From Bacteroidaceae bacterium (GTDB lineage Bacteria; Bacteroidota; Bacteroidia; Bacteroidales; Bacteroidaceae): a stretch of DNA of 64,000 nucleotides. Both the position numbers and the translations under genes were made by a program. The stretch is taken from the NCBI GenBank assembly GCA_017465905.1, contig JAFTVE010000026.1, forward strand, positions 42,478 through 106,477, given 5' to 3'. Position 1 is the stretch's first letter. Each line of letters starts with the position of its first letter. The notes below the pieces were generated by a model. The model was not told the DNA's origin. It did no database searches and worked only from the letters and a program-made list of their open reading frames with translations. Positions 1-64,000 of this stretch are shown piece after piece.

Positions 1-2989
1 TGAACCATGTGGCATGAGGAGCCCCGTCGGTAGCGACACCGATGGTGAGGGGTGTCTTGTCCTTCTTTTGGGTAAAGGAGAGCTTGATGGTCTGCATGGG
101 GTAATTGTCGCCAATGCCGGCATCTTTCACTTGGTCGCGGAAGTAAGCTACATCTTCTCCAGCAAAGAGGCGCTGGGCACCTACGCGGATGGCGCTGGGG
201 GTGTTGGATGCGTGCATATCAACTGCCAGTACATAGTCTCCCTGAGGCAGACTGCTGATGACCTGCGTGATGGATGCGGTAAGGGTGTTGCTGTTGTCGT
301 GAACGCCGAAGATGTAACGCCCGTGGGTAGGACGGGGCTCGCCACCTCTGTGGGGGTTGATACCCCACCATGAGGTGGAACTGCTGACGCTCCAGCCTTC
401 GGGGTCGAACTTGTTGCCCGAGCGGCCGTCGGCCTCAAAGCTGGGGTTGGCGATGTAGGTGCTGGTGACATCTTCCATGCCGTCGGGCACAGTGCCTTCG
501 CACAGTTTTACGCGTACCTCCTTGCCGGTGTATTCTACGGTGGTGAAGGTCTGCGCCTCGGTATCGCCTGCCGGTGACTCCTTGCTCACGAGGTGGATGC
601 GGAACTTGCGTTCCTTGAGCATGCCTTTGTACTTGCCCTTGCGCTCACCGATGATGAGGGTGCCATGGTCGTTGTCCCAACGGAAAGGAATCTCGGTGAA
701 AGCGCCCTTCTCGTAGTTGTAGTTGTCTCCTTCGTCCTCATAAAGGATAAACTCGCCATCGGCACCGGGGTATACGCGCACCTCGAGGTTGTCCCAAGCC
801 TTCTCGGCAGCATACTGCACGGCAGGGCCGAAGGGGATGATGCTACCCGCCTTGACGAAGAGGGGCATGATATGGATGGGGGCGGGGCGCAGGATAGTCT
901 GTCCGCCTCCGTGATACTCGTTGCTCCAGAAGTCCCACCAGTCGGCGCCCTCAGGAAGGTATACCTTGACGGGAGCCGATGCACGCTCCACCTCAGGATA
1001 GATGGCATGGCCTATCTTGCCGTAGTCGAGGTATGTGTAGAGCGGGTCGGTAATGGGTTTCACCAAGATGTTGCGGCCGAAGAGGTACTCGTCGGTGAGG
1101 TTGATGGCTCTCTTGTCGCGCGGGAAATCCATCACAAGGGCACGCATCATGGAGCCGCTGCGCTGTACCACATCGCCACAGTTGCTGTAGATGTAGGGGA
1201 GCAGGCGGTAGCGCAGCTCAATGTATTGCTTCTGCACGTCGAAGGCCCAGTGTCCGGGTTCGGCATAGCGGTAGAGCTCGTTGACCATGGGTGAGGATAC
1301 GTGGTTGCGCATGAGAGGCATGAAGCAGCCCCACTGCATCCAGCGCACCTGCAGCTCCTGTGCGAAGGGGTCGCGGGGATTGTTGTTGTAGTCCCAGCAG
1401 AAGAAGCCGCCTATATCGGTGTTCCAGTAGGGGATACCGCAGAGGATATAGTTGAGTCCCGAGGGTATCTGATTCTTGAAGGTTTCCCAGTTGGACTGGA
1501 TGTCGCCACTCCAGCTGAAGGTGCCGTAGTGCTGTATGCCGAACGAGCTGCTGCGGGTCATCATGAAGGCGCGCTTGTCGTTGCCCTTCTGCTGGCGTAG
1601 CTTCTCGTAGATGCCCTTGTTGGTCATCAGGGGGAAGGCGTTCTTCACGCTGCGCCAGCTGCCGTCGGCGGTGAGGTGGTCATCGTCGCCGGGCTTCTCG
1701 AAGTGGTCGGGCTCGGTAGAGTCGCTCCACCAGGCGTCAATGTTCATGCCATAGAGGTGCTTGAGGTATTTCCAGTAGATCTCGCGTGCTGCGGGGTTGA
1801 AGGGGTCGTAGGGGCGTACGCCACGGTTGGTGGGCCATGTCTCGAAGGGATACAGGGCACCGATGGCATCAAGCTCCTTGAATTGAGGTGTCCACGGACC
1901 GAAGTTGGCCCAGATGGAAATCATCAGGTGGGCGTTGCGGCTATGCACGTAGTCAATCATCTCTTGGGGCGACTTGATGCGCGGCTCCAGTCCCTTCTTC
2001 ACATATTCGGCAGCCAGAGGGCGTAGGTCGTCGGGGAGGTACTTGCTCCATGCGGGGTCGCCCACCTTATTGATATAATAGGGGTTCATGAAGTCCATGG
2101 CGTTCCAGTTGGAGTCGCATCCCCAGTATTGCCAGTCCTGCACGATGCCGTCGAGCGGGATCTGCAGTTCGCGGTACTTGTCGAGCACCTCGCACAGCTC
2201 GTCGCTGGTCTTGTAGCGCTCGCGGCACTGCCAGTGGCCCATGGTCCAGAGGGGGAACATGGTGGCCTGACCCGTGAGCTGGCGGATGGAGGCGATGACA
2301 CCGTCCTGTGTGCCGTCGCGGTAGAGGAAGTAGTAGTCGACCCCTTGTGCCACCTCAGAGGTGAAGGTGGTGGCTTCGGGAGTATCCTCAAAGTGGCTGC
2401 GTCCGGCATTGTCCCAGTAGAGTCCGTAGCCCTTCACGGAGGTGAAGTAGGGGATGGTGATGTTGGCATTGTGGTTCCATATTTCCACTTTCTCGCCACG
2501 CTGGTTGAGTTTGGGGCTGCGGCGCTGGCCAAGGCCGTAGATGGCCTCGTCGGTGCCGAGCTGGAAGTCCTGGCGTATGCGATACTGCCCCTTGTCGACA
2601 CCTGTGGCGATGGATGCCACCTCGGCAGCGCCCTTCTCGGCAAGCAGGGCGTTGCCCTCGGCATCGGCAAAGCGCACCTCACCTGTGGCAGCATCGACGG
2701 TCACCGTGAGGCATGCGGTGCGCAGGGTATTGCCCTCGACACTCCACAGGTCCTTGCCCTTTTCGGGCTCCATGATGACGGAGTAGCTCTTCTTGGCAGG
2801 CAGCGCCTCAAGTCCGTCGGCATATTTGGTCACGCGGATGATGTTGGGCGCATATACCGATACCTCTGTCGTGGGGTTGTCACCTGCGGGGTCTACGCGG
2901 AGTCCCTGCTTTGTCTCGCTCACCTGCTGCGCTGTGCTCATGAGAGCAGGTATCAGCAGTAGGATTGCAATGGCTGTGTGTCTTTTCAT
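1..2989 (-). CDS. Glycoside hydrolase family 31 (alpha-xylosidase/alpha-glucosidase-like), 3' end cut by window edge
   Basis: The reading frame is open from the ATG at 2989 to the left edge, so the C-terminus is missing. It starts with a signal peptide (MKRHTAIAILLLIPALMSTA), which predicts a periplasmic or surface enzyme. A GH31 N-terminal beta-sandwich is followed by the (beta/alpha)8 barrel. The motif DAWWSDSTEPD near residue 420 matches the GH31 nucleophile region, and the TEPD form is common in alpha-xylosidase-type members. A DUF5110-like C-terminal sheet (EVRVYPGADGEF, YEDEGDNYNYEKG) follows around residues 735-800, and then an extra module that looks like a carbohydrate-binding domain. 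GH31 enzymes remove alpha-linked xylose or glucose from the ends of oligosaccharides. The family is sure; the exact sugar is not. No SusC/SusD genes are visible next to it. Confidence 0.9.
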   Translation of the reverse strand, partial: MKRHTAIAILLLIPALMSTAQQVSETKQGLRVDPAGDNPTTEVSVYAPNIIRVTKYADGLEALPAKKSYSVIMEPEKGKDLWSVEGNTLRTACLTVTVDAATGEVRFADAEGNALLAEKGAAEVASIATGVDKGQYRIRQDFQLGTDEAIYGLGQRRSPKLNQRGEKVEIWNHNANITIPYFTSVKGYGLYWDNAGRSHFEDTPEATTFTSEVAQGVDYYFLYRDGTQDGVIASIRQLTGQATMFPLWTMGHWQCRERYKTSDELCEVLDKYRELQIPLDGIVQDWQYWGCDSNWNAMDFMNPYYINKVGDPAWSKYLPDDLRPLAAEYVKKGLEPRIKSPQEMIDYVHSRNAHLMISIWANFGPWTPQFKELDAIGALYPFETWPTNRGVRPYDPFNPAAREIYWKYLKHLYGMNIDAWWSDSTEPDHFEKPGDDDHLTADGSWRSVKNAFPLMTNKGIYEKLRQQKGNDKRAFMMTRSSSFGIQHYGTFSWSGDIQSNWETFKNQIPSGLNYILCGIPYWNTDIGGFFCWDYNNNPRDPFAQELQVRWMQWGCFMPLMRNHVSSPMVNELYRYAEPGHWAFDVQKQYIELRYRLLPYIYSNCGDVVQRSGSMMRALVMDFPRDKRAINLTDEYLFGRNILVKPITDPLYTYLDYGKIGHAIYPEVERASAPVKVYLPEGADWWDFWSNEYHGGGQTILRPAPIHIMPLFVKAGSIIPFGPAVQYAAEKAWDNLEVRVYPGADGEFILYEDEGDNYNYEKGAFTEIPFRWDNDHGTLIIGERKGKYKGMLKERKFRIHLVSKESPAGDTEAQTFTTVEYTGKEVRVKLCEGTVPDGMEDVTSTYIANPSFEADGRSGNKFDPEGWSVSSSTSWWGINPHRGGEPRPTHGRYIFGVHDNSNTLTASITQVISSLPQGDYVLAVDMHASNTPSAIRVGAQRLFAGEDVAYFRDQVKDAGIGDNYPMQTIKLSFTQKKDKTPLTIGVATDGAPHATWF

Positions 2990-3158
2990 ATAAAGGACTT
3001 TTAATTGTTTTTGCAAATATATATAAAAAATGAATATCAGTATGATAGTATATGTTTATTTTTCCATTTTCTCTAACGCTTGCAGTAAATGGCAAAGATA
3101 CTTTCACTCGCTGTAATAAATATTCAAGCAAGCTTGATATTTCTCGCTCGTTTATTCG

Positions 3159-3166
3159 TATCTTTG
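3159..3166 (+). promoter_or_regulatory. Bacteroidetes-type promoter -7 element (TATCTTTG) for the AmpG-like gene
   Basis: TATCTTTG fits the TAnnTTTG element and lies 20 bp before the ATG at 3186. The sequence just upstream (TTTCTCGCTCG, then TTTATTCG) closely resembles the promoters at 18678 and 49591. Confidence 0.55.
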
Positions 3167-3185
3167 CAGTAATAAAAGATTTAGT

Positions 3186-4457
3186 ATGCAGCATCATTCC
3201 TTACGACGAAATCCTTGGGCATGGGTGCCCTCACTCTATTTTGCTGAGGGATTGCCCTATGTCATTGTCATCACACTCTCGGTGGTAATGTATAAGCAGC
3301 TTGGCTTGGGCAATGCCGAGGTGGCTTACTATACCGGGTGGTTCTATCTGCCATGGCTCATCAAACCACTGTGGAGCCCGTTCGTTGATTTGCTCAAGAC
3401 CAAGCGCTGGTGGATAGTAGCCATGCAGCTGCTGATGGGCGTAGGCATGGCAGGCATCGCCTTCACCCTGCCTGTGGATGGGTGGCTGCGCTGGACATTG
3501 GCCATCTTCTGGCTTATGGCCTTCAGCTCGGCTACACACGATGTGGCTGCCGACGGCTTCTATATGATGGCGCTCGACGAGGGCAACCAATCCTTCTTCG
3601 TGGGCATACGCAGCACCTTCTATCGCTTGGCGACTCTGGCCGGACAGGGCGGTATGCTGATTGTGGTGGACTGGCTCATCCGTCGCTACGGCAATGAGCG
3701 TGAAGCCTGGATAATGGCGTTCGGCGTTGTTGCCCTACTGTTTGTGCTGGTCGGGATATACCACCTACTGATGCTACCTCGCCCACATACCGACAAACCG
3801 CGCGACTTTGCTGCGCGTGACCTCCTGAAGGAATTTGCCCACACATTCGTCACCTTTTTCCAGAAGGAAGGTGCTGTGCCGGCACTGCTTTTCATGCTGC
3901 TCTTCCGTTTCCCCGAGGCACAGTTGGGAAAGATGAGCATACCCTTCCTTATGGACCCCGTGGCAGAGGGAGGATTAGGGCTGACGCTGGAACAAATCGG
4001 TGTGATACAGGGCACATTAGGCCCCATCGGCTTGACACTCGGAGGCATACTTGGTGGCATCTGTATCTCACGGGGCGGACTCAAGCGCTGGCTGTGGCCT
4101 ATGGTGTGGGCTATCTCGCTGCCCGACATCGTATACGTCTACCTCAGCTATGCGCAGACAGCCAGTCTGCCCGTTATCTCGGCATGCCTCTTCATTGAGC
4201 AGTTTGGCTATGGCTTCGGCTTCACTGCCTATATGCTCTTCCTTATATACTACGCGCGTGGCACTCACGAGACAGCCCACTATGCCATTGCCACGGCCTT
4301 CATGGCAGCTGGCATGATGCTGCCCGGCATGATGGCCGGTGCCCTGCAGGAGTGGATGGGCTACCGGGGCTTCTTCATTTGGGTGATGGCGTGCTGTGCC
4401 GTGACCTTTGTGGTCTCGGCTTTCTTGAAGATTGAGGACGGATTTGGAAAGAAATAA
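3186..4457 (+). CDS. MFS transporter, AmpG-like (probable muropeptide permease)
   Basis: This is a 423-residue polytopic membrane protein with about 12 hydrophobic segments. Its opening region (WVPSLYFAEGLPYVIV and KPLWSPFVDLLKTKRWW) is characteristic of the AmpG/SLC33-like branch of the major facilitator superfamily. AmpG proteins import anhydro-muropeptides released from peptidoglycan into the cytoplasm. The next gene, 3 bp downstream, encodes a MurU-like nucleotidyltransferase, which supports a role in cell-wall recycling. The family assignment comes from the sequence and the substrate is inferred from context. The ATG at 3186 follows a good -7 element. Confidence 0.8.
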   Translation: MQHHSLRRNPWAWVPSLYFAEGLPYVIVITLSVVMYKQLGLGNAEVAYYTGWFYLPWLIKPLWSPFVDLLKTKRWWIVAMQLLMGVGMAGIAFTLPVDGWLRWTLAIFWLMAFSSATHDVAADGFYMMALDEGNQSFFVGIRSTFYRLATLAGQGGMLIVVDWLIRRYGNEREAWIMAFGVVALLFVLVGIYHLLMLPRPHTDKPRDFAARDLLKEFAHTFVTFFQKEGAVPALLFMLLFRFPEAQLGKMSIPFLMDPVAEGGLGLTLEQIGVIQGTLGPIGLTLGGILGGICISRGGLKRWLWPMVWAISLPDIVYVYLSYAQTASLPVISACLFIEQFGYGFGFTAYMLFLIYYARGTHETAHYAIATAFMAAGMMLPGMMAGALQEWMGYRGFFIWVMACCAVTFVVSAFLKIEDGFGKK

Positions 4458-4460
4458 ACA

Positions 4461-5237
4461 ATGATGAATGCGATGATTTTTGCCGCAGGGCTCGGCACCC
4501 GATTGAAGCCTTATACGGACAACTGCCCCAAAGCGATGGTCGAGGTCGGCGGTCTCCCTATGATTGCCCACCAGCTGCTACGGCTGCGCGAGGCAGGTTT
4601 TCGCCACGTAGTCATCAACGTACACCACTATGCCAGCCAGATAATCGATTATGTGACTGCCAATGATGGTTTCGGCCTCGATGTGGCCTTCTCCGACGAG
4701 TCGGGCCAGCTGCTCGATACGGGTGGTGGCATACGCAAGGCCCTGCCCCTCTTCGATGCCGACAGCCCCGTGCTGATACACAATGTGGACATCTTCTCCA
4801 ATGCCGACCTTGCTGCACTCTATCGCAGCCATCAGGAGAGCAAGGCCGATGCCACGCTCCTGGTTAGCCAGCGCAACACATCGCGCTATCTGGTGTTCGA
4901 TGCCGCCTGGCACCTCGTAGCTTGGAAGAATATCCAGACAGGCGAGGTACGCACCGCCTACGAAGAGCTGGAGCAGGCATTGGCGCCACTCGGTGCTGAC
5001 ACCGCGCAGCATCGTCTGCGGGCCTTTGCAGGCATCCACGTCATCGCCCCCTCGCTCTTTCCTGCTCTGCAAAGTGCCGAGGAGGTCTTCTCCATCACCA
5101 ACTTCTACTGGCAGCATGCAGCCGACTACTGCATTCGTGGAGCCGAGGCTCCCACAGACTTCTGCTGGGTCGATGCCGGCAAGCCCGAAGCATTGTCCCG
5201 AGCTGCCGAAATAGCGAAACTTACAATTCAAAATTGA
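4461..5237 (+). CDS. Nucleotidyltransferase, MurU-like (probable N-acetylmuramate-1-phosphate uridylyltransferase)
   Basis: The 258-residue protein starts with the sugar-nucleotidyltransferase signature AAGLGTRLKPYT followed by PKAMVEVGG (nucleotide-binding loop and catalytic Lys). NVDIFSN near residue 110 is the metal-binding Asp region. Its length fits MurU/HddC-type enzymes rather than longer GlmU or RmlA proteins. MurU makes UDP-MurNAc from MurNAc-1-phosphate, bypassing de novo synthesis. The kinase partner AmgK is not beside it here. The gene lies 3 bp after the AmpG-like gene and is surely co-transcribed. Other sugar-1-phosphate substrates cannot be excluded. Confidence 0.8.
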   Translation: MMNAMIFAAGLGTRLKPYTDNCPKAMVEVGGLPMIAHQLLRLREAGFRHVVINVHHYASQIIDYVTANDGFGLDVAFSDESGQLLDTGGGIRKALPLFDADSPVLIHNVDIFSNADLAALYRSHQESKADATLLVSQRNTSRYLVFDAAWHLVAWKNIQTGEVRTAYEELEQALAPLGADTAQHRLRAFAGIHVIAPSLFPALQSAEEVFSITNFYWQHAADYCIRGAEAPTDFCWVDAGKPEALSRAAEIAKLTIQN

Positions 5238-5273
5238 AAATAAAGCAAAACGCACAATTCAAAATTCAACATC
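5222..5273. repeat. AT-rich AATTCAAAATT-type spacer repeat
   Basis: Units of the form ACAATTCAAAATT occur twice (5223 and 5260) between murU-like and yhhQ. The first overlaps the murU-like stop codon. Similar arrays recur at many gene borders in this window. Confidence 0.5.
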
Positions 5274-5960
5274 ATGAACAAGGTCTCGGACAACCCTTTA
5301 AAAAACCGAACCGTCAGCGCCACGCCGCTGATGGCAGTCACAGCGCTCTTCGTGACGCTCTACCTCGTATCCAACATCATGGCCGTCAAGGTCATCAGCC
5401 TCTTCGGCCTCTTCTACTTCGATGCCGGCACCATCACCTTCCCCTTCGCCTACATGCTGGGCGATGTGCTCACCGAGCTGTGGGGCTTCCGCACGGCCAA
5501 GCGTGTGATATGGCTCACGTTCGTGTGTAACATCGTGTTGGTCATCTGCACCCAGATTGGCGTGTGGCTTCCCTCGCCCGACTACCTGGCCGACACGGCC
5601 TCGGCCTACAACCACGTGTTCACCTACGTGCCCCGCATCGTGCTGGGCTCCTTGGCAGGCTTCCTCTGCGGCGAGCTCTCCAATGCCTGGCTCATGGAGC
5701 GCATCAAGATCAAGATGCGTGGCCGTCGCCTGTGGGTGCGCACCATCGGCAGTTCTGCCGTCGGCTATATGTTCGACACGCTTCCCTTCGTGCTCATCGC
5801 CTTTCTCGGGACGGTCAGCACCCACGACCTGCTCTATATGATTGTCTTCCAGTATGTCTCCAAGCTCCTCATCGAAGCCCTCTTCGGCACCCCCATGGCC
5901 TATGCCGTGATACGCTGGGTACGATGGGGAGTGATAAGAGTTGAGAGTTGTGAGTCATGA
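5274..5960 (+). CDS. yhhQ: Queuosine precursor transporter (YhhQ/VUT family)
   Basis: The 228-residue protein has about six membrane segments. It carries the family pattern: SNIMAVK early, then FPFAYMLGDVLTELWGFRTAKRVIW, then GSLAGFLCGELSNAWLMERIK and a late FQYVSKLLIEALFGTP. YhhQ proteins import preQ0/preQ1 or queuine for modification of the tRNA wobble base. The following radical SAM gene may act in the same salvage process (inference). The start was chosen at the ATG after the AT-rich repeat. Confidence 0.88.
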   Translation: MNKVSDNPLKNRTVSATPLMAVTALFVTLYLVSNIMAVKVISLFGLFYFDAGTITFPFAYMLGDVLTELWGFRTAKRVIWLTFVCNIVLVICTQIGVWLPSPDYLADTASAYNHVFTYVPRIVLGSLAGFLCGELSNAWLMERIKIKMRGRRLWVRTIGSSAVGYMFDTLPFVLIAFLGTVSTHDLLYMIVFQYVSKLLIEALFGTPMAYAVIRWVRWGVIRVESCES

Positions 5961-5977
5961 GCTGTGAGTTTCGCTTA

Positions 5978-6085
5978 ATTCTGAATTCTGAATTCTTAAT
6001 TCTGAATTATAATGCTTCGCATTAAGATTCCTTGTAAAAAGCAACAAGTTGCTACTCAGTTTTCATCTTTCAACTTTCAACTCTC
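5978..6085. repeat. Composite low-complexity spacer (AATTCTGAATTC arm, hairpin, TTTCAACTTTCAAC arm)
   Basis: AATTCTGAATTC-like units are followed by a small hairpin (AATGCTTCGCATT) and then by units of ATCTTTCAACTTTCAAC that run up to the radical SAM start codon. Parts recur at 7436-7476 and 58065-58145. Confidence 0.5.
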
Positions 6086-6772
6086 ATGCAGCGCTACTCC
6101 CTCATCCACACCAAGCTACCGCGCGAGTTTGTGCTCCTGCAGGGCACCGGTTGCCGCTGGCGTCAATGCGCCTTTTGCGACTACCACACCGACACTAGTG
6201 CCGACCCCTACGCCATCAACCGTCCTGTGCTGGAGCAGGTTACGGGCCACTATGGCGTGCTCGACATCATCAACTCAGGCTCTGCCCCCGAGCTCGACGA
6301 GCAGACCCTTGCCCTCATCCGTCAGGTCGTGCGCGACAAGCACATCCACACCCTATGGTTCGAGGCCCACTACATGTATCGCCACCGCTTGGCACAGTTT
6401 GCCGCACTGTTTGAGGGTGTCACCGTCAAGTTCCGCTGCGGCATCGAGACCTTCGACCCTGCCCTGCGCGACCGTTGGCACAAGGGTGTGCCCGCCACCG
6501 TGAGCCCTGCCGACGTAGCCCGCTACTTCCAAGGAGTATGCCTGCTGTGCTGCACCGAGGGTGAGACCCGCGAGCATATCCTTACCGACATCGCCATTGC
6601 CCGCCGCCACTTCGAGTACTTCAGCATCAACCTCTTCTGCAACAACGGCACCTCACTACGTCGCGATGAATCGCTTGCCCAATGGTTCGTCCGCGAGGTG
6701 TATCCCACCCTGCGCGATGTTGACGGCATAGAGGTGCTCATTGGCAATACCGACCTTGGAGTAGGCTCTTAA
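6086..6772 (+). CDS. Small radical SAM-like protein next to yhhQ
   Basis: At 228 residues this is short for the superfamily. The cluster GCRWRQCAFCDYH (residues about 23-35) has cysteines spaced C-x4-C-x2-C, as expected for binding a 4Fe-4S cluster with S-adenosylmethionine, although the first spacing differs from the common C-x3-C. The middle of the protein has barrel-like strands (LDIINSGSAPEL, HTLWFEAHY, VKFRCGIETFD) typical of Elp3/biotin-synthase-type cores. Its position after a queuosine-precursor transporter suggests a role in queuosine or queuine salvage, possibly like the radical SAM lyase QueL; that is inference only. The ATG at 6086 directly follows a repeat arm. Confidence 0.7.
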   Translation: MQRYSLIHTKLPREFVLLQGTGCRWRQCAFCDYHTDTSADPYAINRPVLEQVTGHYGVLDIINSGSAPELDEQTLALIRQVVRDKHIHTLWFEAHYMYRHRLAQFAALFEGVTVKFRCGIETFDPALRDRWHKGVPATVSPADVARYFQGVCLLCCTEGETREHILTDIAIARRHFEYFSINLFCNNGTSLRRDESLAQWFVREVYPTLRDVDGIEVLIGNTDLGVGS

Positions 6773-6820
6773 GCAAACCGTAGGGAAAGCAACCTGTTTT
6801 TTTAGACGCTTCCTATTGGT

Positions 6821-7389
6821 GAAAGTTCATAAATCGGTTGGCAATGGCACAGCGTAGCGAGAGCTGAGCCAAGCTTGCTTGAGTTCTGCCGAGCAAGCAA
6901 GCCATCTTAAAGCACTGCTTTATATTGGCAGAGGTTGCCGAACAACGAGGCTGGACTCCTGCTTTTCCATCAGCCCGAGATGTCATGCGTAACAGTATGG
7001 AATCGGAGAAAGCGTAAACCTCGCCAGTAGGGCTAGAGAAAAGGTGTAAATCTTTTCAGCTAATGAAGCAAAAAAGCGTCTACTGAAATCAGAAAAAGAC
7101 ACATTTTCCGCCGCTACTTCGAGTAACTATCAGTACTTTCGTGCAAGTACTACAGTACTTATGGCCAAGTACTCGAGTACTTAAGGCTAAGTACTGGAGT
7201 ACTGACAGTGAAGTACTGGAATTTTGCGGGGTGTGGTGGATTTCACCTAAAGATGTCATCCCGACAGAGCGCAGCGACGAGGGATCTCTCATCCATCAAC
7301 CATCATCCTTCAACCGCAGCTTCACTGTCCTTTTATCGTCATCGTTGCAGCGCTCCGTGCTGCCAAAGCCAACCGATTTATGAACTTTC
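6821..7389. mobile_element. Candidate non-coding element bounded by 22-bp perfect inverted repeats
   Basis: The 22 bases at 6821-6842 (GAAAGTTCATAAATCGG then TTGGC) are the exact reverse complement of 7368-7389, and similarity continues weakly inwards and outwards. No transposase is present inside, so this would be a non-autonomous element or the remains of one. Confidence 0.45.
7145..7220. repeat. Tandem 22-bp repeats with palindromic AAGTACT-N2-AGTACTT core
   Basis: Units at 7145-7166, 7167-7188 and 7189-7210 plus a partial unit at 7211-7220. Each has the core AAGTACT-NN-AGTACT followed by 6 to 7 variable bases. A degenerate unit precedes 7145. The period equals two DNA turns, as in operator or iteron arrays. 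Confidence 0.75.
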
Positions 7390-7647
7390 GCCATAGGGGA
7401 TATCTAAAAAATCGCCCATTTCATCGTGAAATTGTCAATTATGATACTTCGTGTCAAGATTCCTTGCTTGCAAGGCATAGTTCAAACAAGTTTGACTCTG
7501 CTCTCACTACTCTACGGAATTGTGAACTGTCAATTGCTTTCTGCACTCTGCCAGGCCAAAAATAAAAATCGTTTACACCGCTCCCAAACTACAAGTCTGT
7601 ACCAAATCTGCTACATACATCTACTGCCAGCGGTATGCACATAAACC

Positions 7648-7675
7648 ATCAAAGCCTTCTGCAGAAGGCTTTGAT
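7648..7675. terminator. 28-bp perfect palindrome, possible bidirectional terminator
   Basis: ATCAAAGCCTTCTG is followed by its exact reverse complement CAGAAGGCTTTGAT. It lies 85 bp beyond the stop of the barrel gene on the minus strand. No U-run follows, so termination is a guess. Confidence 0.4.
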
Positions 7676-7760
7676 TAGTTCGTTAGGCTAAATAAATATT
7701 TTGCTAAGTACTTTTTTGCTCTCGCTTAGTACAATTTATATTCTACAAGGTGAAATTTTG

Positions 7761-8384
7761 TCAGAACACATAAGCACAGGATACACTTAAGGTACGGTTA
7801 CGCATTCCCGCCTTGTTGGTGTCTTTCATTCCCCAATCGTAGCCTACGGAGAGTTGCCAGTGTTCATATAGTTCAGCACCGAAGCGGAGTCCTAATCCCC
7901 AATCGAAACGCTCATGTGCTTTGTCGGCAAAAACGTTGTTTGATGCCGTGCTTGTGGTGGATTTTCCTGCCAATGTGGCTGTTACTGTCTCTTTGCCGAA
8001 GAGGCCGATGCTGGCGTAAGGACCTACAGAAGCAAAGAGTTTCAGATTGTCGCTACAGTTGAACTTATAGCCTACGTGTACAGGTATGCTCAGATAGTAG
8101 GGGGTTGCTTCCCATTGCAGTGAGGTGCCAGTGATGTTATCGTAGTAGCCCGTGCTCTTCCAACCATGCGAGGAAAGCAGTGCGCTGAAGTCCATGAACC
8201 ATCCTTCGGTGGCTTGAGGTAATCCCAGCTCGCCTTTTACTCCTACGTTAAATCCTGTCAAGCCAGTATCATCACCACTCGGGGCATTGACATTTACGCC
8301 TGCTGTTGCACCCACTCTGAACTCTTGTGCCATACTGGGCAATACCATTGCACCAAGTAAAGCCATGACAATTAGTTTTTTCAT
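7761..8384 (-). CDS. Outer-membrane beta-barrel protein (PorT/OmpW-like small barrel)
   Basis: The 207-residue protein has a signal peptide (MKKLIVMALLGAMVLPSMAQ) and then alternating amphipathic strands such as FRVGATAGVNVN, WFMDFSALLSSHGWKS, PYYLSIPVHVGYKF, LKLFASVGPYASIGLFG and WQLSVGYDWGMKD. It ends in an aromatic residue (CAYVF), typical of Bam-inserted barrels. The pattern SIPVHVGYKF...LFASVGPY is common in Bacteroidetes PorT-like barrels. Its function is unknown. It is monocistronic, with repeat-filled spacers on both sides. Confidence 0.8.
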   Translation of the reverse strand: MKKLIVMALLGAMVLPSMAQEFRVGATAGVNVNAPSGDDTGLTGFNVGVKGELGLPQATEGWFMDFSALLSSHGWKSTGYYDNITGTSLQWEATPYYLSIPVHVGYKFNCSDNLKLFASVGPYASIGLFGKETVTATLAGKSTTSTASNNVFADKAHERFDWGLGLRFGAELYEHWQLSVGYDWGMKDTNKAGMRNRTLSVSCAYVF

Positions 8385-8664
8385 CTCTAAAAAAGTTTTA
8401 TAAGTTTAATAAATCTATGTGCAAAATTCACCATTTTCTATTTAGGGACATCTATATATTTACTTAACAAATCCTAAACTTAACATTCTTTGTGCCGGAA
8501 TACGGTTTATGGCCTTTCCTTTTAGGAAATATATACATATATTGACAGCTGTAAATGATTCATCCAGTAGTATTTGTCACGACGGATATGCCTTATTCGC
8601 ATGGGAAGGTGAATCTAAATCACGAATCGACGAGATAATTCGAGTTTATCGGGCTTTTCGGGTA

Positions 8665-8782
8665 AGAAGCTGTTTGGATTTTATTTTGAGTTTAGCTGAG
8701 AGGGTAAAGATGCTCGAAATGGCCTCAGATAATCCGAAAAGTTCTTCAAATACATATTAACGGTAAAATCCAAACAGCTTCT
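8665..8782. mobile_element. Candidate MITE, 118 bp with 19-bp perfect terminal inverted repeats
   Basis: AGAAGCTGTTTGGATTTTA at 8665-8683 is the exact reverse complement of 8764-8782. The core CTGTTTGGATTTT also occurs at 32706 in another spacer. No clear target-site duplication is visible. Confidence 0.5.
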
Positions 8783-8810
8783 AATTGTTGCAGCTGTGAC
8801 GATAATTTGT

Positions 8811-8818
8811 TACTTTTG
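8811..8818 (+). promoter_or_regulatory. Promoter -7 element (TACTTTTG) of mazG
   Basis: TACTTTTG fits TAnnTTTG and lies 17 bp before the mazG ATG at 8836, giving a short leader. Confidence 0.5.
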
Positions 8819-8835
8819 TCGTAAAAATAGAAACA

Positions 8836-9705
8836 ATGAGTACAAGACAACAACAGATGGAGGCCTTCGGACGCTTTCTTGATGTGCTCGATGAGTTGCG
8901 TGAGAAATGTCCGTGGGACCGCAAGCAGACCAACGAGAGTCTGCGACCCAATACGATAGAGGAGGTATACGAACTGTGCGATGCGCTAATCAATGAGGAT
9001 GATGCCAACATCTGCAAGGAACTGGGCGATGTGTTGCTCCACGTGGCGTTCTATGCCAAAATTGCTTCGGAGAAGGGACAGTTTGATATAAAGGATGTGT
9101 GTGACCGCCTGTGCGACAAACTCATCTTCCGCCATCCTCATGTGTTTCCACCTAAAGAGGAAAGTGTAAAGATAAAAGATGAAAGTTGCCGTCCGGATGG
9201 TAATGACTCTCCACTTTCATCTGTCAACTTTCAACCCGAGAAGGTTACTACGGCGACACAGGTGTCGGAAAACTGGGAACAGCTCAAACTGAAGGAGAAG
9301 GGTGGTAACAAGCGTGTGCTCAGCGGAGTACCCTCAGGATTACCCTCTATAGTGAAAGCATATCGTATCCAGGAGAAGGCTCGCAACGTGGGGTTTGAAT
9401 GGGATGATGCTTCCGGTGCGTGGGAGAAACTGATGGAGGAGATGGAGGAACTGCGCGTGGAACTTGAGCGTGGTGATCATGATCTCGCTGAGGCAGAGTT
9501 GGGCGATTTGCTCTTTGCTACCATTAATGTGGCGCGTATGAATGGACTCAGCCCCGACAATGCGCTGGAACGTACCAATCAGAAGTTTATCCGTCGCTTC
9601 AACTATGTGGAGGAGGGCGCTATTGCTCAAGGACGCAACCTCAAGGATATGACTCTGGAGGAGATGGATGCCTTGTGGGATGAGGCGAAGAGCAAGGGGC
9701 AGTGA
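8836..9705 (+). CDS. mazG: Nucleoside triphosphate pyrophosphohydrolase MazG
   Basis: The protein has two MazG domains. The first holds CPWDRKQT, EEVYE (42-46) and KELGD (61-65), the metal-binding EExxE and ExxD pattern. The second holds EKARNVGFEWDD and EMEELRVELERGD...EAELGDLLFA. MazG hydrolyses NTPs and dNTPs to monophosphates, cleaning the nucleotide pool. It is 289 residues against about 263 for the family. The extra residues (about 108-136) sit between the domains and are encoded by an intergenic-type repeat (9157-9243) read in frame. Both catalytic regions look intact, so it is probably active. Confidence 0.93.
   Translation: MSTRQQQMEAFGRFLDVLDELREKCPWDRKQTNESLRPNTIEEVYELCDALINEDDANICKELGDVLLHVAFYAKIASEKGQFDIKDVCDRLCDKLIFRHPHVFPPKEESVKIKDESCRPDGNDSPLSSVNFQPEKVTTATQVSENWEQLKLKEKGGNKRVLSGVPSGLPSIVKAYRIQEKARNVGFEWDDASGAWEKLMEEMEELRVELERGDHDLAEAELGDLLFATINVARMNGLSPDNALERTNQKFIRRFNYVEEGAIAQGRNLKDMTLEEMDALWDEAKSKGQ
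9157..9243. repeat. Intergenic-type repeat inserted in frame in mazG
   Basis: The segment resembles the AAAGTTGAAAG spacer arms near 6060 and 58070 and contains GCCGTCCGGATGG, also present in the hairpin at 19118-19130. It encodes 29 residues with no counterpart in the usual MazG linker. Confidence 0.6.
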
Positions 9706-9795
9706 ATTGAGTTTTGAGTTTTTAAGTTTGACAAGTTTACAAATATGTTACATGTAAGGTCCTTGCTTGGCTCAAGAACTTAAAAACTCAAAAAC
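9706..9795. repeat. Inverted-arm spacer of AACTCAAAAACTT units
   Basis: GAGTTTTGAGTTTTTAAGTTTG is mirrored by the units CTTAAAAACTCAAAAACTTA from 9779 on, with a unique spacer between. It could fold into a long AU-rich hairpin between the convergent genes. Confidence 0.55.
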
Positions 9796-12501
9796 TTAAA
9801 AACTTGCAAGCGAAACATACCACTCCGTCAGCTCTGTCTTCGGGTAGTAGTGGCGGAGTATTTCTTTGTAGTTGTATCCCTGGGCGCCCATTACGGCAGC
9901 GCCTATCTGGCATAGCCCTACGCCATGTCCCCAGCCTGAGCCGTGGAGGATGAATAAGGGCCTCTCCCCATCCCTCTCCCAAGGAGAGGGGGACTCAGAC
10001 ATCGCGGCACTGCTCTCGGTGGACTCTGCAACTCCCTCTCCTTGGGAGAGGGTTGGGGTGAGGCTTTCTACCTTTTCCACCTCGAAGGCGCTGCTATAGA
10101 GATGACTCTCCGAGAGCGTGCGCCGTATCTCCAGCTCCTTGCCGATGATTCGGGTGGCTTTGGTGCCGACGATTTGTAGACGTACAATACGTCCCGAGGG
10201 ACCGCGCTCAATGGGGATGAGGTCAACGATGTCGCCATAGTCGAATCCTCCGCGACGGCGTACGAGTTCGCTCAGTTCGGCTTGGGTATACTTCACGGTC
10301 CAGCGATAGAAGTCTGTCGACTGGTCGTAGTGGTTGAGTACTTCCGAAAGCACTTTCTTGTCGTTGGTGTTGCAGAAGGGGTCGTCCACAACGCTGAGGT
10401 AGGGATGGGGCGTATCGTCCCAACAGCTCTCATACAGTTCGCTCCTACCACCGCAGCACTTGCTGAACCGGGCATCACAGACTGCTCCCTCGTAGCTGAG
10501 CACGATACCGCGCGTAGCTCGGATGGCCTCAAGAACCTGTGGCGTAACCTTACGGCTTACACCTTGATAGCGTTGGCAATGGTCATCGGCACATACGTCG
10601 AAGTGGGCATGCGCTTCACGGTCGTACCAACGGATAGCCTCCCCCTTACCCCTCCCAAGGAGGGGTGATTCAGACATCGCGGAGGTAATATGGAGAATAA
10701 CATTTTCGATGTTGTCAATAACCTCTTCATTCGTGAAACGCAATGTTCGATATCCTGCTTCTGCTAATAATTTGTCTCGAATTTTGTCTGCTTCTTTTTG
10801 CTTTGGGTTGTTGTGATAACTTCCATCTATTTCGATGATAATATTTAGTGGCAAACAAATGAAATCTACTATGAAATCTCCGATGATATGTTGCCTTCTA
10901 AATCGCACCCCCAACTTCTTCGCACGCAATCTCCCCCAAAGGCGTTTTTCAGCTTCTGTAGGATATCGCTTTTGATTCATTGCATATTCCTTCAATAATA
11001 CATATATGTCAGGGTGTGCCGTTTTGTATTTTTCTATGCTAGGAAGTGGCTTTGGATGAGTGTCAGCGATGTCTGCATCACCCCTCCTTGGGAGGGGCAG
11101 GGGGGAGGCCCCTATCTGTGCCAACAGCCAACTGCGGGAGATGATGGCATGTGCCTTGAGAAGTTCGATGGAAGAGGTACCGCTCATCTCTGAGGCGATG
11201 ACGCTGGTGAGATAGTCTTCAATGGCGATGCGGTTGATGGCATGTAGCTCGCCGTCGATGATGCGTAGGATGAGTGACCCCTGGAAGGTCTGTGTCTCCT
11301 GTTGCTGCCAATGAAACTCCTTGCCGATGGTGACGCTGTGGAGGCTGAAGGTGCTAGTGTCGCCCCCCTCAATAGCGAAGCCCTTGGCTTGTCCAGGAAC
11401 TCTCTTTCGGGGGGAGCCTGCAAACATCACGGTGTCTCCCACGTTGTATGTCGTGCCATTCCTTGTCAGTACGATGGTGTCCTTGCCTGTAGCAGTGTCT
11501 CTGCTTATTGTAGCAGTGTAGGTAATAGATTCTTTTTTATCGGTATCCGAATTACCCCTACCAAGGAGGGGCAGGGAGGAGGTCTCAAACCTGATTTCCT
11601 TCCCTTGCATGATGCCCACATCAATGGTGGGCTCGGTGCGTACGCCTACCTCGCATAATATGTCGAGTGCTTGGGATATGCTGAGACGCTCGTAGTCTTC
11701 GGCTCGTGGGGTCACCAGGAGTCCACACATGTCCAGTGCGCCTGGACTGATGAGGTATTTGCTCTCTCCCTCAGCGGTGTAGCAGCGGGGGCGGTGTGCT
11801 CTGCGTGGGATGACGATGAGGTTGACCTGCTCGCCTTGACGGAAGGCTACCACGTTGATGCACGGCTCGTATTCTCCTTCGGGGATAGGCAGTTGATTGT
11901 ATAGTTGACCGAAGGTGCCGGTACCTTCTGCGTTGCGGATAAGATAAGCCTGATAGCCGAATGGGGCTATTGCTTGTAGATGGCCCATGTCGGTGATGCT
12001 CTTGGCATACTCTACTAAGGGGATTCCTGTACCTATGCCGGCCTGCAGATGTAGATGGTCGGGAGCGGATGCGCCGCACTTGGGGCCGTTATAGAATACG
12101 ATGTACTCCTCAGGCAAGGCCTTGACAGCTTGTATGAGTGAGTCGTATGCTTCGATGATGTTCTGTCGGCGGTGTGTGGTGGATGCTATCGTGTAGTGGC
12201 CTCGCAGGATGGGGAATGGGTTTACCAACCACTCGAAATTCTCGTTCAAGGCAAGGCATTGCTGCTCTTCCGGACGGTTGGCGTGGCAGAGGAAGCAGGG
12301 GCGTGCGGCTATGCTTGTCTTGTCGATGCTTGCACCGGTAGAGACCATCCGTGCCGGGTTGCACTGTACCCGGAGTGCAGTGGGTAGCTTTGCCGAGTGC
12401 AGCTCACGGCTCCATACAGCGTCAAGTGCCTCATTGTTGTCATGGGCTAAAGGCCATTCACGCAGTTGTGCCTCAAAGAATGTTTCTAAGCTGTCGGTCA
12501 T
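9796..12501 (-). CDS. DUF4922 (HIT-like) + SpoIID/LytB protein with three in-frame repeat insertions, one carrying a DUF559 endonuclease domain
   Basis: The 901-residue protein combines two native parts. Residues 1-300 are a DUF4922/HIT-like domain with CFLCHANRPEEQQ and the nucleotide-phosphoryl-transfer motif DHLHLQ. The rest is a SpoIID/LytB-type domain, with INRIAIEDYLTSVIASEMSG, KAHAIISRSWLLAQ, FSKCCGGRSE and the closing GSGWGHGVGLCQIGA. Three pieces are foreign: residues about 306-317 (LLGRG repeat), 465-622 (PLPRRG, a DUF559 PD-(D/E)XK domain, SPLLGRGKG) and 812-847 (LTPTLSQGEG...SPSPWERDG). The frame stays open through all three and the SpoIID motifs resume exactly, so the gene is probably still functional. 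SpoIID domains cleave glycan strands or act on peptidoglycan; the joint role with DUF4922 is unknown. It follows the GT2 gene on the same strand. Confidence 0.85.
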   Translation of the reverse strand: MTDSLETFFEAQLREWPLAHDNNEALDAVWSRELHSAKLPTALRVQCNPARMVSTGASIDKTSIAARPCFLCHANRPEEQQCLALNENFEWLVNPFPILRGHYTIASTTHRRQNIIEAYDSLIQAVKALPEEYIVFYNGPKCGASAPDHLHLQAGIGTGIPLVEYAKSITDMGHLQAIAPFGYQAYLIRNAEGTGTFGQLYNQLPIPEGEYEPCINVVAFRQGEQVNLIVIPRRAHRPRCYTAEGESKYLISPGALDMCGLLVTPRAEDYERLSISQALDILCEVGVRTEPTIDVGIMQGKEIRFETSSLPLLGRGNSDTDKKESITYTATISRDTATGKDTIVLTRNGTTYNVGDTVMFAGSPRKRVPGQAKGFAIEGGDTSTFSLHSVTIGKEFHWQQQETQTFQGSLILRIIDGELHAINRIAIEDYLTSVIASEMSGTSSIELLKAHAIISRSWLLAQIGASPLPLPRRGDADIADTHPKPLPSIEKYKTAHPDIYVLLKEYAMNQKRYPTEAEKRLWGRLRAKKLGVRFRRQHIIGDFIVDFICLPLNIIIEIDGSYHNNPKQKEADKIRDKLLAEAGYRTLRFTNEEVIDNIENVILHITSAMSESPLLGRGKGEAIRWYDREAHAHFDVCADDHCQRYQGVSRKVTPQVLEAIRATRGIVLSYEGAVCDARFSKCCGGRSELYESCWDDTPHPYLSVVDDPFCNTNDKKVLSEVLNHYDQSTDFYRWTVKYTQAELSELVRRRGGFDYGDIVDLIPIERGPSGRIVRLQIVGTKATRIIGKELEIRRTLSESHLYSSAFEVEKVESLTPTLSQGEGVAESTESSAAMSESPSPWERDGERPLFILHGSGWGHGVGLCQIGAAVMGAQGYNYKEILRHYYPKTELTEWYVSLASF
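9960..10064. mobile_element. 105-bp MITE-like element inside the SpoIID gene
   Basis: The ends are 31-bp inverted repeats with 29 matches (GCCTCTCCCCATCC, then CTCTCCCAAGGAGAGGG at the left). Its length is a multiple of three. The interior shares CAGACATCGCGG with the larger DUF559 element, so they belong to one family. Confidence 0.75.
10637..11109 (-). mobile_element. 473-bp element carrying a DUF559 endonuclease frame, inserted in frame in the SpoIID gene
   Basis: The outer 44 bp at 10637-10680 and 11066-11109 are inverted copies with 41 matches, each containing the palindrome CCCCTCCCAAGGAGGGG and ending in CAGACATCGC. The interior encodes a complete DUF559 (Vsr-like) domain from about the internal ATG at 10980: PTEAEKRLWGRLRAKKLG, FRRQHIIGDFIVDFICL, IIIEIDGSYH. 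The Asp and Glu-x-Asp of the PD-(D/E)XK active site are kept. No clear target duplication is seen. Confidence 0.75.
11551..11584. repeat. Short copy of the CCCCTCC-GGAGGGG repeat in the DUF4922-SpoIID gene
   Basis: ACCCCTACCAAGGAGGGG followed by CAGGGAGGAGG resembles one end of the DUF559 element and encodes SSLPLLGRGN in the linker between the two native domains. Confidence 0.6.
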
Positions 12502-12564
12502 GGTGCTTATTTCCTTTGTAGATATTGTGAGTCGTAAGGGAGTATGGATAGCTTATGCCACTGT

Positions 12565-14001
12565 CTATCTCAGTTGCTTCCTTGCCCGTATTTCTTGGGT
12601 GCGCAGGCTATCTTTGTAGTGGTTATGAGCAGCTACACGTTCGGGACTGAGTGCAGCGTCGCTGTTTCCTTCCCAACGGCGGCATAGGTAGATGGGCTCA
12701 TAGATGCGGCCTAGGCGATATTGACGGCAGATGGCTATGCCTACTGCATAGTCTTCGCCATAGCTCACGTTAGGGAAGCCTAGTTCACGGATTACAGGGG
12801 TGTAGAATGCACGTGGAGCACCTAGTCCGTTGATGCGTAGGGCGTTATTCATGCCATTCTCTTCGGTCCACTCCCGATGGTCGATGATGCCCGGAGGCAG
12901 TGTCTCCAAAGCAAAGTTGCACAGACGATAGCTGCCTACTACCATGGCGCAGTGTTCGCGACGGAAAGTATCAACGATGCGCTGTAGGGTGTGTTCGTCG
13001 CTGTATAGATCATCACTGTCAAGCTGTACGGCATAGCGCCCACATTGTGGATGGCGTATGGCGAGATCCCAGCAACCACCAATACCAAGGTCTTGGCGCT
13101 CAGGAATGATGTGGACAACGGGGGAGGCAGCTTCAATTATCTCTGAAGTACCGTCCGTAGAGTGGTTATCCACCACGATGAGGTTGAAGGTGAAGTCCGT
13201 TTTCTGTGAGAGTACCGATTGTATGGCATCACCGATGGTTCGTGCGCGGTTTTTTACGGGAATGATGACGCTGGCTTCGCAAGGAAAGTATTCTAAGGAG
13301 GTGTCGATACTCTGAAGGGTATGGTAGTCTATGAATGCGTCTATGGCTTTGAGGTGTGCTGTGCAGGCTCGCTCCATCTCTATCTGTATTTGTCTATTGC
13401 GAGGGTCGACGTAGTCGAATTGTTTCTCTCCCGAGGAGCGCATGTCTAGCTCATGTTCGGTATATAGGTACTCGTTGATGTGGACAAGCCGTCCTGCACG
13501 ACTGATGTAGAGGCGCAGTTGGTAGAGTGCAGCGTGCTGCATTGCTTCGGGGGCTGTGGCGAGGAATCGGCGCAGAGCTTCTGTACGTATCAGTACTAAT
13601 GGGCCGAAGTCAAAGTCGTCGCGTACGCTACCTTCTTGATATTCATTGGTGGGTACGGCCTGCGTCGCACCCTGTTTCATGACGTGGCGATTGCTATATA
13701 CCCAGTCGGCTTCGCTCTCTTGAGCAGTGCGCAACATGTGCTCTATGGCTCTATAACCTATGGATAGGGCGCCAGCATGAGTGTATAGTAGGCAATACTC
13801 GCTTGTGCAACTATCGGTAATCTTGTTCAACACCTCTGTGGACATGCTACGCTCAAGAGGGATGAAAGGCATTCCTTCTTCTTGGTGTAGTTGGAGGATA
13901 TGAACTTGTGCTATTTGTGCCTCTTCGTTAAATGCATCTTGCAGTGCTGAAGCTTGCTTCTCATTGATATATGGGATAAAGCAATCTATAGTATGTACCA
14001 T
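12565..14001 (-). CDS. Family 2 glycosyltransferase
   Basis: The protein has 478 residues. After a divergent N-terminal region (about 1-240, with [15 protein letters not shown] and a WVYSNRHV stretch that looks like a second, degenerate GT-A fold) comes a clear GT2 domain: [41 protein letters not shown] and the metal-binding [10 protein letters not shown]2 enzymes transfer sugars from nucleotide donors; the acceptor here is unknown. It lies 63 bp upstream of the DUF4922-SpoIID gene on the same strand, so the pair probably forms an operon. No membrane segments are obvious. Confidence 0.85.
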
Positions 14002-14022
14002 GATACTACTGTATTTATTTTC

Positions 14023-15330
14023 TTATTCGTCCCTATTGTAGCGTATCTTGTGGTCTTCGGCATTGTAGTCTACTTTTAACTTTTTGTTCCTGTCGTAGAA
14101 GTATTGGTGATTCCCATTGCCGTTTGAATATGTATACTTGCTCTTAAGGAATTCTATTACTGACTCCTGCTTGAGGTGCGAACTAAGACTCAGTTCTACA
14201 AGGAAGGTCTTGTCATTGTCGAAGAAAAAACTCACCTCGTCCATTACGTCGGGACCCGCATATCCTTGGATTTCATCGCCAATGGCGTATTCTATGTATG
14301 ACGGTTGCTCTATCATGGGAGTTAGCTCCTCTCCATACATATATACTACCTGTTCCCGTGTTTGATCCAGCGCAATGCTGAAGTCCTCGAAGAGGTCATG
14401 GTTGAGGCCTAGATAGGTGAGGTTGGTGGAACCATCGAATGTAATCTTTACCTGAGAACTTTCGAAGCTGGATTTGTTGGTGTAGGCATACATATGCCCA
14501 TTGGTCTCAGCCTTGTATATATAATACTTGTTGTTGAGGTAGTCAATGAGTGCCGAGTTCGAGAAGTTCTTCTTGCTGTATATGATGTAGATAGCATCTG
14601 TTAATTTAGTGCGTTTGTTAATTTTGAAGGTCGTCATCTTCTCATCTGTCATGTAATGCACTATTTCGGGGGTAGCTGATAGGGCTGTGCCGTATGTGGC
14701 GCATACTTCCTCTTGTGTGAGGCCGATAGCTTGTGTGTAGTCATAGATTAGTCCGCCGACCTTGACTAGTACTACAGCTGTACCTTCACTTGTGGCTATA
14801 TCAATCAGTGTGATGCCTTCAGCTTTGCCAGTGATGGTGCCCCATTTGTCAACGATAGCAGTCTTGTCGTTGTGTGAACGGTATGATTTAATTTTTCCTT
14901 TGATTAAGTTTTCGTAAGAGGGAGTAATGTTGATGTTATAACTAGTCTCTACGATGCTGATGAGGCGCGAGTAGGTGGTAGACTCTCCACTGTTTTTGTC
15001 TCTAGCTACGAATGTGTTGGCTTTCATGTCAGTTATGTAGAGTGTCTTCTTGTTTCCCTCATACGATGCCAGCACTGAAGCATTGGCATTTACCATGGAG
15101 AATACACCAGGAGTCTTGTCTGTAAAATCTACAGCATTAAGGTCGTTTGTATAGTAGAAGTCGCCATCTTCTGTAAACTTCATTACTTCTACAGTTCCTA
15201 GTTCTGCATTTTCATATATCCATGTCCCTGCCAAATCAGCAATTGTCACTACAAGTACTTCTTGTGGTTCCTCTTCTTGACAACTTGCCAATAAACCTAA
15301 TAGGCTGATAAAATAAAATAGCTTTTTCAT
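14023..15330 (-). CDS. Lipoprotein of unknown function
   Basis: The 435-residue protein has a lipoprotein signal (MKKLFYFISLLGLLASCQEEE), with the lipobox Cys after LLAS. The first part, LAGTWIYENAELGTVEVMKF...EDGDFYYTND, resembles lipocalin-like DUF domains. A middle segment (KIKSYRSHNDKTAIVDKWGTITGKAEGITLIDIATSEGTAVVLVKV) looks like a bacterial Ig-like Big_2 domain. The second half has two similar stretches beginning QAIGLTQEEVCATYG and IALDQTREQVVYMYG, which suggests a tandem repeat. It is likely anchored to the outer or inner membrane. The function is not recognisable. The gene ends 21 bp before the GT2 start and may be read with it. Confidence 0.8.
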   Translation of the reverse strand: MKKLFYFISLLGLLASCQEEEPQEVLVVTIADLAGTWIYENAELGTVEVMKFTEDGDFYYTNDLNAVDFTDKTPGVFSMVNANASVLASYEGNKKTLYITDMKANTFVARDKNSGESTTYSRLISIVETSYNINITPSYENLIKGKIKSYRSHNDKTAIVDKWGTITGKAEGITLIDIATSEGTAVVLVKVGGLIYDYTQAIGLTQEEVCATYGTALSATPEIVHYMTDEKMTTFKINKRTKLTDAIYIIYSKKNFSNSALIDYLNNKYYIYKAETNGHMYAYTNKSSFESSQVKITFDGSTNLTYLGLNHDLFEDFSIALDQTREQVVYMYGEELTPMIEQPSYIEYAIGDEIQGYAGPDVMDEVSFFFDNDKTFLVELSLSSHLKQESVIEFLKSKYTYSNGNGNHQYFYDRNKKLKVDYNAEDHKIRYNRDE

Positions 15331-15522
15331 AATCTTTTTAATGTTGTTGAGTATGTTAAGGTTTCCCTTCTATTATTACGCTGCAAATATAGCTAACTTT
15401 TGTGAGAATAGCTATTTTTGTGTCACTTTTTGGAGGCTGTCTGTATGTGTTTCCATGGGCTAAAACAAAGAATAATGGCTGAACCAGCCATTATTCTTGT
15501 GTTAATGAATCTATGTGAGCTA

Positions 15523-16395
15523 TTATTTTTCTTGATAGAAGCGGATATAGTCTATTTCGTAGCGTAACGGGTATTTCTCTGGATTGGGCTCTCCTCCGTG
15601 TTGCCCGCCAATCGCAAGGTTGAGTAGGAAGTATTGCGGAGTGTGGAAGGGATTCTTGCCTTCTCCATAGGTGCCGTTGATGGTTTTCGTGAGGTCTATA
15701 TCGTTGAGTAGTTCATCATCGAGATAGATGCGCAGATACTCGGGCTGCCACTCCATACGCCATACATGGAACTTTTGTGCCCAGTCAGGATCTTTGTCAG
15801 TGAAATGGGTGAAAGGGATTGCCTTAGAGTTCCATACGGCTTGGTTGTTGTCGTTGCCCCATGCGGCATTGGCCAGAATGTGGGGCGCGTCCTTGATGCG
15901 GTAGTATTCCATCACGTCGATTTCTCCGCAGGAGGGCCAGTGCCATTGTGTACCGAGTGTCCAGATTGCGGGCCATGCTCCCTCGAGTACTGGGATGCGG
16001 GCACGAACTTCCAATGTGCCGAATAGAAATTCGTGCTTACCACGCGTGTTTACTGAAGCGGAGGTGTATTCGGCGTATTCGCGTTGTTGACGCCAGTCGG
16101 GGCGACGACGGCGAGGGTGACCATCCTGACTTGTTTCGTCAAACTTTACATAATTAGGGTTCTTAACCTGTTCGTGGCGTGCTGTGATGATGAGGCAGCC
16201 ATCGCGGCAGATAGCGTTGTCGGACTGGTACCATTGAAGTTCATGGTTGCGGACGAATCCCTTCTCGTAGTTCCAATCTGCTTCGTTGAGTGGCCCGGCA
16301 GTGTTGAACTCGTCACTCCATACGAGAGTGCGCTCTTGTGCATTGACGATGAAGAGGGTAGCGCAGAGGCTGGACAGCAGAAAAAGTCTTTTCAT
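15523..16395 (-). CDS. Glycoside hydrolase family 16 (laminarinase-like endo-beta-1,3-glucanase)
   Basis: The 290-residue protein has a signal peptide ending near VNAQE. The catalytic motif GEIDVMEYYR has the nucleophile Glu148, Asp150 and acid/base Glu153 of GH16. Other landmarks are LVWSDEFNT at the start, GAWPAIWTLGT before the motif, WRMEWQPEYLRIYLDDELL and the terminal YEIDYIRFYQ. The four-residue spacing (ExDxME, beta-bulge type) fits laminarinases and related endo-beta-glucanases. It acts in the periplasm or at the surface on beta-glucans. The neighbours GH105 and AraC suggest a small polysaccharide-use locus. Confidence 0.92.
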   Translation of the reverse strand: MKRLFLLSSLCATLFIVNAQERTLVWSDEFNTAGPLNEADWNYEKGFVRNHELQWYQSDNAICRDGCLIITARHEQVKNPNYVKFDETSQDGHPRRRRPDWRQQREYAEYTSASVNTRGKHEFLFGTLEVRARIPVLEGAWPAIWTLGTQWHWPSCGEIDVMEYYRIKDAPHILANAAWGNDNNQAVWNSKAIPFTHFTDKDPDWAQKFHVWRMEWQPEYLRIYLDDELLNDIDLTKTINGTYGEGKNPFHTPQYFLLNLAIGGQHGGEPNPEKYPLRYEIDYIRFYQEK

Positions 16396-16501
16396 GAGTG
16401 ATGTGTTTGTAGTGAAAAAACACGGGATAAGCTGTAAGCATAACCCCGTGCAATGATGTCTTGACTTGAAGTGCGGCTATTTCAAAGCCGTGCATTAAGG
16501 A

Positions 16502-17620
16502 TCAATGGTTGTCAATGTAGCGAACCATTTCGCAAGCGGCGAGGAGGAAAGCGCCAACGCCAAAATTGGCTGTTGAGTTGGCATCGACAATCTGACCAGG
16601 GATAGCACGCTCGCCAATGGGCTGTACATAACCTACACGGCCATCAGGCTGCAGTGCTACTGTAGTAAGGTATGTCCATGCGCTCTCTACAGTAGGCCAA
16701 TAAACCTTCTCATCGAGGAAACCGTTGTTGATACCCCAGAGGATACCATAGGTGAAGAATGCTGTTCCACTGGTCTCGGGACCGGGGGCATGATCCTTGT
16801 CAAACATGCTTCGTGTCCAATAGCCTTCGGGTTGCTGGCAGTTTTTCACGGCCTCGGCCATCTTTGTGTAGACGTCGATGAATTCATCGCGGTGTGCATT
16901 GTCTTCGGGGAGGTCCTTCAATACTTTTGCAAGACCTGCGAGTACCCAGCCATCACCACGTGCCCAGAAATCCTTACCGCCGTTGTTGCTGGTGTGCTTA
17001 GGGTATACATACTTAGCATCGCGATAGAAGAGGTGCTCTTCCTCATCGTACATGATGCTCTGTGCATACTTGAAGTATTCATACAGTTTGTCCAGATAGA
17101 GCTGGTTGCCGGTGATATTATACATCTTTGTCATTACAGGCATCACCATATAGAGACCATCTGACCACCACCAGTAGTCGTTCTGTGGAGTACTCATCTG
17201 ATACTCCATCACCTCGCGTGCTCTGGCAATCTTCATAGTATCAGGTTCCAGGTTGTAGAGGTCAGCATAAGTTTGGAAACAAATCTGCCAATCGCCGAAT
17301 AGTACATACTCGGGACGCTCGCCGTATGAGTAACGCCATTCCTCCTTATTAGTATTAGTGGCACCCCAATAGCGATTGTGCTCTGCCCAACGTTTGGTGT
17401 AGTTGAGTTGCTCCTCGTTGCCTGTGAGGAAATATACCTCCATGTTACCAGTGTGATAGGCTGCATTGTCCCAGAAAGGACGTGTCTCAGGCTTGTTGTT
17501 GGTTTGCCAATAGGTGTTTACTTTGTCAATGATGCTTAGCACCTCGTTCTTCTTGGGAGTTGTTGATGCACAACTCATCATTAGCGCTGTTAACGCTAGG
17601 AGAATAGCTGTTTTTTTCAT
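16502..17620 (-). CDS. Glycoside hydrolase family 105 (unsaturated rhamnogalacturonyl hydrolase-like) lipoprotein
   Basis: An ATG exists at 17629, but the second at 17620 gives a clean lipoprotein signal (MKKTAILLALTALMMSC) and was chosen. The protein (about 372 residues) has the (alpha/alpha)6-barrel features of YteR/GH105: WWWSDGLYMVMPVM with the catalytic Asp (about residue 144 from this start), FWARGDGWVLAGLAKVL and ETSGTAFFTYGILWGIN. GH105 enzymes remove 4,5-unsaturated galacturonate or glucuronate left by polysaccharide lyases. With GH16 downstream and AraC upstream on the same strand it fits a pectin or plant/algal glycan locus, but the GH16-GH105 pairing has no obvious single substrate. 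Confidence 0.9.
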   Translation of the reverse strand: MKKTAILLALTALMMSCASTTPKKNEVLSIIDKVNTYWQTNNKPETRPFWDNAAYHTGNMEVYFLTGNEEQLNYTKRWAEHNRYWGATNTNKEEWRYSYGERPEYVLFGDWQICFQTYADLYNLEPDTMKIARAREVMEYQMSTPQNDYWWWSDGLYMVMPVMTKMYNITGNQLYLDKLYEYFKYAQSIMYDEEEHLFYRDAKYVYPKHTSNNGGKDFWARGDGWVLAGLAKVLKDLPEDNAHRDEFIDVYTKMAEAVKNCQQPEGYWTRSMFDKDHAPGPETSGTAFFTYGILWGINNGFLDEKVYWPTVESAWTYLTTVALQPDGRVGYVQPIGERAIPGQIVDANSTANFGVGAFLLAACEMVRYIDNH

Positions 17621-17718
17621 GTTATACATTTAATATTTTGTGTCAGTGTCTGGCAAAGATAATACAAACCCCAAGAAAAACCAAATATATTCATCTATTT
17701 CTTGTTATGTGGCCTTTT

Positions 17719-18585
17719 CTACGTCGTGTTTTGTAATAGTTTCACACCTCGTCTATACTCTCCAGGCGAGCATCCCATGTGTTGCTTGAAGTAGCGTCCG
17801 AAGGTGGACTGGTCGGGGAAGTGTAGCGTGTCGGCAATCTCCTTGACGCTCATCTCGGTGTCGGCAAGGTAGTGCTTGCTCAGGTTGATGGTAAACAGCG
17901 TGAGCCACTCCAGCGCCGTCTTGCCCGTCTCCTTCTTGATGATGCCCGAGAGGTAGTAGGGTGAGAGGTGCAGGTGTTGGGCATAGTACACTACGGTGCG
18001 CTCCTCGTGGCAGTGGCGCAGCATCAGGGTGAGGAAATTGTTGACCAATGTCTCGTGCTCGCGCTGCGGAGGCATATCTACGGGTTCGTGCATCAGGAAG
18101 GTGCGGGCCACCTCAATGAGCAGAGCGCTGCAGAGAAAGCGGTGCCGGTGCGCTACCAAGCGGTCGGCCGTAGCCAGCTGCCCCTCGTGGGCCTTCACCT
18201 CATGGCCTGCTGCCGAACGGTGTATCAGGTCGCACAGGTCGTGCAGGTAGGCTGCCTCCTCCTCGGAGATGGTGATGCACCGCAGCTTGCGGATCACGAT
18301 GCGGCTACGCACATCGATGCTCTCTAGAGTGGGGTAGTAGTTCTCTATATAGTCCACCTCCACGCGGCCCTCCAAATCGTCGGAGTAGTGCAGCACATGG
18401 ATCTGCTCGTTGGGGTAGAGCATCAGCAGCGAGCCCCGCTGCAAGTAATACAGCGTGCCGTCGGCAATGAGCGAGGCCGTGCCTGCACGGCACAGAAAGA
18501 ACCCTACCTTGAACGAAGCGCCTTCCTCCAGTTTCACGGGGAGCGTCTCCAGCTTTGCCACGATATCCTTGGCTGTCATATCCAT
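17719..18585 (-). CDS. AraC-family transcriptional regulator
   Basis: The 288-residue protein has an N-terminal cupin-like sensor (FKVGFFLCRAGTASLIADGTLYYLQRGSLLMLYPNE) and a C-terminal double helix-turn-helix. The first helix pair is HLSPYYLSGIIKKETGKTALEWL. The second is SVKEIADTLHFPDQSTFGRYFKQHMGCSPGEYRRG, a textbook AraC signature. It lies upstream of GH105 and GH16 on the same strand and probably controls them, although a gap of about 100 bp separates it from GH105. Confidence 0.9.
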   Translation of the reverse strand: MDMTAKDIVAKLETLPVKLEEGASFKVGFFLCRAGTASLIADGTLYYLQRGSLLMLYPNEQIHVLHYSDDLEGRVEVDYIENYYPTLESIDVRSRIVIRKLRCITISEEEAAYLHDLCDLIHRSAAGHEVKAHEGQLATADRLVAHRHRFLCSALLIEVARTFLMHEPVDMPPQREHETLVNNFLTLMLRHCHEERTVVYYAQHLHLSPYYLSGIIKKETGKTALEWLTLFTINLSKHYLADTEMSVKEIADTLHFPDQSTFGRYFKQHMGCSPGEYRRGVKLLQNTT

Positions 18586-18672
18586 ATAAGATATAACGGA
18601 GGAGTGGACGAGAAAATTGTGCCATCGGTCAACATCTACATGTGTGCCGCTGTTTTTTTTTATAAAACTGGC

Positions 18673-18703
18673 TTTGTTTTCTGCTCGCTTATTCGTACCT
18701 TTG
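18673..18703 (+). promoter_or_regulatory. Promoter (TTTG -33, 19-bp spacer, TACCTTTG -7)
   Basis: TTTG at 18673-18676 and TACCTTTG at 18696-18703 match the Bacteroidetes sigma-ABfr consensus. The stretch from 18678 to 18702 (TTTCTGCTCGC, then TTATTCGTACCTTT) is identical to 49591-49615. Confidence 0.7.
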
Positions 18704-18713
18704 TGGCATAGAT

Positions 18714-19112
18714 ATGAAAAGTGCGTTGAAGTACATTATACCGCTTATATGCTTCGTTGCTTTCTTCGGGGGTAATGAAGCGGTGGTGAATGGGCAATAC
18801 ACATGCGCAGCTGTGGAGACGGCGATGCACAGTGCCGACTTCTCGGCCGAAGACACTGAGTGTATCCTGACGCGCACCACATCTACGGTGAACGGTGCGC
18901 AGCGAGTGTCGAAGAATGTGCGGCAGGGTAAGCCTGGGCAGCGCCGATATAGTGACGACCTGAAAGCCTGCCAAGCACCGGTTTCCCGCTACACAATATG
19001 GTTCAACGCCAATCCTAAAAAAAACTTTTCTCGTATTTCAATTCTGCCCGCCGACTGGTCAGTCTCGGCAGGCTTATCATTTAGTAGATTCCGCTTGCGA
19101 GTTGTAAGTTGA
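18714..19112 (+). CDS. Small secreted protein of unknown function
   Basis: The 132-codon frame starts 10 bp after a strong promoter. It has a hydrophobic N-terminus (YIIPLICFVAFFGG) that could act as a signal peptide, then a low-structure region with two Cys pairs and a basic stretch (KNVRQGKPGQRRYSDDLKACQ). No family is recognised. The stop codon lies inside a stable hairpin. The promoter, signal-like start and hairpin favour a real gene, but the composition after residue 80 is not convincing. Confidence 0.5.
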   Translation: MKSALKYIIPLICFVAFFGGNEAVVNGQYTCAAVETAMHSADFSAEDTECILTRTTSTVNGAQRVSKNVRQGKPGQRRYSDDLKACQAPVSRYTIWFNANPKKNFSRISILPADWSVSAGLSFSRFRLRVVS

Positions 19113-19140
19113 AATTAGCCGTCCGGATGGCTAATTTCAA
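19109..19140 (+). terminator. Stable 12-bp hairpin after the small secreted protein
   Basis: TTGAAATTAGCC and GGCTAATTTCAA pair perfectly around GTCCGGAT. No U-run follows. The loop region GCCGTCCGGATGG also occurs in the mazG insert. Confidence 0.45.
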
Positions 19141-19266
19141 TGCCAAGTAGTTGCCGAATGGCAGCTTACGTTATCGTTACTGCCAAAGACAGTATCCTTT
19201 AACCCCTTATAAGCAACGTCTCCTAAAGAGAAATCCATCAATCCACTAACTGATAAACAAAAGAAT

Positions 19267-20997
19267 ATGGGAATACTACAAATATTTACTTTGCTGGGAG
19301 CATTGGGCATGTTCCTCTATGGTATGAACCTGATGAGCTCGGGCTTGCAGAAAGCTGCAGGCGATCGCATGCGCAGCTTCCTCTCCGCCATGACGTCGAA
19401 CCCCCTCAAGGGCGTGCTGACGGGCCTTGGCATCACCTCAGTGATACAATCCTCCTCGGCCACCACGGTGATGGTGGTGAGCTTCGTCAATGCGGGTCTG
19501 CTCACGCTGGCCCAGGCCATCGGCGTCATTATGGGCGCCAACATCGGTACCACGGTGACGGCATGGCTGGTGTCGTGGCTGGGCTTCAAGGCCGACATCT
19601 CCATCCTTGCCGTGCCGCTCATGGCAGTGGGCTTCCTGCTCTCCAACTCGAAGCGCAACCAGCGCCGCAATATCAGTGAGCTCATCGTGGGCTTCTGCCT
19701 CCTGTTCCTGGGCTTGTCGTTCATGAAGGAGTCGGTGCCCGACCTCGGCGAGACCCCCGAGGTGCTGGCGTTCGTGCAGTCATGGTCGGCCCACGGCTTC
19801 GGCTCTGTGCTCATCTTCCTTGCTTTCGGCACCGTGCTCACACTCATCCTGCAGTCCTCATCGGCTACGATGGCCATCACGCTCATCATGCTCAGCATGG
19901 GCTGGATACCCTTCGATATGGCTTGCGCCATGGTGCTGGGCGAGAATATCGGTACCACCATCACGGCCAACATCGCCGCTTCGGTGGGCAACACGCAGGC
20001 CAAGCGTGCTGCCATGTCGCATACGCTGTTCAACGTCTTCGGTGTGGTGTGGGCGCTCATCCTCTTCAAGCCCTTCCTCGGCCTCGTAGGTGCCATCACC
20101 GCTGGCCTCTTCGGCCTTCCCGACCCCTCTGCCGAGGGCTTTGCCGTGACCTCGCCCAACTCGGCCGAAGCCACCGCCGCGCTCTACGGCCTGTCGATGC
20201 TGCACACGCTGTTCAACACCATCAACACCCTCATCCTCGTATGGTTTACCAAGCAGATAGCCCGCATCGTGACCTGGATAGTACGCGCTCCGAAGAATCA
20301 GGAGAACGAGACCTTCCGCCTCAAGTACATCACCGCAGGTCCGCTCGCCACGCCCGAGCTGGCCACCGAGCAGGCTTCCGACGAAATCATCCATTTTGCC
20401 CAGATCATGAAGAAGGGCTTCGGCTATGTGCAGGAGGCCCTCGTGGAGAACGCCCCCGACAAGTTTGAGCAGTTGCGCGAGAAGCTCGTCAAGTACGAGG
20501 AGATATCCGACCGCATCGAATACGAGATAGCCACCTTCCTCAATGCCCTCTCGGCCGAGGAGATCAGTGAGAACACCTCGGTAAAGATCAAGGCGATGTA
20601 CAAGATCATTGGTGAACTCGAGTCCTTGGGCGACTCGGGCGAGGCCATCAGCCGCATTCTCTCGCGCAAGAACGTCCACCGCAAGGTCTTCGATGCCGAC
20701 ATCCTGGCCAAGCTCACCAAGATGGCCTCCGTGGTCGACAACGCCTATGCCGTGATGATTGACAATCTCCTGGCTGCCCATGCCGGTCGCCTCACCGAGA
20801 TTTCCAACGCCTACAATGCCGAGGACCACATCAACGCCCTGCGAAACAACCTACGCGACGAGGCCATCGAGGAGATTGACCGCCAAGGCAAGAACTATCA
20901 GACCAGCGTCTACTACATGGACCTTGTGGGCGAACTGGAGAAGATGGGCGACTTCATGATCAACGTGTCGCAGGACCTCGAGAAGGCATACAAGTAG
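19267..20997 (+). CDS. Na/Pi cotransporter family protein with C-terminal PhoU-like domain
   Basis: The 576-residue protein has an N-terminal Na/Pi-cotransport membrane domain made of two inverted repeats, each with the substrate-site motif: QSSSATT at 61-67 and QSSSAT at 196-201, followed by GANIGTT and GENIGTT. A helical PhoU-like domain fills about residues 360-576. Such proteins (NptA/YjbB type) move phosphate coupled to sodium. The ATG at 19267 follows a 150-bp leader. The CNNM/CBS gene starts 7 bp after its stop. Confidence 0.92.
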   Translation: MGILQIFTLLGALGMFLYGMNLMSSGLQKAAGDRMRSFLSAMTSNPLKGVLTGLGITSVIQSSSATTVMVVSFVNAGLLTLAQAIGVIMGANIGTTVTAWLVSWLGFKADISILAVPLMAVGFLLSNSKRNQRRNISELIVGFCLLFLGLSFMKESVPDLGETPEVLAFVQSWSAHGFGSVLIFLAFGTVLTLILQSSSATMAITLIMLSMGWIPFDMACAMVLGENIGTTITANIAASVGNTQAKRAAMSHTLFNVFGVVWALILFKPFLGLVGAITAGLFGLPDPSAEGFAVTSPNSAEATAALYGLSMLHTLFNTINTLILVWFTKQIARIVTWIVRAPKNQENETFRLKYITAGPLATPELATEQASDEIIHFAQIMKKGFGYVQEALVENAPDKFEQLREKLVKYEEISDRIEYEIATFLNALSAEEISENTSVKIKAMYKIIGELESLGDSGEAISRILSRKNVHRKVFDADILAKLTKMASVVDNAYAVMIDNLLAAHAGRLTEISNAYNAEDHINALRNNLRDEAIEEIDRQGKNYQTSVYYMDLVGELEKMGDFMINVSQDLEKAYK

Positions 20998-21004
20998 TGA
21001 CTCT

Positions 21005-22297
21005 ATGGAAGAGATATTTGTAATCTTGGCCCTGATACTTCTCAATGGAGTATTCGCCATGTCAGAGATAGCCTTGATATCGGCACGCAAGTCGAGCCTG
21101 AAGTCCGAGGCAAGTAAGGGAAGCAAGTCGGCCCGGAAGGCGCTGGGCCTGCAGGACAACCCCGACAGACTGCTCTCTTCGGTGCAGATAGGCATCACCC
21201 TGATAGGTCTGCTCACGGGTATGTTCTCGGGCAACAAGATTGCAACCCTATTGGCGCAGGTACTGGCCGATGCCGGTCTGGAATACCGGCTGGCATCGGG
21301 CCTTGCCCAGACCCTCATCATCATCGTGGTCACCTTCCTCTCCATCGTGCTGGGCGAGCTGGTGCCCAAGCGGATAGGCATGAACTCCGCCGAGAGGGTA
21401 GCCATGGTCATGGCCGGCCCTATGAGTTTCATCTCCAAGCTTGCCAAGCCCGTGGTGTGGTTGCTCTCCAAGAGCACTTCGCTCATCATCTGTCTGCTGG
21501 GAGTCAAGGAGCAGGAGAGCAAGGTTACCGAGGAGGAAATCAAGTCGATCATACAGGAGGGCACCGATATGGGCGAGGTACTCCCCGTGGAGCAGGACAT
21601 CGTTGGCCGCGTGTTCACGCTGGGCGACCTCACCGTAAGCTCCATCATGACGCTCCGCAGCGATATCGTATGGCTCGAGCGGAGCATGACCGAGGCCGAG
21701 GTGCGCGAGTGCATCGAACGCAACCTCTACGAGGAGTACCCCGTGGTGGACAACGACCTCGACCATGTGGTCGGTATCTTGCGGCTCAAGGACTTCGTGG
21801 TCAACAGCGGCAAGCCCCACTTCTCACTGGAGAAGATGCTCACGCGCCCTACCTACTTCCATGAGAACATGAGCGTGTACAAGACCCTGGAGGAGATGAA
21901 GTCACAGAAGGTGAGCCGGGCACTCGTGTGCGATGAGTTTGGCTCCTGCTGCGGTATCATCACCCATAAGGACATCCTCGAAGCACTCATCGGCGACATG
22001 CACGACGATATTGAAGACACCCCCGATATCGTGGAGCGTGCTGGTGGCGGAGGATGGCTCGTAGGTGGGCAGTGCATGATGTACGAGTTTCTCGACCACT
22101 TCGGACTCGACGAGGCCATGCAGGATTATGAGTTCACCACCGTGGCAGGCCTCATCCTGCACACCCTGGAGCGTATGCCCACCATGGGCGAATGTGTCAG
22201 ATGGGGCGAGTTCACCTTCGAGGTAGTAGACATGGACGGCCCCCGCATCGACAAGGTGATAGTGAAGAAAGTTCCCCAGATACTACCGGAGGAATAG
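21005..22297 (+). CDS. CNNM/CorC-type membrane protein with CBS pair (HlyC/CorC family)
   Basis: The 430-residue protein has an N-terminal DUF21/CNNM membrane domain (MEEIFVILALILLNGVFAMSEIAL and VTFLSIVLGELVPKRIG). A CBS pair follows from about 200 to 325 (TVSSIMTLRSDIVWLE; EEYPVVDNDLDHVVGILRLKDF; VSRALVCDEFGSCCGIITHKDILEALIGDMHDD). A CorC_HlyC domain ends it (FTTVAGLILHTLERMPTMGE). Members act in magnesium or cobalt efflux; some are labelled haemolysins by homology only. It is co-transcribed with the Na/Pi gene. Confidence 0.9.
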   Translation: MEEIFVILALILLNGVFAMSEIALISARKSSLKSEASKGSKSARKALGLQDNPDRLLSSVQIGITLIGLLTGMFSGNKIATLLAQVLADAGLEYRLASGLAQTLIIIVVTFLSIVLGELVPKRIGMNSAERVAMVMAGPMSFISKLAKPVVWLLSKSTSLIICLLGVKEQESKVTEEEIKSIIQEGTDMGEVLPVEQDIVGRVFTLGDLTVSSIMTLRSDIVWLERSMTEAEVRECIERNLYEEYPVVDNDLDHVVGILRLKDFVVNSGKPHFSLEKMLTRPTYFHENMSVYKTLEEMKSQKVSRALVCDEFGSCCGIITHKDILEALIGDMHDDIEDTPDIVERAGGGGWLVGGQCMMYEFLDHFGLDEAMQDYEFTTVAGLILHTLERMPTMGECVRWGEFTFEVVDMDGPRIDKVIVKKVPQILPEE

Positions 22298-22666
22298 TTG
22301 CCCATATTCTTCACTGCGGCATTCTTGTCATTGCATTTATCAGACACCGATGGTTCGAGATTATTACTGTCTGCTAGTGGACGGTAATAAAAGATAACGG
22401 TGCAATCATGATTGATATTTAATGTGTTGTAAATGTCGGTTGTGCACAAGGATTAACTAAAAACAGAGGGGTAGTTAGGCGCGAACCGAATAGTCCAAAC
22501 TCTCTTTCGAATTCTTATAGATTCTATAGTGCAAGGGTTATGATACTTCTATCGAATGCAAACAACCTGCAATCTCTGTGCTGTTCTTCGACATGCTGCT
22601 ATATGTGTGTGTGCCGGCGACGAGGGTGACCTTCCTGAGAAGGTGTTGTGAGGTGGGGATTGTGGA
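22298..22666. other. Intergenic region between convergent genes, nothing recognised
   Basis: The 369 bp show no gene, tRNA-like cloverleaf or strong repeat. Confidence 0.5.
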
Positions 22667-23155
22667 TTATGCCAGTTCTATGACCTCGAGGTCGCTGAAC
22701 GTACCGTTGTTGATGGTGAAGCGTACGAGGGTGCGCACCTTGTGGAATCCGTGGATGCCGGCAGCGCCGGGGTTAATGTGTAGGGTGTTGATGGTGCGGT
22801 CGTGCATCACCTTGAGGATGTGTGAGTGTCCGCTGATGAAGAGCGTGGGCGGACGCATGAAGAGGGTGCCGCGAATGGAGGGGTCGTAGTTGCCGGGGTA
22901 GCCGCCAATGTGCTTGATGAGCACGTCGGCTCCCTCGATGGTGAAGCGGTTGACCTGTGGGTAGCGCAGGCGGATGTCGCGTCCGTCGATATTGCCATGT
23001 ACGGCGCGGAAGGGGCGGAAGGCTTCGAACTGCTCGGCTACCTCGAGCGAACCGATGTCGCCGGCATGCCACACCTCATCGCACTCGGCAAAGTGCCGTG
23101 CGTAGCGTTCGTCCCAATGGCCGTGGGTGTCAGAGAGTAGTCCGATGCGTTTCAT
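22667..23155 (-). CDS. YfcE/MJ0936-type metallophosphoesterase
   Basis: The compact 162-residue phosphodiesterase has all the usual metal-site motifs in order: GLLSDTHGH at residues 5-13, EVWHAGDIGS, FRAVHGNID, VLIKHIGGYP and LFISGHSHILKV, with the closing NPGAAG. Such proteins hydrolyse phosphodiesters with a two-metal centre; the natural substrate is usually unknown. It is followed on the same strand by nothing close; the cytidylate-kinase-like gene lies upstream, 58 bp away across an inverted-arm repeat. Confidence 0.92.
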   Translation of the reverse strand: MKRIGLLSDTHGHWDERYARHFAECDEVWHAGDIGSLEVAEQFEAFRPFRAVHGNIDGRDIRLRYPQVNRFTIEGADVLIKHIGGYPGNYDPSIRGTLFMRPPTLFISGHSHILKVMHDRTINTLHINPGAAGIHGFHKVRTLVRFTINNGTFSDLEVIELA

Positions 23156-23159
23156 AAGA

Positions 23160-23213
23160 GGGAAGAGTTAAGAGGGAAGAAAGGTTGTAGTTTGGATGGA
23201 AACTCTTCCCTTT
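23160..23213. repeat. Inverted-arm spacer of GAAGAGTTAAGAGGGAAG units
   Basis: GGGAAGAGTTAAGAGGGAAG is mirrored by AACTCTTCCCTTTTCAC from 23200. The right arm extends into the stop codon region of the kinase-like gene. Confidence 0.5.
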
Positions 23214-23840
23214 TCACTTTTCACTCTTCATTCGTTTATCAATATACTCTATCAGCATCTGAGCCGTGGCTTCGTGGCCGAGGTGCGAGGTGTTGATACA
23301 GAGGTCATAGCTCTCGGCTGCGCCCCAGGTCTTGCCGCTGTAGTAGTTGTAGTATGTAGCACGGCGGCGGTCGGTTTTCTCGATGAGCTCGGCAGCCTGC
23401 TCGGCGGTGATGCCCTTCTCCTCGACCATACGTCTCGTGCGGTCTTCGAGGTTGGCGGTGAAGAAGAGGTTGATGCAGTGGGGATTGTCGCGCAGGATAT
23501 AGTCGGCGCAGCGGCCGATGAAGATGCACGACTCGTGCTCGGCCAGGTCGCGAATGATGTCGCTCTGTACCTTGAACAGGGTGTCGTTGCTCAGGTATGA
23601 GTCGCTATGGGTAAGCGCATTGGCAGCCGAGCGGTTTGAGAAGATGGAGTGGAAGAATCCGTGTGACTTCTTCTCGTCGGCATTCTCGAAAAACTCGGCA
23701 CTGAGTCCGCTCTCCTTGGCTGCCAGCTCTATCAGCTTGCGGTCGTAGGCGGTGATGTTGTAGTGCTTGGCCAGAAGGGCGGCAATGCTGCGTCCGCCGC
23801 TACCGAGTTGGCGCCCAATGTTGATGATAATCTTTTTCAT
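23214..23840 (-). CDS. Cytidylate kinase-like family protein
   Basis: The 208-residue P-loop protein begins IINIGRQLGSGGRSIAALLAKHY; the GRQLGSGG loop is the variant P-loop of the cytidylate-kinase-like (Cytidylate_kin2) family. CIFIGRCADYIL and the basic lid DRTRRMVEEKGI with DRRRATYYNYY follow. The family is related to Cmk but the substrate is not established, so no cmk symbol is given. It may share a transcript with the phosphodiesterase downstream. Confidence 0.88.
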   Translation of the reverse strand: MKKIIINIGRQLGSGGRSIAALLAKHYNITAYDRKLIELAAKESGLSAEFFENADEKKSHGFFHSIFSNRSAANALTHSDSYLSNDTLFKVQSDIIRDLAEHESCIFIGRCADYILRDNPHCINLFFTANLEDRTRRMVEEKGITAEQAAELIEKTDRRRATYYNYYSGKTWGAAESYDLCINTSHLGHEATAQMLIEYIDKRMKSEK

Positions 23841-23852
23841 AAAAGTATAATT

Positions 23853-23927
23853 ATGAATGGTGAATTATATATTATGAAGCAAGAGGCGTCATAGGTGAAC
23901 TCCTAATTCATAATTCCTAATTCTTAA
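23853..23927. repeat. Inverted-arm AATTATGAAT spacer
   Basis: ATAATTATGAATGGTGAATTAT is mirrored by AATTCATAATTCCTAATTC around a short unique middle (23881-23899). Confidence 0.5.
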
Positions 23928-25304
23928 TTATTTTCTATGTTTTCTAAAGAACATTCCCAGCATCACCGCTGCCGTGATAGACGATACGAGGTCCGATGCG
24001 GGAAGGCTTATCCACACACCATCGATGCCCCAGAAGTGGGGGAAGATGAGTATGAAGGGTACGAGGAACAGCAGCTGGCGGCTCAGCGAGAGGAAGATGG
24101 CCTTGCCGGGCTGAGCGATGCTCTGGAAGAAGTTGCCCGCTACCATCTGGAATCCCACGATGGGGAACAGGAGGCAGTTGTAGCGCATACCTGTCACGGC
24201 CATCTCAATCATCTTTTCGTCGGATGTGAAGATGAGGGCTACATATTCGGGGAAGAACTCGCCCACCACAAATGCCAGCGTAGTGACTATAGTGGCCAGC
24301 CCGATTGTAATCTTGAGCACCTTGGTCACTCGGTCGTAGGCCTTGGCGCCATAGTTGTATCCGGCAATGGGCTGCATGGCTTGGTTGAATCCCATGACAA
24401 TCATCACGAAGATGAAGGTCATCTTGTGCACGATGCCGTAGGCTCCTACCGCATAGTCGCCTCCGTAGTTGGTGAGGCCGCGGTTGATGAAGATGACCAC
24501 AAAGCACGAGGCAAGGTTCATAAGGCAGGGCGAGAGGCCGATGGTGAGTACCTCCTTCACGATGTAGCTCTTGAGCTTGTAGATGCCGCGCTTGAAGTGG
24601 ATGAACTCGCGCTTGTCGCTCAGCACACGCACCTGCCATGCCAGTGATATGCATTGTGCCAGGATGGTGGCTATGGCGGCACCCTTGATGCCCCAGCCGG
24701 CGCCGCTAAACTGGATGAAGCCGAGGTCTATCTCCTTGAAGATGAACAGGGGGTCGAGCACCGTATTGATAATCACCGTGGCTATGGTCGCCCGCATGGC
24801 CATCTTGGGATGTCCCATGGCACGCAGCAGGGCGTTGAAGCCAAAGTACAGGTGAGTAAACACATTGCCCAGCAGGATTATCTGCATGTACTCGCGGGCA
24901 TAGCTGATGGTGGCGTCGCTGGCTCCGAAGAAGTAGAGGATGGGGTCGAGGAACAGCAGTGCGATGGCGCCGAAGATGACACCCATCACCACGTTCATCA
25001 CCACGGCATTGCCCAATATCTGCTGCGCCGTGTCATAGTCTTTCTGGCCCAATTTTACCGAGATGAGGGTCGACGAACCCATACCTACCATGGCGCCGAA
25101 TGCCGTGGATATGTTCATCAGCGGGAAGGTGACGGCCAGTCCCGACAGCGCCAGGGCATCTACGCCATGGCCAATGAACACGCTGTCGACAATGTTGTAG
25201 AGCGATGAGGCCAGCATGGCCACGATAGAGGGCACAGCATACTGTCGCAGCAGCTTGCCTACGGGCTGAGTGCCCAGTTCGCTCGGAATTTTCTTTTCTG
25301 TCAT
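23928..25304 (-). CDS. MATE family efflux transporter
   Basis: The frame is open further upstream to 25379, but the ATG at 25304 gives the normal MATE start (MTEKKIPSELGTQPVGKLLRQYAVPSIVAMLASSLYNIVDS, written here only to show the region). The protein (about 458 residues) has 12 membrane segments in two MATE halves. QPIAGYNYGAKAYDRV marks the second half. MATE pumps export cationic drugs or metabolites in exchange for sodium or protons; the substrate is unknown. Divergent from mnmA, with a shared promoter region of 121 bp. Confidence 0.9.
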   Translation of the reverse strand: MTEKKIPSELGTQPVGKLLRQYAVPSIVAMLASSLYNIVDSVFIGHGVDALALSGLAVTFPLMNISTAFGAMVGMGSSTLISVKLGQKDYDTAQQILGNAVVMNVVMGVIFGAIALLFLDPILYFFGASDATISYAREYMQIILLGNVFTHLYFGFNALLRAMGHPKMAMRATIATVIINTVLDPLFIFKEIDLGFIQFSGAGWGIKGAAIATILAQCISLAWQVRVLSDKREFIHFKRGIYKLKSYIVKEVLTIGLSPCLMNLASCFVVIFINRGLTNYGGDYAVGAYGIVHKMTFIFVMIVMGFNQAMQPIAGYNYGAKAYDRVTKVLKITIGLATIVTTLAFVVGEFFPEYVALIFTSDEKMIEMAVTGMRYNCLLFPIVGFQMVAGNFFQSIAQPGKAIFLSLSRQLLFLVPFILIFPHFWGIDGVWISLPASDLVSSITAAVMLGMFFRKHRK

Positions 25305-25425
25305 TATTGTCCTTTCTGAAAAATCATACAAAATTACGGATTTCTTGTTGGGTGCGAAAATTTGCGGGCAAAAAAACATCGGATAGCATCGCTTTGTTCC
25401 GAAAAAATACTAACTTCGCAGAACG

Positions 25426-26526
25426 ATGGAGAAGAACAAGCGAGTACTGGTAGGTATGAGTGGTGGCATCGACAGCACGGCAGTGTGCTTGATGCTGCAG
25501 GAGCAGGGCTACGAAGTGGTGGGCGTGACGATGCGCGTGTTTGATATTGCTTCGCAACTGGCTTCTGATGGCCAACCCAAATTTGTGGATGAGGCACGTG
25601 AGGTGGCTGTGCGATTGGGCATCGAGCATCATGTGGTTGATGAGCGTGAACCGTTCCGCAGCAGCATCGTGCAATACTTCATCGACGAGTATATGCAGGG
25701 CCGTACACCCAATCCCTGTGTGATGTGCAATCCGCTCTTCAAGTTCCGCATGCTCACCGAGTGGGCCGACCGCCTCGGCTGTGCCTACATCGCTACGGGG
25801 CATTATGTGCAGACGGTGTGTGAGCACGGCCACTGGTATATCGTCACGGGCGATGATGCGCAGAAGGACCAGAGCTACTTCCTTTGGCGGCTCAGCCAGG
25901 AGGTGCTTGCCCGCTGCCTCTTCCCTCTGGGAGGATGGAAGAAACCCGGTGTGCGGCAATACCTTGCCGACAGGAACTTTGCGCTCAAGGCACGCGAGGG
26001 CGAGAGCATGGAGGTGTGCTTCATCGAGGGCGATTACCGCGACTTCCTGCGCCAGCATTGTCCGCAGATTGACACGTTGGTGGGGTCTGGCAAGTTTGTC
26101 GATAGTGCAGGCCGCACCCTCGGCACCCATCAGGGCTATCCTTATTATACGATAGGGCAGCGCAAGGGACTCGGCATAGCCCTGGGCAAGCCTGCCTATG
26201 TGCTCAAGCTCAATCCCGACAAGAATACCGTGATGCTGGGCGATGCCGAGCAACTCGCCACTCAGTATATGCTGGTGGAGCAGGTGCTGCTGGTCGATGC
26301 CGGGCGTTTCTTCACCGAGCAGCAACTCACGGTGCGCATCCGCTACCGCAGTCGTGCCGTACCTTGCGAGGTGGTGCGCGAGGTGGAGGGAGGCAAACTG
26401 CTCATCCGCTTCCATGAAGCGGTGTCGGCAGTCACTCCGGGCCAGTCGGCAGTCTTCTACGTAGGCAATCGCCTTCTAGGCGGTGCCTTCATCGCTTCGC
26501 AGCGTGGAATAGGGCAGTGGATATAG
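25426..26526 (+). CDS. mnmA: tRNA-specific 2-thiouridylase MnmA
   Basis: The 366-residue protein has the PP-loop ATP motif [12 protein letters not shown] at residues 9-20. The first catalytic Cys lies in [14 protein letters not shown] and the second in [16 protein letters not shown], which together perform sulfur transfer. [12 protein letters not shown] and a C-terminal beta-barrel region complete the family pattern. MnmA makes s2U34 in tRNAs for Lys, Glu and Gln. Bacteroidetes often have more than one paralogue, so another copy may exist elsewhere. A terminator-like hairpin follows. Confidence 0.93.
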
Positions 26527-26534
26527 AAAAACAT

Positions 26535-26570
26535 GAGGGTGCGCATCCTATGTCTTTAATGCACACCCTC
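26535..26570. terminator. Bidirectional terminator between mnmA and mrp
   Basis: GAGGGTGCGCA and TGCACACCCTC pair with one G-T wobble. The two genes converge on it; U-rich sequence follows on the + side. Confidence 0.6.
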
Positions 26571-26605
26571 AAATTCTTTATTTCAAGTTATATCAAGCTC
26601 TTCGC

Positions 26606-27703
26606 TTATTTCGTTTTCACGATTTGTGTGGCTTCCTGTGTCGCATTGCGCACATCGACTTGGGCAACAACAGCCTCGGCCAGATGGCGGAAGGCAAGGC
26701 CTGTCATGGTGGTGTCGTCCAATGCTACGGGGCAACCATTGTCGCCGCCCTCGCAGATGCTCTGTACGACGGGAATCTGCCCAAGCAGAGGCACACCCAT
26801 CTCATCGGCCAGGCGCTTGCACCCCTCTTTGCCGAAGATGTAGTACTTGTTCTCGGGAAGTTCGGCAGGGGTAAACCATGCCATATTCTCCACCAAACCA
26901 AGGATGGGGACATTGACCTTGTCGTTGGTAAACATATCGATACCCTTGCGTGCATCGGCCAGGGCCACCTCTTGCGGGGTGCTTACGATGACTGCGCCCG
27001 TGATGGCCACAGTCTGGAAGGTGGTGAGGTGGATGTCGCTTGTGCCGGGTGGAAGGTCGATGAGAAAGTAGTCGAGCTCGCCCCATGCGGCATCACCGAT
27101 GAGCTGCTTGAGGGCATTGCTTGCCATGCCGCCACGCCAGATGGTGGCTTGGTTGGGGTCGACGAAGAAACCGATGGAGAGCACCTTCACGCCATAGTTC
27201 TCGATGGGGATGATGAGGTCGCGTCCGTCGATGCGCTCGGCATAGGGGCGGGCGTCCTCCACTTGAAACATCTTGGGGATGGAGGGGCCGAAGATGTCGG
27301 CGTCGAGCAAACCTACCTTGTAGCCCAGCTTGGCCAGTGCTACGGCGAGGTTGGCCGCTACGGTGCTTTTGCCCACACCGCCCTTGCCGCTCGATACGGC
27401 GATGATGTTCTTTACGGTAGGCAGCAGCTTCTCCACTTCGGGACGTGCCTGCTGGATGGTCTTGACTGTGATGGTAACCTCTACATCGGCACCGGCTGCG
27501 AGCTTGATGGCTGCCTCGGCACTCTTGAGGATTGACTTCATGAAGGGGTCGGTAGGTTTCTCGAAGATGAGCGAGAAGGATACTTTCTGTCCGTCAATAC
27601 GGAGGTTGTCCTCCACCATCTCGGCCTCCACCAAATTTTTACCTGTACCAGGGTAGCGCACGGTGGCCAACGCATCAAGGATAAGTTTGGGATATAGTGT
27701 CAT
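26606..27703 (-). CDS. apbC: Mrp/ApbC-type iron-sulfur cluster carrier ATPase
   Basis: The 365-residue protein has an N-terminal MIP18/DUF59 domain (1-90) and a ParA/MinD-like ATPase with the deviant Walker [12 protein letters not shown] at about 103-113. [13 protein letters not shown] and [11 protein letters not shown] are family signatures. Mrp proteins carry and deliver Fe-S clusters. The CxxC usually found late in the protein is not present: the region reads [20 protein letters not shown], where other Mrp proteins have the cysteine pair. Cluster binding may therefore differ. Confidence 0.9.
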
Positions 27704-27705
27704 GG

Positions 27706-27773
27706 GATAATTATGAATTATGAATTATGAATCTTCACCATCTAAATGAAGAACTCACAATTCAGAATTGTAT
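27706..27773. repeat. Inverted-arm AATTATGAATT spacer
   Basis: ATAATTATGAATTATGAAT is followed by unique sequence and CACAATTCAGAATTG just before the trmB stop. Confidence 0.5.
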
Positions 27774-28544
27774 TTACTTGCTTGTCTGTAGTCCGCTGCG
27801 TTTGCTGCGGTTGTAGCTGCGGTAGTCGTCGAGTTCTATCTCGATGTCGGGTTCGGCAAGTGCTTTGCCCTGAGGGAGGTGGAACTTGATGTACTTGATT
27901 GTCAGTCCGCGATCGAGCCATTGCTGCTCGTAGTAGGTGCGGATATTTAATTCTGAATTCTGGGTTCTGAATTCTTCGCTGCTGCCATAGATGTCGGTAT
28001 TATTCACCTCTACGGGTAGGTTGTTTACCTTTACCAAAGCGTCAGTGTAGGTGTAGAGGAAGTTACTGTCGGTCTTCAGATGTACGATGCCGTCGGGCTT
28101 GAGGAATGAGGCATAGCGCTGGAGGAAGGCGGTGGAGGTGAGGCGCTTGGTCACCTTCTTCATTTGTGGGTCGGGGAAGGTAATCCATATCTCGTCGACC
28201 TCACCGGCTGCGAAGAAGCGGTCGATAATCTCGATGTTTGTGCGCAGGAACGCCACGTTGCTCATCTCCTCGCGTAGCGACTCGGTAGCACCGGACCACA
28301 TGCGTGCTCCCTTGATGTCTATTCCGATGAAGTTCTTGTCCGGGTACATGCGTCCCAGTCCGACTGTATATTCGCCTCGTCCGCAGCCCAGCTCCAGTAC
28401 GATGGGATTGTCGTTCTTGAAGAATTGTTCACGCCAGTGTCCCTTCATCTCAAAGGGGACCTGCTCCGCTACCGAGTGAGGATACTCGAACACGTGCGGA
28501 TACGATGCCATATCGGCGAATTTGGCCAATTTACCTTTTCCCAT
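27774..28544 (-). CDS. trmB: tRNA (guanine-N7-)-methyltransferase TrmB
   Basis: The 256-residue class I methyltransferase has the SAM motif [15 protein letters not shown], the [12 protein letters not shown] turn, and the TrmB signature [16 protein letters not shown]. TrmB makes m7G46 in the tRNA variable loop. Residues 192-201 ([10 protein letters not shown]) are encoded by an AATTCTGAATTC repeat of the intergenic type (27942-27977) placed in frame before [11 protein letters not shown], so they are probably an inserted loop. The rest is of normal length. Confidence 0.92.
27942..27977. repeat. AATTCTGAATTC repeat within trmB
   Basis: TTAATTCTGAATTCTGGG followed by TTCTGAATTCTTC matches the spacer repeats at 5978, 53646 and 58103 but lies inside coding sequence. 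Confidence 0.6.
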
Positions 28545-28603
28545 TTTTTATTCGTGTAAATCTTTTATGTTGCAAAATTACGAATAAATTGACAATAAAA
28601 TAT

Positions 28604-28611
28604 TACCTTTG
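28604..28611 (+). promoter_or_regulatory. Promoter -7 element TACCTTTG
   Basis: The motif lies only 9 bp before the ATG at 28621, so the transcript would be nearly leaderless if that start is used. Confidence 0.55.
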
Positions 28612-28620
28612 CAAAGATTT

Positions 28621-29763
28621 ATGAGCCTCAACCGTAAAGAATCAGCATTGTTTGTAGCGCAGCTCATCCCTATGGTGGGCTTGCTTTTTTTGTTTACCGA
28701 CCTCATCGGCTGTCTCTTTGTGGGCGACGACTATCATGTGAGGGCGTGGTTTCGCTGCAAAGTGCTGTTTTTTCTTACTGCTTTTACGTCGGCCTATCTC
28801 GTGGGTACCAATGTGCTGAAGTGGCCGTTGCGCCATCTGGCCTATGTAGGGTATCCGCTCTATTTGCTTGTGGCGGCATTGTGCGGTGTGTTCACTACGC
28901 CTCACGACTTGCTGGGCTATAAGGTTGCTCTTGCGCTTGCTCCTGTCGTGGCACAAATTATCAAGTGGTATGGCAAGGGACTGCTGCGCCGCTATGTGCG
29001 ATTGGTGCAGCGTATCGGCCGTGGACATTTGTTCAACCTGCGGGGCTTGCTTGCCATGGGGGCAACGTTGCTACTCGCGATTTTCTTGATAATGGGTGTG
29101 TACAACCTGCGGGGATGCTTCCACATGCATTTGCGCAAGATGATTACGGAGAGTATTGCCACTCCTTTCAAGGTGCCTGAGAAACCGAACCGTGACCCTG
29201 CCCTCAAGGATCATCGTGAGGTGTACCGTAACTATCCGCGCCTGTTCAATGACCTCAACGATACGCAGCTTGTGGCTGCGCGTGCCAACGGCACCGAGCG
29301 TCCGCTTACGGTGGAGGAGCTGGAGCTGGGGGCCTTCGGACTCAAGTATATAGAGACCAACCGCCTCTATAAGGTAGACCCGCTCACTCACTCGGCTCCC
29401 TATCTTGTGCCCAAGGCCAAGGAACTGCTCGATGCGATGGGTGAGGCTTTCCAGGACTCGCTCTTCAATCGTGGCTACGACCGCCGTCACCGCTTCATTG
29501 TCACCAGTGTGTACCGTACGCAGGACCATATCAAGCGCTTGCGTCGCAGTGGCAATGTCAATGCTTCGGAAAACTCGTGCCATCAGTATGGAACAACTGT
29601 TGACATTACCTATATGCGCTTCGACAAGCCCGAGGAGTACTTTGCCAATGATATGAAGCTGCAGCAGCTGCTCTTCCAAACGGTCTATGACATGCATCGG
29701 CAGGGGCGTTGCTATGTGAAGTATGAGCGCAAACAGGCTTGTCTGCACATTACTGTGAGGTAG
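28621..29763 (+). CDS. Membrane protein with C-terminal peptidase M15-like domain (DUF5715-like)
   Basis: The ATG at 28621 (MSLNRKES) was preferred over an in-frame TTG that overlaps the promoter. The N-terminal part has about five membrane segments (to residue about 165). After a linker, a periplasmic domain has the D-Ala-D-Ala peptidase pattern: FIVTSVYRTQDHIKRL, then ENSCHQYGTTVDITYMRF with the metal His and Asp, and a late ACLHITVR with the third ligand His. It probably trims peptidoglycan peptides at the inner membrane. The family is known mainly by DUF number; the substrate is inferred. Confidence 0.78.
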   Translation: MSLNRKESALFVAQLIPMVGLLFLFTDLIGCLFVGDDYHVRAWFRCKVLFFLTAFTSAYLVGTNVLKWPLRHLAYVGYPLYLLVAALCGVFTTPHDLLGYKVALALAPVVAQIIKWYGKGLLRRYVRLVQRIGRGHLFNLRGLLAMGATLLLAIFLIMGVYNLRGCFHMHLRKMITESIATPFKVPEKPNRDPALKDHREVYRNYPRLFNDLNDTQLVAARANGTERPLTVEELELGAFGLKYIETNRLYKVDPLTHSAPYLVPKAKELLDAMGEAFQDSLFNRGYDRRHRFIVTSVYRTQDHIKRLRRSGNVNASENSCHQYGTTVDITYMRFDKPEEYFANDMKLQQLLFQTVYDMHRQGRCYVKYERKQACLHITVR

Positions 29764-29852
29764 CTTGGCCTCGCTCTCTATGAGCATCTTTGTCGAATCC
29801 AAGCGCGAGATTCACCCTTGGTTCAGAATGACATGCTGTGTCTATGCTTTTT

Positions 29853-32648
29853 CTATAGCAATGGCTGTGTGGAGCAGGCATTGGGCACGCCTATGCGCAG
29901 GATGTGGGCAATGGTGGGTGCGATGCTCTCCACGGTGATGGGGGTGCGGCTGGTCTCGGGGGCCACTCCTGCACCGAAGAAGATGATGGGCACGGGGATA
30001 TGTGCACGGTTGTGGTAGACGCTCTCGCCCCAGAGCTCGTCCACGAGTGTCCATCCGGGCGATACCTCCAGTATGAGGTCGCCTGAGCTGGCGCTATGGT
30101 AGGCACCCTGCATGGCGGGGTCGGCCTTGCCGGAGAAGAGGTCGAGTGAGGAGTATACACGCTTCACTCCGCTCATCTGGCTGAGGAACTCTGTGCAGCG
30201 ATCGAGTACCTCTTTCATCCTGAATTGGCGCTTTTCGATGAGTTCGTGGTTCAAATATATTTCGTTGAGGTATGATGCCTCCACATACTCGCCTGTGCCG
30301 TAGATGGCACCGAGGTACATGTTGAGCAGTACGCGGCAGCGGTCCATTCTGAGTTCTCCTGTGGGAAGGGTGAAGAATTTGATGTCGGGCAGGTGAGCGT
30401 CGACGTAGCCGGTCGAGGTGATGACGATGAGTGCATTGTCCAGCCCCACCTTCTGGTCGATGCTGTTGAGTAGGTCGGCGATGTTGCGGTCGAGCCTCAG
30501 GTATATGTCTTGCAGCTCGAGCGGGCGCTCCCATTCAGAGGCATGGCCATAGTTGCCGGCATAGTAGCCTACGCATAGCATGTCGGTGGTCTTGTTGCGT
30601 CCGAAGAGGTTGCCGTCGATGCAGGAGAGTGCCAGTTGGGTGACTTCGTCGTTGATGTTTGCCGAGGTCTTGTAGCGTCTGATAGTTTCGGGCTCGCCTC
30701 CCTTGAAAGTGTGCCGGAAAGGTTCTGGTGCTCCATCATAGGCCGTGGCGGTGTAGAACTCGATGGGGAAGTAGGGTTCCCACGCCATGTTTTTCCAGTC
30801 GAACCTGGGTTCTTTGCGGCGGTTGAACGAGCGTGTCCAAGCCGGCAATCCATTGTAGTACGAGGATGTGGCCCACATGCCGTGCTCCTCGTCGAGCCAA
30901 ATGGCTTCGTTGGGTGCGTGTCCGCCAGCGAGTATGGCCATGTCGCGTTCGGGGGCGATGGTGCAGATGTAGGCATTACCCTTCGAGGCTATCTTCAGTT
31001 CGTCGGCGATGGTAGTCACGAGCAGGCGCGTAGGTGAGGAGGGCTCGGAACTGTTGACTCCCTTATAGTTGGCATCATCGGTAACACCCCGCACCTTGAG
31101 CGTCTTGCGGTCGAGGAAGCGGTTGGCCGTGATACCATGATAGTAGGGTGTGGTGCCGCTGTATACCGAGGCTGTTGCTGACGAGCGGTCGGGAGTGGCA
31201 TGGCTGAAATATCCGTTGGTATATACGCGCCCCTGGGTGAGCAGGCGCTTGAAGCCGTCGTTGCCATACAGGTGGGCATACTTCTCCAGATAATCGGCTC
31301 GGAGCTGGTCTACCACGATGCTTACTATTGCCTTTGGGGTGCCGTCGTTGGCTGCTGCCATCTTTGTCGGGGCCAGCGTGCAGAGCATCAGCAGGGCAAT
31401 GGCATGTGTGTGTATGTGGCGCTGCTTGACTGGCTTGCGTCGGCTGAGCAGGTGTGATATCCTGGGATAGAGCCACGCATTATGCACCAGACGCAGCAGT
31501 AGAACGGCGATGAAGATATAGGCGGCTGGCTGTATGTACTGGTGGGCGATGAGTGATATGATGATGAACGCGCCGAGCATGGCCATCAGTATGTAGCTGA
31601 GGATGCTCTTGCGGTTTTTCACGACGTCGCGTATCACAAAGGGCATGAAGAGTAGCGGCAGCGGATTGAGGTAGATGACGTGCAGGTTGCTCCCTACTGT
31701 GGGGTGCTCTGACAGGAAGAAGAGGAAGGCTACGATGCAGCCCATCAGTCCCTGTATGGTAAGCAGCAGCGCATCGAACCACCATTGTCGGCGTTCGATG
31801 AGTAGCTCGAGGGCGCAGATGCAGGCTGTGAGCAGCAGCAACAGTATCATCAGCTGCGTGGGAGTGAGCAGGAAGGTGAAGGTCGCGGGCTGTGGTGCCT
31901 CGGGAGCTATCACTCGTTCGTTGATGACGTAGGGTAGTGTGTGGCCCGAGTCGGTCAGCTGCTGGCTTGCCGTGTATGCCTTCAGATATTCGGGGGCAAA
32001 CATCTGTTCGCGCGGCCCGATGGGGCGGTCGGCCTGCATTCCCAGCAGGTAGTCGATGCCGAACTGTAGCCAGGGATAGTCCTGTGTGTACTCGTGCAGG
32101 ATGTCGCGGTAGGTGATGCCCTCCCGTACATTCTGGGCTGGCTGTAGCTGTGCCACGAGTGCTTCCTCCACCTTGTCGCGGGCTTTGGTGCTGCAGTTGT
32201 TGTAGAGGAAGTTGTAGCGGTATTCCCGGTTCTCGGGGCGCAGGTTGCTGTCGAGCAGCCTTATCAGTCTTGTCTTCTCGGTTTCGGAGAGGTTGAGTTC
32301 CTGCAGGGTCACCGACGATCCGCGTTCGGTATACTCACGCTCGAAGATGGGGTACCCTATAGTACCCACGACATAGTCGGTCTCGCCCTTGATGAAGCGC
32401 CAGATGAAGTTGGGTGCATCGAAGGAGAAGAGTCCATAGTTGACGACGAGGTCGACACCGGTCGAGGGCACCTCCACGCGCAGTGCCGTATGTCCATACA
32501 CGGCATACACCTCGGTGCCGGGCGAGCAGGTGACGAGGCTTACGCGGATGGAGTCGTTGGTGTCGCGCATGAGCAGGGAGTCGGGCTGTGCTGCCATGCC
32601 GAGGGCCGACATCAGCAACGCGAGAGTCAATATAATGATTTTCTTCAT
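29853..32648 (-). CDS. Fusion of DUF4105 (Lnb-like) membrane protein and alkaline phosphatase-superfamily domain
   Basis: The ATG at 32648 begins a signal peptide (MKKIIILTLALLMSALGMAAQ); longer in-frame starts were rejected. Residues 20-260 are a DUF4105 domain (VSLVTCSPGTEVYAVYGHTALRV; YNFLYNNCSTKARD with the Cys). Five or so membrane segments follow (about 270-415), then a second hydrophobic stretch (LLMLCTLAPTKMAAA) that reads like an old signal peptide. Residues 440-931 are an alkaline-phosphatase-type domain: IVSIVVDQLRADYLEKY, SHATPDRSSATASVYSGTTPYYHGI. Later metal-site positions look altered (YYAGNYGHAS and ITSTGYVDAH in place of the usual Asp-rich motifs). The remnant signal suggests two neighbouring genes fused. 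Confidence 0.82.
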   Translation of the reverse strand: MKKIIILTLALLMSALGMAAQPDSLLMRDTNDSIRVSLVTCSPGTEVYAVYGHTALRVEVPSTGVDLVVNYGLFSFDAPNFIWRFIKGETDYVVGTIGYPIFEREYTERGSSVTLQELNLSETEKTRLIRLLDSNLRPENREYRYNFLYNNCSTKARDKVEEALVAQLQPAQNVREGITYRDILHEYTQDYPWLQFGIDYLLGMQADRPIGPREQMFAPEYLKAYTASQQLTDSGHTLPYVINERVIAPEAPQPATFTFLLTPTQLMILLLLLTACICALELLIERRQWWFDALLLTIQGLMGCIVAFLFFLSEHPTVGSNLHVIYLNPLPLLFMPFVIRDVVKNRKSILSYILMAMLGAFIIISLIAHQYIQPAAYIFIAVLLLRLVHNAWLYPRISHLLSRRKPVKQRHIHTHAIALLMLCTLAPTKMAAANDGTPKAIVSIVVDQLRADYLEKYAHLYGNDGFKRLLTQGRVYTNGYFSHATPDRSSATASVYSGTTPYYHGITANRFLDRKTLKVRGVTDDANYKGVNSSEPSSPTRLLVTTIADELKIASKGNAYICTIAPERDMAILAGGHAPNEAIWLDEEHGMWATSSYYNGLPAWTRSFNRRKEPRFDWKNMAWEPYFPIEFYTATAYDGAPEPFRHTFKGGEPETIRRYKTSANINDEVTQLALSCIDGNLFGRNKTTDMLCVGYYAGNYGHASEWERPLELQDIYLRLDRNIADLLNSIDQKVGLDNALIVITSTGYVDAHLPDIKFFTLPTGELRMDRCRVLLNMYLGAIYGTGEYVEASYLNEIYLNHELIEKRQFRMKEVLDRCTEFLSQMSGVKRVYSSLDLFSGKADPAMQGAYHSASSGDLILEVSPGWTLVDELWGESVYHNRAHIPVPIIFFGAGVAPETSRTPITVESIAPTIAHILRIGVPNACSTQPLL

Positions 32649-32802
32649 GACATTATTTTCTATTAAAGCACAAAAATAGTGCAAAAAATCCATACTTCTA
32701 AGAATCTGTTTGGATTTTTCTGCACTTCATCGGCGAACAAAAGCGATGTCACGATGGTTACATTGAAGGCTTTTGCATGACAATAACCCTAAATAATTGC
32801 TT

Positions 32803-33153
32803 ATGAACACGAACTCTCTGAACGAGCACCAGTCGCTTCGCGTCATCCGCTCCATCGCCCGCGTATATCGTAGCACCACACCGGTTTCGCGCCAGTTGGT
32901 GAGAGACATCCATCACGTCATTGCCGCCTATGAGCTGTGCGATAAAGAGGCTGCCCTTGCCTGCAACCGCTACATCACGACCAAATACCCTTCCATCTAT
33001 AAGGTAGCGCCAAGCTATGGCTTGCGTCCCATGAACGAGACCGATATGTATCGCCGCACCGACGGTGAGCTGCAACACATGCTCTATAGCCTCTGCATCT
33101 TCCTCTACGACAGCCTCAAGAAGCAGTGTGTGGGGTGTCAGATGGTTCGCTGA
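32803..33153 (+). CDS. Conserved-looking small protein of unknown function
   Basis: The ATG at 32803 was chosen; an in-frame TTG lies two codons upstream. The 116-residue protein is soluble, helical and rich in Arg and Tyr (LRVIRSIARVYRSTTPVSRQLVRDIHHVIAAYELCDKEAAL). It has Cys residues near the C-terminus (KKQCVGCQMVR). No family is recognised. It converges on the S4-protein gene with 6 bp between the stops. An antisense frame of similar length covers it, so the strand is supported only by composition and by the AT-rich leader. Confidence 0.6.
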   Translation: MNTNSLNEHQSLRVIRSIARVYRSTTPVSRQLVRDIHHVIAAYELCDKEAALACNRYITTKYPSIYKVAPSYGLRPMNETDMYRRTDGELQHMLYSLCIFLYDSLKKQCVGCQMVR

Positions 33154-33159
33154 GTGGGA

Positions 33160-33582
33160 CTACTCTTCGTCGTCCTCATCGTCAAAGAAGAAGAGGTCGG
33201 CGCCGAAGTTGTCGTCGCCCAGGAACTCGTCGAGGTCGCGGCGCTCCTTCTTGGTGGGGCGTCCAGTGCCTCGCATGCGGTTGGCAAATCCGCTTATCTT
33301 GCTCATCTCAAGGATGTCGTACTGCTCCTTGGGGGTGATGTTCTCTAGCATCTCGGGCACGAGTTTGGCCCCCACGCGGTTTTCTATGGCCTTGAGCACG
33401 CGGAAGGTGTAGGTGATGGGCGGCTTGCGCACACTCACCACATCGCCCTCCTTGACGGTCTTCGAGGGTTTCATGTTCACACCGTTCATGGTCACCTGTC
33501 CCTTCTTGCAGGCGTCTGTCGCCATCGAGCGGGTCTTGTAAAGGCGCACCGCCCATAGCCATTTGTCAATTCTTGCTTCCAA
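33160..33582 (-). CDS. hslR: S4-domain RNA-binding protein, Hsp15-like
   Basis: The 140-residue protein has an N-terminal S4 domain: RIDKWLWAVRLYKTRSMATDACKKGQVTMNGVNMKPSKTVKEGD, described here in its parts (RIDKWLWAVRL and ACKKGQVTMNG are diagnostic). A basic middle with RGTGRPTKKERRDLDEF and an acidic tail (FFFDDEDDEE) follow. Hsp15 binds stalled 50S subunits carrying peptidyl-tRNA and helps to recycle them. It lies upstream of nothing obvious on this strand except the small gene's antisense; pth is 68 bp upstream, so they may be co-transcribed. Confidence 0.88.
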   Translation of the reverse strand: MEARIDKWLWAVRLYKTRSMATDACKKGQVTMNGVNMKPSKTVKEGDVVSVRKPPITYTFRVLKAIENRVGAKLVPEMLENITPKEQYDILEMSKISGFANRMRGTGRPTKKERRDLDEFLGDDNFGADLFFFDDEDDEE

Positions 33583-33638
33583 GCGTCTTTTTTAATTAGG
33601 AGTTTAGTAACGTAATATCATGATTGCGGAATGTTTCC

Positions 33639-33682
33639 GCGATGACTGAGTCACCCCTCCTTGGGAGGGGAAGGGGGGAGGC
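33639..33682. repeat. Solitary end of the DUF559-element family overlapping the pth 3' end
   Basis: The 44 bp (GCGATGACTGAGTCACCCCTCC and onward, split at TTGGGAGGGG) match the right terminal repeat of the DUF559 element at 11066-11109 with few differences. The last residues of Pth (LPPSPPKEG) and its stop codon lie in this repeat. Confidence 0.7.
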
Positions 33683-34247
33683 CTACTCCCTTCTTGTTGT
33701 ATTGGTTCATCGTGATGGTGATACCGGCGAGGCAGAAGCTCTTGATGATGTCGCAGGCCGTGGGTAGCTGCTGCTCTATGATAGCCTCGTCCTCGGCGTC
33801 GAACTTGCCGAGCACGTAGTCGACCTGTGCTCCTCGGGGAAACTCGTTGCCGATGCCGAACTTCAGGCGGGCGTAGTTCTGTCCTATGAGCTGGGCAATG
33901 TGCTTCAGTCCGTTGTGTCCGCCGTCGCTGCCCTTGCCCTTGAGGCGCAGGGTGCCTGTGGGTAGCGAGAGGTCGTCCACCACGATGAGCAGGTTCTCGT
34001 TGGGGATGTTCTCCTTCTCCAGCCAGTAGCGCACGGCATTACCGCTGAGGTTCATGAAGGTGGTGGGCTTGAGCAGCACGAGCTGTGCGTTCTTCACTCT
34101 CATCTGGGCTACGAACCCGTAGCGCTTGTCCTCGAAGCTGGCGCCAGCCGCCTTGGCCAGTGCGTCTACCACGCGGAAACCGATGTTGTGGCGTGTGCCG
34201 TCGTATTCATAGCCGGGATTTCCCAGGCCTACTATTAGGTATTTCAC
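33651..34247 (-). CDS. pth: Peptidyl-tRNA hydrolase
   Basis: The 198-residue protein is a standard Pth: [22 protein letters not shown] with Asn10 and the catalytic His20, [11 protein letters not shown] with Asn66, [12 protein letters not shown] with the catalytic Asp, and [15 protein letters not shown]. It frees tRNA from prematurely released peptidyl-tRNA. The C-terminus is extended by about ten residues ([12 protein letters not shown]) that come from the repeat at 33639-33682. It follows rplY on the same strand after a terminator, a common pairing in bacteria. Confidence 0.95.
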
Positions 34248-34286
34248 GTAATTAATTCTGAATTATGAATTATGAATTTTGTGCAT

Positions 34287-34333
34287 AAAAAAAGGTTGAA
34301 AGCCGGGAACGTATGCCCTCAACTCTCAACCTT
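34287..34333 (-). terminator. Rho-independent terminator after rplY
   Basis: Read on the minus strand, AAGGTTGA (34326-34333) pairs with TCAACCTT (34292-34299), followed by a run of U from the A-tract at 34287-34293. Confidence 0.65.
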
Positions 34334-34352
34334 AAGCGATATGTCCTCGTGA

Positions 34353-34922
34353 TTACTTGCCGGCAGCCTCGCGAGAAGCACGTGTAGCGGCTACGCTGCA
34401 TACAACGGTCTGGGCGGGAGTTACGAGCTCGAGGTTCTCGAATGAGAGGTCGCCAACCTTGATAGACTTGCCAAGGCCAAGCTCGGTAACGTCTACGGTC
34501 AACTTCTCGGGGATATTGGCATAGAGAGCCTTCACCTTGATCTTGCGGATAGCCTGCTGCAGCTTACCACCAAGCTTCACACCGGCAGCGAGACCGTTGA
34601 GCACAGTGGGAACCTCCATTACGATGGGTTTGTCAGCTACTACCTGGAGGAAGTCCATGTGGAGGATAGTATCCTTAACGGGGTGGAACTGGATGTCCTT
34701 CAAGATAGCGGTGCACTCCTTGCCGTCGATGGTGAGGTTTACGAGGTGGATGTCGGGAGTGTAAACGAGCTTGCGTACAGCGTCGGTTGTTACAGCGAAA
34801 GCCTGAGCTTCCTTCTCGATACCATACAATACGCAGGGGATACCATTGTTCTTACGGAGCTCGCTTGTGCTCTTCTTGCCTACTTCGGTACGTGCAGTAC
34901 CTTTCAAATCAAATGATTTCAT
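34353..34922 (-). CDS. rplY: 50S ribosomal protein L25/general stress protein Ctc
   Basis: The 189-residue protein is the two-domain (CTC) form of L25. The N-terminal 5S rRNA-binding domain includes GTARTEVGKKSTSELRKNNGIPCVLYG and FHPVKDTILHMDFLQV; the C-terminal beta domain includes VPTVLNGLAAGVKLGGKLQQ and LENLELVTPAQTVVCSV-like strands. It stabilises 5S rRNA in the large subunit. Its upstream region is a long repeat tract rather than a usual promoter-only spacer. An A-rich terminator follows. Confidence 0.93.
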   Translation of the reverse strand: MKSFDLKGTARTEVGKKSTSELRKNNGIPCVLYGIEKEAQAFAVTTDAVRKLVYTPDIHLVNLTIDGKECTAILKDIQFHPVKDTILHMDFLQVVADKPIVMEVPTVLNGLAAGVKLGGKLQQAIRKIKVKALYANIPEKLTVDVTELGLGKSIKVGDLSFENLELVTPAQTVVCSVAATRASREAAGK

Positions 34923-35545
34923 GTTTTGTTTTTCTTTTAAATGTGTTACTCTAAATTAAGTTCTCTGCTCAATTCGCCATCACACGATGTGAGAGCCTTT
35001 CAAGTGCTCTACGAAAAGCGGGTGCAAAGATAGTGCAAACCGAGCGAAAATGCAAATTTATTTGCGATTTTCCGAGGTGCCGCCTATCTTCTGGGCTTGC
35101 GAAGCAAGCACTAAAGTGAGTGTAAATCGAACGAAAAACCAAATTTATTTGCGTATTTCTGAGATGCAGCCTAATTTCTGTGACGAAGTCACTAAAGATA
35201 GTGCAACTGACGCATGAGCGAGCGAGAACCAAGCTCGCTTGGGTTCTTGTAGTGAGCGAAAAGGAAGAAAGCGAAGCTAAACCGAGCGAAAATGCAAATC
35301 TCAACGAGCGAAAGTATAGAAAAGGCTTGCATTTTCTTTGCTGAGCGCCGATGCGGGATGAGCATCGGTTGCGACGACTGAAGCTTTAGCTTCACCAAGG
35401 AGTGCTGCCTGCAGCCCTTTAGGAGATTCAACAAAGTTAAATTTATTTGCGATTTTCCGAGGAGGATTGCATTGGGTTTGTGAATTAAGACCAGTATTTA
35501 GGCTTACTCCTTCTCTCTTATATAATCACCTGTGGGTAAGATTCT
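34923..35545. repeat. Repeat-filled spacer of about 620 bp upstream of rplY
   Basis: Imperfect units containing GTGCAAACCGAGCGAAAATG, CAAATTTATTTGCG-TTT and GAGRTGCMGCCTA begin near 35022, 35110 and 35195, with a further partial unit near 35437. It includes the left 132-bp direct repeat (35161-35292). No gene was found. Confidence 0.65.
35161..35292. repeat. Left copy of a 132-bp direct repeat flanking the DUF3990 operon
   Basis: It matches 36667-36798 in the same orientation with two mismatches. It contains the inverted repeat GAACCAAGCTCGCTTGGGTTC. Confidence 0.85.
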
Positions 35546-35779
35546 TTATATCCTATAATCACACAAGATAAGTTCGCTGTTTAGGAACGAATACACATAT
35601 CCGGGGCTCTGATAATACAATCCCGTGTTTGGATCCTGCAACCGCGCAAAAGTCTCCGAGTTGTACAGCGTATCCATCGCCTTTTCCAATGTATAGCCGT
35701 ACTTCTCCATCAGGATTTGTATCAGTTCGGCATACATATCCTCCTGCATCATCTTTATTTGTCCCTCGGTCAATGTCAT
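35546..35779 (-). CDS. DUF3791-like protein (third gene of a toxin-antitoxin-like operon)
   Basis: The 77-residue protein has a helical N-terminus (EGQIKMMQEDMYAELIQILMEKYGYTLEKAMDTLYNSE, quoted as a region) typical of DUF3791 and a C-terminal tail YVYSFLNSELILCDYRI. Its start overlaps the DUF3990 stop by 4 bp (ATGA), so translation is coupled. It may be the antitoxin or a helper. Assigned by resemblance and context. Confidence 0.7.
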   Translation of the reverse strand: MTLTEGQIKMMQEDMYAELIQILMEKYGYTLEKAMDTLYNSETFARLQDPNTGLYYQSPGYVYSFLNSELILCDYRI

Positions 35780-36255
35780 AGCTTTGTCAGTTTAGATAGT
35801 GCCAACGTCGTACCAAAGAAATATTGGAATGTGATGCCTCGTGCATATTGCAGCTCACGCACAAGCTCCTCTATACTAATCATTCCTGATTGATAACGAC
35901 GGAGTTGGAATGTCACCCCATCATCGGCGATTGGGCCATATACTATATCGTAATCGTGTGTGGGGTGTTGGCTGTGAATATCCCTGTTTTGCAGAATGAA
36001 GTTTGCCCACTCCACACTATAGTCTGCAAAAATTTTTACTTTCAATTCATCGTTTTGCAGCAATGCCTCATCGAACTCAAATTCCGATACAACAGGCTCG
36101 CCCTTCATCAGCTGCAAGGTCTTTTGCTCTGCCATTCGCATAGCCTGACTTTTGTCTGCCGACAGATAGAATCCTTGTCCAAAGTCCTTGTAGGGTTTGG
36201 ACTTGGCGAGGTCGGGCACTGCCACCACCACATTCGAGCCATGATACAGTTTCAT
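35776..36255 (-). CDS. DUF3990 protein (ADP-ribosyltransferase-like), probable toxin
   Basis: The 159-residue protein opens KLYHGSNVVV and continues KPYKDFGQGFYLSADKSQAMRMAEQK, the pattern of DUF3990. YHGS and GFYLS resemble strands of the ADP-ribosyltransferase fold (H-Y-E type). FDEALLQNDELKVKIF and DIVYGPIADDGV follow. DUF3990 genes are usually next to DUF3791 genes, as here on both sides, with 4-bp overlaps at each end. A toxin role is inferred from gene order; enzymatic activity is not shown by the sequence alone. Confidence 0.82.
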   Translation of the reverse strand: MKLYHGSNVVVAVPDLAKSKPYKDFGQGFYLSADKSQAMRMAEQKTLQLMKGEPVVSEFEFDEALLQNDELKVKIFADYSVEWANFILQNRDIHSQHPTHDYDIVYGPIADDGVTFQLRRYQSGMISIEELVRELQYARGITFQYFFGTTLALSKLTKL

Positions 36256-36476
36256 CTCAGTCCTCCTCCATTATGTCCACATACCTGCACCATTGCATCC
36301 ACCGCATCATCGAATGACTGCGTATGTATCACATCGTAGTATGATGCCAAGTGCGCCAGTCCCTTGAAGCGTGCCAGATAGTTATATGCCTGCTTCTCGC
36401 CGATGCCAAATCTGCTTGCAAACTCGGCAATCAACGCAATCGTATATTTCAGTCTGTTACTCTCTTCTCGTGACAT
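36252..36476 (-). CDS. DUF3791-like protein (first gene of the operon)
   Basis: The 74-residue helical protein (KYTIALIAEFASRFGIGEKQAYNYLARFKGLAHLASYYDV region; FDDAVDAMVQVCG) matches the DUF3791 pattern. It is translated first and overlaps the DUF3990 start by 4 bp (ATGA). Probable antitoxin. A -7 element lies 20 bp upstream of its start. Confidence 0.72.
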   Translation of the reverse strand: MSREESNRLKYTIALIAEFASRFGIGEKQAYNYLARFKGLAHLASYYDVIHTQSFDDAVDAMVQVCGHNGGGLR

Positions 36477-36495
36477 GACACAGCTATTTATGTGG

Positions 36496-36503
36496 CAAAT
36501 ATA
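36496..36503 (-). promoter_or_regulatory. Promoter -7 element (TATATTTG) of the DUF3791-DUF3990 operon
   Basis: On the minus strand TATATTTG fits TAnnTTTG, with its downstream end 20 bp before the ATG at 36476. Confidence 0.55.
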
Positions 36504-36666
36504 AAAATAATGTTCCTATCCGCCAAACTTACAACTTAAAAAGTGTGTGAAGGTTTATTTCTGTCTGGATATCTCGGTGTTTTTGTCGACAAAGCCGCCG
36601 CGGTAGGAAAGCGTCGTTTCTCGAATGAGTCGAGGACTTTCCTTACGGCCAGCGACCTTCGGTTCA

Positions 36667-36798
36667 GAGATGCCGCCTAATTTCTGTGACGAAGTCACTA
36701 AAGATAGTGCAACTGACGCATGAGCGAGCGAGAACCAAGCTCGCTTGGGTTCTTGTAGCGAGCGAAAAGGAAGAAAGCGAAGCTAAACCGAGCGAAAA
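36667..36798. repeat. Right copy of the 132-bp direct repeat
   Basis: Two differences from 35161-35292. Recombination between the copies would remove 1,506 bp, exactly the three-gene operon with its promoter. Confidence 0.85.
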
Positions 36799-36841
36799 AG
36801 TAAATTTATTTTCTTCTTCCTACCCAAAGTACAGCATCGTA

Positions 36842-37960
36842 TCATAGTTCTCCCTTGAAAAACAGCGTCTCTGTAATCTCATTGATGCGGTGCTGGGCAT
36901 ATTCGATGCACTCCTTCATTATTGGTGATGTCGAAGATTCCTTTTGTGCTTTGTCTACAAATATCTGATAGTATTCCCGCTCATCCTTCAGCTTCTTCAT
37001 CATGCCGTATGCCTGCGCCATCCGATAGTACACATAGACGGTGCTTTCGGGATACTTCAGGCTCTGCTTCATATATGCGATGGACTTCTCATACTTGCCC
37101 CATCGGAAGCAACCCTCGGCCATCGTATTGGTCAGAGCAAACAGCAGTTTGCCATCGGGTTGCATCAGTTCTATGCTCTTCTCTATATAATTTATTCCTT
37201 CGCCAATAATACCCAGTTCCACGGCAACCGTCCCCAATTGCGACAATATGGAGGGATTCTCGTAGTTGTTCAGCTTGGCTGCCTCGTTGAGATTTTCATA
37301 AGCCAAGTACAGGCTGTCGGCCTTGGCATAGCACAGAGCCAGGTAGTATAGTGTAGATTCGTTCCTGTCGCCCCATTCCTTCAATCTCCTATATTCGTGC
37401 AGTGCCTTAGCATAATCGCCTGTCAGATAGAGCGAATGTGCCTTCTGTCGGTTGACGAACACGCTCGTGGAGTCAAACCTGCAATAAAGGTCGGCTATGT
37501 ACAAGGCCGTATCGGGCAATTGGGCATGGTTGTAGTGATGGGCCAGCTTGGACACGATCTTGCAGTCGTAGGGATCAGCGCGGTTGGCCAGCCTGCCATA
37601 ATAAACTGCGCTGTCGCCCTGCGTCAAGTTCGAGAAACAGAAGAACTTCATCTTCAGGTCTTGGGCAATCAGGCTGTCTGTTGGCACAGATTCATACAGG
37701 TCTATACACTTCTGATAACCTCCTCGCTCGTAATGGCATTGTATGATTTTTCTTAACACATCGGTAGATGCGTCATGTTTGTAGGCCTCTTCATAGATGA
37801 TGAGCGCACGATAAAGGTTGTTGCACGCTCGGCAACTGTCGGCCTCCTTGACGATAGCCTGTATTTCAAGTTCGGGCACACCGTCCCTTGCATAGCCTTG
37901 CAAGTTGTACAAGCCGAAGAGTACGAGGGCGCACAAGAGATGGGTTATTTGTGATTTCAT
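36842..37960 (-). CDS. Secreted TPR-repeat protein
   Basis: The 372-residue protein has a signal peptide (ITHLLCALVLFGLYNLQGYA) and then a run of TPR-like helix pairs (NNLYRALIIYEEAYKHD; LYLTGDYAKALHEYRRLKEWG; LYYLALCYAKADSLYLAYENLNEAAKL; LGIIGEGINYIEKSIEL; WGKYEKSIAYMKQSLKY). It probably forms a protein-binding solenoid in the periplasm. Its ATG overlaps the stop of the TlpA-like gene (ATGA), so they are translationally coupled and share the operator at 39806-39863. Confidence 0.85.
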   Translation of the reverse strand: MKSQITHLLCALVLFGLYNLQGYARDGVPELEIQAIVKEADSCRACNNLYRALIIYEEAYKHDASTDVLRKIIQCHYERGGYQKCIDLYESVPTDSLIAQDLKMKFFCFSNLTQGDSAVYYGRLANRADPYDCKIVSKLAHHYNHAQLPDTALYIADLYCRFDSTSVFVNRQKAHSLYLTGDYAKALHEYRRLKEWGDRNESTLYYLALCYAKADSLYLAYENLNEAAKLNNYENPSILSQLGTVAVELGIIGEGINYIEKSIELMQPDGKLLFALTNTMAEGCFRWGKYEKSIAYMKQSLKYPESTVYVYYRMAQAYGMMKKLKDEREYYQIFVDKAQKESSTSPIMKECIEYAQHRINEITETLFFKGEL

Positions 37961-39741
37961 AGTAACAGTTTGTCTATCTCCTCAAAGAATTCTTTGTATA
38001 GCCCTGTGCTATATCCGGTATTGTCCAATACTTTGTTCCCTTTGCGGTCGAAGATCAGGTAATGAGGGATACCGCCTCCGCCGAGTTCCTTTATCTCGCG
38101 CCACATCGTATCGGGCAGGCGGTAGTGAATGCCGGGCATCGATTCTGTCTCGCGTACCCATGTGGCCGATGGGCTGCTTTCGTTGGTTACATAGACAAAC
38201 ACAACGGGCTTGTCTTCATAGATTTTCTTCTCGGACTCCATCTCGCTGATGCCTTTCTTGCAGGGGGCACACCATGTGGCCCAGAAGTCGAAGAAGATGA
38301 CCTTGTCGCGATGTTGGCTTACCACGTGCTTGACAAACTCCTCGCCCGGGCACGACGGTGTGTCCATTATCTTGCTCTCCTTGCTCTGCGCTTCCAGTCG
38401 CATTACGGCAACTCTGGCCGAGTCATTCAGGGTCTTCAGCTCGGGGTGGAACAGCTCGGGGATGGTGTCGAACGCCTCTTCGGGCATTACCTCCATCTGC
38501 AACATACGCTTGCTTAGTCTTCTTGCTTTATGATAGCCTTCCATCCATTCGGTGACCTCGCCTGTGATGTCGTTGGCATAGGCATAGGGGAGATAGCCAT
38601 CGCCGCTGATGAGATAGAATGTGCATCCGTCTTTCAGGAAGCGGAGTTCAGTGGCGTGCTCGTCTACCAATGCAGATTTGTCTTTTCCGGCCAATCTGAT
38701 GTAGTTGTTTACATAAAACTGCTCGACCAACAATCGGCCAAAATCCTTTTGGCGACGGCTATACGCCTTGTTGTTTTCTATGTCTGTAATCTTCTTCTGG
38801 GTGATGTGCCACAGGGTGTCGGCATCGGCAATCTTACGGAAATTGTTGCCAATCCAGCGCTCATGTACTCTTACTTCTTGCAAGTCGCCTATAGGGCCGC
38901 TGAACTTGAAACATTTGTCGAGTGGAATATCCTTTCCCCTGGGATTGATGCTTTTGGTCAGTGCGGCGGTCTCGTCTATATCCATAGTGCTGTGGAAACC
39001 AGGCACCATCATCATGACGAACTGGTTGTGTCCTATGGGTTCGACTGGGAGTGGAACACCTAAGACACCCATGCTATAAACGCTGCTGGCCTCTATCGTG
39101 TAGCTGTGGTCGTGGAAGTTGAGGTAACGTTCATTGCTGAAATAATTGTTCAATCCGAACATGACCATTTCATTTACTGTGCCATCCAGCTTATATAGGT
39201 TCAATGTGGTTGTCGCTGTGCCGTAGCAGAGCTTTATCGGTTGCAATGGCTCGGTTTGAGGATATGAGGGGTAATCCGATTCTTTCAGCACGAAGGGGTA
39301 CAACTTATTGTCAAGCCTTACGCCGTAGTGATTGAAGTCAGACTTTTCCTCTTCTATGAAATCAAAACGCTTGCATCGCTTGGGGAGAGGTTCGAAGACG
39401 AGTCGCAACGAGTCTTGCTCCCGTGTATACATCTTGCCATATTCTATGGACTCAGTGCTCACCACTTTCCCATCCTTTCGGGTGAAGACTGTAGCATCGA
39501 CAAGCGCATATTGTTTGCCGCCGGCTTCCAAGTGGGTCTTCTCAGACAGGCTCCAACCGTTCCAAGACTTTTTGTATATACCTAATACAGTTGCTTCATC
39601 TTCCAGTTCAACCGTACGCGTAATAAACGTTGTGCTGCCTCGCTCGAAAACGGGATTCTCAATTACTCTTTCTTTGGTGCAGCTACTCATTGTTACTATC
39701 GCCACGATAGGGGCGATCTTCATAAAGACTCTCTTGTTCAT
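37957..39741 (-). CDS. TlpA-like thiol-disulfide protein, lipoprotein
   Basis: The ATG at 39741 was chosen because it gives a lipoprotein signal (MNKRVFMKIAPIVAIVTMSSC); the frame extends to 39864 but runs through the operator. The 594-residue protein has a long N-terminal region of unknown fold (about 30-460). A C-terminal thioredoxin domain has FDFWATWCAPCKKGISEME with the CxxC redox pair near residue 490, and GGGIPHYLIFDRKG with the cis-Pro. TlpA/ResA proteins reduce periplasmic disulfides. First gene of an operon with the TPR protein. Confidence 0.88.
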   Translation of the reverse strand: MNKRVFMKIAPIVAIVTMSSCTKERVIENPVFERGSTTFITRTVELEDEATVLGIYKKSWNGWSLSEKTHLEAGGKQYALVDATVFTRKDGKVVSTESIEYGKMYTREQDSLRLVFEPLPKRCKRFDFIEEEKSDFNHYGVRLDNKLYPFVLKESDYPSYPQTEPLQPIKLCYGTATTTLNLYKLDGTVNEMVMFGLNNYFSNERYLNFHDHSYTIEASSVYSMGVLGVPLPVEPIGHNQFVMMMVPGFHSTMDIDETAALTKSINPRGKDIPLDKCFKFSGPIGDLQEVRVHERWIGNNFRKIADADTLWHITQKKITDIENNKAYSRRQKDFGRLLVEQFYVNNYIRLAGKDKSALVDEHATELRFLKDGCTFYLISGDGYLPYAYANDITGEVTEWMEGYHKARRLSKRMLQMEVMPEEAFDTIPELFHPELKTLNDSARVAVMRLEAQSKESKIMDTPSCPGEEFVKHVVSQHRDKVIFFDFWATWCAPCKKGISEMESEKKIYEDKPVVFVYVTNESSPSATWVRETESMPGIHYRLPDTMWREIKELGGGGIPHYLIFDRKGNKVLDNTGYSTGLYKEFFEEIDKLLL

Positions 39742-39764
39742 ACTCTGTGGGGTTTTTGTTGCTG

Positions 39765-39772
39765 CTAAGTTA
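39765..39772 (-). promoter_or_regulatory. Probable -7 element (TAACTTAG) of the TlpA-TPR operon
   Basis: A weak match to TAnnTTTG, but its distance from the operator (34 bp, 39772 to 39806) is identical to that at the barrel gene, where the -7 is TAGCTTTG. Confidence 0.5.
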
Positions 39773-39805
39773 TAGTATAATCCTAAAAGAGTTATGAAAC
39801 ACACT

Positions 39806-39863
39806 TCGCAAAAACCTTGCAAGTAGTTTCGTACATGCGAACAGACCTCGCAAAAAGTTCGCA
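39806..39863 (-). promoter_or_regulatory. Operator with four TCGCA-type half-sites upstream of the TlpA gene
   Basis: Half-sites start at 39806 (TCGCA), 39817 (TTGCA), 39848 (TCGCA) and 39859 (TCGCA): steps of 11, 31 and 11 bp. The same layout occurs at 44001-44058. Probable binding site for the neighbouring HTH regulators (inference). Confidence 0.7.
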
Positions 39864-39968
39864 CGCGTGGATAAGTACTTGTATATAAACGTGTAATGGC
39901 GTGATTGCATTGCTTCTAAGACAATCGCATACTATAGAGGTACTTGTGGCTGTTTCCCTATTGGACAT

Positions 39969-40997
39969 TTAGAGTGAAAGAATGAAATCGTCCCATTCCT
40001 TGGCTCCACCATCTTCACCAAGTACCTTTTTGTAGAGGCGACCGCGAATGCTGGACACGCTATTTGGTGCACGATTGATGACAGCTGCAATGCCATTGTT
40101 TGATATGCCCAGCTTGATGAGCAGGCACACCTGGAACTCCACATCGGAGAAGTCGTAGAGCGAGCGCAGTTTGCGTGAGAAACCTGTGTATACACTATTG
40201 ATCTGTTGCTCCATCTCGCGCCAGTCCTCATCGGTCATGTTCTCGCCAGCGACAAGGCGAGGACGTAGTGCCTGGTAATAGTCCGACTGGAAGAAGATGT
40301 TTTCCACCTGCCTGATGGCATCGGTTACCAACGCAGGCCGCATGCTCAGTTCCTCCTTGATGGCTGCAAGGTTCTGCTCCGCGCGTCGCTTGCGGCGAGT
40401 GACCTCAATGGCATATAGTATAATGAATGCCACAACGATACCTAATACCGTAATCACATTGCGATACTTGTCGATGGTGCTTTCCAGTTGGCGTTGGCTG
40501 GTAGAGTGTATCCAATCGTTTATGACATACCCCTCCTCGGTTCGGCGGGCATTATGGATGATATTGCGAATCTCCTCCTTACGCGCCTCCGTCATATCGG
40601 TAACCTTTCGCCAAGTCTCGGTACAGTAGTTCCATACGGTGGTCATCGTGGTGTCGTTGATTACGCGGAAAGGCAGTGCGCGGTGATTCGCTATATAGAT
40701 TGTCGTGGAAGTAAGAGAATAGCGGCCTTCAGTGTACGGCGTTACAAAAACCTCACCGCCTACTTCGTGTATGTTAAAATGAAAGAAAGTACCGTCAGAG
40801 TCAAACATCATAGCCTGTGCCCAACTTTCCAAAGAATAGGCATAGGAGTACCCTTCGGGATAGTGCTTGTCAATAAGTTTCCACACCCCCGTAATGTCAA
40901 ACCCCTCACTTGACTGCACAGCCTCGCCCTGCCGCTTCTCCGAGCAAGAGGAGAGCAGTGCCAGCAACGTGGAGAGTATGATGAAGAGTCTATTCAT
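39969..40997 (-). CDS. Membrane-anchored HTH regulator, copy 1
   Basis: The 342-residue protein has four parts. A lipoprotein-like signal (MNRLFIILSTLLALLSSCS) comes first. A periplasmic sensor region of lipocalin-like type follows (FDITGVWKLIDKHYPEG; MMFDSDGTFFHFNIHEVGGEVFV; TYTEGRYSL-like strands). One membrane segment lies near residues 180-200 (VITVLGIVVAFIILYAIEV). A cytoplasmic part ends in a LuxR/sigma-like helix-turn-helix (FSDVEFQVCLLIKLGISNNGIAAVINRAPNSVSSIRGRL). It is paralogous to the gene at 44171, with near-identical ends and a divergent sensor. It probably regulates the operon downstream. Confidence 0.82.
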   Translation of the reverse strand: MNRLFIILSTLLALLSSCSEKRQGEAVQSSEGFDITGVWKLIDKHYPEGYSYAYSLESWAQAMMFDSDGTFFHFNIHEVGGEVFVTPYTEGRYSLTSTTIYIANHRALPFRVINDTTMTTVWNYCTETWRKVTDMTEARKEEIRNIIHNARRTEEGYVINDWIHSTSQRQLESTIDKYRNVITVLGIVVAFIILYAIEVTRRKRRAEQNLAAIKEELSMRPALVTDAIRQVENIFFQSDYYQALRPRLVAGENMTDEDWREMEQQINSVYTGFSRKLRSLYDFSDVEFQVCLLIKLGISNNGIAAVINRAPNSVSSIRGRLYKKVLGEDGGAKEWDDFILSL

Positions 40998-41047
40998 GGA
41001 TACCTTTGTGAGTTATTTTAGTTTGTGAGTTTCTCAGAAGAGATTTG

Positions 41048-41055
41048 CAAAGGTA
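41048..41055 (-). promoter_or_regulatory. Promoter -7 element (TACCTTTG) of regulator copy 1
   Basis: On the minus strand TTGCAGAAAAACGAC precedes TACCTTTG. The same block precedes regulator copy 2 at 45241-45248. Confidence 0.6.
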
Positions 41056-41152
41056 GTCGTTTTTCTGCAATGAACAAAATGGGGGGAGATGGGTGCAAAG
41101 CATCGTTTGGGAAGATTCTCTGCATGATCCGGACGACTCTGTTACAGCTTTG

Positions 41153-43924
41153 TTATTTCTTCTTCGGGTTCCAGTTCCAATTATACACGAGGTGAAGCAT
41201 CACGTAGTGGGGTAATGAGCGGTACCACGTCTCGGTACGGCCTTGGGCATTGACCTCATACTGCGTGGCCGAGAGATTGTGCAGCAGGTCGAAGGCTTCG
41301 AGGCGGGCGATGAGTTTGCCTTTCAGCAAAGGTTGACTGACCGATGCGTTCACTACAAAGTCGTCCGTGTTGAGAAGAGCGTTGCCATAGCCTCGGCGGC
41401 TATACATAGTGCCATCGGCAGAGAGCGTAGTCTTGATACGTGGCAGAGTATAGCGTGCTGCAAGTCCATATCGGAAGTCCAAGGCATTGAGGGTGGTGAA
41501 GTCGCGCATACGTCCCTCGCTGTGACGCCAAGCGATGTCGCCCGTAGCGCGTACGTTGAGGTCGCCCTTCTGGTATTGTATGTAGGTGTTGTCACTCAGT
41601 GTAAGTGTATTTACAATGTTCTCGTGACTGTCTGTCTCTCCCTCAAACATCGTGTGGTCAATGGAGTGGATGTAGCTGGCATTGGCATTCATCTGCCAGG
41701 TCCAATAGCGCTTCTCGTCCAAGAAACAGGATATATCGTATGCTGTGCTGACGTTGTAGTTGCCTTTCACGTTCACGGGTTTGTAGGTATAGACTCCGTT
41801 TGCAGGGTTATAGGCTACCGACTGTGCTATGCTGCGGTGGTAGTAGAAGAAATGACTCTTAAATGTGTGGTTCAGCTTATGGGTACCATTGCCACGACTA
41901 TAAAATCTGAATGAGGCATCCGTATATCTGCTACTTCTCAGGTCAGGGTTACCAAGTTTGACAATCTGCGGAGTGGCATCGTCGCGGTAGGATATGCGGT
42001 CAAGGAGCGGAAGCTCTTTCTGCTCGTGCCCTACGTGAAAGTTCAGTTCCCTTTTATACTCATTGTTGGGGAAATATTTATAGGCAAAGGCTACTGCGTA
42101 TGGGAACTCGGTACTTCGAGCCAATGTATCAATCGGACTGCGCTTGTAATCCTGCCATTGGCGCATGGCGTTTACCGTAACATTGAAGGTTAGCGGATGA
42201 TACGGGGAATTTGGCCTGTCTTTCAACGTCTTTGGCAGTGAACGGAAGTGAAACCAAGTTTCACTGTTGAACTTGCGGTAACGGCTGTCATACGAGTTGT
42301 TACGGTCGGTAATGGCTTGCAGCGCATCAAGTTGTGACGGTAATAGCAGGGTATCGGGATGATACAGATAATCGTGCGTATACTCGTTGCTGAAAGAGAT
42401 AGTTTCAAAGATATTCAACCAAAAGGATTTGCAGTTGAAGTATTCACTGGCATGAATATTACCTGATGTCTTTCGGTGGTGCACGTCATCCACATTGTAT
42501 CTTGCATTTGCAAAAGGTTTCTCGTAAATGTATCTTCTAGCCCCTTGCATACGTTCATCTTTATGCTCGACGGAGAAGCTTGTACTCAGCTTGAAAACCG
42601 CTGATCCTTCCAGTCGGGCATTCCACGAGTGTCCCTCATTGAATCCGTTTTCACTCATACGGGTGAGTAACGTGTCGTTAAACTGCTCACTCAGCGCAGA
42701 GGCATTGCCCGAGTAGCTTTTGTGGCCGAACTCTCCGTTAAGTTTCAGGTAATAGGGTTTGACGAGGGTGAACTGTTCCTTTACGCTCAGTTGGTTGGCC
42801 TTGGCAAGCGATGTGGACTCTTTGTGGGCAGACGGTGTGCTTCCCTCCAAAAACAGTTCACTGTATTGCTGCATCTCACACACGTCTTCCGTCGAGGTGT
42901 ATTCAAAGAGCAGATTGTTCTTCTTGTTCTTGTCGCCCGACTGGTAATCCATCTCGCCTGCCACACTGCGTGTTGTAAGCAAAGAACGTGGCATACTGGC
43001 TGGTGTCCAATGACCGCTTTGCCCAATCTGCCGCGATTCGTTCACATTGTTGGCATTACCCAATAGTGTGAAGCGGTAGGGGTCGTTAAAAACAAGCAGG
43101 AAAGCACGACCCAGATAGCGGCCTTCAGTGCCACCAGCCAGTTCCACATTGGAGATAACACCTCTGTTATACTCGGCCTTCAGATTCACGTCCATCACAT
43201 ATTTTCGTTGTTCTGCATCGTAGCCCAACGCACGATTGAGGTCGCTTTGCTGCTCATACACCTTGATGGTCTTGACAGTATAATAGGGAAGGTTCTTCAA
43301 GAGTACCTTGCTGTTGCCTCGGAAGAAACTTCGCTCGCCAAGCAGCAGCTCATCCACCTTGCGGCCATTGACAAATATCTCACCGGCCTTATTCATCGTC
43401 ACGCCGGGGAGTTGCTGAATCAGTTCGTCCAGCATGGAGCCTTCGGGCAGATTGAATGCATCGGCATTATACACGATGGTATCACCCTTGTAGAACATCT
43501 TTACCTTAGTAGCCGTCACTGCCACATCGTCAAGGTTGATAGTGCTCATTTTGCGTAATTGTAGCGGAGAGAGCTTATTCGCTCCATTGCCTCCTTGCGC
43601 TTCGAATGAAAGCCAACCATCGTCATATCCTTCTAGTCTGCCGTGAAAGAGATACTTCCCACTCTTGACCTTGAAGAACATTTGTGCCTCGGTCAGCCGT
43701 CCATTCTTGTCGGTCATTTTTTTGACCTTCACTGTATCCATCACCACCGTACTGTCGGCAGCATTAAGCAGTCGCACGTGAACGCCGAGTAGGGGTACTT
43801 GCAGGAAGGCATCCTCTACCGAGCCCCATATGAGGGCATCCGAATTGTCTTGTGCGTTGGCCGGCACATATATGCCAAGTAAAGACCAAAGACATAAACT
43901 TGTGAATAAGACCTTTCTTTTCAT
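41153..43924 (-). CDS. TonB-dependent-receptor-like outer-membrane barrel with carboxypeptidase-regulatory domain
   Basis: The 923-residue protein has a signal peptide (to ANAQ). An N-terminal CarboxypepD_reg-like domain follows (about 30-130; GVHVRLLNAADSTVVMDTVKV, FKVKSGKYLFHGRLEGYDD). A plug-like domain is next (GDTIVYNADAFNLPEGSMLDELIQQLPGV region; FVNGRKVDELLLGERSFFRGN), then a long beta-barrel ending in MLHLVYNWNWNPKKK. It lacks an obvious TonB box and belongs to the outer-membrane-protein-beta-barrel group. The transported substrate is unknown. The operator at 44001-44058 and regulator copy 2 lie upstream. Confidence 0.87.
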   Translation of the reverse strand: MKRKVLFTSLCLWSLLGIYVPANAQDNSDALIWGSVEDAFLQVPLLGVHVRLLNAADSTVVMDTVKVKKMTDKNGRLTEAQMFFKVKSGKYLFHGRLEGYDDGWLSFEAQGGNGANKLSPLQLRKMSTINLDDVAVTATKVKMFYKGDTIVYNADAFNLPEGSMLDELIQQLPGVTMNKAGEIFVNGRKVDELLLGERSFFRGNSKVLLKNLPYYTVKTIKVYEQQSDLNRALGYDAEQRKYVMDVNLKAEYNRGVISNVELAGGTEGRYLGRAFLLVFNDPYRFTLLGNANNVNESRQIGQSGHWTPASMPRSLLTTRSVAGEMDYQSGDKNKKNNLLFEYTSTEDVCEMQQYSELFLEGSTPSAHKESTSLAKANQLSVKEQFTLVKPYYLKLNGEFGHKSYSGNASALSEQFNDTLLTRMSENGFNEGHSWNARLEGSAVFKLSTSFSVEHKDERMQGARRYIYEKPFANARYNVDDVHHRKTSGNIHASEYFNCKSFWLNIFETISFSNEYTHDYLYHPDTLLLPSQLDALQAITDRNNSYDSRYRKFNSETWFHFRSLPKTLKDRPNSPYHPLTFNVTVNAMRQWQDYKRSPIDTLARSTEFPYAVAFAYKYFPNNEYKRELNFHVGHEQKELPLLDRISYRDDATPQIVKLGNPDLRSSRYTDASFRFYSRGNGTHKLNHTFKSHFFYYHRSIAQSVAYNPANGVYTYKPVNVKGNYNVSTAYDISCFLDEKRYWTWQMNANASYIHSIDHTMFEGETDSHENIVNTLTLSDNTYIQYQKGDLNVRATGDIAWRHSEGRMRDFTTLNALDFRYGLAARYTLPRIKTTLSADGTMYSRRGYGNALLNTDDFVVNASVSQPLLKGKLIARLEAFDLLHNLSATQYEVNAQGRTETWYRSLPHYVMLHLVYNWNWNPKKK

Positions 43925-43959
43925 TTTTGCTATTGTCTATTTCTTGAACTTTGTTGTCG

Positions 43960-43967
43960 CAAAGCTA
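43960..43967 (-). promoter_or_regulatory. Promoter -7 element (TAGCTTTG) of the 923-residue barrel gene
   Basis: Fits TAnnTTTG and lies 36 bp before the ATG at 43924. Confidence 0.6.
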
Positions 43968-44000
43968 CAACTTCGTTCGAAAATAGGGCAGAAACACGCT

Positions 44001-44058
44001 TCGCAAAAGCCTCGCAACTGATTTTAGAAGTCTGAAACGACCTCGCAAAAAGCTCGCA
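44001..44058 (-). promoter_or_regulatory. Operator with four TCGCA half-sites upstream of the barrel gene
   Basis: TCGCA starts at 44001, 44012, 44043 and 44054: steps of 11, 31 and 11 bp, exactly as at 39806-39863. The flanks (GAAACAC before, GACCTCGCAAAAAG within) also match while the 21-bp middle does not. Confidence 0.75.
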
Positions 44059-44170
44059 AAGTCAATAAAGCGCTGTAAATAAGAATGGTAATAAATGGTT
44101 GGCGAGTGCAGTCGAGATTCCTGCGTAGTTAGTCTGTAGTTCTCTAAATCCTATCGCGCATCAACTTCCA

Positions 44171-45205
44171 TCAGAGCGAGAGTACAAAATCGTCCCACTC
44201 CTTGGCACCGCCATCGGGGCCAAGCACCTTCTTGTGCAAGCGCCCACGGATGCTCGATACGCTGTTTGGTGCACGATTGATGACGGCGGCAATATCATTG
44301 TTCGAAACGCCGAGCTTGATGAGCAGGCACACCTGGAACTCCACATCGGAGAAGTCGTAGAGCGAGCGCAGTTTGCGTGAGAAACCTGTGTATACACTAT
44401 TGATCTGTTGCTCCATCTCGCGCCAATCCTCATCGGTCATGTTCTCGCCAGCGGCAAGGCGTGGGCGTAGTGCCTGGTAGTAGTCCGACTGGAAAAAATT
44501 AGTTTCTTCTTGCTTGATAGCATCGATGACCAGCGTAGAACGTTCTTGAAGTTCCTCCTTGATGGCTGCAAGCTTTTGTTCTATATGTCGTTTGCGATGA
44601 GTGACAACTATAGCATAAACAACGGCAAACATCACGATGAATCCAAACATAATAACTATGCCATAATACTTGCTAAGAATATGTTTCAATTCGCGCTCTT
44701 TAGCATATATCTCTAGTTCGAAAGGCTTATGCGCCACTTTTTCTTGTTGCGCTATGCGGCAGATTGTTCGGAATTCTTCTTTGCGACTTGTAGGGATATT
44801 TGAGACACGACGCCAAGTCTCAGTGAATTTCCCCTTCCATATAGTGACAATGGTGCTATCATCAATAATGCTGAGTGGCATCTCGCGCCCACCTTCCACA
44901 TAAGAGGTATCGACATCTATATCTATAATATAGCATCCAATAGAATGAGGTACCACGAACATGCGCCCATCCAATTGGGTCAAACTAAAATTGTAAAAAG
45001 TGCTATCAGTGTCATACATCTTATAACCAGTAGAATTACCTCCGTACATATAGGGGGCTCCAATCGGCGATACTCTGTCAATAAGTTCCCACACCCCCGT
45101 AATGTTAAACCCCTCACTTGACTGCACAGCCTCGCCCTGCCGCTTCCCCGAGCAAGAGGAAAGCAGTGCCAGCAACGTGGAGAGTATAATGAAGAATCTA
45201 TTCAT
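44171..45205 (-). CDS. Membrane-anchored HTH regulator, copy 2
   Basis: The ATG at 45205 (MNRFFIILSTLLALLSSCS) was chosen over an upstream in-frame start that would run through the promoter. The 344-residue protein has the same layout as the copy at 39969: lipoprotein-like signal, sensor (FNITGVWELIDRVSPIG; MYDTDSTFYNFSLTQLDGRMFVV), membrane segment (IVMFGFIVMFAVVYAIVV) and C-terminal helix-turn-helix (DVEFQVCLLIKLGVSNNDIAAVINRAPNSVSSIRGRL). The first 40 and last 120 residues are almost identical between copies; the sensor is not. It probably controls the barrel gene downstream. Confidence 0.82.
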   Translation of the reverse strand: MNRFFIILSTLLALLSSCSGKRQGEAVQSSEGFNITGVWELIDRVSPIGAPYMYGGNSTGYKMYDTDSTFYNFSLTQLDGRMFVVPHSIGCYIIDIDVDTSYVEGGREMPLSIIDDSTIVTIWKGKFTETWRRVSNIPTSRKEEFRTICRIAQQEKVAHKPFELEIYAKERELKHILSKYYGIVIMFGFIVMFAVVYAIVVTHRKRHIEQKLAAIKEELQERSTLVIDAIKQEETNFFQSDYYQALRPRLAAGENMTDEDWREMEQQINSVYTGFSRKLRSLYDFSDVEFQVCLLIKLGVSNNDIAAVINRAPNSVSSIRGRLHKKVLGPDGGAKEWDDFVLSL

Positions 45206-45240
45206 AGATACCAGTGTGAGCGCAACGCAGTTTCGGATAG

Positions 45241-45248
45241 CAAAGATA
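45241..45248 (-). promoter_or_regulatory. Promoter -7 element (TATCTTTG) of regulator copy 2
   Basis: Same upstream block (TTGCAGAAAAACGAC) as regulator copy 1. Confidence 0.6.
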
Positions 45249-45283
45249 GTCGTTTTTCTGCAAATCGCAAAAGTGACACTAAA

Positions 45284-45372
45284 GTTGCGCAACATTTACG
45301 CAAAAGTTTACGCAAATGTTGCACTTGTAACTGTCGTGTGAATCAGTGCGTAATGTGCCAACTTGCGCAAAT
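45284..45372. repeat. Left inverted repeat of the HU/DUF3987 cassette
   Basis: 89 bp that match the reverse complement of 47989-48079 with small gaps. Shared blocks are TTTACGCAAAAG-TTTACGCAAA, TTGCACTTGTAACT and CCAACTTGCGCAAAT. The paired TTTACGCAAA units look like iterons. Confidence 0.8.
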
Positions 45373-45412
45373 CTTTGTTTTGCTACTGTTTTTTGTTTAT
45401 GGGGTATAACTC

Positions 45413-46066
45413 CTACCTCCCGAAGTTCCCCTTCGTAGGGCGGAAGCAGCCGTTGACGCGAGGCACGCGCTCCATCTCGCCGTGCGCTACATAGTCGTTG
45501 AGCTTCTGGTACGAGGTGCTGGTGGCGTAGTGGCTGATGCGGGCAAACTCGCGGACGCTGATGTCGTCGTGCGTCTCGAAGTGTTCGTACAGCGCATCGG
45601 CCAGCTCGGGGGCCGACAGAGGCTGGCGCACCTTGCCCTCTACCTGAAACTTCACATCGGCCAGGCGGTCGAGCAGGTGCTTGTCGGCACGGAAACGGAT
45701 GCCGCTGATCTTTACGTCCTTGCCCGTAGGAGGCGTAGAGCCGGTATGGTTGCTCAGCTCCATGGTGAGCGAGCCCAAGCCGTCGAGCTGTACGCGATAG
45801 CCGTGGCTCAGGGCATCGATAATCTGTGTTCGCAACACGTCCCATACGAGCTTCACGTCCGATGGAGTGGCCGTGGTGGCATTGTTGGCACTGATGGCCA
45901 TCTGCTCAATGTCAACTTTCTGCGGGAAGGCTACCGACACGCCCGTGCACCACGACTCCTCCCCATTGGGACCCGATACTTTATGACGCCGACTCAGTGA
46001 ACAACGTACTACGGGAGTATAGCCATCGCGATAATTCTGCACATGCTTTGATTTCTTTACTTTCAT
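45413..46066 (-). CDS. HU-like DNA-binding protein with C-terminal winged-helix-like extension
   Basis: The 217-residue protein starts with a basic region, then an HU/IHF-like domain of the Bacteroidetes HU-related type (WDVLRTQIIDALSHGYRVQLDGLGSLTMELSN region; GKDVKISGIRFRADKHLLDRL). The usual members end near residue 130-150. Here a further segment (PLSAPELADALYEHFETHDDISVREFARIS; SYQKLNDYVAHGEMERVPRVNG) looks like a winged helix. It is divergent from the DUF3987 gene across a palindromic array, and both lie inside inverted repeats. It could bind the array (inference). Confidence 0.8.
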   Translation of the reverse strand: MKVKKSKHVQNYRDGYTPVVRCSLSRRHKVSGPNGEESWCTGVSVAFPQKVDIEQMAISANNATTATPSDVKLVWDVLRTQIIDALSHGYRVQLDGLGSLTMELSNHTGSTPPTGKDVKISGIRFRADKHLLDRLADVKFQVEGKVRQPLSAPELADALYEHFETHDDISVREFARISHYATSTSYQKLNDYVAHGEMERVPRVNGCFRPTKGNFGR

Positions 46067-46141
46067 GGTGGTATTTTTTAGGTTTTGAGTTTATAAGTTT
46101 TTGAGCTCGTTGGCTCTTGGATTTCTCCTTGTCCTACGTAT

Positions 46142-46229
46142 TTTCTACCTGCAGGCAGAGCACTTTCTACTTGCAGGTAGAATGGTTTCTATTTGCAGTT
46201 AGAAACATTTCTACTTGCAAGTAGAAACA
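46142..46229. repeat. Four tandem 22-bp palindromic repeats (TTTCTACTTGCAGGTAGAA core)
   Basis: Units at 46142-46163, 46164-46185, 46186-46207 and 46208-46229. Each contains TTTCTAC-TTGCA-GTAGAA or a close variant, itself a dyad. Regular spacing of two DNA turns fits an operator or iteron array. Confidence 0.85.
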
Positions 46230-46344
46230 TTTTTCTCTTTGCCCAACAAAGATAATCTATTGTTCCGTTTTTTGCAAACGAACCTCCCAATTTATTTACA
46301 AGTGCACTGGCATTCAGGGTATTGACATCGGGATTCTGATGTTG

Positions 46345-46352
46345 TAACTTTG
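46345..46352 (+). promoter_or_regulatory. Promoter -7 element (TAACTTTG) of the DUF3987 gene
   Basis: TAACTTTG lies about 31 bp before the ATG at 46384, at the usual distance. Confidence 0.55.
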
Positions 46353-46383
46353 TGTCAAAATAACATAAACAAAACAGAAAGCT

Positions 46384-47988
46384 ATGCAAGAATCTAATGT
46401 AAACCAACAACCCAAGTCTTACGCTGACGTGCTGCGCGAGACCCAGCAGGAGGAGTTTCCCCTGCTCAGTGAAGTGACCCAAGGGGTCGTGGAAGACCCC
46501 ATCACGTTGATGAACTCCATCTACGATGAGGATGGTGTGGTAGTGCCCTGTGCTCTGCCCGATGCTATGTGGAAGCATCTGCCTCAGATGATGAGCGAGA
46601 CCTTATCCTTGTATGATGATGCCGACATCCGCACCATGCTGCTGATGGCCATGATGCCTACACTCGGCTCGGCCATGAGCAATGTACGCGTGCGCCACGG
46701 CCAGCGACTCTATTCGCTCGGTATGATGAACATCTGCGTAGGCCCCTCAGCCTCGGGCAAGGGATGCGTGGGCGATGTGGCGAGCCTCGTCGATGGCATC
46801 AACAGGATTATCTGCGAGGAGAGTCTGCAGGCAAAGTCCGACCACCGCAAGCGCCACAAGCGCTACAAGCGTTTAAGCAGTCAACTTACCTTTGCCGCCA
46901 AGGGCGACATATCGCAACTCGTGGATGTGAACGACATTGCCAGTGAGGTGGACGAACCCCAAGCACCTTTGCGCCGTATGCACAAGCTACCTGCCAAGAC
47001 TACGGCGGCGAACTACTACCGCCTGCTCTATGCCAATGGAGACAACATCTCCTACCTGCATATCCCCGAGCTGGCGGAGATGAGTGCGGCCAACAAGGGT
47101 TCGTTCGGTGACTTCATGTACATCCTGCTTGCCGCGCAGAATGAGGAGCAGCTACACACGGGGCGCAAGACCGATGATGAGGATTTCCTCATTGAACACA
47201 CCCGACTCGCCATGGCCGCTACGGGCACCATGTCGTCGGTGCGTGAGTTTATTCCTAATCTCGAAGATGGCCTCTCCACCCGCTTCCTCTATCATAACCT
47301 GCCAGCGAAGAGCACGGTGCGTGGCGAGATGGATGAGGCTACGGCCGAGGCCTTCATCGATGTGTATGGCCATCACCGCGGTGTGCTCACCGAGATATGG
47401 AAGGAGCTGCGCCTGTTTGAGGGCAAGGCCGATGAGGAGCTTCCGCGCCTGATTATCTCGGACGAGCAGCGCGAGTATATTGACGAGTATTACCGCCAGC
47501 TGGTATCGTTCGTGGCCTTGGCATTGCCCGACAAGGACTTGCGTGCCCCCATTCTGCGCTCGCGCCTCAACCTCTACCGTATGCTGATGATCATTGCCGT
47601 GCTGCGCCGCTATGAAGAGCTGGGCTGTGTAGAGGGCATGTTCGGGGAGAAGCGCTTCGCCATCGCAGAGGCCGACCTGAAGTGGGGCCTCGCGTATATC
47701 TTCTATTGCATGATGCAGACCTCTGCGATATATGACCGCTTACGCCGTGAAGAGCGCGAGGAACCCAAACGTGTTAACATCAGCGCCTTGGCATTCGCAC
47801 AGTACTTACCCCAGTGCTTCACCACGGCCGTGGCCAATGAGAAGGGTGAGGAACTGGGCATCAAGTCCCGTGCCGTGAGCTATCACCTGCGCACACTCTG
47901 CGCCAAGGGCTACATTGAACGTATCCGCCAAGGGGTGTATCGCAAGGTGGTGAAGCGTGTGAACAGAAAAAACAGACCTGCAGCATAG
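46384..47988 (+). CDS. DUF3987 P-loop ATPase
   Basis: The 534-residue protein has a Walker A-like motif VGPSASGKGCVGD at about 119-131, and YLHIPELAEMSAANKG, which could supply the Walker B acid. LAMAATGTMSSVREFIPNLEDGLSTRF matches the DUF3987 core. The C-terminus has a helix-turn-helix-like end (LGIKSRAVSYHLRTLCAKGYIERI). DUF3987 proteins are common on Bacteroidetes mobile or prophage-like regions and are often read as primase/helicase-associated; the function is not proven. The right inverted repeat begins one base after its stop codon. Confidence 0.85.
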   Translation: MQESNVNQQPKSYADVLRETQQEEFPLLSEVTQGVVEDPITLMNSIYDEDGVVVPCALPDAMWKHLPQMMSETLSLYDDADIRTMLLMAMMPTLGSAMSNVRVRHGQRLYSLGMMNICVGPSASGKGCVGDVASLVDGINRIICEESLQAKSDHRKRHKRYKRLSSQLTFAAKGDISQLVDVNDIASEVDEPQAPLRRMHKLPAKTTAANYYRLLYANGDNISYLHIPELAEMSAANKGSFGDFMYILLAAQNEEQLHTGRKTDDEDFLIEHTRLAMAATGTMSSVREFIPNLEDGLSTRFLYHNLPAKSTVRGEMDEATAEAFIDVYGHHRGVLTEIWKELRLFEGKADEELPRLIISDEQREYIDEYYRQLVSFVALALPDKDLRAPILRSRLNLYRMLMIIAVLRRYEELGCVEGMFGEKRFAIAEADLKWGLAYIFYCMMQTSAIYDRLRREEREEPKRVNISALAFAQYLPQCFTTAVANEKGEELGIKSRAVSYHLRTLCAKGYIERIRQGVYRKVVKRVNRKNRPAA

Positions 47989-48079
47989 ATTTGCGCAAGT
48001 TGGTACGTTACACGCTGAAAATCATCGGAGTTACAAGTGCAATTTTTGCGTAAACTTTTGCGTAAACTATTGCGCAAAC
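47989..48079. repeat. Right inverted repeat of the HU/DUF3987 cassette
   Basis: 91 bp; partner of 45284-45372. It begins ATTTGCGCAAGTTGG immediately after the DUF3987 stop. Confidence 0.8.
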
Positions 48080-48163
48080 TTTAAGGCGCTCGCAAGCGGA
48101 GCAAGCGTGCTAATATGAGTGGGTGGGGAAATCTGTGGTGCGGGGAGACGCCTTCCGTCCCCT

Positions 48164-48529
48164 TTACTCGAAGTCGATGTCAATCTTGAGTTCCTCGTCC
48201 AGAGGGGTTTCATCGGAGGTCTCGATGGGGGCTATGGACGCGGCTTCGCCAGCGATGTCGTAGCGGGGGCCCATGGGTTGGTTCTGGTGTATGTAGCCCA
48301 CGGCTTTGCTCAGTCCGTCGATGAACTTGCTGAAGTCTTCGGGGTAGAGGAATATCTTGTGCTTCTCCAGGGTGAAGGGTGCGTCGGGGCCTTCGCCCTG
48401 TACTATCTTCTTGCTTTCGGTGATGGCGAGGAATAGTTCGTCGCGCCTGTTGCGCTTCACGTCGATGTAGTAGATGCGCTTGCCGGCCTTGATGGCTTGG
48501 GAGTATACGATGTCTTTTTCGTGGTCCAT
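48164..48529 (-). CDS. DUF3276 (PUR-alpha-like) nucleic-acid-binding protein
   Basis: The ATG at 48529 (MDHEKDIVYSQ) was chosen over an upstream TTG. The 121-residue protein has the DUF3276 pattern: SQAIKAGKRIYYIDVKRNRRDELFLAITESKK (region) and KIFLYPEDFSKFIDGLSKAVGYIH, followed by an acidic tail. The family has the PUR-domain fold and binds single-stranded DNA or RNA; its role in Bacteroidetes is little known. Monocistronic. Confidence 0.9.
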   Translation of the reverse strand: MDHEKDIVYSQAIKAGKRIYYIDVKRNRRDELFLAITESKKIVQGEGPDAPFTLEKHKIFLYPEDFSKFIDGLSKAVGYIHQNQPMGPRYDIAGEAASIAPIETSDETPLDEELKIDIDFE

Positions 48530-48798
48530 GGTCAATCTTTCTCCTTAATTATTAGTCTATAACTTTGAAAATCGTTTCAAATTTGGCGGAAATATTTCGG
48601 AAATGCAAATGTTTGATGCTTTTTTGTGCGATTTTGTCATGTTTTGTGTGGTTTTTGCTGCCATTGATGCGTGCTGAGCCCTGTTTTTGCTGTCAATTTG
48701 ATTTTTTTTCAAAAAAATGCTTGTGCATTTAAACCTTCTGCCGAGTGCCGAGTCATACGGATGTGCACACTTTGAATTTATTAATCAGTAAAATAGAA

Positions 48799-49227
48799 AT
48801 GAATATGAAGAAATTTGTTTTAGCAGCCTTGGCAATGGTGTTTTCGGTGACTCTGTTTGCACAGGGACCCCAGCGTCGCGAGTTCAAGCCCGAAGAGATG
48901 GCTACCCGTGTGGCCGACGGTATGAAGAAGGAGCTTGACCTTAACGATGAGCAATATAAGTCGGTATACAACCTCTACCTGAAGCGTGGCGAGGAGATGA
49001 AGGCCCGCCGCGAGAAGGGTCAGCAGCCCCAGCAGGTGGATCGTGAGGCTCGCCGCGAGGAGATGAAGAAGCAGCAGGAGGCTATGAATGCCGAGCTGAA
49101 GAAGGTCCTCACCAAGGAGCAGTATGCCAAGTATGAGGAGATGCAGAAGAAGCAGCAGCAGCGTCAGCGCCAGGGTGGTCCGCGTGGCCCTCAGGGCGGA
49201 CAGGGCATGCCTCCTCGACAGAGATGA
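48799..49227 (+). CDS. DUF4890 periplasmic protein (Spy/CpxP-like helical protein)
   Basis: The ATG at 48799 gives a signal peptide (MNMKKFVLAALAMVFSVTLFAQ). The mature 120 residues are charged helices: FKPEEMATRVADGMKKELDLNDEQYKSVYNLYLKRGEEMKARR (region), a second helix ending LTKEQYAKYEEMQKK, and a Gln/Arg/Gly-rich tail. The layout resembles Spy/CpxP folding chaperones. Function inferred from fold only. Confidence 0.85.
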   Translation: MNMKKFVLAALAMVFSVTLFAQGPQRREFKPEEMATRVADGMKKELDLNDEQYKSVYNLYLKRGEEMKARREKGQQPQQVDREARREEMKKQQEAMNAELKKVLTKEQYAKYEEMQKKQQQRQRQGGPRGPQGGQGMPPRQR

Positions 49228-49391
49228 GATAGACGTTTTTGAGTGTTTATAATTTTTCAGTAGTGGGTAAAAGGATTGTACCCCGAGTGCTCTCCCTCGC
49301 CTCAGTGTGAATTCCCCGTTTCATGATAATCTAGGCCTACTCTTGTATGTGAATATGGGCAAGGCCGCCAAAGGGGGAGGGCACTTTTTTT

Positions 49392-49439
49392 GGAAGACAA
49401 GGTTTACGGCGTAAGAATTTTCCTTGTCTTCCATTTTTT
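49392..49439 (+). terminator. Strong hairpin terminator
   Basis: GGAAGACAAGG (49392-49402) pairs perfectly with CCTTGTCTTCC (49422-49432), followed by ATTTTTT. It lies 165 bp beyond the DUF4890 stop and may end a longer 3' UTR or a small RNA. Confidence 0.65.
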
Positions 49440-49584
49440 ATTCGTGTTTTCTTTGTAACAAAGGAAAAACGCCGAGAGATCCTTCACCTGCGGTTCAGGA
49501 TGACACGCAGATTCGGGTACAGCTCAGCATGACACACTGTAGCCCAAAATACTTCTGCTCGCTGAAAAAAATCACAAAGTAAAC

Positions 49585-49616
49585 TTTGTATTTCTGCTCG
49601 CTTATTCGTACCTTTA
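49585..49616 (+). promoter_or_regulatory. Promoter (TTTG -33, 20-bp spacer, TACCTTTA -7)
   Basis: TTTG at 49585-49588 and TACCTTTA at 49609-49616; 25 bases (49591-49615) identical to the promoter at 18678-18702. Confidence 0.65.
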
Positions 49617-49632
49617 CACTCCAAATAACCTA

Positions 49633-51162
49633 ATGACCATAAACAAGATGATTTCTTCGATAAATCTCTTTCGCGAGCTGCGCCGTCTGCGCAAGATTGG
49701 CGGCAAGCGGCACCCGATGTACGACCAGAACAAGTTTGCCAAATACTTCATGGGCTTTGCCGTGGCCCTGTGGGTGGTGTATCTCATCATGTTCGGCTTC
49801 CTGTTTATCGGGCTCTTCAGCGAGATATTCCCCTCGATGGAGCCCTACCACATGCTCAACAAGGGGATGCTCTACCTGCTCATGGTGGACTTCATCATGC
49901 GCTTCGCCATGACCAAGCTGCCGGTGCAGGAGATCAAGCCCTTCGTGCTGCTGCCCGTAGGCAAGAACCGTGTGCTGCGCAGCTACCTCGTGATGACGGG
50001 GCTGAGCGGGTTTAACCTGATATGGATGTTCATGCTCGTGCCCTTCGCCTTCGGCACGCTGTTCCGCTACTTCGGCTTCGTGGGCGTGCTGGGCTTCCTC
50101 GTGGGCTACTGGCTGCTGATGCTGGCCAACAACTACTGGTTCCTCTTCTGCCGCACGCTGATGAACCAGCATATCCTCTACGTGCTCGTGCCCATTGCCG
50201 TATATGCCCTGCTGCTCGTGGGGCTGCTCGTGCCCGAGACTAACTATATAGGCAACTTCTGCATGGAGCTGGGCGAGGGATTCTTCCTTTGGGAGTGGCA
50301 GGCCTACCTGGGTGTCATCGCCCTCGTGTATGGGCTCTTCGAGCTGTGCCACGCCTTGCAGAAGCGCGTAGTGTATAAGGAGCTGTCGAAGACGGAGGTG
50401 GTGAAGAAGCTGAAGAAGGTGTCGGAATACAAGTTTCTCGACCGCTTCGGCGAGGTGGGCGAGTACATGCGCCTCGAAATCAAGCTCCTCACCCGCAACA
50501 AGGTGCCTCGTGCACAGTTCTATATGGGATTTGCCATCATGCTGATGTTCAGCGCTGCGCTGGCCTTCACCGATGTGTATGACGGCGACTTCATGCGCTA
50601 CTTCATCACGGTGTATAACTTTGCCGTGCTGGGCGTGCTCGTGCTGAGCCAGACGATGAGCTACGAGGGCAACTATCTGGACGGACTGATGAGCCGCAAG
50701 GAGTCGATACTCAACCTGCTGCGTGCCAAGTATTACGTGCAGTGTGCCCTGCTACTCATACCGCTCGTCATCATGATACTGCCCATCACCGAAGGCAAGA
50801 TATCGCTGCTCTGCGCACTGGCCTGCTTCTTCCTTACCAGTGGGTTCACCTTCTGGACCCTCATGCAGCTGGCCGTGTACAATAAACTGACAATCAATCT
50901 CAATACCAAGGTAACGGGTAAGAATACGGGCGGCACCTTCTTCCAGTCGATGATTATCATGGCCGGCTTCTTCCTGCCCGTCATCATCCTGCAGGTATTT
51001 ACCTCGCTATTGAGCGAGAATACCGCCCTGCTCATCATCCTCGGCATAGGGCTCGCCTTCACGCTCACCCATCCGCTGTGGCTGCGCAATATCTACAAGC
51101 GATTCATGAAGCGGAGGTATGAGAACATGGAGGGATTCCGCTCGTCGATAATGAATAATTAA
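49633..51162 (+). CDS. DUF5687 family ABC-type permease
   Basis: The 509-residue protein has about 12 membrane segments arranged as in two-domain ABC permeases of the DUF5687 family: FAVALWVVYLIMFGFLFIGL, GFNLIWMFMLVPFAFGTLF, a charged central loop (YKELSKTEVVKKLKKVSEYKFLDRFG region) and a second membrane half. An ATP-binding protein gene follows 85 bp downstream across an AACTCAAAA repeat, and the two probably form one exporter. Substrate unknown. Confidence 0.88.
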   Translation: MTINKMISSINLFRELRRLRKIGGKRHPMYDQNKFAKYFMGFAVALWVVYLIMFGFLFIGLFSEIFPSMEPYHMLNKGMLYLLMVDFIMRFAMTKLPVQEIKPFVLLPVGKNRVLRSYLVMTGLSGFNLIWMFMLVPFAFGTLFRYFGFVGVLGFLVGYWLLMLANNYWFLFCRTLMNQHILYVLVPIAVYALLLVGLLVPETNYIGNFCMELGEGFFLWEWQAYLGVIALVYGLFELCHALQKRVVYKELSKTEVVKKLKKVSEYKFLDRFGEVGEYMRLEIKLLTRNKVPRAQFYMGFAIMLMFSAALAFTDVYDGDFMRYFITVYNFAVLGVLVLSQTMSYEGNYLDGLMSRKESILNLLRAKYYVQCALLLIPLVIMILPITEGKISLLCALACFFLTSGFTFWTLMQLAVYNKLTINLNTKVTGKNTGGTFFQSMIIMAGFFLPVIILQVFTSLLSENTALLIILGIGLAFTLTHPLWLRNIYKRFMKRRYENMEGFRSSIMNN

Positions 51163-51246
51163 TTCTTTTGAGTTTGTAAGTTTGCCCTCAAACCGTCTAC
51201 TCAAAAACTCAAAAACTCATAAACTCAAAAACTCATAAACTAATAT
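51163..51246. repeat. Inverted-arm spacer of ACTCAAAAACTCATAAACTC units
   Basis: A short left arm (TTGAGTTTGTAAGTTTG) and a right arm of five ACTCAAAAACTC/ATAAACTC units separate permease and ATPase genes. Confidence 0.5.
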
Positions 51247-52074
51247 ATGATAACCATCAGCAACCTCAAGAAATGCTTCGGCGAGAAAGTCGCCGTCAAC
51301 GTAAAGGACTACATCATCAGCCAAGGTACCATGCTCGGCCTCGTGGGCAACAACGGAGCCGGCAAGACCACCCTCTTCCGCCTTATCCTCGACCTCCTGC
51401 AAGCCGATGAGGGCGAGGTGCATATCGACCATGTCGATGTATCGAAGAGCGAGGAGTGGAAGCAGCGCACGGGCGCTTTCATCGACGACAGTTTCCTCAT
51501 CGACTACCTCACCCCGGAGGAGTATTTCTACTTCCTCGGCCGCGTGTTTGGGTTGAAGAAGGAGGAGATTGATGAACGTCTCGTCCCCTTTACCCGCTTC
51601 ATGAACGGTGAGGTGCTCGGCCAGAAGAAGCTTATCCGCGACTTTTCGCGCGGTAATAAGCAGAAAATCGGTATCATCGGTGCCATGCTGCACCGCCCCT
51701 CACTGCTCATACTCGACGAACCGTTCAACTTCCTCGACCCCTCGTCGCAGTCGGTCATCAAGCACGTGCTGGCCGAGTATAACCGCGAGACGGGTGCCAC
51801 CATCCTCGTGTCGAGCCACAACTTGAGCCACACGACCGACGTGTGTAGCCGCATTGCCCTGCTGGAGAACGGTGTCGTCATCCGCGACATCGACAATAGT
51901 GAGCATACTGCCGAGCAGGAGCTGGAGAGCTACTTCAATGTGGACTTCGCCGAGGAAGCACCTGCTGCAGACACGCCACAGGAGGATACTCATGCTACAG
52001 AGCAGCCCGTAGCTGCGGAAATGGCTGAGCAGCCCGCGACAGAGCAACCCGCGACGGAGGAGTCGGCGGAATAG
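51247..52074 (+). CDS. ABC transporter ATP-binding protein
   Basis: The 275-residue ATPase has Walker A VGNNGAGKTTLF at 36-47, the ABC signature DFSRGNKQKIGIIGA and Walker B LLILDEPFNFLDP, then the H-loop SSHNLSHT. It is the likely partner of the upstream DUF5687 permease. The last 45 residues are an acidic, Ala/Pro/Thr/Glu-rich tail (AEEAPAADTPQEDTHATEQP) not needed for ATPase function and unusual for this family. Confidence 0.92.
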   Translation: MITISNLKKCFGEKVAVNVKDYIISQGTMLGLVGNNGAGKTTLFRLILDLLQADEGEVHIDHVDVSKSEEWKQRTGAFIDDSFLIDYLTPEEYFYFLGRVFGLKKEEIDERLVPFTRFMNGEVLGQKKLIRDFSRGNKQKIGIIGAMLHRPSLLILDEPFNFLDPSSQSVIKHVLAEYNRETGATILVSSHNLSHTTDVCSRIALLENGVVIRDIDNSEHTAEQELESYFNVDFAEEAPAADTPQEDTHATEQPVAAEMAEQPATEQPATEESAE

Positions 52075-52194
52075 CAAACTCCATAGAGCAAATTTCGTTG
52101 GAGGGCGCCTCGTGTTCCGTTCAGCCCTGTCGGGATATTGGTCTTTCGGCAAAAACTTTTTGTGATTCACGCGCGTTATATGAATAAAAAAGCG

Positions 52195-52202
52195 TAACTT
52201 TG
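52195..52202 (+). promoter_or_regulatory. Promoter -7 element (TAACTTTG) of purB
   Basis: TAACTTTG lies about 78 bp before the ATG at 52281, in AT-rich sequence (ATATGAATAAAAAAGCG). Confidence 0.55.
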
Positions 52203-52280
52203 CGGCCTCATAGCTGGCATGCAGGGATGCAATGCTCGTTTTGAGTATAGGAAAGACACGAAAAACGTATTCAATACATT

Positions 52281-53627
52281 ATGAATTTAGACATTCTGAC
52301 AGCAGTTTCACCCATCGATGGTCGCTATCGTAGCAAGACCGCACAGTTGGCCGAGTATTTTTCAGAGTACGCCCTTATCCGTTATCGCGTACGTGTAGAA
52401 ATCGAGTATTTTATCATGCTTTGCGAACTTCCCTTGCCCCAGTTGCAGGGTGTCGACAAGAGCCTTTTCTCCTACTTGCGTGGCATCTATACAAACTTCT
52501 CTGAAGCCGATGCTGCTCGCGTGAAGGAGATAGAGAGCGTTACCAACCATGATGTGAAGGCTGTGGAGTACTTCATCAAGGAGCAGTTCGACAAGGAGCC
52601 CGCGCTCGTACCGTTCAAGGAGTTCGTGCACTTCGGCCTCACCTCACAGGACATCAACAACACCTCGGTGCCCCTCTCGGTGAAAGAGGCATTAGCCGAT
52701 GTGTACTATCCCCTCATCGAGCAGCTCATAGCACAGCTCAACACGTATGCCGACGAGTGGGATGCTATCCCCATGCTGGCCAAGACTCATGGTCAGCCTG
52801 CTTCGCCCACTCGCTTGGGCAAGGAGGTGCGCGTGTTTGCCTACCGACTGGAACAGCAGCTGGCTGTGCTCAAGGCCTGCCCCATCACTGCCAAGTTTGG
52901 CGGTGCTACCGGCAACTACAATGCTCACCACGTGGCCTATCCCCAGCACGACTGGAAGGCTGTGGGCAACCGCTTCGTAGCTGAGTACCTCGGCCTGCAA
53001 CGCGAGCAGTATACCACACAGATATCTAACTACGACTACTTGGCCGGTATCTTCGATGCCCTCAAGCGCATCAATACCATCATGATAGATATGAACCGCG
53101 ACTTCTGGCAGTATATCTCTATGGAGTACTTCAAGCAGAAGATCAAGGCCGGTGAGGTAGGTTCAAGCGCCATGCCCCACAAGGTGAACCCCATCGACTT
53201 CGAGAATGCCGAGGGTAACCTCGGTATCGCCAATGCCATCCTTGAGCACTTGGCAAGCAAGCTCCCCATCAGCCGCCTGCAGCGCGACCTTACCGACTCT
53301 ACGGTGCTCCGCAACGTAGGTGTGCCCTTCGGTCATATCGCCATTGCCATCCAGAGCTCGCTCAAGGGACTCGGCAAGCTGCTCCTCAATGAGAGCGCCA
53401 TCCGTCGCGACCTTGACAATAGCTGGAACGTGGCTGCTGAGGCCATACAGACCATCCTCCGTCGTGAGGGTTACCCCAACCCCTACGAAGCATTGAAGGC
53501 GCTCACCCGCACCAACGCAGCAGTGACTGCCGAGTCAATGCAGGAGTTTATCGATGGCCTTGACGTGAGCGATGCCGTAAAGGCCGAACTCAAGGAAATT
53601 GCTCCTTGGAACTACACGGGAGTGTAA
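52281..53627 (+). CDS. purB: Adenylosuccinate lyase
   Basis: The 448-residue protein matches PurB of the long bacterial (E. coli-like) type: LTAVSPIDGRYRSKTAQLAEYFSEYALI region, TNHDVKAVEYFIKEQ with the active-site His, HFGLTSQDINNT, MLAKTHGQPASPTRLGKE, and the fumarase/aspartase signature GSSAMPHKVNPIDFENAEGN. It cleaves SAICAR and adenylosuccinate in purine synthesis. No other pur gene is adjacent. Confidence 0.96.
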   Translation: MNLDILTAVSPIDGRYRSKTAQLAEYFSEYALIRYRVRVEIEYFIMLCELPLPQLQGVDKSLFSYLRGIYTNFSEADAARVKEIESVTNHDVKAVEYFIKEQFDKEPALVPFKEFVHFGLTSQDINNTSVPLSVKEALADVYYPLIEQLIAQLNTYADEWDAIPMLAKTHGQPASPTRLGKEVRVFAYRLEQQLAVLKACPITAKFGGATGNYNAHHVAYPQHDWKAVGNRFVAEYLGLQREQYTTQISNYDYLAGIFDALKRINTIMIDMNRDFWQYISMEYFKQKIKAGEVGSSAMPHKVNPIDFENAEGNLGIANAILEHLASKLPISRLQRDLTDSTVLRNVGVPFGHIAIAIQSSLKGLGKLLLNESAIRRDLDNSWNVAAEAIQTILRREGYPNPYEALKALTRTNAAVTAESMQEFIDGLDVSDAVKAELKEIAPWNYTGV

Positions 53628-53639
53628 TCGCTTGCGTGC

Positions 53640-53745
53640 AAGCGATTAGAATTCTGAATTCTGAATTTTCAGGCAAATTGAGAACTAAGTTTTGGACACT
53701 TTGTTTAAGAATTCATAATTCACAATTCAGAATTAAAGATTGCAT
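53640..53745. repeat. Inverted-arm AATTCTGAATTC spacer
   Basis: AGAATTCTGAATTCTGAATTT is mirrored by AATTCATAATTCACAATTC at 53710 and on, around a unique middle. Confidence 0.55.
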
Positions 53746-53791
53746 CTTTTAAGGCCGTGAGGCTGGAAACAATAAAACTAACCTAACAGTA

Positions 53792-55222
53792 ATGACTACA
53801 GACAATGTAAACAGATTCGAGGGATTCGAATCAGAGAATGGCGGTAACGAGCGCAGCTCGTACAACCGCGAGAACAGTTGGAACAACGATGGGCACCGTG
53901 CGCCCAGACAACGTTTCGTGAGAAACGCCGATGGTACCACACGCCCACAGCGTCCTCGCTTCAATCGTGAGGAGGGTGCGCCTCGTTATGCAAAAGTAGA
54001 GCGTCCACAGCGTAGCTCTTTTAACCCTAACTTTGAGGGCAACCGTCCCCGCTTCAATCGTGAGCGCAACTTCGATGGAGAACGTCAGTACAATGGCGAA
54101 CGTTCATACAATTCAGAGCGTTCTTATAATGGTGAGCGTACTTACAGCCGTAACAATAGCTACAATAGCGATTACAGCCGTCGTCGTTTCAATGATGGAG
54201 AAGGTAATAGCTATCGTCCGGTGAACAAGCCCTATAGCCGTCCTTCGTATGATCGTCCCGAACCAGGCAACTCATGGAACTCTGACGTCGAGAATACTTT
54301 CCGTCCGCGCTACAACCGCGAAGGCAGTGAAGGTGGCTATGCTCAGCGTCCCCGCTTCAATCGCGAGGGTGGCTATGGCCAGCGTCCTGCCGGTGGAGGT
54401 CAGCGCCCTGCTGCAGGAGGATTCAAGAAGAAAGGTGCTTTTGGTGACAATAAGTATAGCAAGAAGAAGCAGATTCAGTATCGTGAGGAGCTGAAAGACC
54501 CCAACGAGCCAATCCGCTTGAACAAATACCTCGCCAATGCTGGCGTATGCTCACGCCGCGAGGCCGATGACTTCATCACTGCTGGTGTGGTGACCGTTAA
54601 CGGACAGGTGGTGACCGAACTCGGCACCAAGGTGAAGCGTGGCGATGAGGTGCGTTTCCACGATCAGACCATCAGTATTGAGCGCAAGATTTATATCCTG
54701 CTCAACAAACCGAAGGATTATGTGACCACCGTAGAGGATCCTCAGGACCGCAAGACCGTGATGGACCTCGTGAAGGGTGCTTGCAAGGAGCGTATCTATC
54801 CCGTAGGCCGTCTCGACCGCAACACCACAGGTGTGCTCCTGCTCACTAATGATGGAGAGTTGGCATCAAAGCTCACACATCCCCGTTTCCTGAAGAAGAA
54901 GATCTATCACGTGCGTCTCGACAAGAACCTCACCGCTGCCGATATGGAGCAGCTGGCCAATGGTATACAGCTCGAGGATGGCGAGATTCATGCCGACGAG
55001 GTAAGCTACACCCACGAGACCGACAAGACGCTCGTAGGCGTGGAGATCCACAGCGGCCGCAACCGTATCGTGCGTCGTATGTTCGAACACCTCGGATACC
55101 GAGTGCTCCGCCTCGACCGCGTACAGTTTGCAGGACTCACCAAGAAGAACGTTCGCCGTGGCGACTGGCGCTTCCTCACCGAGAAGGAGGTCAACATGCT
55201 GCGCATGGGGGCGTATGAGTAA
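53792..55222 (+). CDS. RsuA/RluB-type pseudouridine synthase with long Arg/Asn/Tyr/Gly-rich N-terminus
   Basis: The 476-residue protein has a C-terminal catalytic part and an unusual N-terminal extension. Residues about 235-290 are an S4 domain (IRLNKYLANAGVCSRREADDFI). The synthase core has YPVGRLDRNTTGVLLLTNDGELA with the catalytic Asp and EIHSGRNRIVRRMFEHLGY. It converts a uridine in rRNA to pseudouridine (RluB/RsuA group; the exact site is not clear). Residues 1-225 are low complexity with repeats such as YNGERSYNSERSYNGERTY and RPRFNRE, resembling RG-rich RNA-binding tails. Confidence 0.9.
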   Translation: MTTDNVNRFEGFESENGGNERSSYNRENSWNNDGHRAPRQRFVRNADGTTRPQRPRFNREEGAPRYAKVERPQRSSFNPNFEGNRPRFNRERNFDGERQYNGERSYNSERSYNGERTYSRNNSYNSDYSRRRFNDGEGNSYRPVNKPYSRPSYDRPEPGNSWNSDVENTFRPRYNREGSEGGYAQRPRFNREGGYGQRPAGGGQRPAAGGFKKKGAFGDNKYSKKKQIQYREELKDPNEPIRLNKYLANAGVCSRREADDFITAGVVTVNGQVVTELGTKVKRGDEVRFHDQTISIERKIYILLNKPKDYVTTVEDPQDRKTVMDLVKGACKERIYPVGRLDRNTTGVLLLTNDGELASKLTHPRFLKKKIYHVRLDKNLTAADMEQLANGIQLEDGEIHADEVSYTHETDKTLVGVEIHSGRNRIVRRMFEHLGYRVLRLDRVQFAGLTKKNVRRGDWRFLTEKEVNMLRMGAYE

Positions 55223-55365
55223 TTAATTTATGGAGATAAAAGGAGATAAATGGAGTTAAATGCCAATAGTTACCCTGCGCGAAAAACAATTGGCTCTATC
55301 TCCCCAAGGCGCGAAGCGACTATCTCCCTTTAACTCCCTTTAACTACAAATAAAAGAAGTAAGAT
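55223..55365. repeat. Inverted-arm spacer of GGAGATAAAGGAGTTAAA units
   Basis: GGAGATAAAAGGAGATAAAT at 55230 is mirrored by TATCTCCCTTTAACTCCC at 55320, around unique sequence. It is the same design as other spacers but a different unit. Confidence 0.55.
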
Positions 55366-56769
55366 ATGGACACAATCATCAGAACACGTATTGTTGACCT
55401 CCTGAAGCGTACCGACTTCGGTGCTATGGTCAACGTGAAAGGATGGGTACGTACCCGTCGTGGTAGCAAGCAGGTAAACTTCATTGCACTGAACGACGGC
55501 TCTACCATCAAGAACATACAGATTGTAGTGGACCTCGCCAACTTCGACGAGGAGATGCTCAAGAAAATCACTACCGGTGCTTGCCTGAGCATCAACGGCG
55601 AATTGGTGCAGTCGGTTGGTGCTGGTCAGGCAGCCGAGATTCAGGCACGTGAGATTGAGGTGTTGGGCGAGTGCGACAACACTTATCCTCTGCAGAAGAA
55701 GGGCCACTCTATGGAGTTCCTCCGTGAGATTGCTCATCTGCGTCCCCGTACCAACACTTTTGGTGCCGTTTACCGCATCCGTCACAATATGGCCATTGCC
55801 ATCCACCAGTTCTTCCACGAGCGTGGTTTCTTCTACTTCCACACCCCCATCATCACCGCTTCGGATTGTGAGGGTGCCGGTCAGATGTTCCAGGTAACTA
55901 CCATGAACCTCTACGACTTGAAGAAGGACGAGAACGGTAGCATCAACTATGACAGCGACTTCTTCGGCAAGCAGGCCTCGCTCACCGTATCGGGCCAGCT
56001 CGAAGGCGAGCTCGCTGCTACCGCACTCGGTGCCATCTACACCTTCGGTCCTACCTTCCGTGCCGAGAACTCCAACACTCCGCGTCACCTCGCCGAGTTC
56101 TGGATGATCGAGCCTGAGGTTGCCTTCAACGATATCAACGACAACATGCAGCTTGCCGAGGACTTCATCAAGCACTGCGTACGCTGGGCACTCGAGCACT
56201 GCTACGACGATGTGAAGTTCCTCAACGACATGTTCGACAAGGAACTTATCGCCCGCCTCGAAGGTGTCATCAAGGAGGAGTTCGTGCGCCTACCCTATAC
56301 CGAGGGTATCAAGATCCTCGAGGATGCCGTAGCCAAGGGCCACAAGTTTGAGTTCCCCGTATTCTGGGGTGCCGACCTCGCATCGGAGCACGAGCGCTAC
56401 CTCGTGGAGGAGCACTTCAAGCGCCCCGTTATCCTCACCGATTACCCCAAGGAGATCAAGGCCTTCTACATGAAGCAGAACGAGGATGGCAGGACCGTAC
56501 GTGCCATGGACGTGCTCTTCCCCAAGATTGGCGAGATTATCGGTGGCTCAGAGCGTGAGGCTGACTATGACAAGCTGCTCGCTCGCGTTGAGGAGTTGGG
56601 TATCCCCATGAAGGATATGTGGTGGTATCTCGACACCCGCAAGTATGGTACCTGCCCCCACTCGGGCTTCGGCCTCGGCTTCGAGCGCCTGTTGCTCTTC
56701 GTGACAGGTATGACTAACATCCGCGACGTCATTCCTTTCCCCCGCACTCCGAACAACGCTAATTTCTAA
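55366..56769 (+). CDS. asnS: Asparaginyl-tRNA synthetase
   Basis: The 467-residue class IIb synthetase has an N-terminal OB-fold anticodon-binding domain ([25 protein letters not shown] region), motif 2 in [29 protein letters not shown] and motif 3 in [29 protein letters not shown]. The terminal [10 protein letters not shown] favours AsnRS over AspRS. The catalytic domain has a normal length. A terminator follows. Confidence 0.96.
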
Positions 56770-56796
56770 TAATAGGAATATAATAGTGTATAGAGT

Positions 56797-56823
56797 AAAA
56801 GGCGCTGCTTGTTGGCGCCTTTT
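56797..56823 (+). terminator. Terminator of asnS
   Basis: AAAAGGCGC (56797-56805) and GCGCCTTTT (56815-56823) pair perfectly around a 9-base loop. Confidence 0.75.
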
Positions 56824-56901
56824 ATCGTGTCTTTGGGGTAAGAATCGTGACGCAAGCATTACGTGCTGCTTTTTTGCATTGATGTAAAAAATGCTGATTT
56901 A

Positions 56902-56933
56902 TTTGGCTGATTCATTGAAAAGTAGTAATTTTG
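56902..56933 (+). promoter_or_regulatory. Promoter of rplM-rpsI (TTTG, 20-bp spacer, TAATTTTG)
   Basis: TTTG at 56902-56905 and TAATTTTG at 56926-56933 fit the -33/-7 consensus. Transcription would start near 56940 and leave a leader of about 180 nt. Confidence 0.65.
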
Positions 56934-56940
56934 CAAGCCG

Positions 56941-57121
56941 ATTATTATCAACCTTTGGAATAAAAGGTTAAGAATGAGTGTGTTAAACCTCCAAGTGAGG
57001 CCTTTTCGTGGATTAGCCTACACGGAAAAGCGGAGCGTAAGGGGGCTTTCCTGAGAGAAAATCGGGTTGCACTGAGAAGAAAAAAGTTTTTTAGTAGTAA
57101 TAATTTTAAAAGAAATTGAAA
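56941..57121 (+). promoter_or_regulatory. Structured 5' leader of rplM, probable L13-type autoregulatory leader
   Basis: The leader contains the hairpin CTTTTCGTG-GATTAGCCTA-CACGGAAAAG (57001-57030) followed by a purine-rich tract. L13 leaders have been described in Bacteroidia; the match here is by position and length, not by alignment. Confidence 0.45.
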
Positions 57122-57583
57122 GTGGACACTTTAAGTTACAAGACCATTTCCGTGAACAAGGCTACAGCAACCAAAGAATGGGTTGTTGTTGACGCTACTG
57201 ATCAGGTACTGGGCCGTCTGGGTACAAAGGTGGCTAAGTTGCTGAGAGGTAAGTACAAACCCAATTTCACTCCTCACGTAGACTGTGGTGACAACGTAAT
57301 CATCATCAACGCTGACAAGGTGAAGTTGACAGGCAACAAGTGGAACGACCGCGTTTATCTGCACTATACCGGCTATCCCGGTGGTCAGCGCGAGACTACA
57401 CCTGCACAGTTGTTGGCACGTCCCAATGGTGCTGAGAGATTGGTAAAGAAAGTTGTTAAGGGTATGCTTCCCAAGAACAAGCTGAGCCGTCAGCTGCTCG
57501 ATAACCTCTATGTATATGCAGGTGGTGAGCACAAGCACGAAGCACAAAGCCCCAAGGCAATTGATATTAACGTACTTAAATAA
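57122..57583 (+). CDS. rplM: 50S ribosomal protein L13
   Basis: The GTG at 57122 gives the usual Bacteroidetes N-terminus MDTLSYKTISVN; an in-frame TTG two codons earlier was rejected. The 153-residue protein has WVVVDATDQVLGRLGTKVAKLLRGKYKP, then HVDCGDNVIIINADKVKLTGNKWNDRVYLHYTGYPGG (regions) and VVKGMLPKNKLSRQLL. It is an early-assembly protein of the large subunit. The rpsI gene follows after 12 bp, the standard pair. Confidence 0.96.
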   Translation: MDTLSYKTISVNKATATKEWVVVDATDQVLGRLGTKVAKLLRGKYKPNFTPHVDCGDNVIIINADKVKLTGNKWNDRVYLHYTGYPGGQRETTPAQLLARPNGAERLVKKVVKGMLPKNKLSRQLLDNLYVYAGGEHKHEAQSPKAIDINVLK

Positions 57584-57595
57584 TAGAGCAGAAGC

Positions 57596-57982
57596 ATGGA
57601 AGTAATTAATGCATTAGGTAGACGTAAAAGCGCCGTAGCTCGTGTGTATGTAAAGGAAGGTACCGGCAAGATCACAATCAACAAGCGTGACCTTACTCAG
57701 TATTTCCCCTCAAGCATCCTTCAGTATGTGGTTAAGCAACCCCTGTTGAAGCTTGATGTAGTGGAGAAGTATGACATCAACGTAAACCTTTATGGTGGTG
57801 GTTTCACCGGTCAGTCACAGGCTCTCCGCCTCGCTATCGCTCGCGCATTGGTGAAGATCAATCCCGAGGATAAGAAGGTACTCCGCGCCGAAGGCTTCAT
57901 GACACGTGATCCCCGTGAGGTTGAGCGTAAGAAGCCGGGACAGCCGAAAGCACGTCGCAGATTCCAGTTCAGTAAACGTTAA
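57596..57982 (+). CDS. rpsI: 30S ribosomal protein S9
   Basis: The 128-residue protein starts ALGRRKSAVARVYVKEGTGKI and ends in the conserved KKPGQPKARRRFQFSKR, whose C-terminal Arg contacts P-site tRNA. GGGFTGQSQALRLAIARAL is diagnostic. Co-transcribed with rplM. The following leader region starts a new unit for rpsB. Confidence 0.97.
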   Translation: MEVINALGRRKSAVARVYVKEGTGKITINKRDLTQYFPSSILQYVVKQPLLKLDVVEKYDINVNLYGGGFTGQSQALRLAIARALVKINPEDKKVLRAEGFMTRDPREVERKKPGQPKARRRFQFSKR

Positions 57983-58217
57983 TATAATCGGTCAGGTATG
58001 CAGCTTCGTGATGAAGTATGTCGTGCCGCGTAAAATAGCGTTTAGTATCTAAATCGTCAAGACCATAAAAGTTGAAAGTTGAAAGAGGAAAGATGAAAGT
58101 TGAGAATTCATAATTCAGAATTCAAATTTCAGAATTCAAGAAAGTGTTACTTGATGATTGGTAAGAATCAAGAGTTACAAAAAAGAAAGTAAACGAACAA
58201 ACAAAACATTAAACAAA
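57983..58217. repeat. rpsB leader region containing two spacer-repeat families
   Basis: 235 bp with AAGTTGAAAGTTGAAAG units (58068-58100) running into AATTCATAATTCAGAATTC units (58103-58140), then an A-rich segment before the rpsB ATG. The repeats seem to have entered the leader of an essential operon. Confidence 0.55.
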
Positions 58218-59051
58218 ATGTCTAGAACAAATTTTGAAACATTACTGGAGGCTGGTTGTCATTTCGGTCACTTGAAGCGCAAATGGAACCCCGCAATGGC
58301 TCCCTATATCTTCATGGAGCGCAATGGTATTCACATCATTGACCTTCATAAGACAGCCGCTATGGCTGACACTGCCGCTGAGGCACTCAAGCAAATCGCT
58401 AAATCAGGAAAGAAAATCCTGTTTGTTGCTACTAAAAAACAAGCTAAGCAAGTACTCGCCGAGAAGGCTACTGCTGTAGGCATGCCCTACGTAATCGAGC
58501 GTTGGCCCGGTGGTATGCTCACCAACTTCCCCACAATCCGCAAGGCTGTGAAGAAGATGGCTACTATCGACAAACTCACCGCTGACGGTACATTCTCAAA
58601 CCTCTCAAAGCGTGAGATCCTCCAGATCTCTCGTCAGCGTGCCAAGTTGGAGAAGAACCTTGGTTCTATCGCCGACCTGACTCGTCTCCCCTCTGCACTT
58701 TTCGTAGTAGACGTATGCAAGGAGAACATCGCTGTACGTGAGGCTAACCGTCTCGGTATCCCCGTATTCGCTATCGTAGATACTAACTCAGATCCTTCAA
58801 ACATCGACTTCGTAATCCCCGCTAACGATGACGCTACAAAGTCTATCGAGGTAATCCTCGATGCTTGCTGCGCTGCTATCGCTGAGGGTCTCGAGGAGCG
58901 TAAGGCTGAGAAGGTAGATATGGAAGCTGCTGGCGAAGGTGAGGAGGATGCTCCCAAGGCTCGTCCCGCCCGCAAGCGCACCGCTAAGGCTCGTGTAGAG
59001 AAGACCGAGGCTACTGCTGAGGAGACTGCTGCACCTGCTGAGGAGGCGTAA
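58218..59051 (+). CDS. rpsB: 30S ribosomal protein S2
   Basis: The ATG at 58218 (MSRTNFETLLEAGCHFGHLKRKW region) was chosen; the frame extends 20 codons upstream without similarity. The protein (277 residues) has the S2 signatures ERNGIHIIDLHKT, RWPGGMLTNFPTIRKAV and LGIPVFAIVDTNSDPSNIDFVIPANDDA. The C-terminal 45 residues are an Ala/Glu/Lys/Thr-rich tail (RKRTAKARVEKTEATAEET). tsf follows after a repeat spacer, as is usual. Confidence 0.96.
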   Translation: MSRTNFETLLEAGCHFGHLKRKWNPAMAPYIFMERNGIHIIDLHKTAAMADTAAEALKQIAKSGKKILFVATKKQAKQVLAEKATAVGMPYVIERWPGGMLTNFPTIRKAVKKMATIDKLTADGTFSNLSKREILQISRQRAKLEKNLGSIADLTRLPSALFVVDVCKENIAVREANRLGIPVFAIVDTNSDPSNIDFVIPANDDATKSIEVILDACCAAIAEGLEERKAEKVDMEAAGEGEEDAPKARPARKRTAKARVEKTEATAEETAAPAEEA

Positions 59052-59170
59052 ATAATTCCTAATTATGAATTATGAATTATGAGCCGTCCGCTCCATAATC
59101 ATTGTTCGTAATTCATAATTTATTTTTAAATTCAGAATTCATAATTAACAATTCAAAATTATAAAATATT
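59052..59170. repeat. Inverted-arm AATTATGAATT spacer between rpsB and tsf
   Basis: TAATTATGAATTATGAATTA is mirrored by AATTCATAATT units at 59110-59160. The middle contains GCCGTCCG, shared in part with the mazG insert and the hairpin at 19120. Confidence 0.55.
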
Positions 59171-60160
59171 ATGGCTGTAAGTATGGCTGATATTACCAAG
59201 CTCCGCAAATTGTCAGGTGCTGGTATGATGGACTGCAAGAAGGCTCTCGAGGAGGCTGAAGGCGATTTTGACAAGGCAATGGAGATCATCCGCAAGAAGG
59301 GTCAGGCTGTTGCTGCAAAGCGTTCGGACCGTGAGGCTTCAGAGGGTTGTGTTTTGGCAAAGGCAGAGGGTGGCTTCGCTGCTATGATTGCCTTGAAGTG
59401 CGAGACTGACTTCGTTGCAAACAACGCTGATTTCGTAAAGTTAACTCAGGATATTCTCGACTTGGCTATTGCTAATAAGTGCCAGACTCTTGAGGAGGTA
59501 AAGGCTCTTCCCATGGGCAACGGCACTGTACAGGATGCTGTTACCGACCGTTCTGGTATCACCGGTGAGAAGATGGAGCTTGATGGCTACATGACTATCG
59601 AGGCTGAGTACGTATCTGTTTATAACCACCAGGGCAAGAACCAGCTCTGTACACTCGTAGGCTTGAACAAGGCAAACGAGGCTGCAGGTAAGCGTTTGGC
59701 TATGCAGGTTGCTGCTATGAGCCCCATCGCTATCGATGAGGACGGCGTTTCTGAGGAAATCAAGAATGCTGAAATCGCAGTAGCTGTTGAGAAGACAAAG
59801 GCTGAGATGGTGAAGAAGGCTGTTGAGGCTGCTCTGAGCAAGGCTGGTATCAACCCCGCTCACGTAGACTCTGAAGACCACATGGAGAGCAACATGACCA
59901 AGGGATGGATTACCGCTGAGGATGTAGCCAAGGCTAAGGAGATCATCGCTACTGTAACTGCAGAGAAGTCTGCTAACCTCCCCGAGCCTATGATTCAGAA
60001 CATCGCTAAGGGTCGTCTTGGCAAGTTCTTGAAGGAGGTTTGCTTGCTCAACCAGGAGGACATCATGGAGGCTAAGAAGACCGTACGCGACGTATTGAAG
60101 GAAACCGATGCTGAGCTCAAGGTTGTTGCCTTCAAGCGCTTCACACTCCGTGCAGAGTAA
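59171..60160 (+). CDS. tsf: Elongation factor Ts
   Basis: The 329-residue protein starts ADITKLRKLSGAGMMDCKKALEEAEGDFDKAMEIIRKKG (region), with LRKxTGAG and MDCKKAL of the EF-Ts N-terminal domain. CETDFVANNADFVKL matches the core signature TDFV. It is the nucleotide exchange factor for EF-Tu. Length is at the long end of the family. A U-rich terminator follows. Confidence 0.96.
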   Translation: MAVSMADITKLRKLSGAGMMDCKKALEEAEGDFDKAMEIIRKKGQAVAAKRSDREASEGCVLAKAEGGFAAMIALKCETDFVANNADFVKLTQDILDLAIANKCQTLEEVKALPMGNGTVQDAVTDRSGITGEKMELDGYMTIEAEYVSVYNHQGKNQLCTLVGLNKANEAAGKRLAMQVAAMSPIAIDEDGVSEEIKNAEIAVAVEKTKAEMVKKAVEAALSKAGINPAHVDSEDHMESNMTKGWITAEDVAKAKEIIATVTAEKSANLPEPMIQNIAKGRLGKFLKEVCLLNQEDIMEAKKTVRDVLKETDAELKVVAFKRFTLRAE

Positions 60161-60193
60161 TCCGATAAGGATAATCGTTTAACAAATATGAAT

Positions 60194-60226
60194 AAGCCTC
60201 ACCGATTGGTGGGGCTTGTTTTTTTT
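60194..60226 (+). terminator. Rho-independent terminator of tsf
   Basis: AAGCCTCACC pairs with GGTGGGGCTT around GATT, followed by a run of eight T. Confidence 0.85.
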
Positions 60227-60335
60227 GTCTTGCGCTATATGTTGCAAAAAATGCTTGACAATGGATTATTATTCATGATAAATGTATATCTTTGCTGAAG
60301 TGATTGGCTTTAACGGTAAACGAAAAATATCTGGT

Positions 60336-63317
60336 ATGATGAGAAGTCGCTTATTTTTGTTTATTCTCTTGCTGTGCTGTACGTTTGGAGTACAGGCTCA
60401 GCAATTGGCCTTCCCTGGTGCAGAGGGCTTTGGTGCTTATGCTTCCGGTGGAAGAGGTGGGCAGGTTGTACACGTGACCAACTTAAATGCTGCAGGTCCT
60501 GGGTCTTTGGCTGAAGCAGTAAGTCAACCTGGGCGTTTTGTGGTTTTCGATGTGGGTGGCGTCATCGATATAACGGGAAAGAATATTACGATTGCCAGTA
60601 ATGTCACTATTGCGGGACAGACGGCTCCGGGTGAGGGCATTACAATTTATGGCGGTCGTGTGATAGCATCGAAGAACAGCAATATCATCATTCGGTATAT
60701 ACGTATGCGTGGAGGCTCAAGTGTGAACTCTTCCAAGTGTACACTCACGCTGGATGAATGTAGCAATGTCATCATGGATCACTGCAGTGTGTCGTGGGGC
60801 CCATGGGACAATGTGCATATAGCAAATGCTAATAATATTACATGGCAGAATTGCATCATCTCTGAAGGCATTGAACCACAACGTTTCGGTGCCATCACTG
60901 ATGCTACCCGCAACTGGACTATCCATCATTGCCTTTGGCAGAACAACAAGAGCCGTAATCCGAAGATGAAGTGCTATGTGCAGTACTACAACAACGTGGT
61001 ATACAACTATACGAATGGTGTCGTTGGTGGGCATTCAGCTGCGGATAACTATCAGGACTTGATGAATAATTACTTTATCGCAGGCCCGAACGGTTCGGCC
61101 AAGTACTTTGACCAATGGACTGAGACCGATCATATGTATAGCAGCGGCAACTATTTCGATGGCAATTGCGACGGAGTACTCAATGGCTCACTTGTGACTG
61201 ATCACCATAACGCTACACCGATGCAGAATCCTTCGCTAAAGTGCTCTGCTCCGATGAACCTCGAGACTGCAGAACAGGCTTATGAGAGTGTGGTGGAGCA
61301 TGTGGGAGCTTCGCGTGTGAGGGATATTCACGACAAGCGCATTATTGAACAGCTGACCTCATTGGGTAAGAAAGGCTCCTTCATAAATAATGAGCAGGAT
61401 GTAGGTGGCATAGGTGTTGTAGCCGGTGGACCTAAGATTACAGACACCGATAATGACGGTATGGCTGACGAGTGGGAAGAGGCTAATGGTTTGGACTCGT
61501 TAAAGGATGACGCCAATGAATACTCGTTTGACAATGGATACACCAACATTGAAAACTATGTGAATAGCCTTGCCCAAAAGAGTGACTATTTGATGTATCC
61601 GCTTAACGTTACTGCTAAGCTCACTGATGAATCTACGGTTGAACTGACATGGAGTAATGATGCTGAAGGAGTAACCGCTATCGTTCTGGAACAGTCCGAA
61701 GATGGTAAGACTTTTGTAGAGATTCAACGTCTGGAAGGTACTGCTACCAGAGCGTCGGTCACAGGTCTTACTCCGAAAAAGATTTATTACTTTCGCCTGA
61801 AAAATGTATCAGATTCTATGGAATCTCTCTATTCGGGGGTGGTTTCTGTCAACGATGAATTCATGCGTGGCGGAGGAGGTGTGGCCGCAGGAACTAATCC
61901 TTTTGTTCCAACCGAAGGTAAGCTCTACCGTATCATCTGCTATGGTACAGTTCCTTTTAACAGTGGAACCACCATCAATGGTATTCCAAAGTACCTGACC
62001 TTTAATACCAACGGTTCTTTGGGCTCTACCGAGGAATTCCTTTGGGATGACCCTGCCTTGCTTTGGAATATAACTTCCGTAGAAGGTGGATTCCATATTA
62101 GCAATTATGGAACAAAGAAATACATGTCGGCACAGAATGTTGTCATAGGAAGCGGTGATGCACGCATCGGAAGTTCTGATACGCCTGTCGTGCTCACCAT
62201 CAGTTATACGAGTGACCACAACCCTGCGCAGTCGGGTATAAATACGCCCGTATCCATGTATCGTATCAATTGTCCATCCAACAAGGATCAACAGATTCGT
62301 GCTCGTGACTTTGCTGATGATTGGGTGTGGGGCTCAGGCACCATTGAACGAGCCGATATGATATTCACCTTTGCAGAAATAGACTCCTCCCTTGTACGCC
62401 TTTTCCTTGCCAAGCTAAACAATACGCTTGAAAGCGCAGAACTCCTGGCTAAGGGAGCTTCTACTGATGTAACATTGGGATATCCTTCAGAAGCCCTAAA
62501 TGCTTTGATGAATGTTCTTGTAGAGGCGCGAGCGTTCGCTGATGCAATCAACGAACAAAGTTCTCAAGCCGAGGTTGACTCTGTGGTGGCTGTTATCAGC
62601 GATGCTGTGAGTGCCTTCGAAGCAACACGAATCTATACGCTTACAGATTTCTCCACTACTATGGCCTATAATATCTATACCTATGGCACAACCAGTAATG
62701 CGAGTGCTTCGGGAGCCAATGCAAGTACGGAGCGCCGCTACCTGTGTAGCACCAAGAGTGCTGATGGCCAGCGTGATTCGTTGGTCTATCGCAAAGGATT
62801 GTCTGACAATAGTATCAAAGCAGGCAATGTTGATGCTGTTGCTGCAAACAAGGAGGCCCTGTGGGCTCTGAGTGATGCCAGTGGCGGATATGTTTACGTT
62901 CAAAACATGGCAAGCGGAGCCTATATGCAAATCGAACAGTACCTTTCAGCTGCACCTGTAGCCGTCTATCCATACTATGCAAAGACCGACAATGGCAAAC
63001 TGGCATTCTTCCTTGATGCCAGCGAAGCCGCAAATCGCTGTATACAGCTGGGATCTACGGATGCATCTATCAAGGAGGGCCCCGTCGCTTTCTTTGGCGG
63101 TCATGCCGACCGTACTCGTATGCGTTGGGTTTTTGAGGAAACGGAGGAGGCTGTGACTTCAGTCGAGCCACTGATGCCTAACCATGCCGCAAAGAGAATC
63201 ACAGGATATTACAATCTTCAGGGCATGCCATTGAACGCAATACCTTTATCTGGAGTGTTTATTGAGGTGGGTGTCAACAAAGAGGGGACTATTGTCACAC
63301 GCAAAGTGGTGCGATAA
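60336..63317 (+). CDS. Secreted pectate lyase-like protein (PL1-type) with FN3 and T9SS-like C-terminus
   Basis: The ATG at 60336 gives a signal peptide (MMRSRLFLFILLLCCTFGVQAQ). The 993-residue protein has a pectate-lyase parallel beta-helix at about 25-390 (FPGAEGFGAYASGGRGG; GRFVVFDVGGVIDI; NVIMDHCSVSWGPWDN; WTIHHCLWQNNKSRNPKM). A short Asp-rich calcium-type motif follows (DTDNDGMADEWEEANGLD), then a fibronectin type III domain (about 430-510), further beta domains, and a C-terminal sorting-like domain ending GYYNLQGMPLNAIPLSGVFIEVG...RKVVR, as in T9SS cargo. It probably cuts polygalacturonate outside the cell. Monocistronic. Confidence 0.9.
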   Translation: MMRSRLFLFILLLCCTFGVQAQQLAFPGAEGFGAYASGGRGGQVVHVTNLNAAGPGSLAEAVSQPGRFVVFDVGGVIDITGKNITIASNVTIAGQTAPGEGITIYGGRVIASKNSNIIIRYIRMRGGSSVNSSKCTLTLDECSNVIMDHCSVSWGPWDNVHIANANNITWQNCIISEGIEPQRFGAITDATRNWTIHHCLWQNNKSRNPKMKCYVQYYNNVVYNYTNGVVGGHSAADNYQDLMNNYFIAGPNGSAKYFDQWTETDHMYSSGNYFDGNCDGVLNGSLVTDHHNATPMQNPSLKCSAPMNLETAEQAYESVVEHVGASRVRDIHDKRIIEQLTSLGKKGSFINNEQDVGGIGVVAGGPKITDTDNDGMADEWEEANGLDSLKDDANEYSFDNGYTNIENYVNSLAQKSDYLMYPLNVTAKLTDESTVELTWSNDAEGVTAIVLEQSEDGKTFVEIQRLEGTATRASVTGLTPKKIYYFRLKNVSDSMESLYSGVVSVNDEFMRGGGGVAAGTNPFVPTEGKLYRIICYGTVPFNSGTTINGIPKYLTFNTNGSLGSTEEFLWDDPALLWNITSVEGGFHISNYGTKKYMSAQNVVIGSGDARIGSSDTPVVLTISYTSDHNPAQSGINTPVSMYRINCPSNKDQQIRARDFADDWVWGSGTIERADMIFTFAEIDSSLVRLFLAKLNNTLESAELLAKGASTDVTLGYPSEALNALMNVLVEARAFADAINEQSSQAEVDSVVAVISDAVSAFEATRIYTLTDFSTTMAYNIYTYGTTSNASASGANASTERRYLCSTKSADGQRDSLVYRKGLSDNSIKAGNVDAVAANKEALWALSDASGGYVYVQNMASGAYMQIEQYLSAAPVAVYPYYAKTDNGKLAFFLDASEAANRCIQLGSTDASIKEGPVAFFGGHADRTRMRWVFEETEEAVTSVEPLMPNHAAKRITGYYNLQGMPLNAIPLSGVFIEVGVNKEGTIVTRKVVR

Positions 63318-63390
63318 TCTGATCCTCCTTCTCAGTCTTTCTGATACGGACGTTTAATGTATCCCTTTCAGCATCCTTAGCTGAAGGGGA

Positions 63391-63732
63391 TTACTTTGTA
63401 TTCGTATATCCTTCCTTGATTAGTAGCTCCACCACTTTTGGCTTAAAGTCTCCTTGAATGATTATTTCTCCATCTTTGGCCGAGCCACCTACGCCGCAGC
63501 GAGTCTTTAGCAATTTTGCCAATGCTTTCAAATCATCGTCGGTACCAATAAAACCACGGACGATAGTCACTGTCTTACCGCCACGATGGTTCTTCTCCAT
63601 CTGCACACGCAATTTCTGTTGCTGCTTGGGGAGTGTCTCCTCTTCGGGTTCTTCGTCCGTTATGTAGTTATAATCGGGGTTGGTGGAATATACTACCTGT
63701 AGGCGGCTCTTCCAATCGTTATCTTTTGCCAT
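63391..63732 (-). CDS. SUI1/eIF1-like translation initiation factor (YciH)
   Basis: The ATG at 63732 (MAKDNDWKSRLQVVYS) was chosen over a longer frame. The 113-residue protein has the SUI1 core: LRVQMEKNHRGGKTVTIVRGF, DDLKALAKLLKTRCGVGGSAKDGEIIIQGDFKPKVVELLIKEGY (region). Bacterial SUI1 proteins resemble eIF1; YciH of E. coli may act in start-codon fidelity or stress. Monocistronic. Confidence 0.92.
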   Translation of the reverse strand: MAKDNDWKSRLQVVYSTNPDYNYITDEEPEEETLPKQQQKLRVQMEKNHRGGKTVTIVRGFIGTDDDLKALAKLLKTRCGVGGSAKDGEIIIQGDFKPKVVELLIKEGYTNTK

Positions 63733-63798
63733 GATTGAAATCTGTAAATAGTGAATTGCAAGAGCAAATATAGTGAAGTTTTTCGCTGCATGTATCAT

Positions 63799-64000
63799 CT
63801 ATCAAGAAAAAATGTTACTTTTGTGGTATGAAGTTACGAAAAAGGTCTAAATTATTGATAATGAATAACGACCTTTTGGTTGAATATGTATTGGGTTACG
63901 AATTAGCAATATACAGAGTGTTTTGGTCTTCTGCGTTTTGCATAACTTCAAATAACTCTTTCTGTATCGCAAAGGTACTTATATTCTCTCATTTCACAAA
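63799..64000. other. Right-edge region: overlapping promoters, possible small transcript
   Basis: TACTTTTG at 63816-63823 precedes a plus-strand frame from the ATG at 63828 that stays open to the edge. On the minus strand TACCTTTG (63970-63977) precedes a 15-codon frame at 63943 and a hairpin AAAGGTC...GACCTTTTT at 63840-63877. Neither product looks like a known protein. Confidence 0.35.
63838..63963 (-). ncRNA. Candidate small transcript with hairpin end
   Basis: Minus-strand promoter TACCTTTG at 63970-63977, then about 125 nt ending in the hairpin and U-run at 63838-63877. A 15-codon frame (MQNAEDQNTLYIANS) starts at 63943. Low confidence. Confidence 0.3.

Follow-up and report, generated by a model that had tools for sequence, protein, structure and literature searches.

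An in-frame insert in a SpoIID gene of a Bacteroidaceae bacterium resembles an apparently mobile family of palindrome-ended DUF559 nuclease elements

REP sequences are short palindromes that occur as single units and, as REPINs, in inverted doublets, and RAYT is a Y1 HUH transposase enclosed by REP units. Homing nucleases are generally considered harmless only if they are removed by splicing or lie between genes. Inteins that carry a homing endonuclease reside in frame beside conserved motifs of essential proteins. One study describes members of the EDxHD homing endonuclease family as long, dimeric proteins of several domains, with a target of nearly 60 bp (PMC3943268). In the inteins section of another paper, a DUF559 gene is assigned to this family (PMC9403480). 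For Caulobacter VsrA, which is a DUF559 protein, passages of a further paper propose a role in mismatch repair (PMC12907096). The Rickettsia palindromic elements, according to portions of the source, lie in frame in unrelated protein genes, are about 150 bp long and each contain a short conserved peptide (PMC10969869).

Here, we analyzed a stretch of 64,000 nucleotides (the window) from a Bacteroidaceae bacterium. The host organism of the window is a gut bacterium. One of its genes contains an inserted segment with the following features.

9796..12501, minus strand: host gene of 901 aa, DUF4922 plus SpoIID with the element inside (open frame; Pfam)
10637..11109, minus strand: inserted element, 473 nt between the outer arm ends, in frame (an inverted arm at either end; relatives lack it or have a replacement)
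10637..10683, no strand: terminal inverted arm at the 3′ end of the element (gene sense), with outer box, hairpin (10649-10665) and tail
10678..10992, minus strand: DUF559 (Vsr/EDxHD-like) nuclease domain, residues 504-608 (PF04480, E 6e-30; invariant positions)
10993..11028, minus strand: N-terminal extension YKTAHPDIYVLL, in form like the in-frame copies of other hosts (by eye)
11063..11109, no strand: terminal inverted arm at the 5′ end of the element (gene sense), with hairpin 11081-11097

An earlier note on this DNA had described two 44-bp inverted repeats with 41 matches around the segment, and blastn indeed paired the arms over 44 nt at 93.2%. By ungapped extension with a repeat finder, the arms were 47 nt long at 91% (10637-10683 and 11063-11109). 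In each arm, the outer box (GCCTCCCCC..) is followed by a hairpin (CCCCTCCCAAGGAGGGG) and then by a tail. The frame is open over all 901 aa, and Pfam detected DUF4922 at residues 8-155, SpoIID at 417-471 (the better of two stretches) and DUF559 at 504-608 (E 6e-30 for the whole protein). The DUF559 domain falls between parts of SpoIID. Thus, the full nuclease domain and the open host frame with SpoIID on both sides, which the note had also claimed, were confirmed. The score for membership in PF04480 was 103.8 bits against a curated cut-off of 20.6. In the interior of the element, Pfam showed DUF559 plus weak MTES_1575 and DUF2726 matches, and detected neither a transposase nor a RAYT (Y1 HUH transposase).

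An alignment of 49 DUF559 domains from several phyla contained ten invariant positions (E35, W39, R53, Q54, D63, F64, E74, D76, H80 and D89), some of which are presumably catalytic. The profile of the 49 domains was compared with solved structures. It matched 3hrl (Endonuclease-Like Protein) with E 8e-33 and 3r3p (Mobile intron protein), which we take to be I-Bth0305I, with E 1e-6; the match to PvuRts1 I was weak (E 0.006). The element therefore resembles the EDxHD homing endonucleases in nuclease sequence, and also in the patchy occupancy of a conserved site. Unlike them, it has no intron, is read in frame, has palindromic ends and carries a single small domain. Between the DUF559 inserts of two genomes (G000 and G018), dN/dS was 0.21, and pN was smaller than pS in 10/10 pairs of the five SpoIID inserts, with pS near saturation in nine of the pairs. 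As judged from these substitutions, the domain is under purifying selection. The Rickettsia elements are likewise palindromic elements in frame in unrelated protein genes, but portions of that source mention no nuclease for them, whereas the present insert encodes a conserved nuclease under purifying selection (PMC10969869).

The SpoIID site was readable in 16 of 19 same-genus genomes, and the insert was present in five of the 16 (G000, G005, G007, G009 and G018). Relatives lacking it, for which the earlier note had proposed a search, thus exist. Instead of the insert, a stretch of 47 nt with a single palindrome from the same family occupies this site in G002. In the other genomes, the linker holds a palindrome of different sequence (G001, G008 and G017), A+T-rich filler (G004, G006, G010 and G014) or no such repeat (G003, G013 and G015). 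Since other repeats occupy the linker in relatives, it seems to be permissive. Both arms of the G009 insert are another palindrome, which differs from the one counted in that genome, and the nearest neighbor of its DUF559 domain is a RecG-borne copy from Tenacibaculum (L185), not the other SpoIID copies. For these two reasons, the G009 insert may be a separate insertion.

The earlier note had also reported smaller, nuclease-free copies, and these were found at the following positions.

9960..10064, no strand: nuclease-free inverted doublet of a related palindrome, within the open frame of the host gene (repeat finder)
11541..11582, no strand: single palindromic unit, in the same open frame as the host gene (repeat finder)
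33654..33670, no strand: single palindromic unit at the C-terminal end of the peptidyl-tRNA hydrolase (pth) frame

Allowing up to three mismatches, the window contains seven copies of the palindrome CCCCTCCNWNGGAGGGG, whereas 100 shuffles gave 0.90 on average and never as many as seven. In the assembly, the hairpin pattern has 21 exact copies and the reversed pattern has none. These copies are single units and inverted pairs; in several pairs, the two units start 43 nt apart. Such an arrangement, in which the units also flank a putative mobilizing gene, is a REP-type feature. In contrast to REP/REPIN systems with RAYT, the gene enclosed by the two inverted units is a DUF559 nuclease, and the units also lie in frame inside genes. 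The single and doublet palindromes of the genome would be remnants or non-autonomous copies of the element.

For DUF559 genes elsewhere, the 300 nt on one side of each domain were compared with the 300 nt on the other for their best inverted match, and a score of 14 or more was taken as a pass. Set A consisted of 60 rows picked by hand, non-randomly, from the stronger matches listed (59 after one with a short flank was dropped), and set B of the best 80 of 476 matches (79 after one was dropped). In these Bacteroidota loci, 38/59 and 30/79 passed, respectively. Among control windows shifted along the loci, about 1% passed (10/918 in set A, 9/1085 in an earlier run of set A, 5/1115 in set B), as did 5/568 and 4/502 small ORFs of the same loci. 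A third set comprised 20 loci from 45 plasmid records with a match, of which 19 were scored (L102 was omitted because it is from E. coli, as is L103). In this set, from Pseudomonadota, Deinococcota and Cyanobacteriota, 14/19 passed, including two marginal loci (L167, 14.0; L104, 14.5), against 8/256 controls (3%). The proposed link between DUF559 genes and such repeats was thus seen in all three sets, and 21/59, 49/79 and 5/19 loci had no arm pair at the threshold. By eye, an arm style of C-rich box and C-rich hairpin was often shared, for example in Sphingomonas (in the gap between sufB and sufC) and Deinococcus. A two-armed palindromic repeat beside a Sinorhizobium DUF559 locus, which we take to be the rhizobial RIME, has an arm resembling some Bacteroidota arms by eye, but the repeat holds no nuclease and the DUF559 locus scored 9.0 in the arm test. 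Nine phage records matched, every one at less than 60% identity, and no relative was found in viral contigs with alignment A2.

In each of three Deinococcus species, different genes of the hpa cluster flank the DUF559 gene, and the gene content of the cluster also varies. The gap occupied in Deinococcus NW-56 does not exist in D. proteolyticus, in which the two genes overlap. Three other candidates were rejected. The E. coli ycjD locus is not a clean empty-site case, since both non-carrier genomes read have other genes after sapF, and its arm score was 10, the control level. The Azospirillum brasilense group gave no polymorphic site, as seven Azospirillum records covered at least 99% of the query and none showed an empty site. 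A GIY-YIG insert in L092 had no inverted arms around it.

Among 80 named loci of the genome scan, 70 had an open frame of at least 100 aa on both sides; this high share reflects the use of this subfamily as query. In the subset scanned with Pfam, from whose domains short host names such as PriA, IleRS and ABC-F are our reading, internal inserts were found in RecG, PriA, LeuRS (two sites), ValRS, IleRS (two sites; one gene with two DUF559 stretches), MetH and PurL. Further such hosts were a methylmalonyl-CoA mutase fusion, HsdR, HsdM, type ISP and Eco57I-like restriction-modification proteins, and UvrA-like, ABC-F-like, MazG, DegT and M23 proteins. DUF559 was on the N-terminal side in guanylate kinase, an aconitase-family protein, HemF, RNase H and SDR, and on the C-terminal side in FGase. 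From 204 unique domains, 101 were in frame, and these gave 26 clusters of host and position, a rough count because homologous hosts were merged (LeuRS/ValRS/IleRS; RecG/PriA). On the sequence evidence, the element appears to inhabit intergenic gaps and, in one large subfamily, protein genes, in frame as an extra domain.

Structure-sequence alignment indicated an extra insert of about 150 aa in LeuRS and RecG chimeras. Residues 549 to 697 of the LeuRS chimera L145 correspond to 489 to 493 of a solved LeuRS, and 426 to 579 of RecG L165 to 515 to 519 of a solved structure. In 5/5 genomes, chosen for having a chimera, no LeuRS other than the interrupted one matched strongly; each genome also had a weak second match (in frames of 878-910 aa), which is probably ValRS or IleRS. 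The inserts resemble inteins with a homing endonuclease in their residence in frame beside conserved motifs of essential proteins; unlike inteins, the 50 chimeric proteins contained no intein family by Pfam at E limits from 0.01 to 1e-8.

The insert often lies directly before a conserved motif, as in listed, uncounted examples: before the TATP motif in RecG and PriA, before the TTRPET, TTRADT and TTTPWT stretches in ValRS, LeuRS and IleRS, before ATVKGDVHDIG in MetH, and before the P-loop in HsdR and guanylate kinase. The exceptions, which show no plain fit, are HsdR L077 and the second LeuRS and IleRS sites. This placement suggests either homing to conserved DNA or the tolerance of loops before core strands. 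RecG was surveyed in 60 genomes of one family, 58 of which had a RecG match. The match ran across an insert in 2/58 and consisted of two adjacent pieces in 56/58, with the break near residues 425 and 574. Thirty loci were read: two were occupied, with 546 and 537 nt between two motifs, and among the 28 unoccupied sites the distance was exactly 102 nt in 24 and 120-138 nt in four. The longer spacers might be element remnants. No target-site duplication was evident by eye at the Deinococcus and RecG junctions.

For 75 of the 84 in-frame domains having a partner in the same host-site cluster, the nearest neighbor was in that cluster, a somewhat generous figure because clusters merge homologous hosts. 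In four multi-copy genomes, the domains of the 19 copies fetched were mostly 35-63% alike, and one pair was near 92%. This dispersed pair (L263/L264), from one genome, matches over 490 nt at 85.5% and, outside this stretch, only in short repeats of 39-50 nt. A second candidate pair (L126/L136) proved to be one orthologous site with extra repeats between.

Comparison establishes the anatomy, the recurrence in unrelated hosts and phyla, the occupied and unoccupied sites, the dispersed pair and the selection on the nuclease. The small mobile element with a nuclease that the earlier note proposed is thereby well supported, as far as sequence comparison can tell. We consider that the segment is such an element, composed of two inverted REP-like units around one small EDxHD/Vsr-like (DUF559) nuclease gene, which spreads mainly by homing and occasionally reaches new sites; we give this reading a probability of roughly 60%. 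The nuclease would cut an unoccupied allele or a similar ectopic site, and repair of the break would then copy the element in, with no splicing involved. It would thereby reach the corresponding site of other genomes by homing and occasionally establish a new one. Each hairpin equals its own reverse complement, so that recombination between the two could remove the nuclease; what would then remain, box-hairpin-box, would be the single palindrome of G002. No recognition site of the DUF559 nuclease was found, which we counted against the homing reading. The DUF559 loci without an arm pair at the threshold and the differing arms of the G009 insert also count against it, as do the 5, 8 and 7 palindrome copies of G004, G006 and G014, where no DUF559 was found, although the assemblies of these three genomes are incomplete.

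The next best explanation, which we regard as unlikely, is a REP/RAYT-like transposition, in which the nuclease would act on the palindromic ends as hairpin or cruciform, copy or move the element and mobilize singles and doublets in trans. It agrees with the occurrence of the palindromes both singly and as inverted doublets, which is also seen in REPs and REPINs. Copy number also agrees, since the palindrome has 18-39 copies in the five genomes with the SpoIID insert and 0-8 in the other 14, but this comparison is confounded by relatedness and by unequal completeness of the assemblies. On the host-gene tree, carriers are interleaved with non-carriers, which speaks both for this reading and for homing-type spread, but several branches are weak. 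In G184, the two arms of an element matched each other better than any arm of the other elements in four of five cases, with one tie, which also favors such transposition. However, in the four multi-copy genomes, this was so in only 9/19 cases, and our already low estimate was therefore reduced a little further. The fidelity of in-frame copies to host sites also argues against this mechanism and fits homing or descent better. Furthermore, we know of no strand-transfer or HUH chemistry in the DUF559 nuclease family. Site fidelity, the divergence of the copies and the arm matches are the reasons why homing-type spread is preferred. The analogy with RAYT transposases that the earlier note drew is accordingly possible but only the second-best explanation; the RAYT-like mechanism is disfavored by site fidelity and by the lack of a transposase in the Pfam search. 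The note had further proposed that the ends are tuned to be read through. Using 102 of 114 arms (those of at least 24 nt), we compared the share of open frames with that in shuffled arms. It was 0.823 against 0.801 for 48 in-frame arms (25/200 shuffles as high) and 0.667 against 0.619 for 54 stand-alone arms (6/200 as high). This is at most a small excess, and tuning is not clearly supported.

Less probable still are old domain fusions, in which DUF559 was gained a few times as a useful domain, the palindromes being independent repeats that tolerate linkers and gaps. The permissive SpoIID linker suits this explanation, as do the RecG-borne L152, L158 and L165, whose arm scores of 8.5-9.5 are at the control level. 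The identities of RecG and of DUF559, whose means are equal (0.715 and 0.708), also rise together (r 0.70, Mantel p 0.0005). Since, in addition, some DUF559 domains are less alike than their hosts, much of the RecG pattern may be descent. In some distant RecG pairs, DUF559 is far more alike than RecG (0.755 against 0.569), which speaks for homing-type spread, and in others it is much less alike (0.67 against 0.853); these discordant pairs may reflect transfer or replacement at the same site. Against old fusions stand the inverted arms around DUF559 in many unrelated hosts, the number of host-site clusters, the patchy occupancy with short unoccupied sites and the DUF559 genes between different genes of one operon. 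Finally, a repair or defense gene moving by ordinary gene transfer is very improbable, because, although a mismatch-repair role is proposed for the Caulobacter protein in passages of its source (PMC12907096), several hosts are restriction-modification genes and one methylase-like gene adjoins brxC, it explains neither the in-frame residence in tRNA synthetases, RecG and MetH nor the paired palindromic ends.

In the literature covered, from which subscription journals are mostly absent so that absence is not proof, no description of a palindrome-ended DUF559 element was found. Of 14 papers that mention DUF559, none combined it with "inverted repeat", and one combined it with "palindromic", concerning CRISPR by its title. 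The element family is widespread and, in that literature, was found nowhere described. A further, tentative proposal, to which we give less credence than to homing-type spread itself, is that these are a distinct class of selfish element, an unspliced homing nuclease that lives as a translated domain in essential proteins and that also spreads the REP-like palindromes at its ends through the genome as single and doublet repeats. If so, the G+C-rich palindromes that are common in many bacterial genomes would be traces left by a single nuclease family.

Relatives of the element lie in frame in many other genes, some of them essential, in several bacterial groups, and the element is apparently mobile. 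In enzymes that include what looks like the only leucyl-tRNA synthetase of the cell, the nuclease is a passenger domain next to conserved motifs. Because both occupied and unoccupied sites are known, the homing reading is directly testable. If it is true, selfish genes would have a further means of persisting in essential genes, and the element would be a source from which new protein domains arise and a candidate cause of the abundance of palindromic repeats.

In the SpoIID linker, where the window carries its palindrome-armed nuclease insert (the DUF559 element), four loci from same-genus genomes possessed an A+T-rich filler at the same position: L021 (G014), L009 (G006), L010 (G004) and L011 (G010). 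Since this filler stands at the place of the DUF559 element, the SpoIID linker takes several kinds of repeat.

An A+T-rich inverted repeat was also detected within the MazG-like gene of the window (8836-9705); it lies in a linker, at 9168-9231, and is read in frame. In a Prevotella MAG (L186), the same MazG linker contains a DUF559 insert. Additional inverted repeats of the window, a 28-nt pair and A+T-rich pairs, were found at 46164-46227 and 58084-59162.

Further genes contain DUF559 sequences within them. Two DUF559 stretches were observed in one IleRS-like gene (L243, 4236-8561). In Pseudanabaena (L294, 2879-7744), the DUF559 domain is located inside a large methylase-like gene, which brxC adjoins, and is bounded by inverted arms of 55 nt. 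One HsdR gene (L092, 175-3315) possesses GIY-YIG and DUF559 domains together, and no inverted arms were detected in the flanks of its GIY-YIG part.

The E. coli ycjD, which lies between sapF and fabI (L169-L172), is a DUF559 gene. At least 80% of the query was covered at one place in 3333 of 5426 genomes. In two other genomes that were read, sapF is followed by different genes.

In four RecG genes (L301, L309, L311 and L314), the site occupied by a DUF559 insert in some relatives is empty except for short in-frame extensions. These extensions are possibly the remnants of lost inserts.
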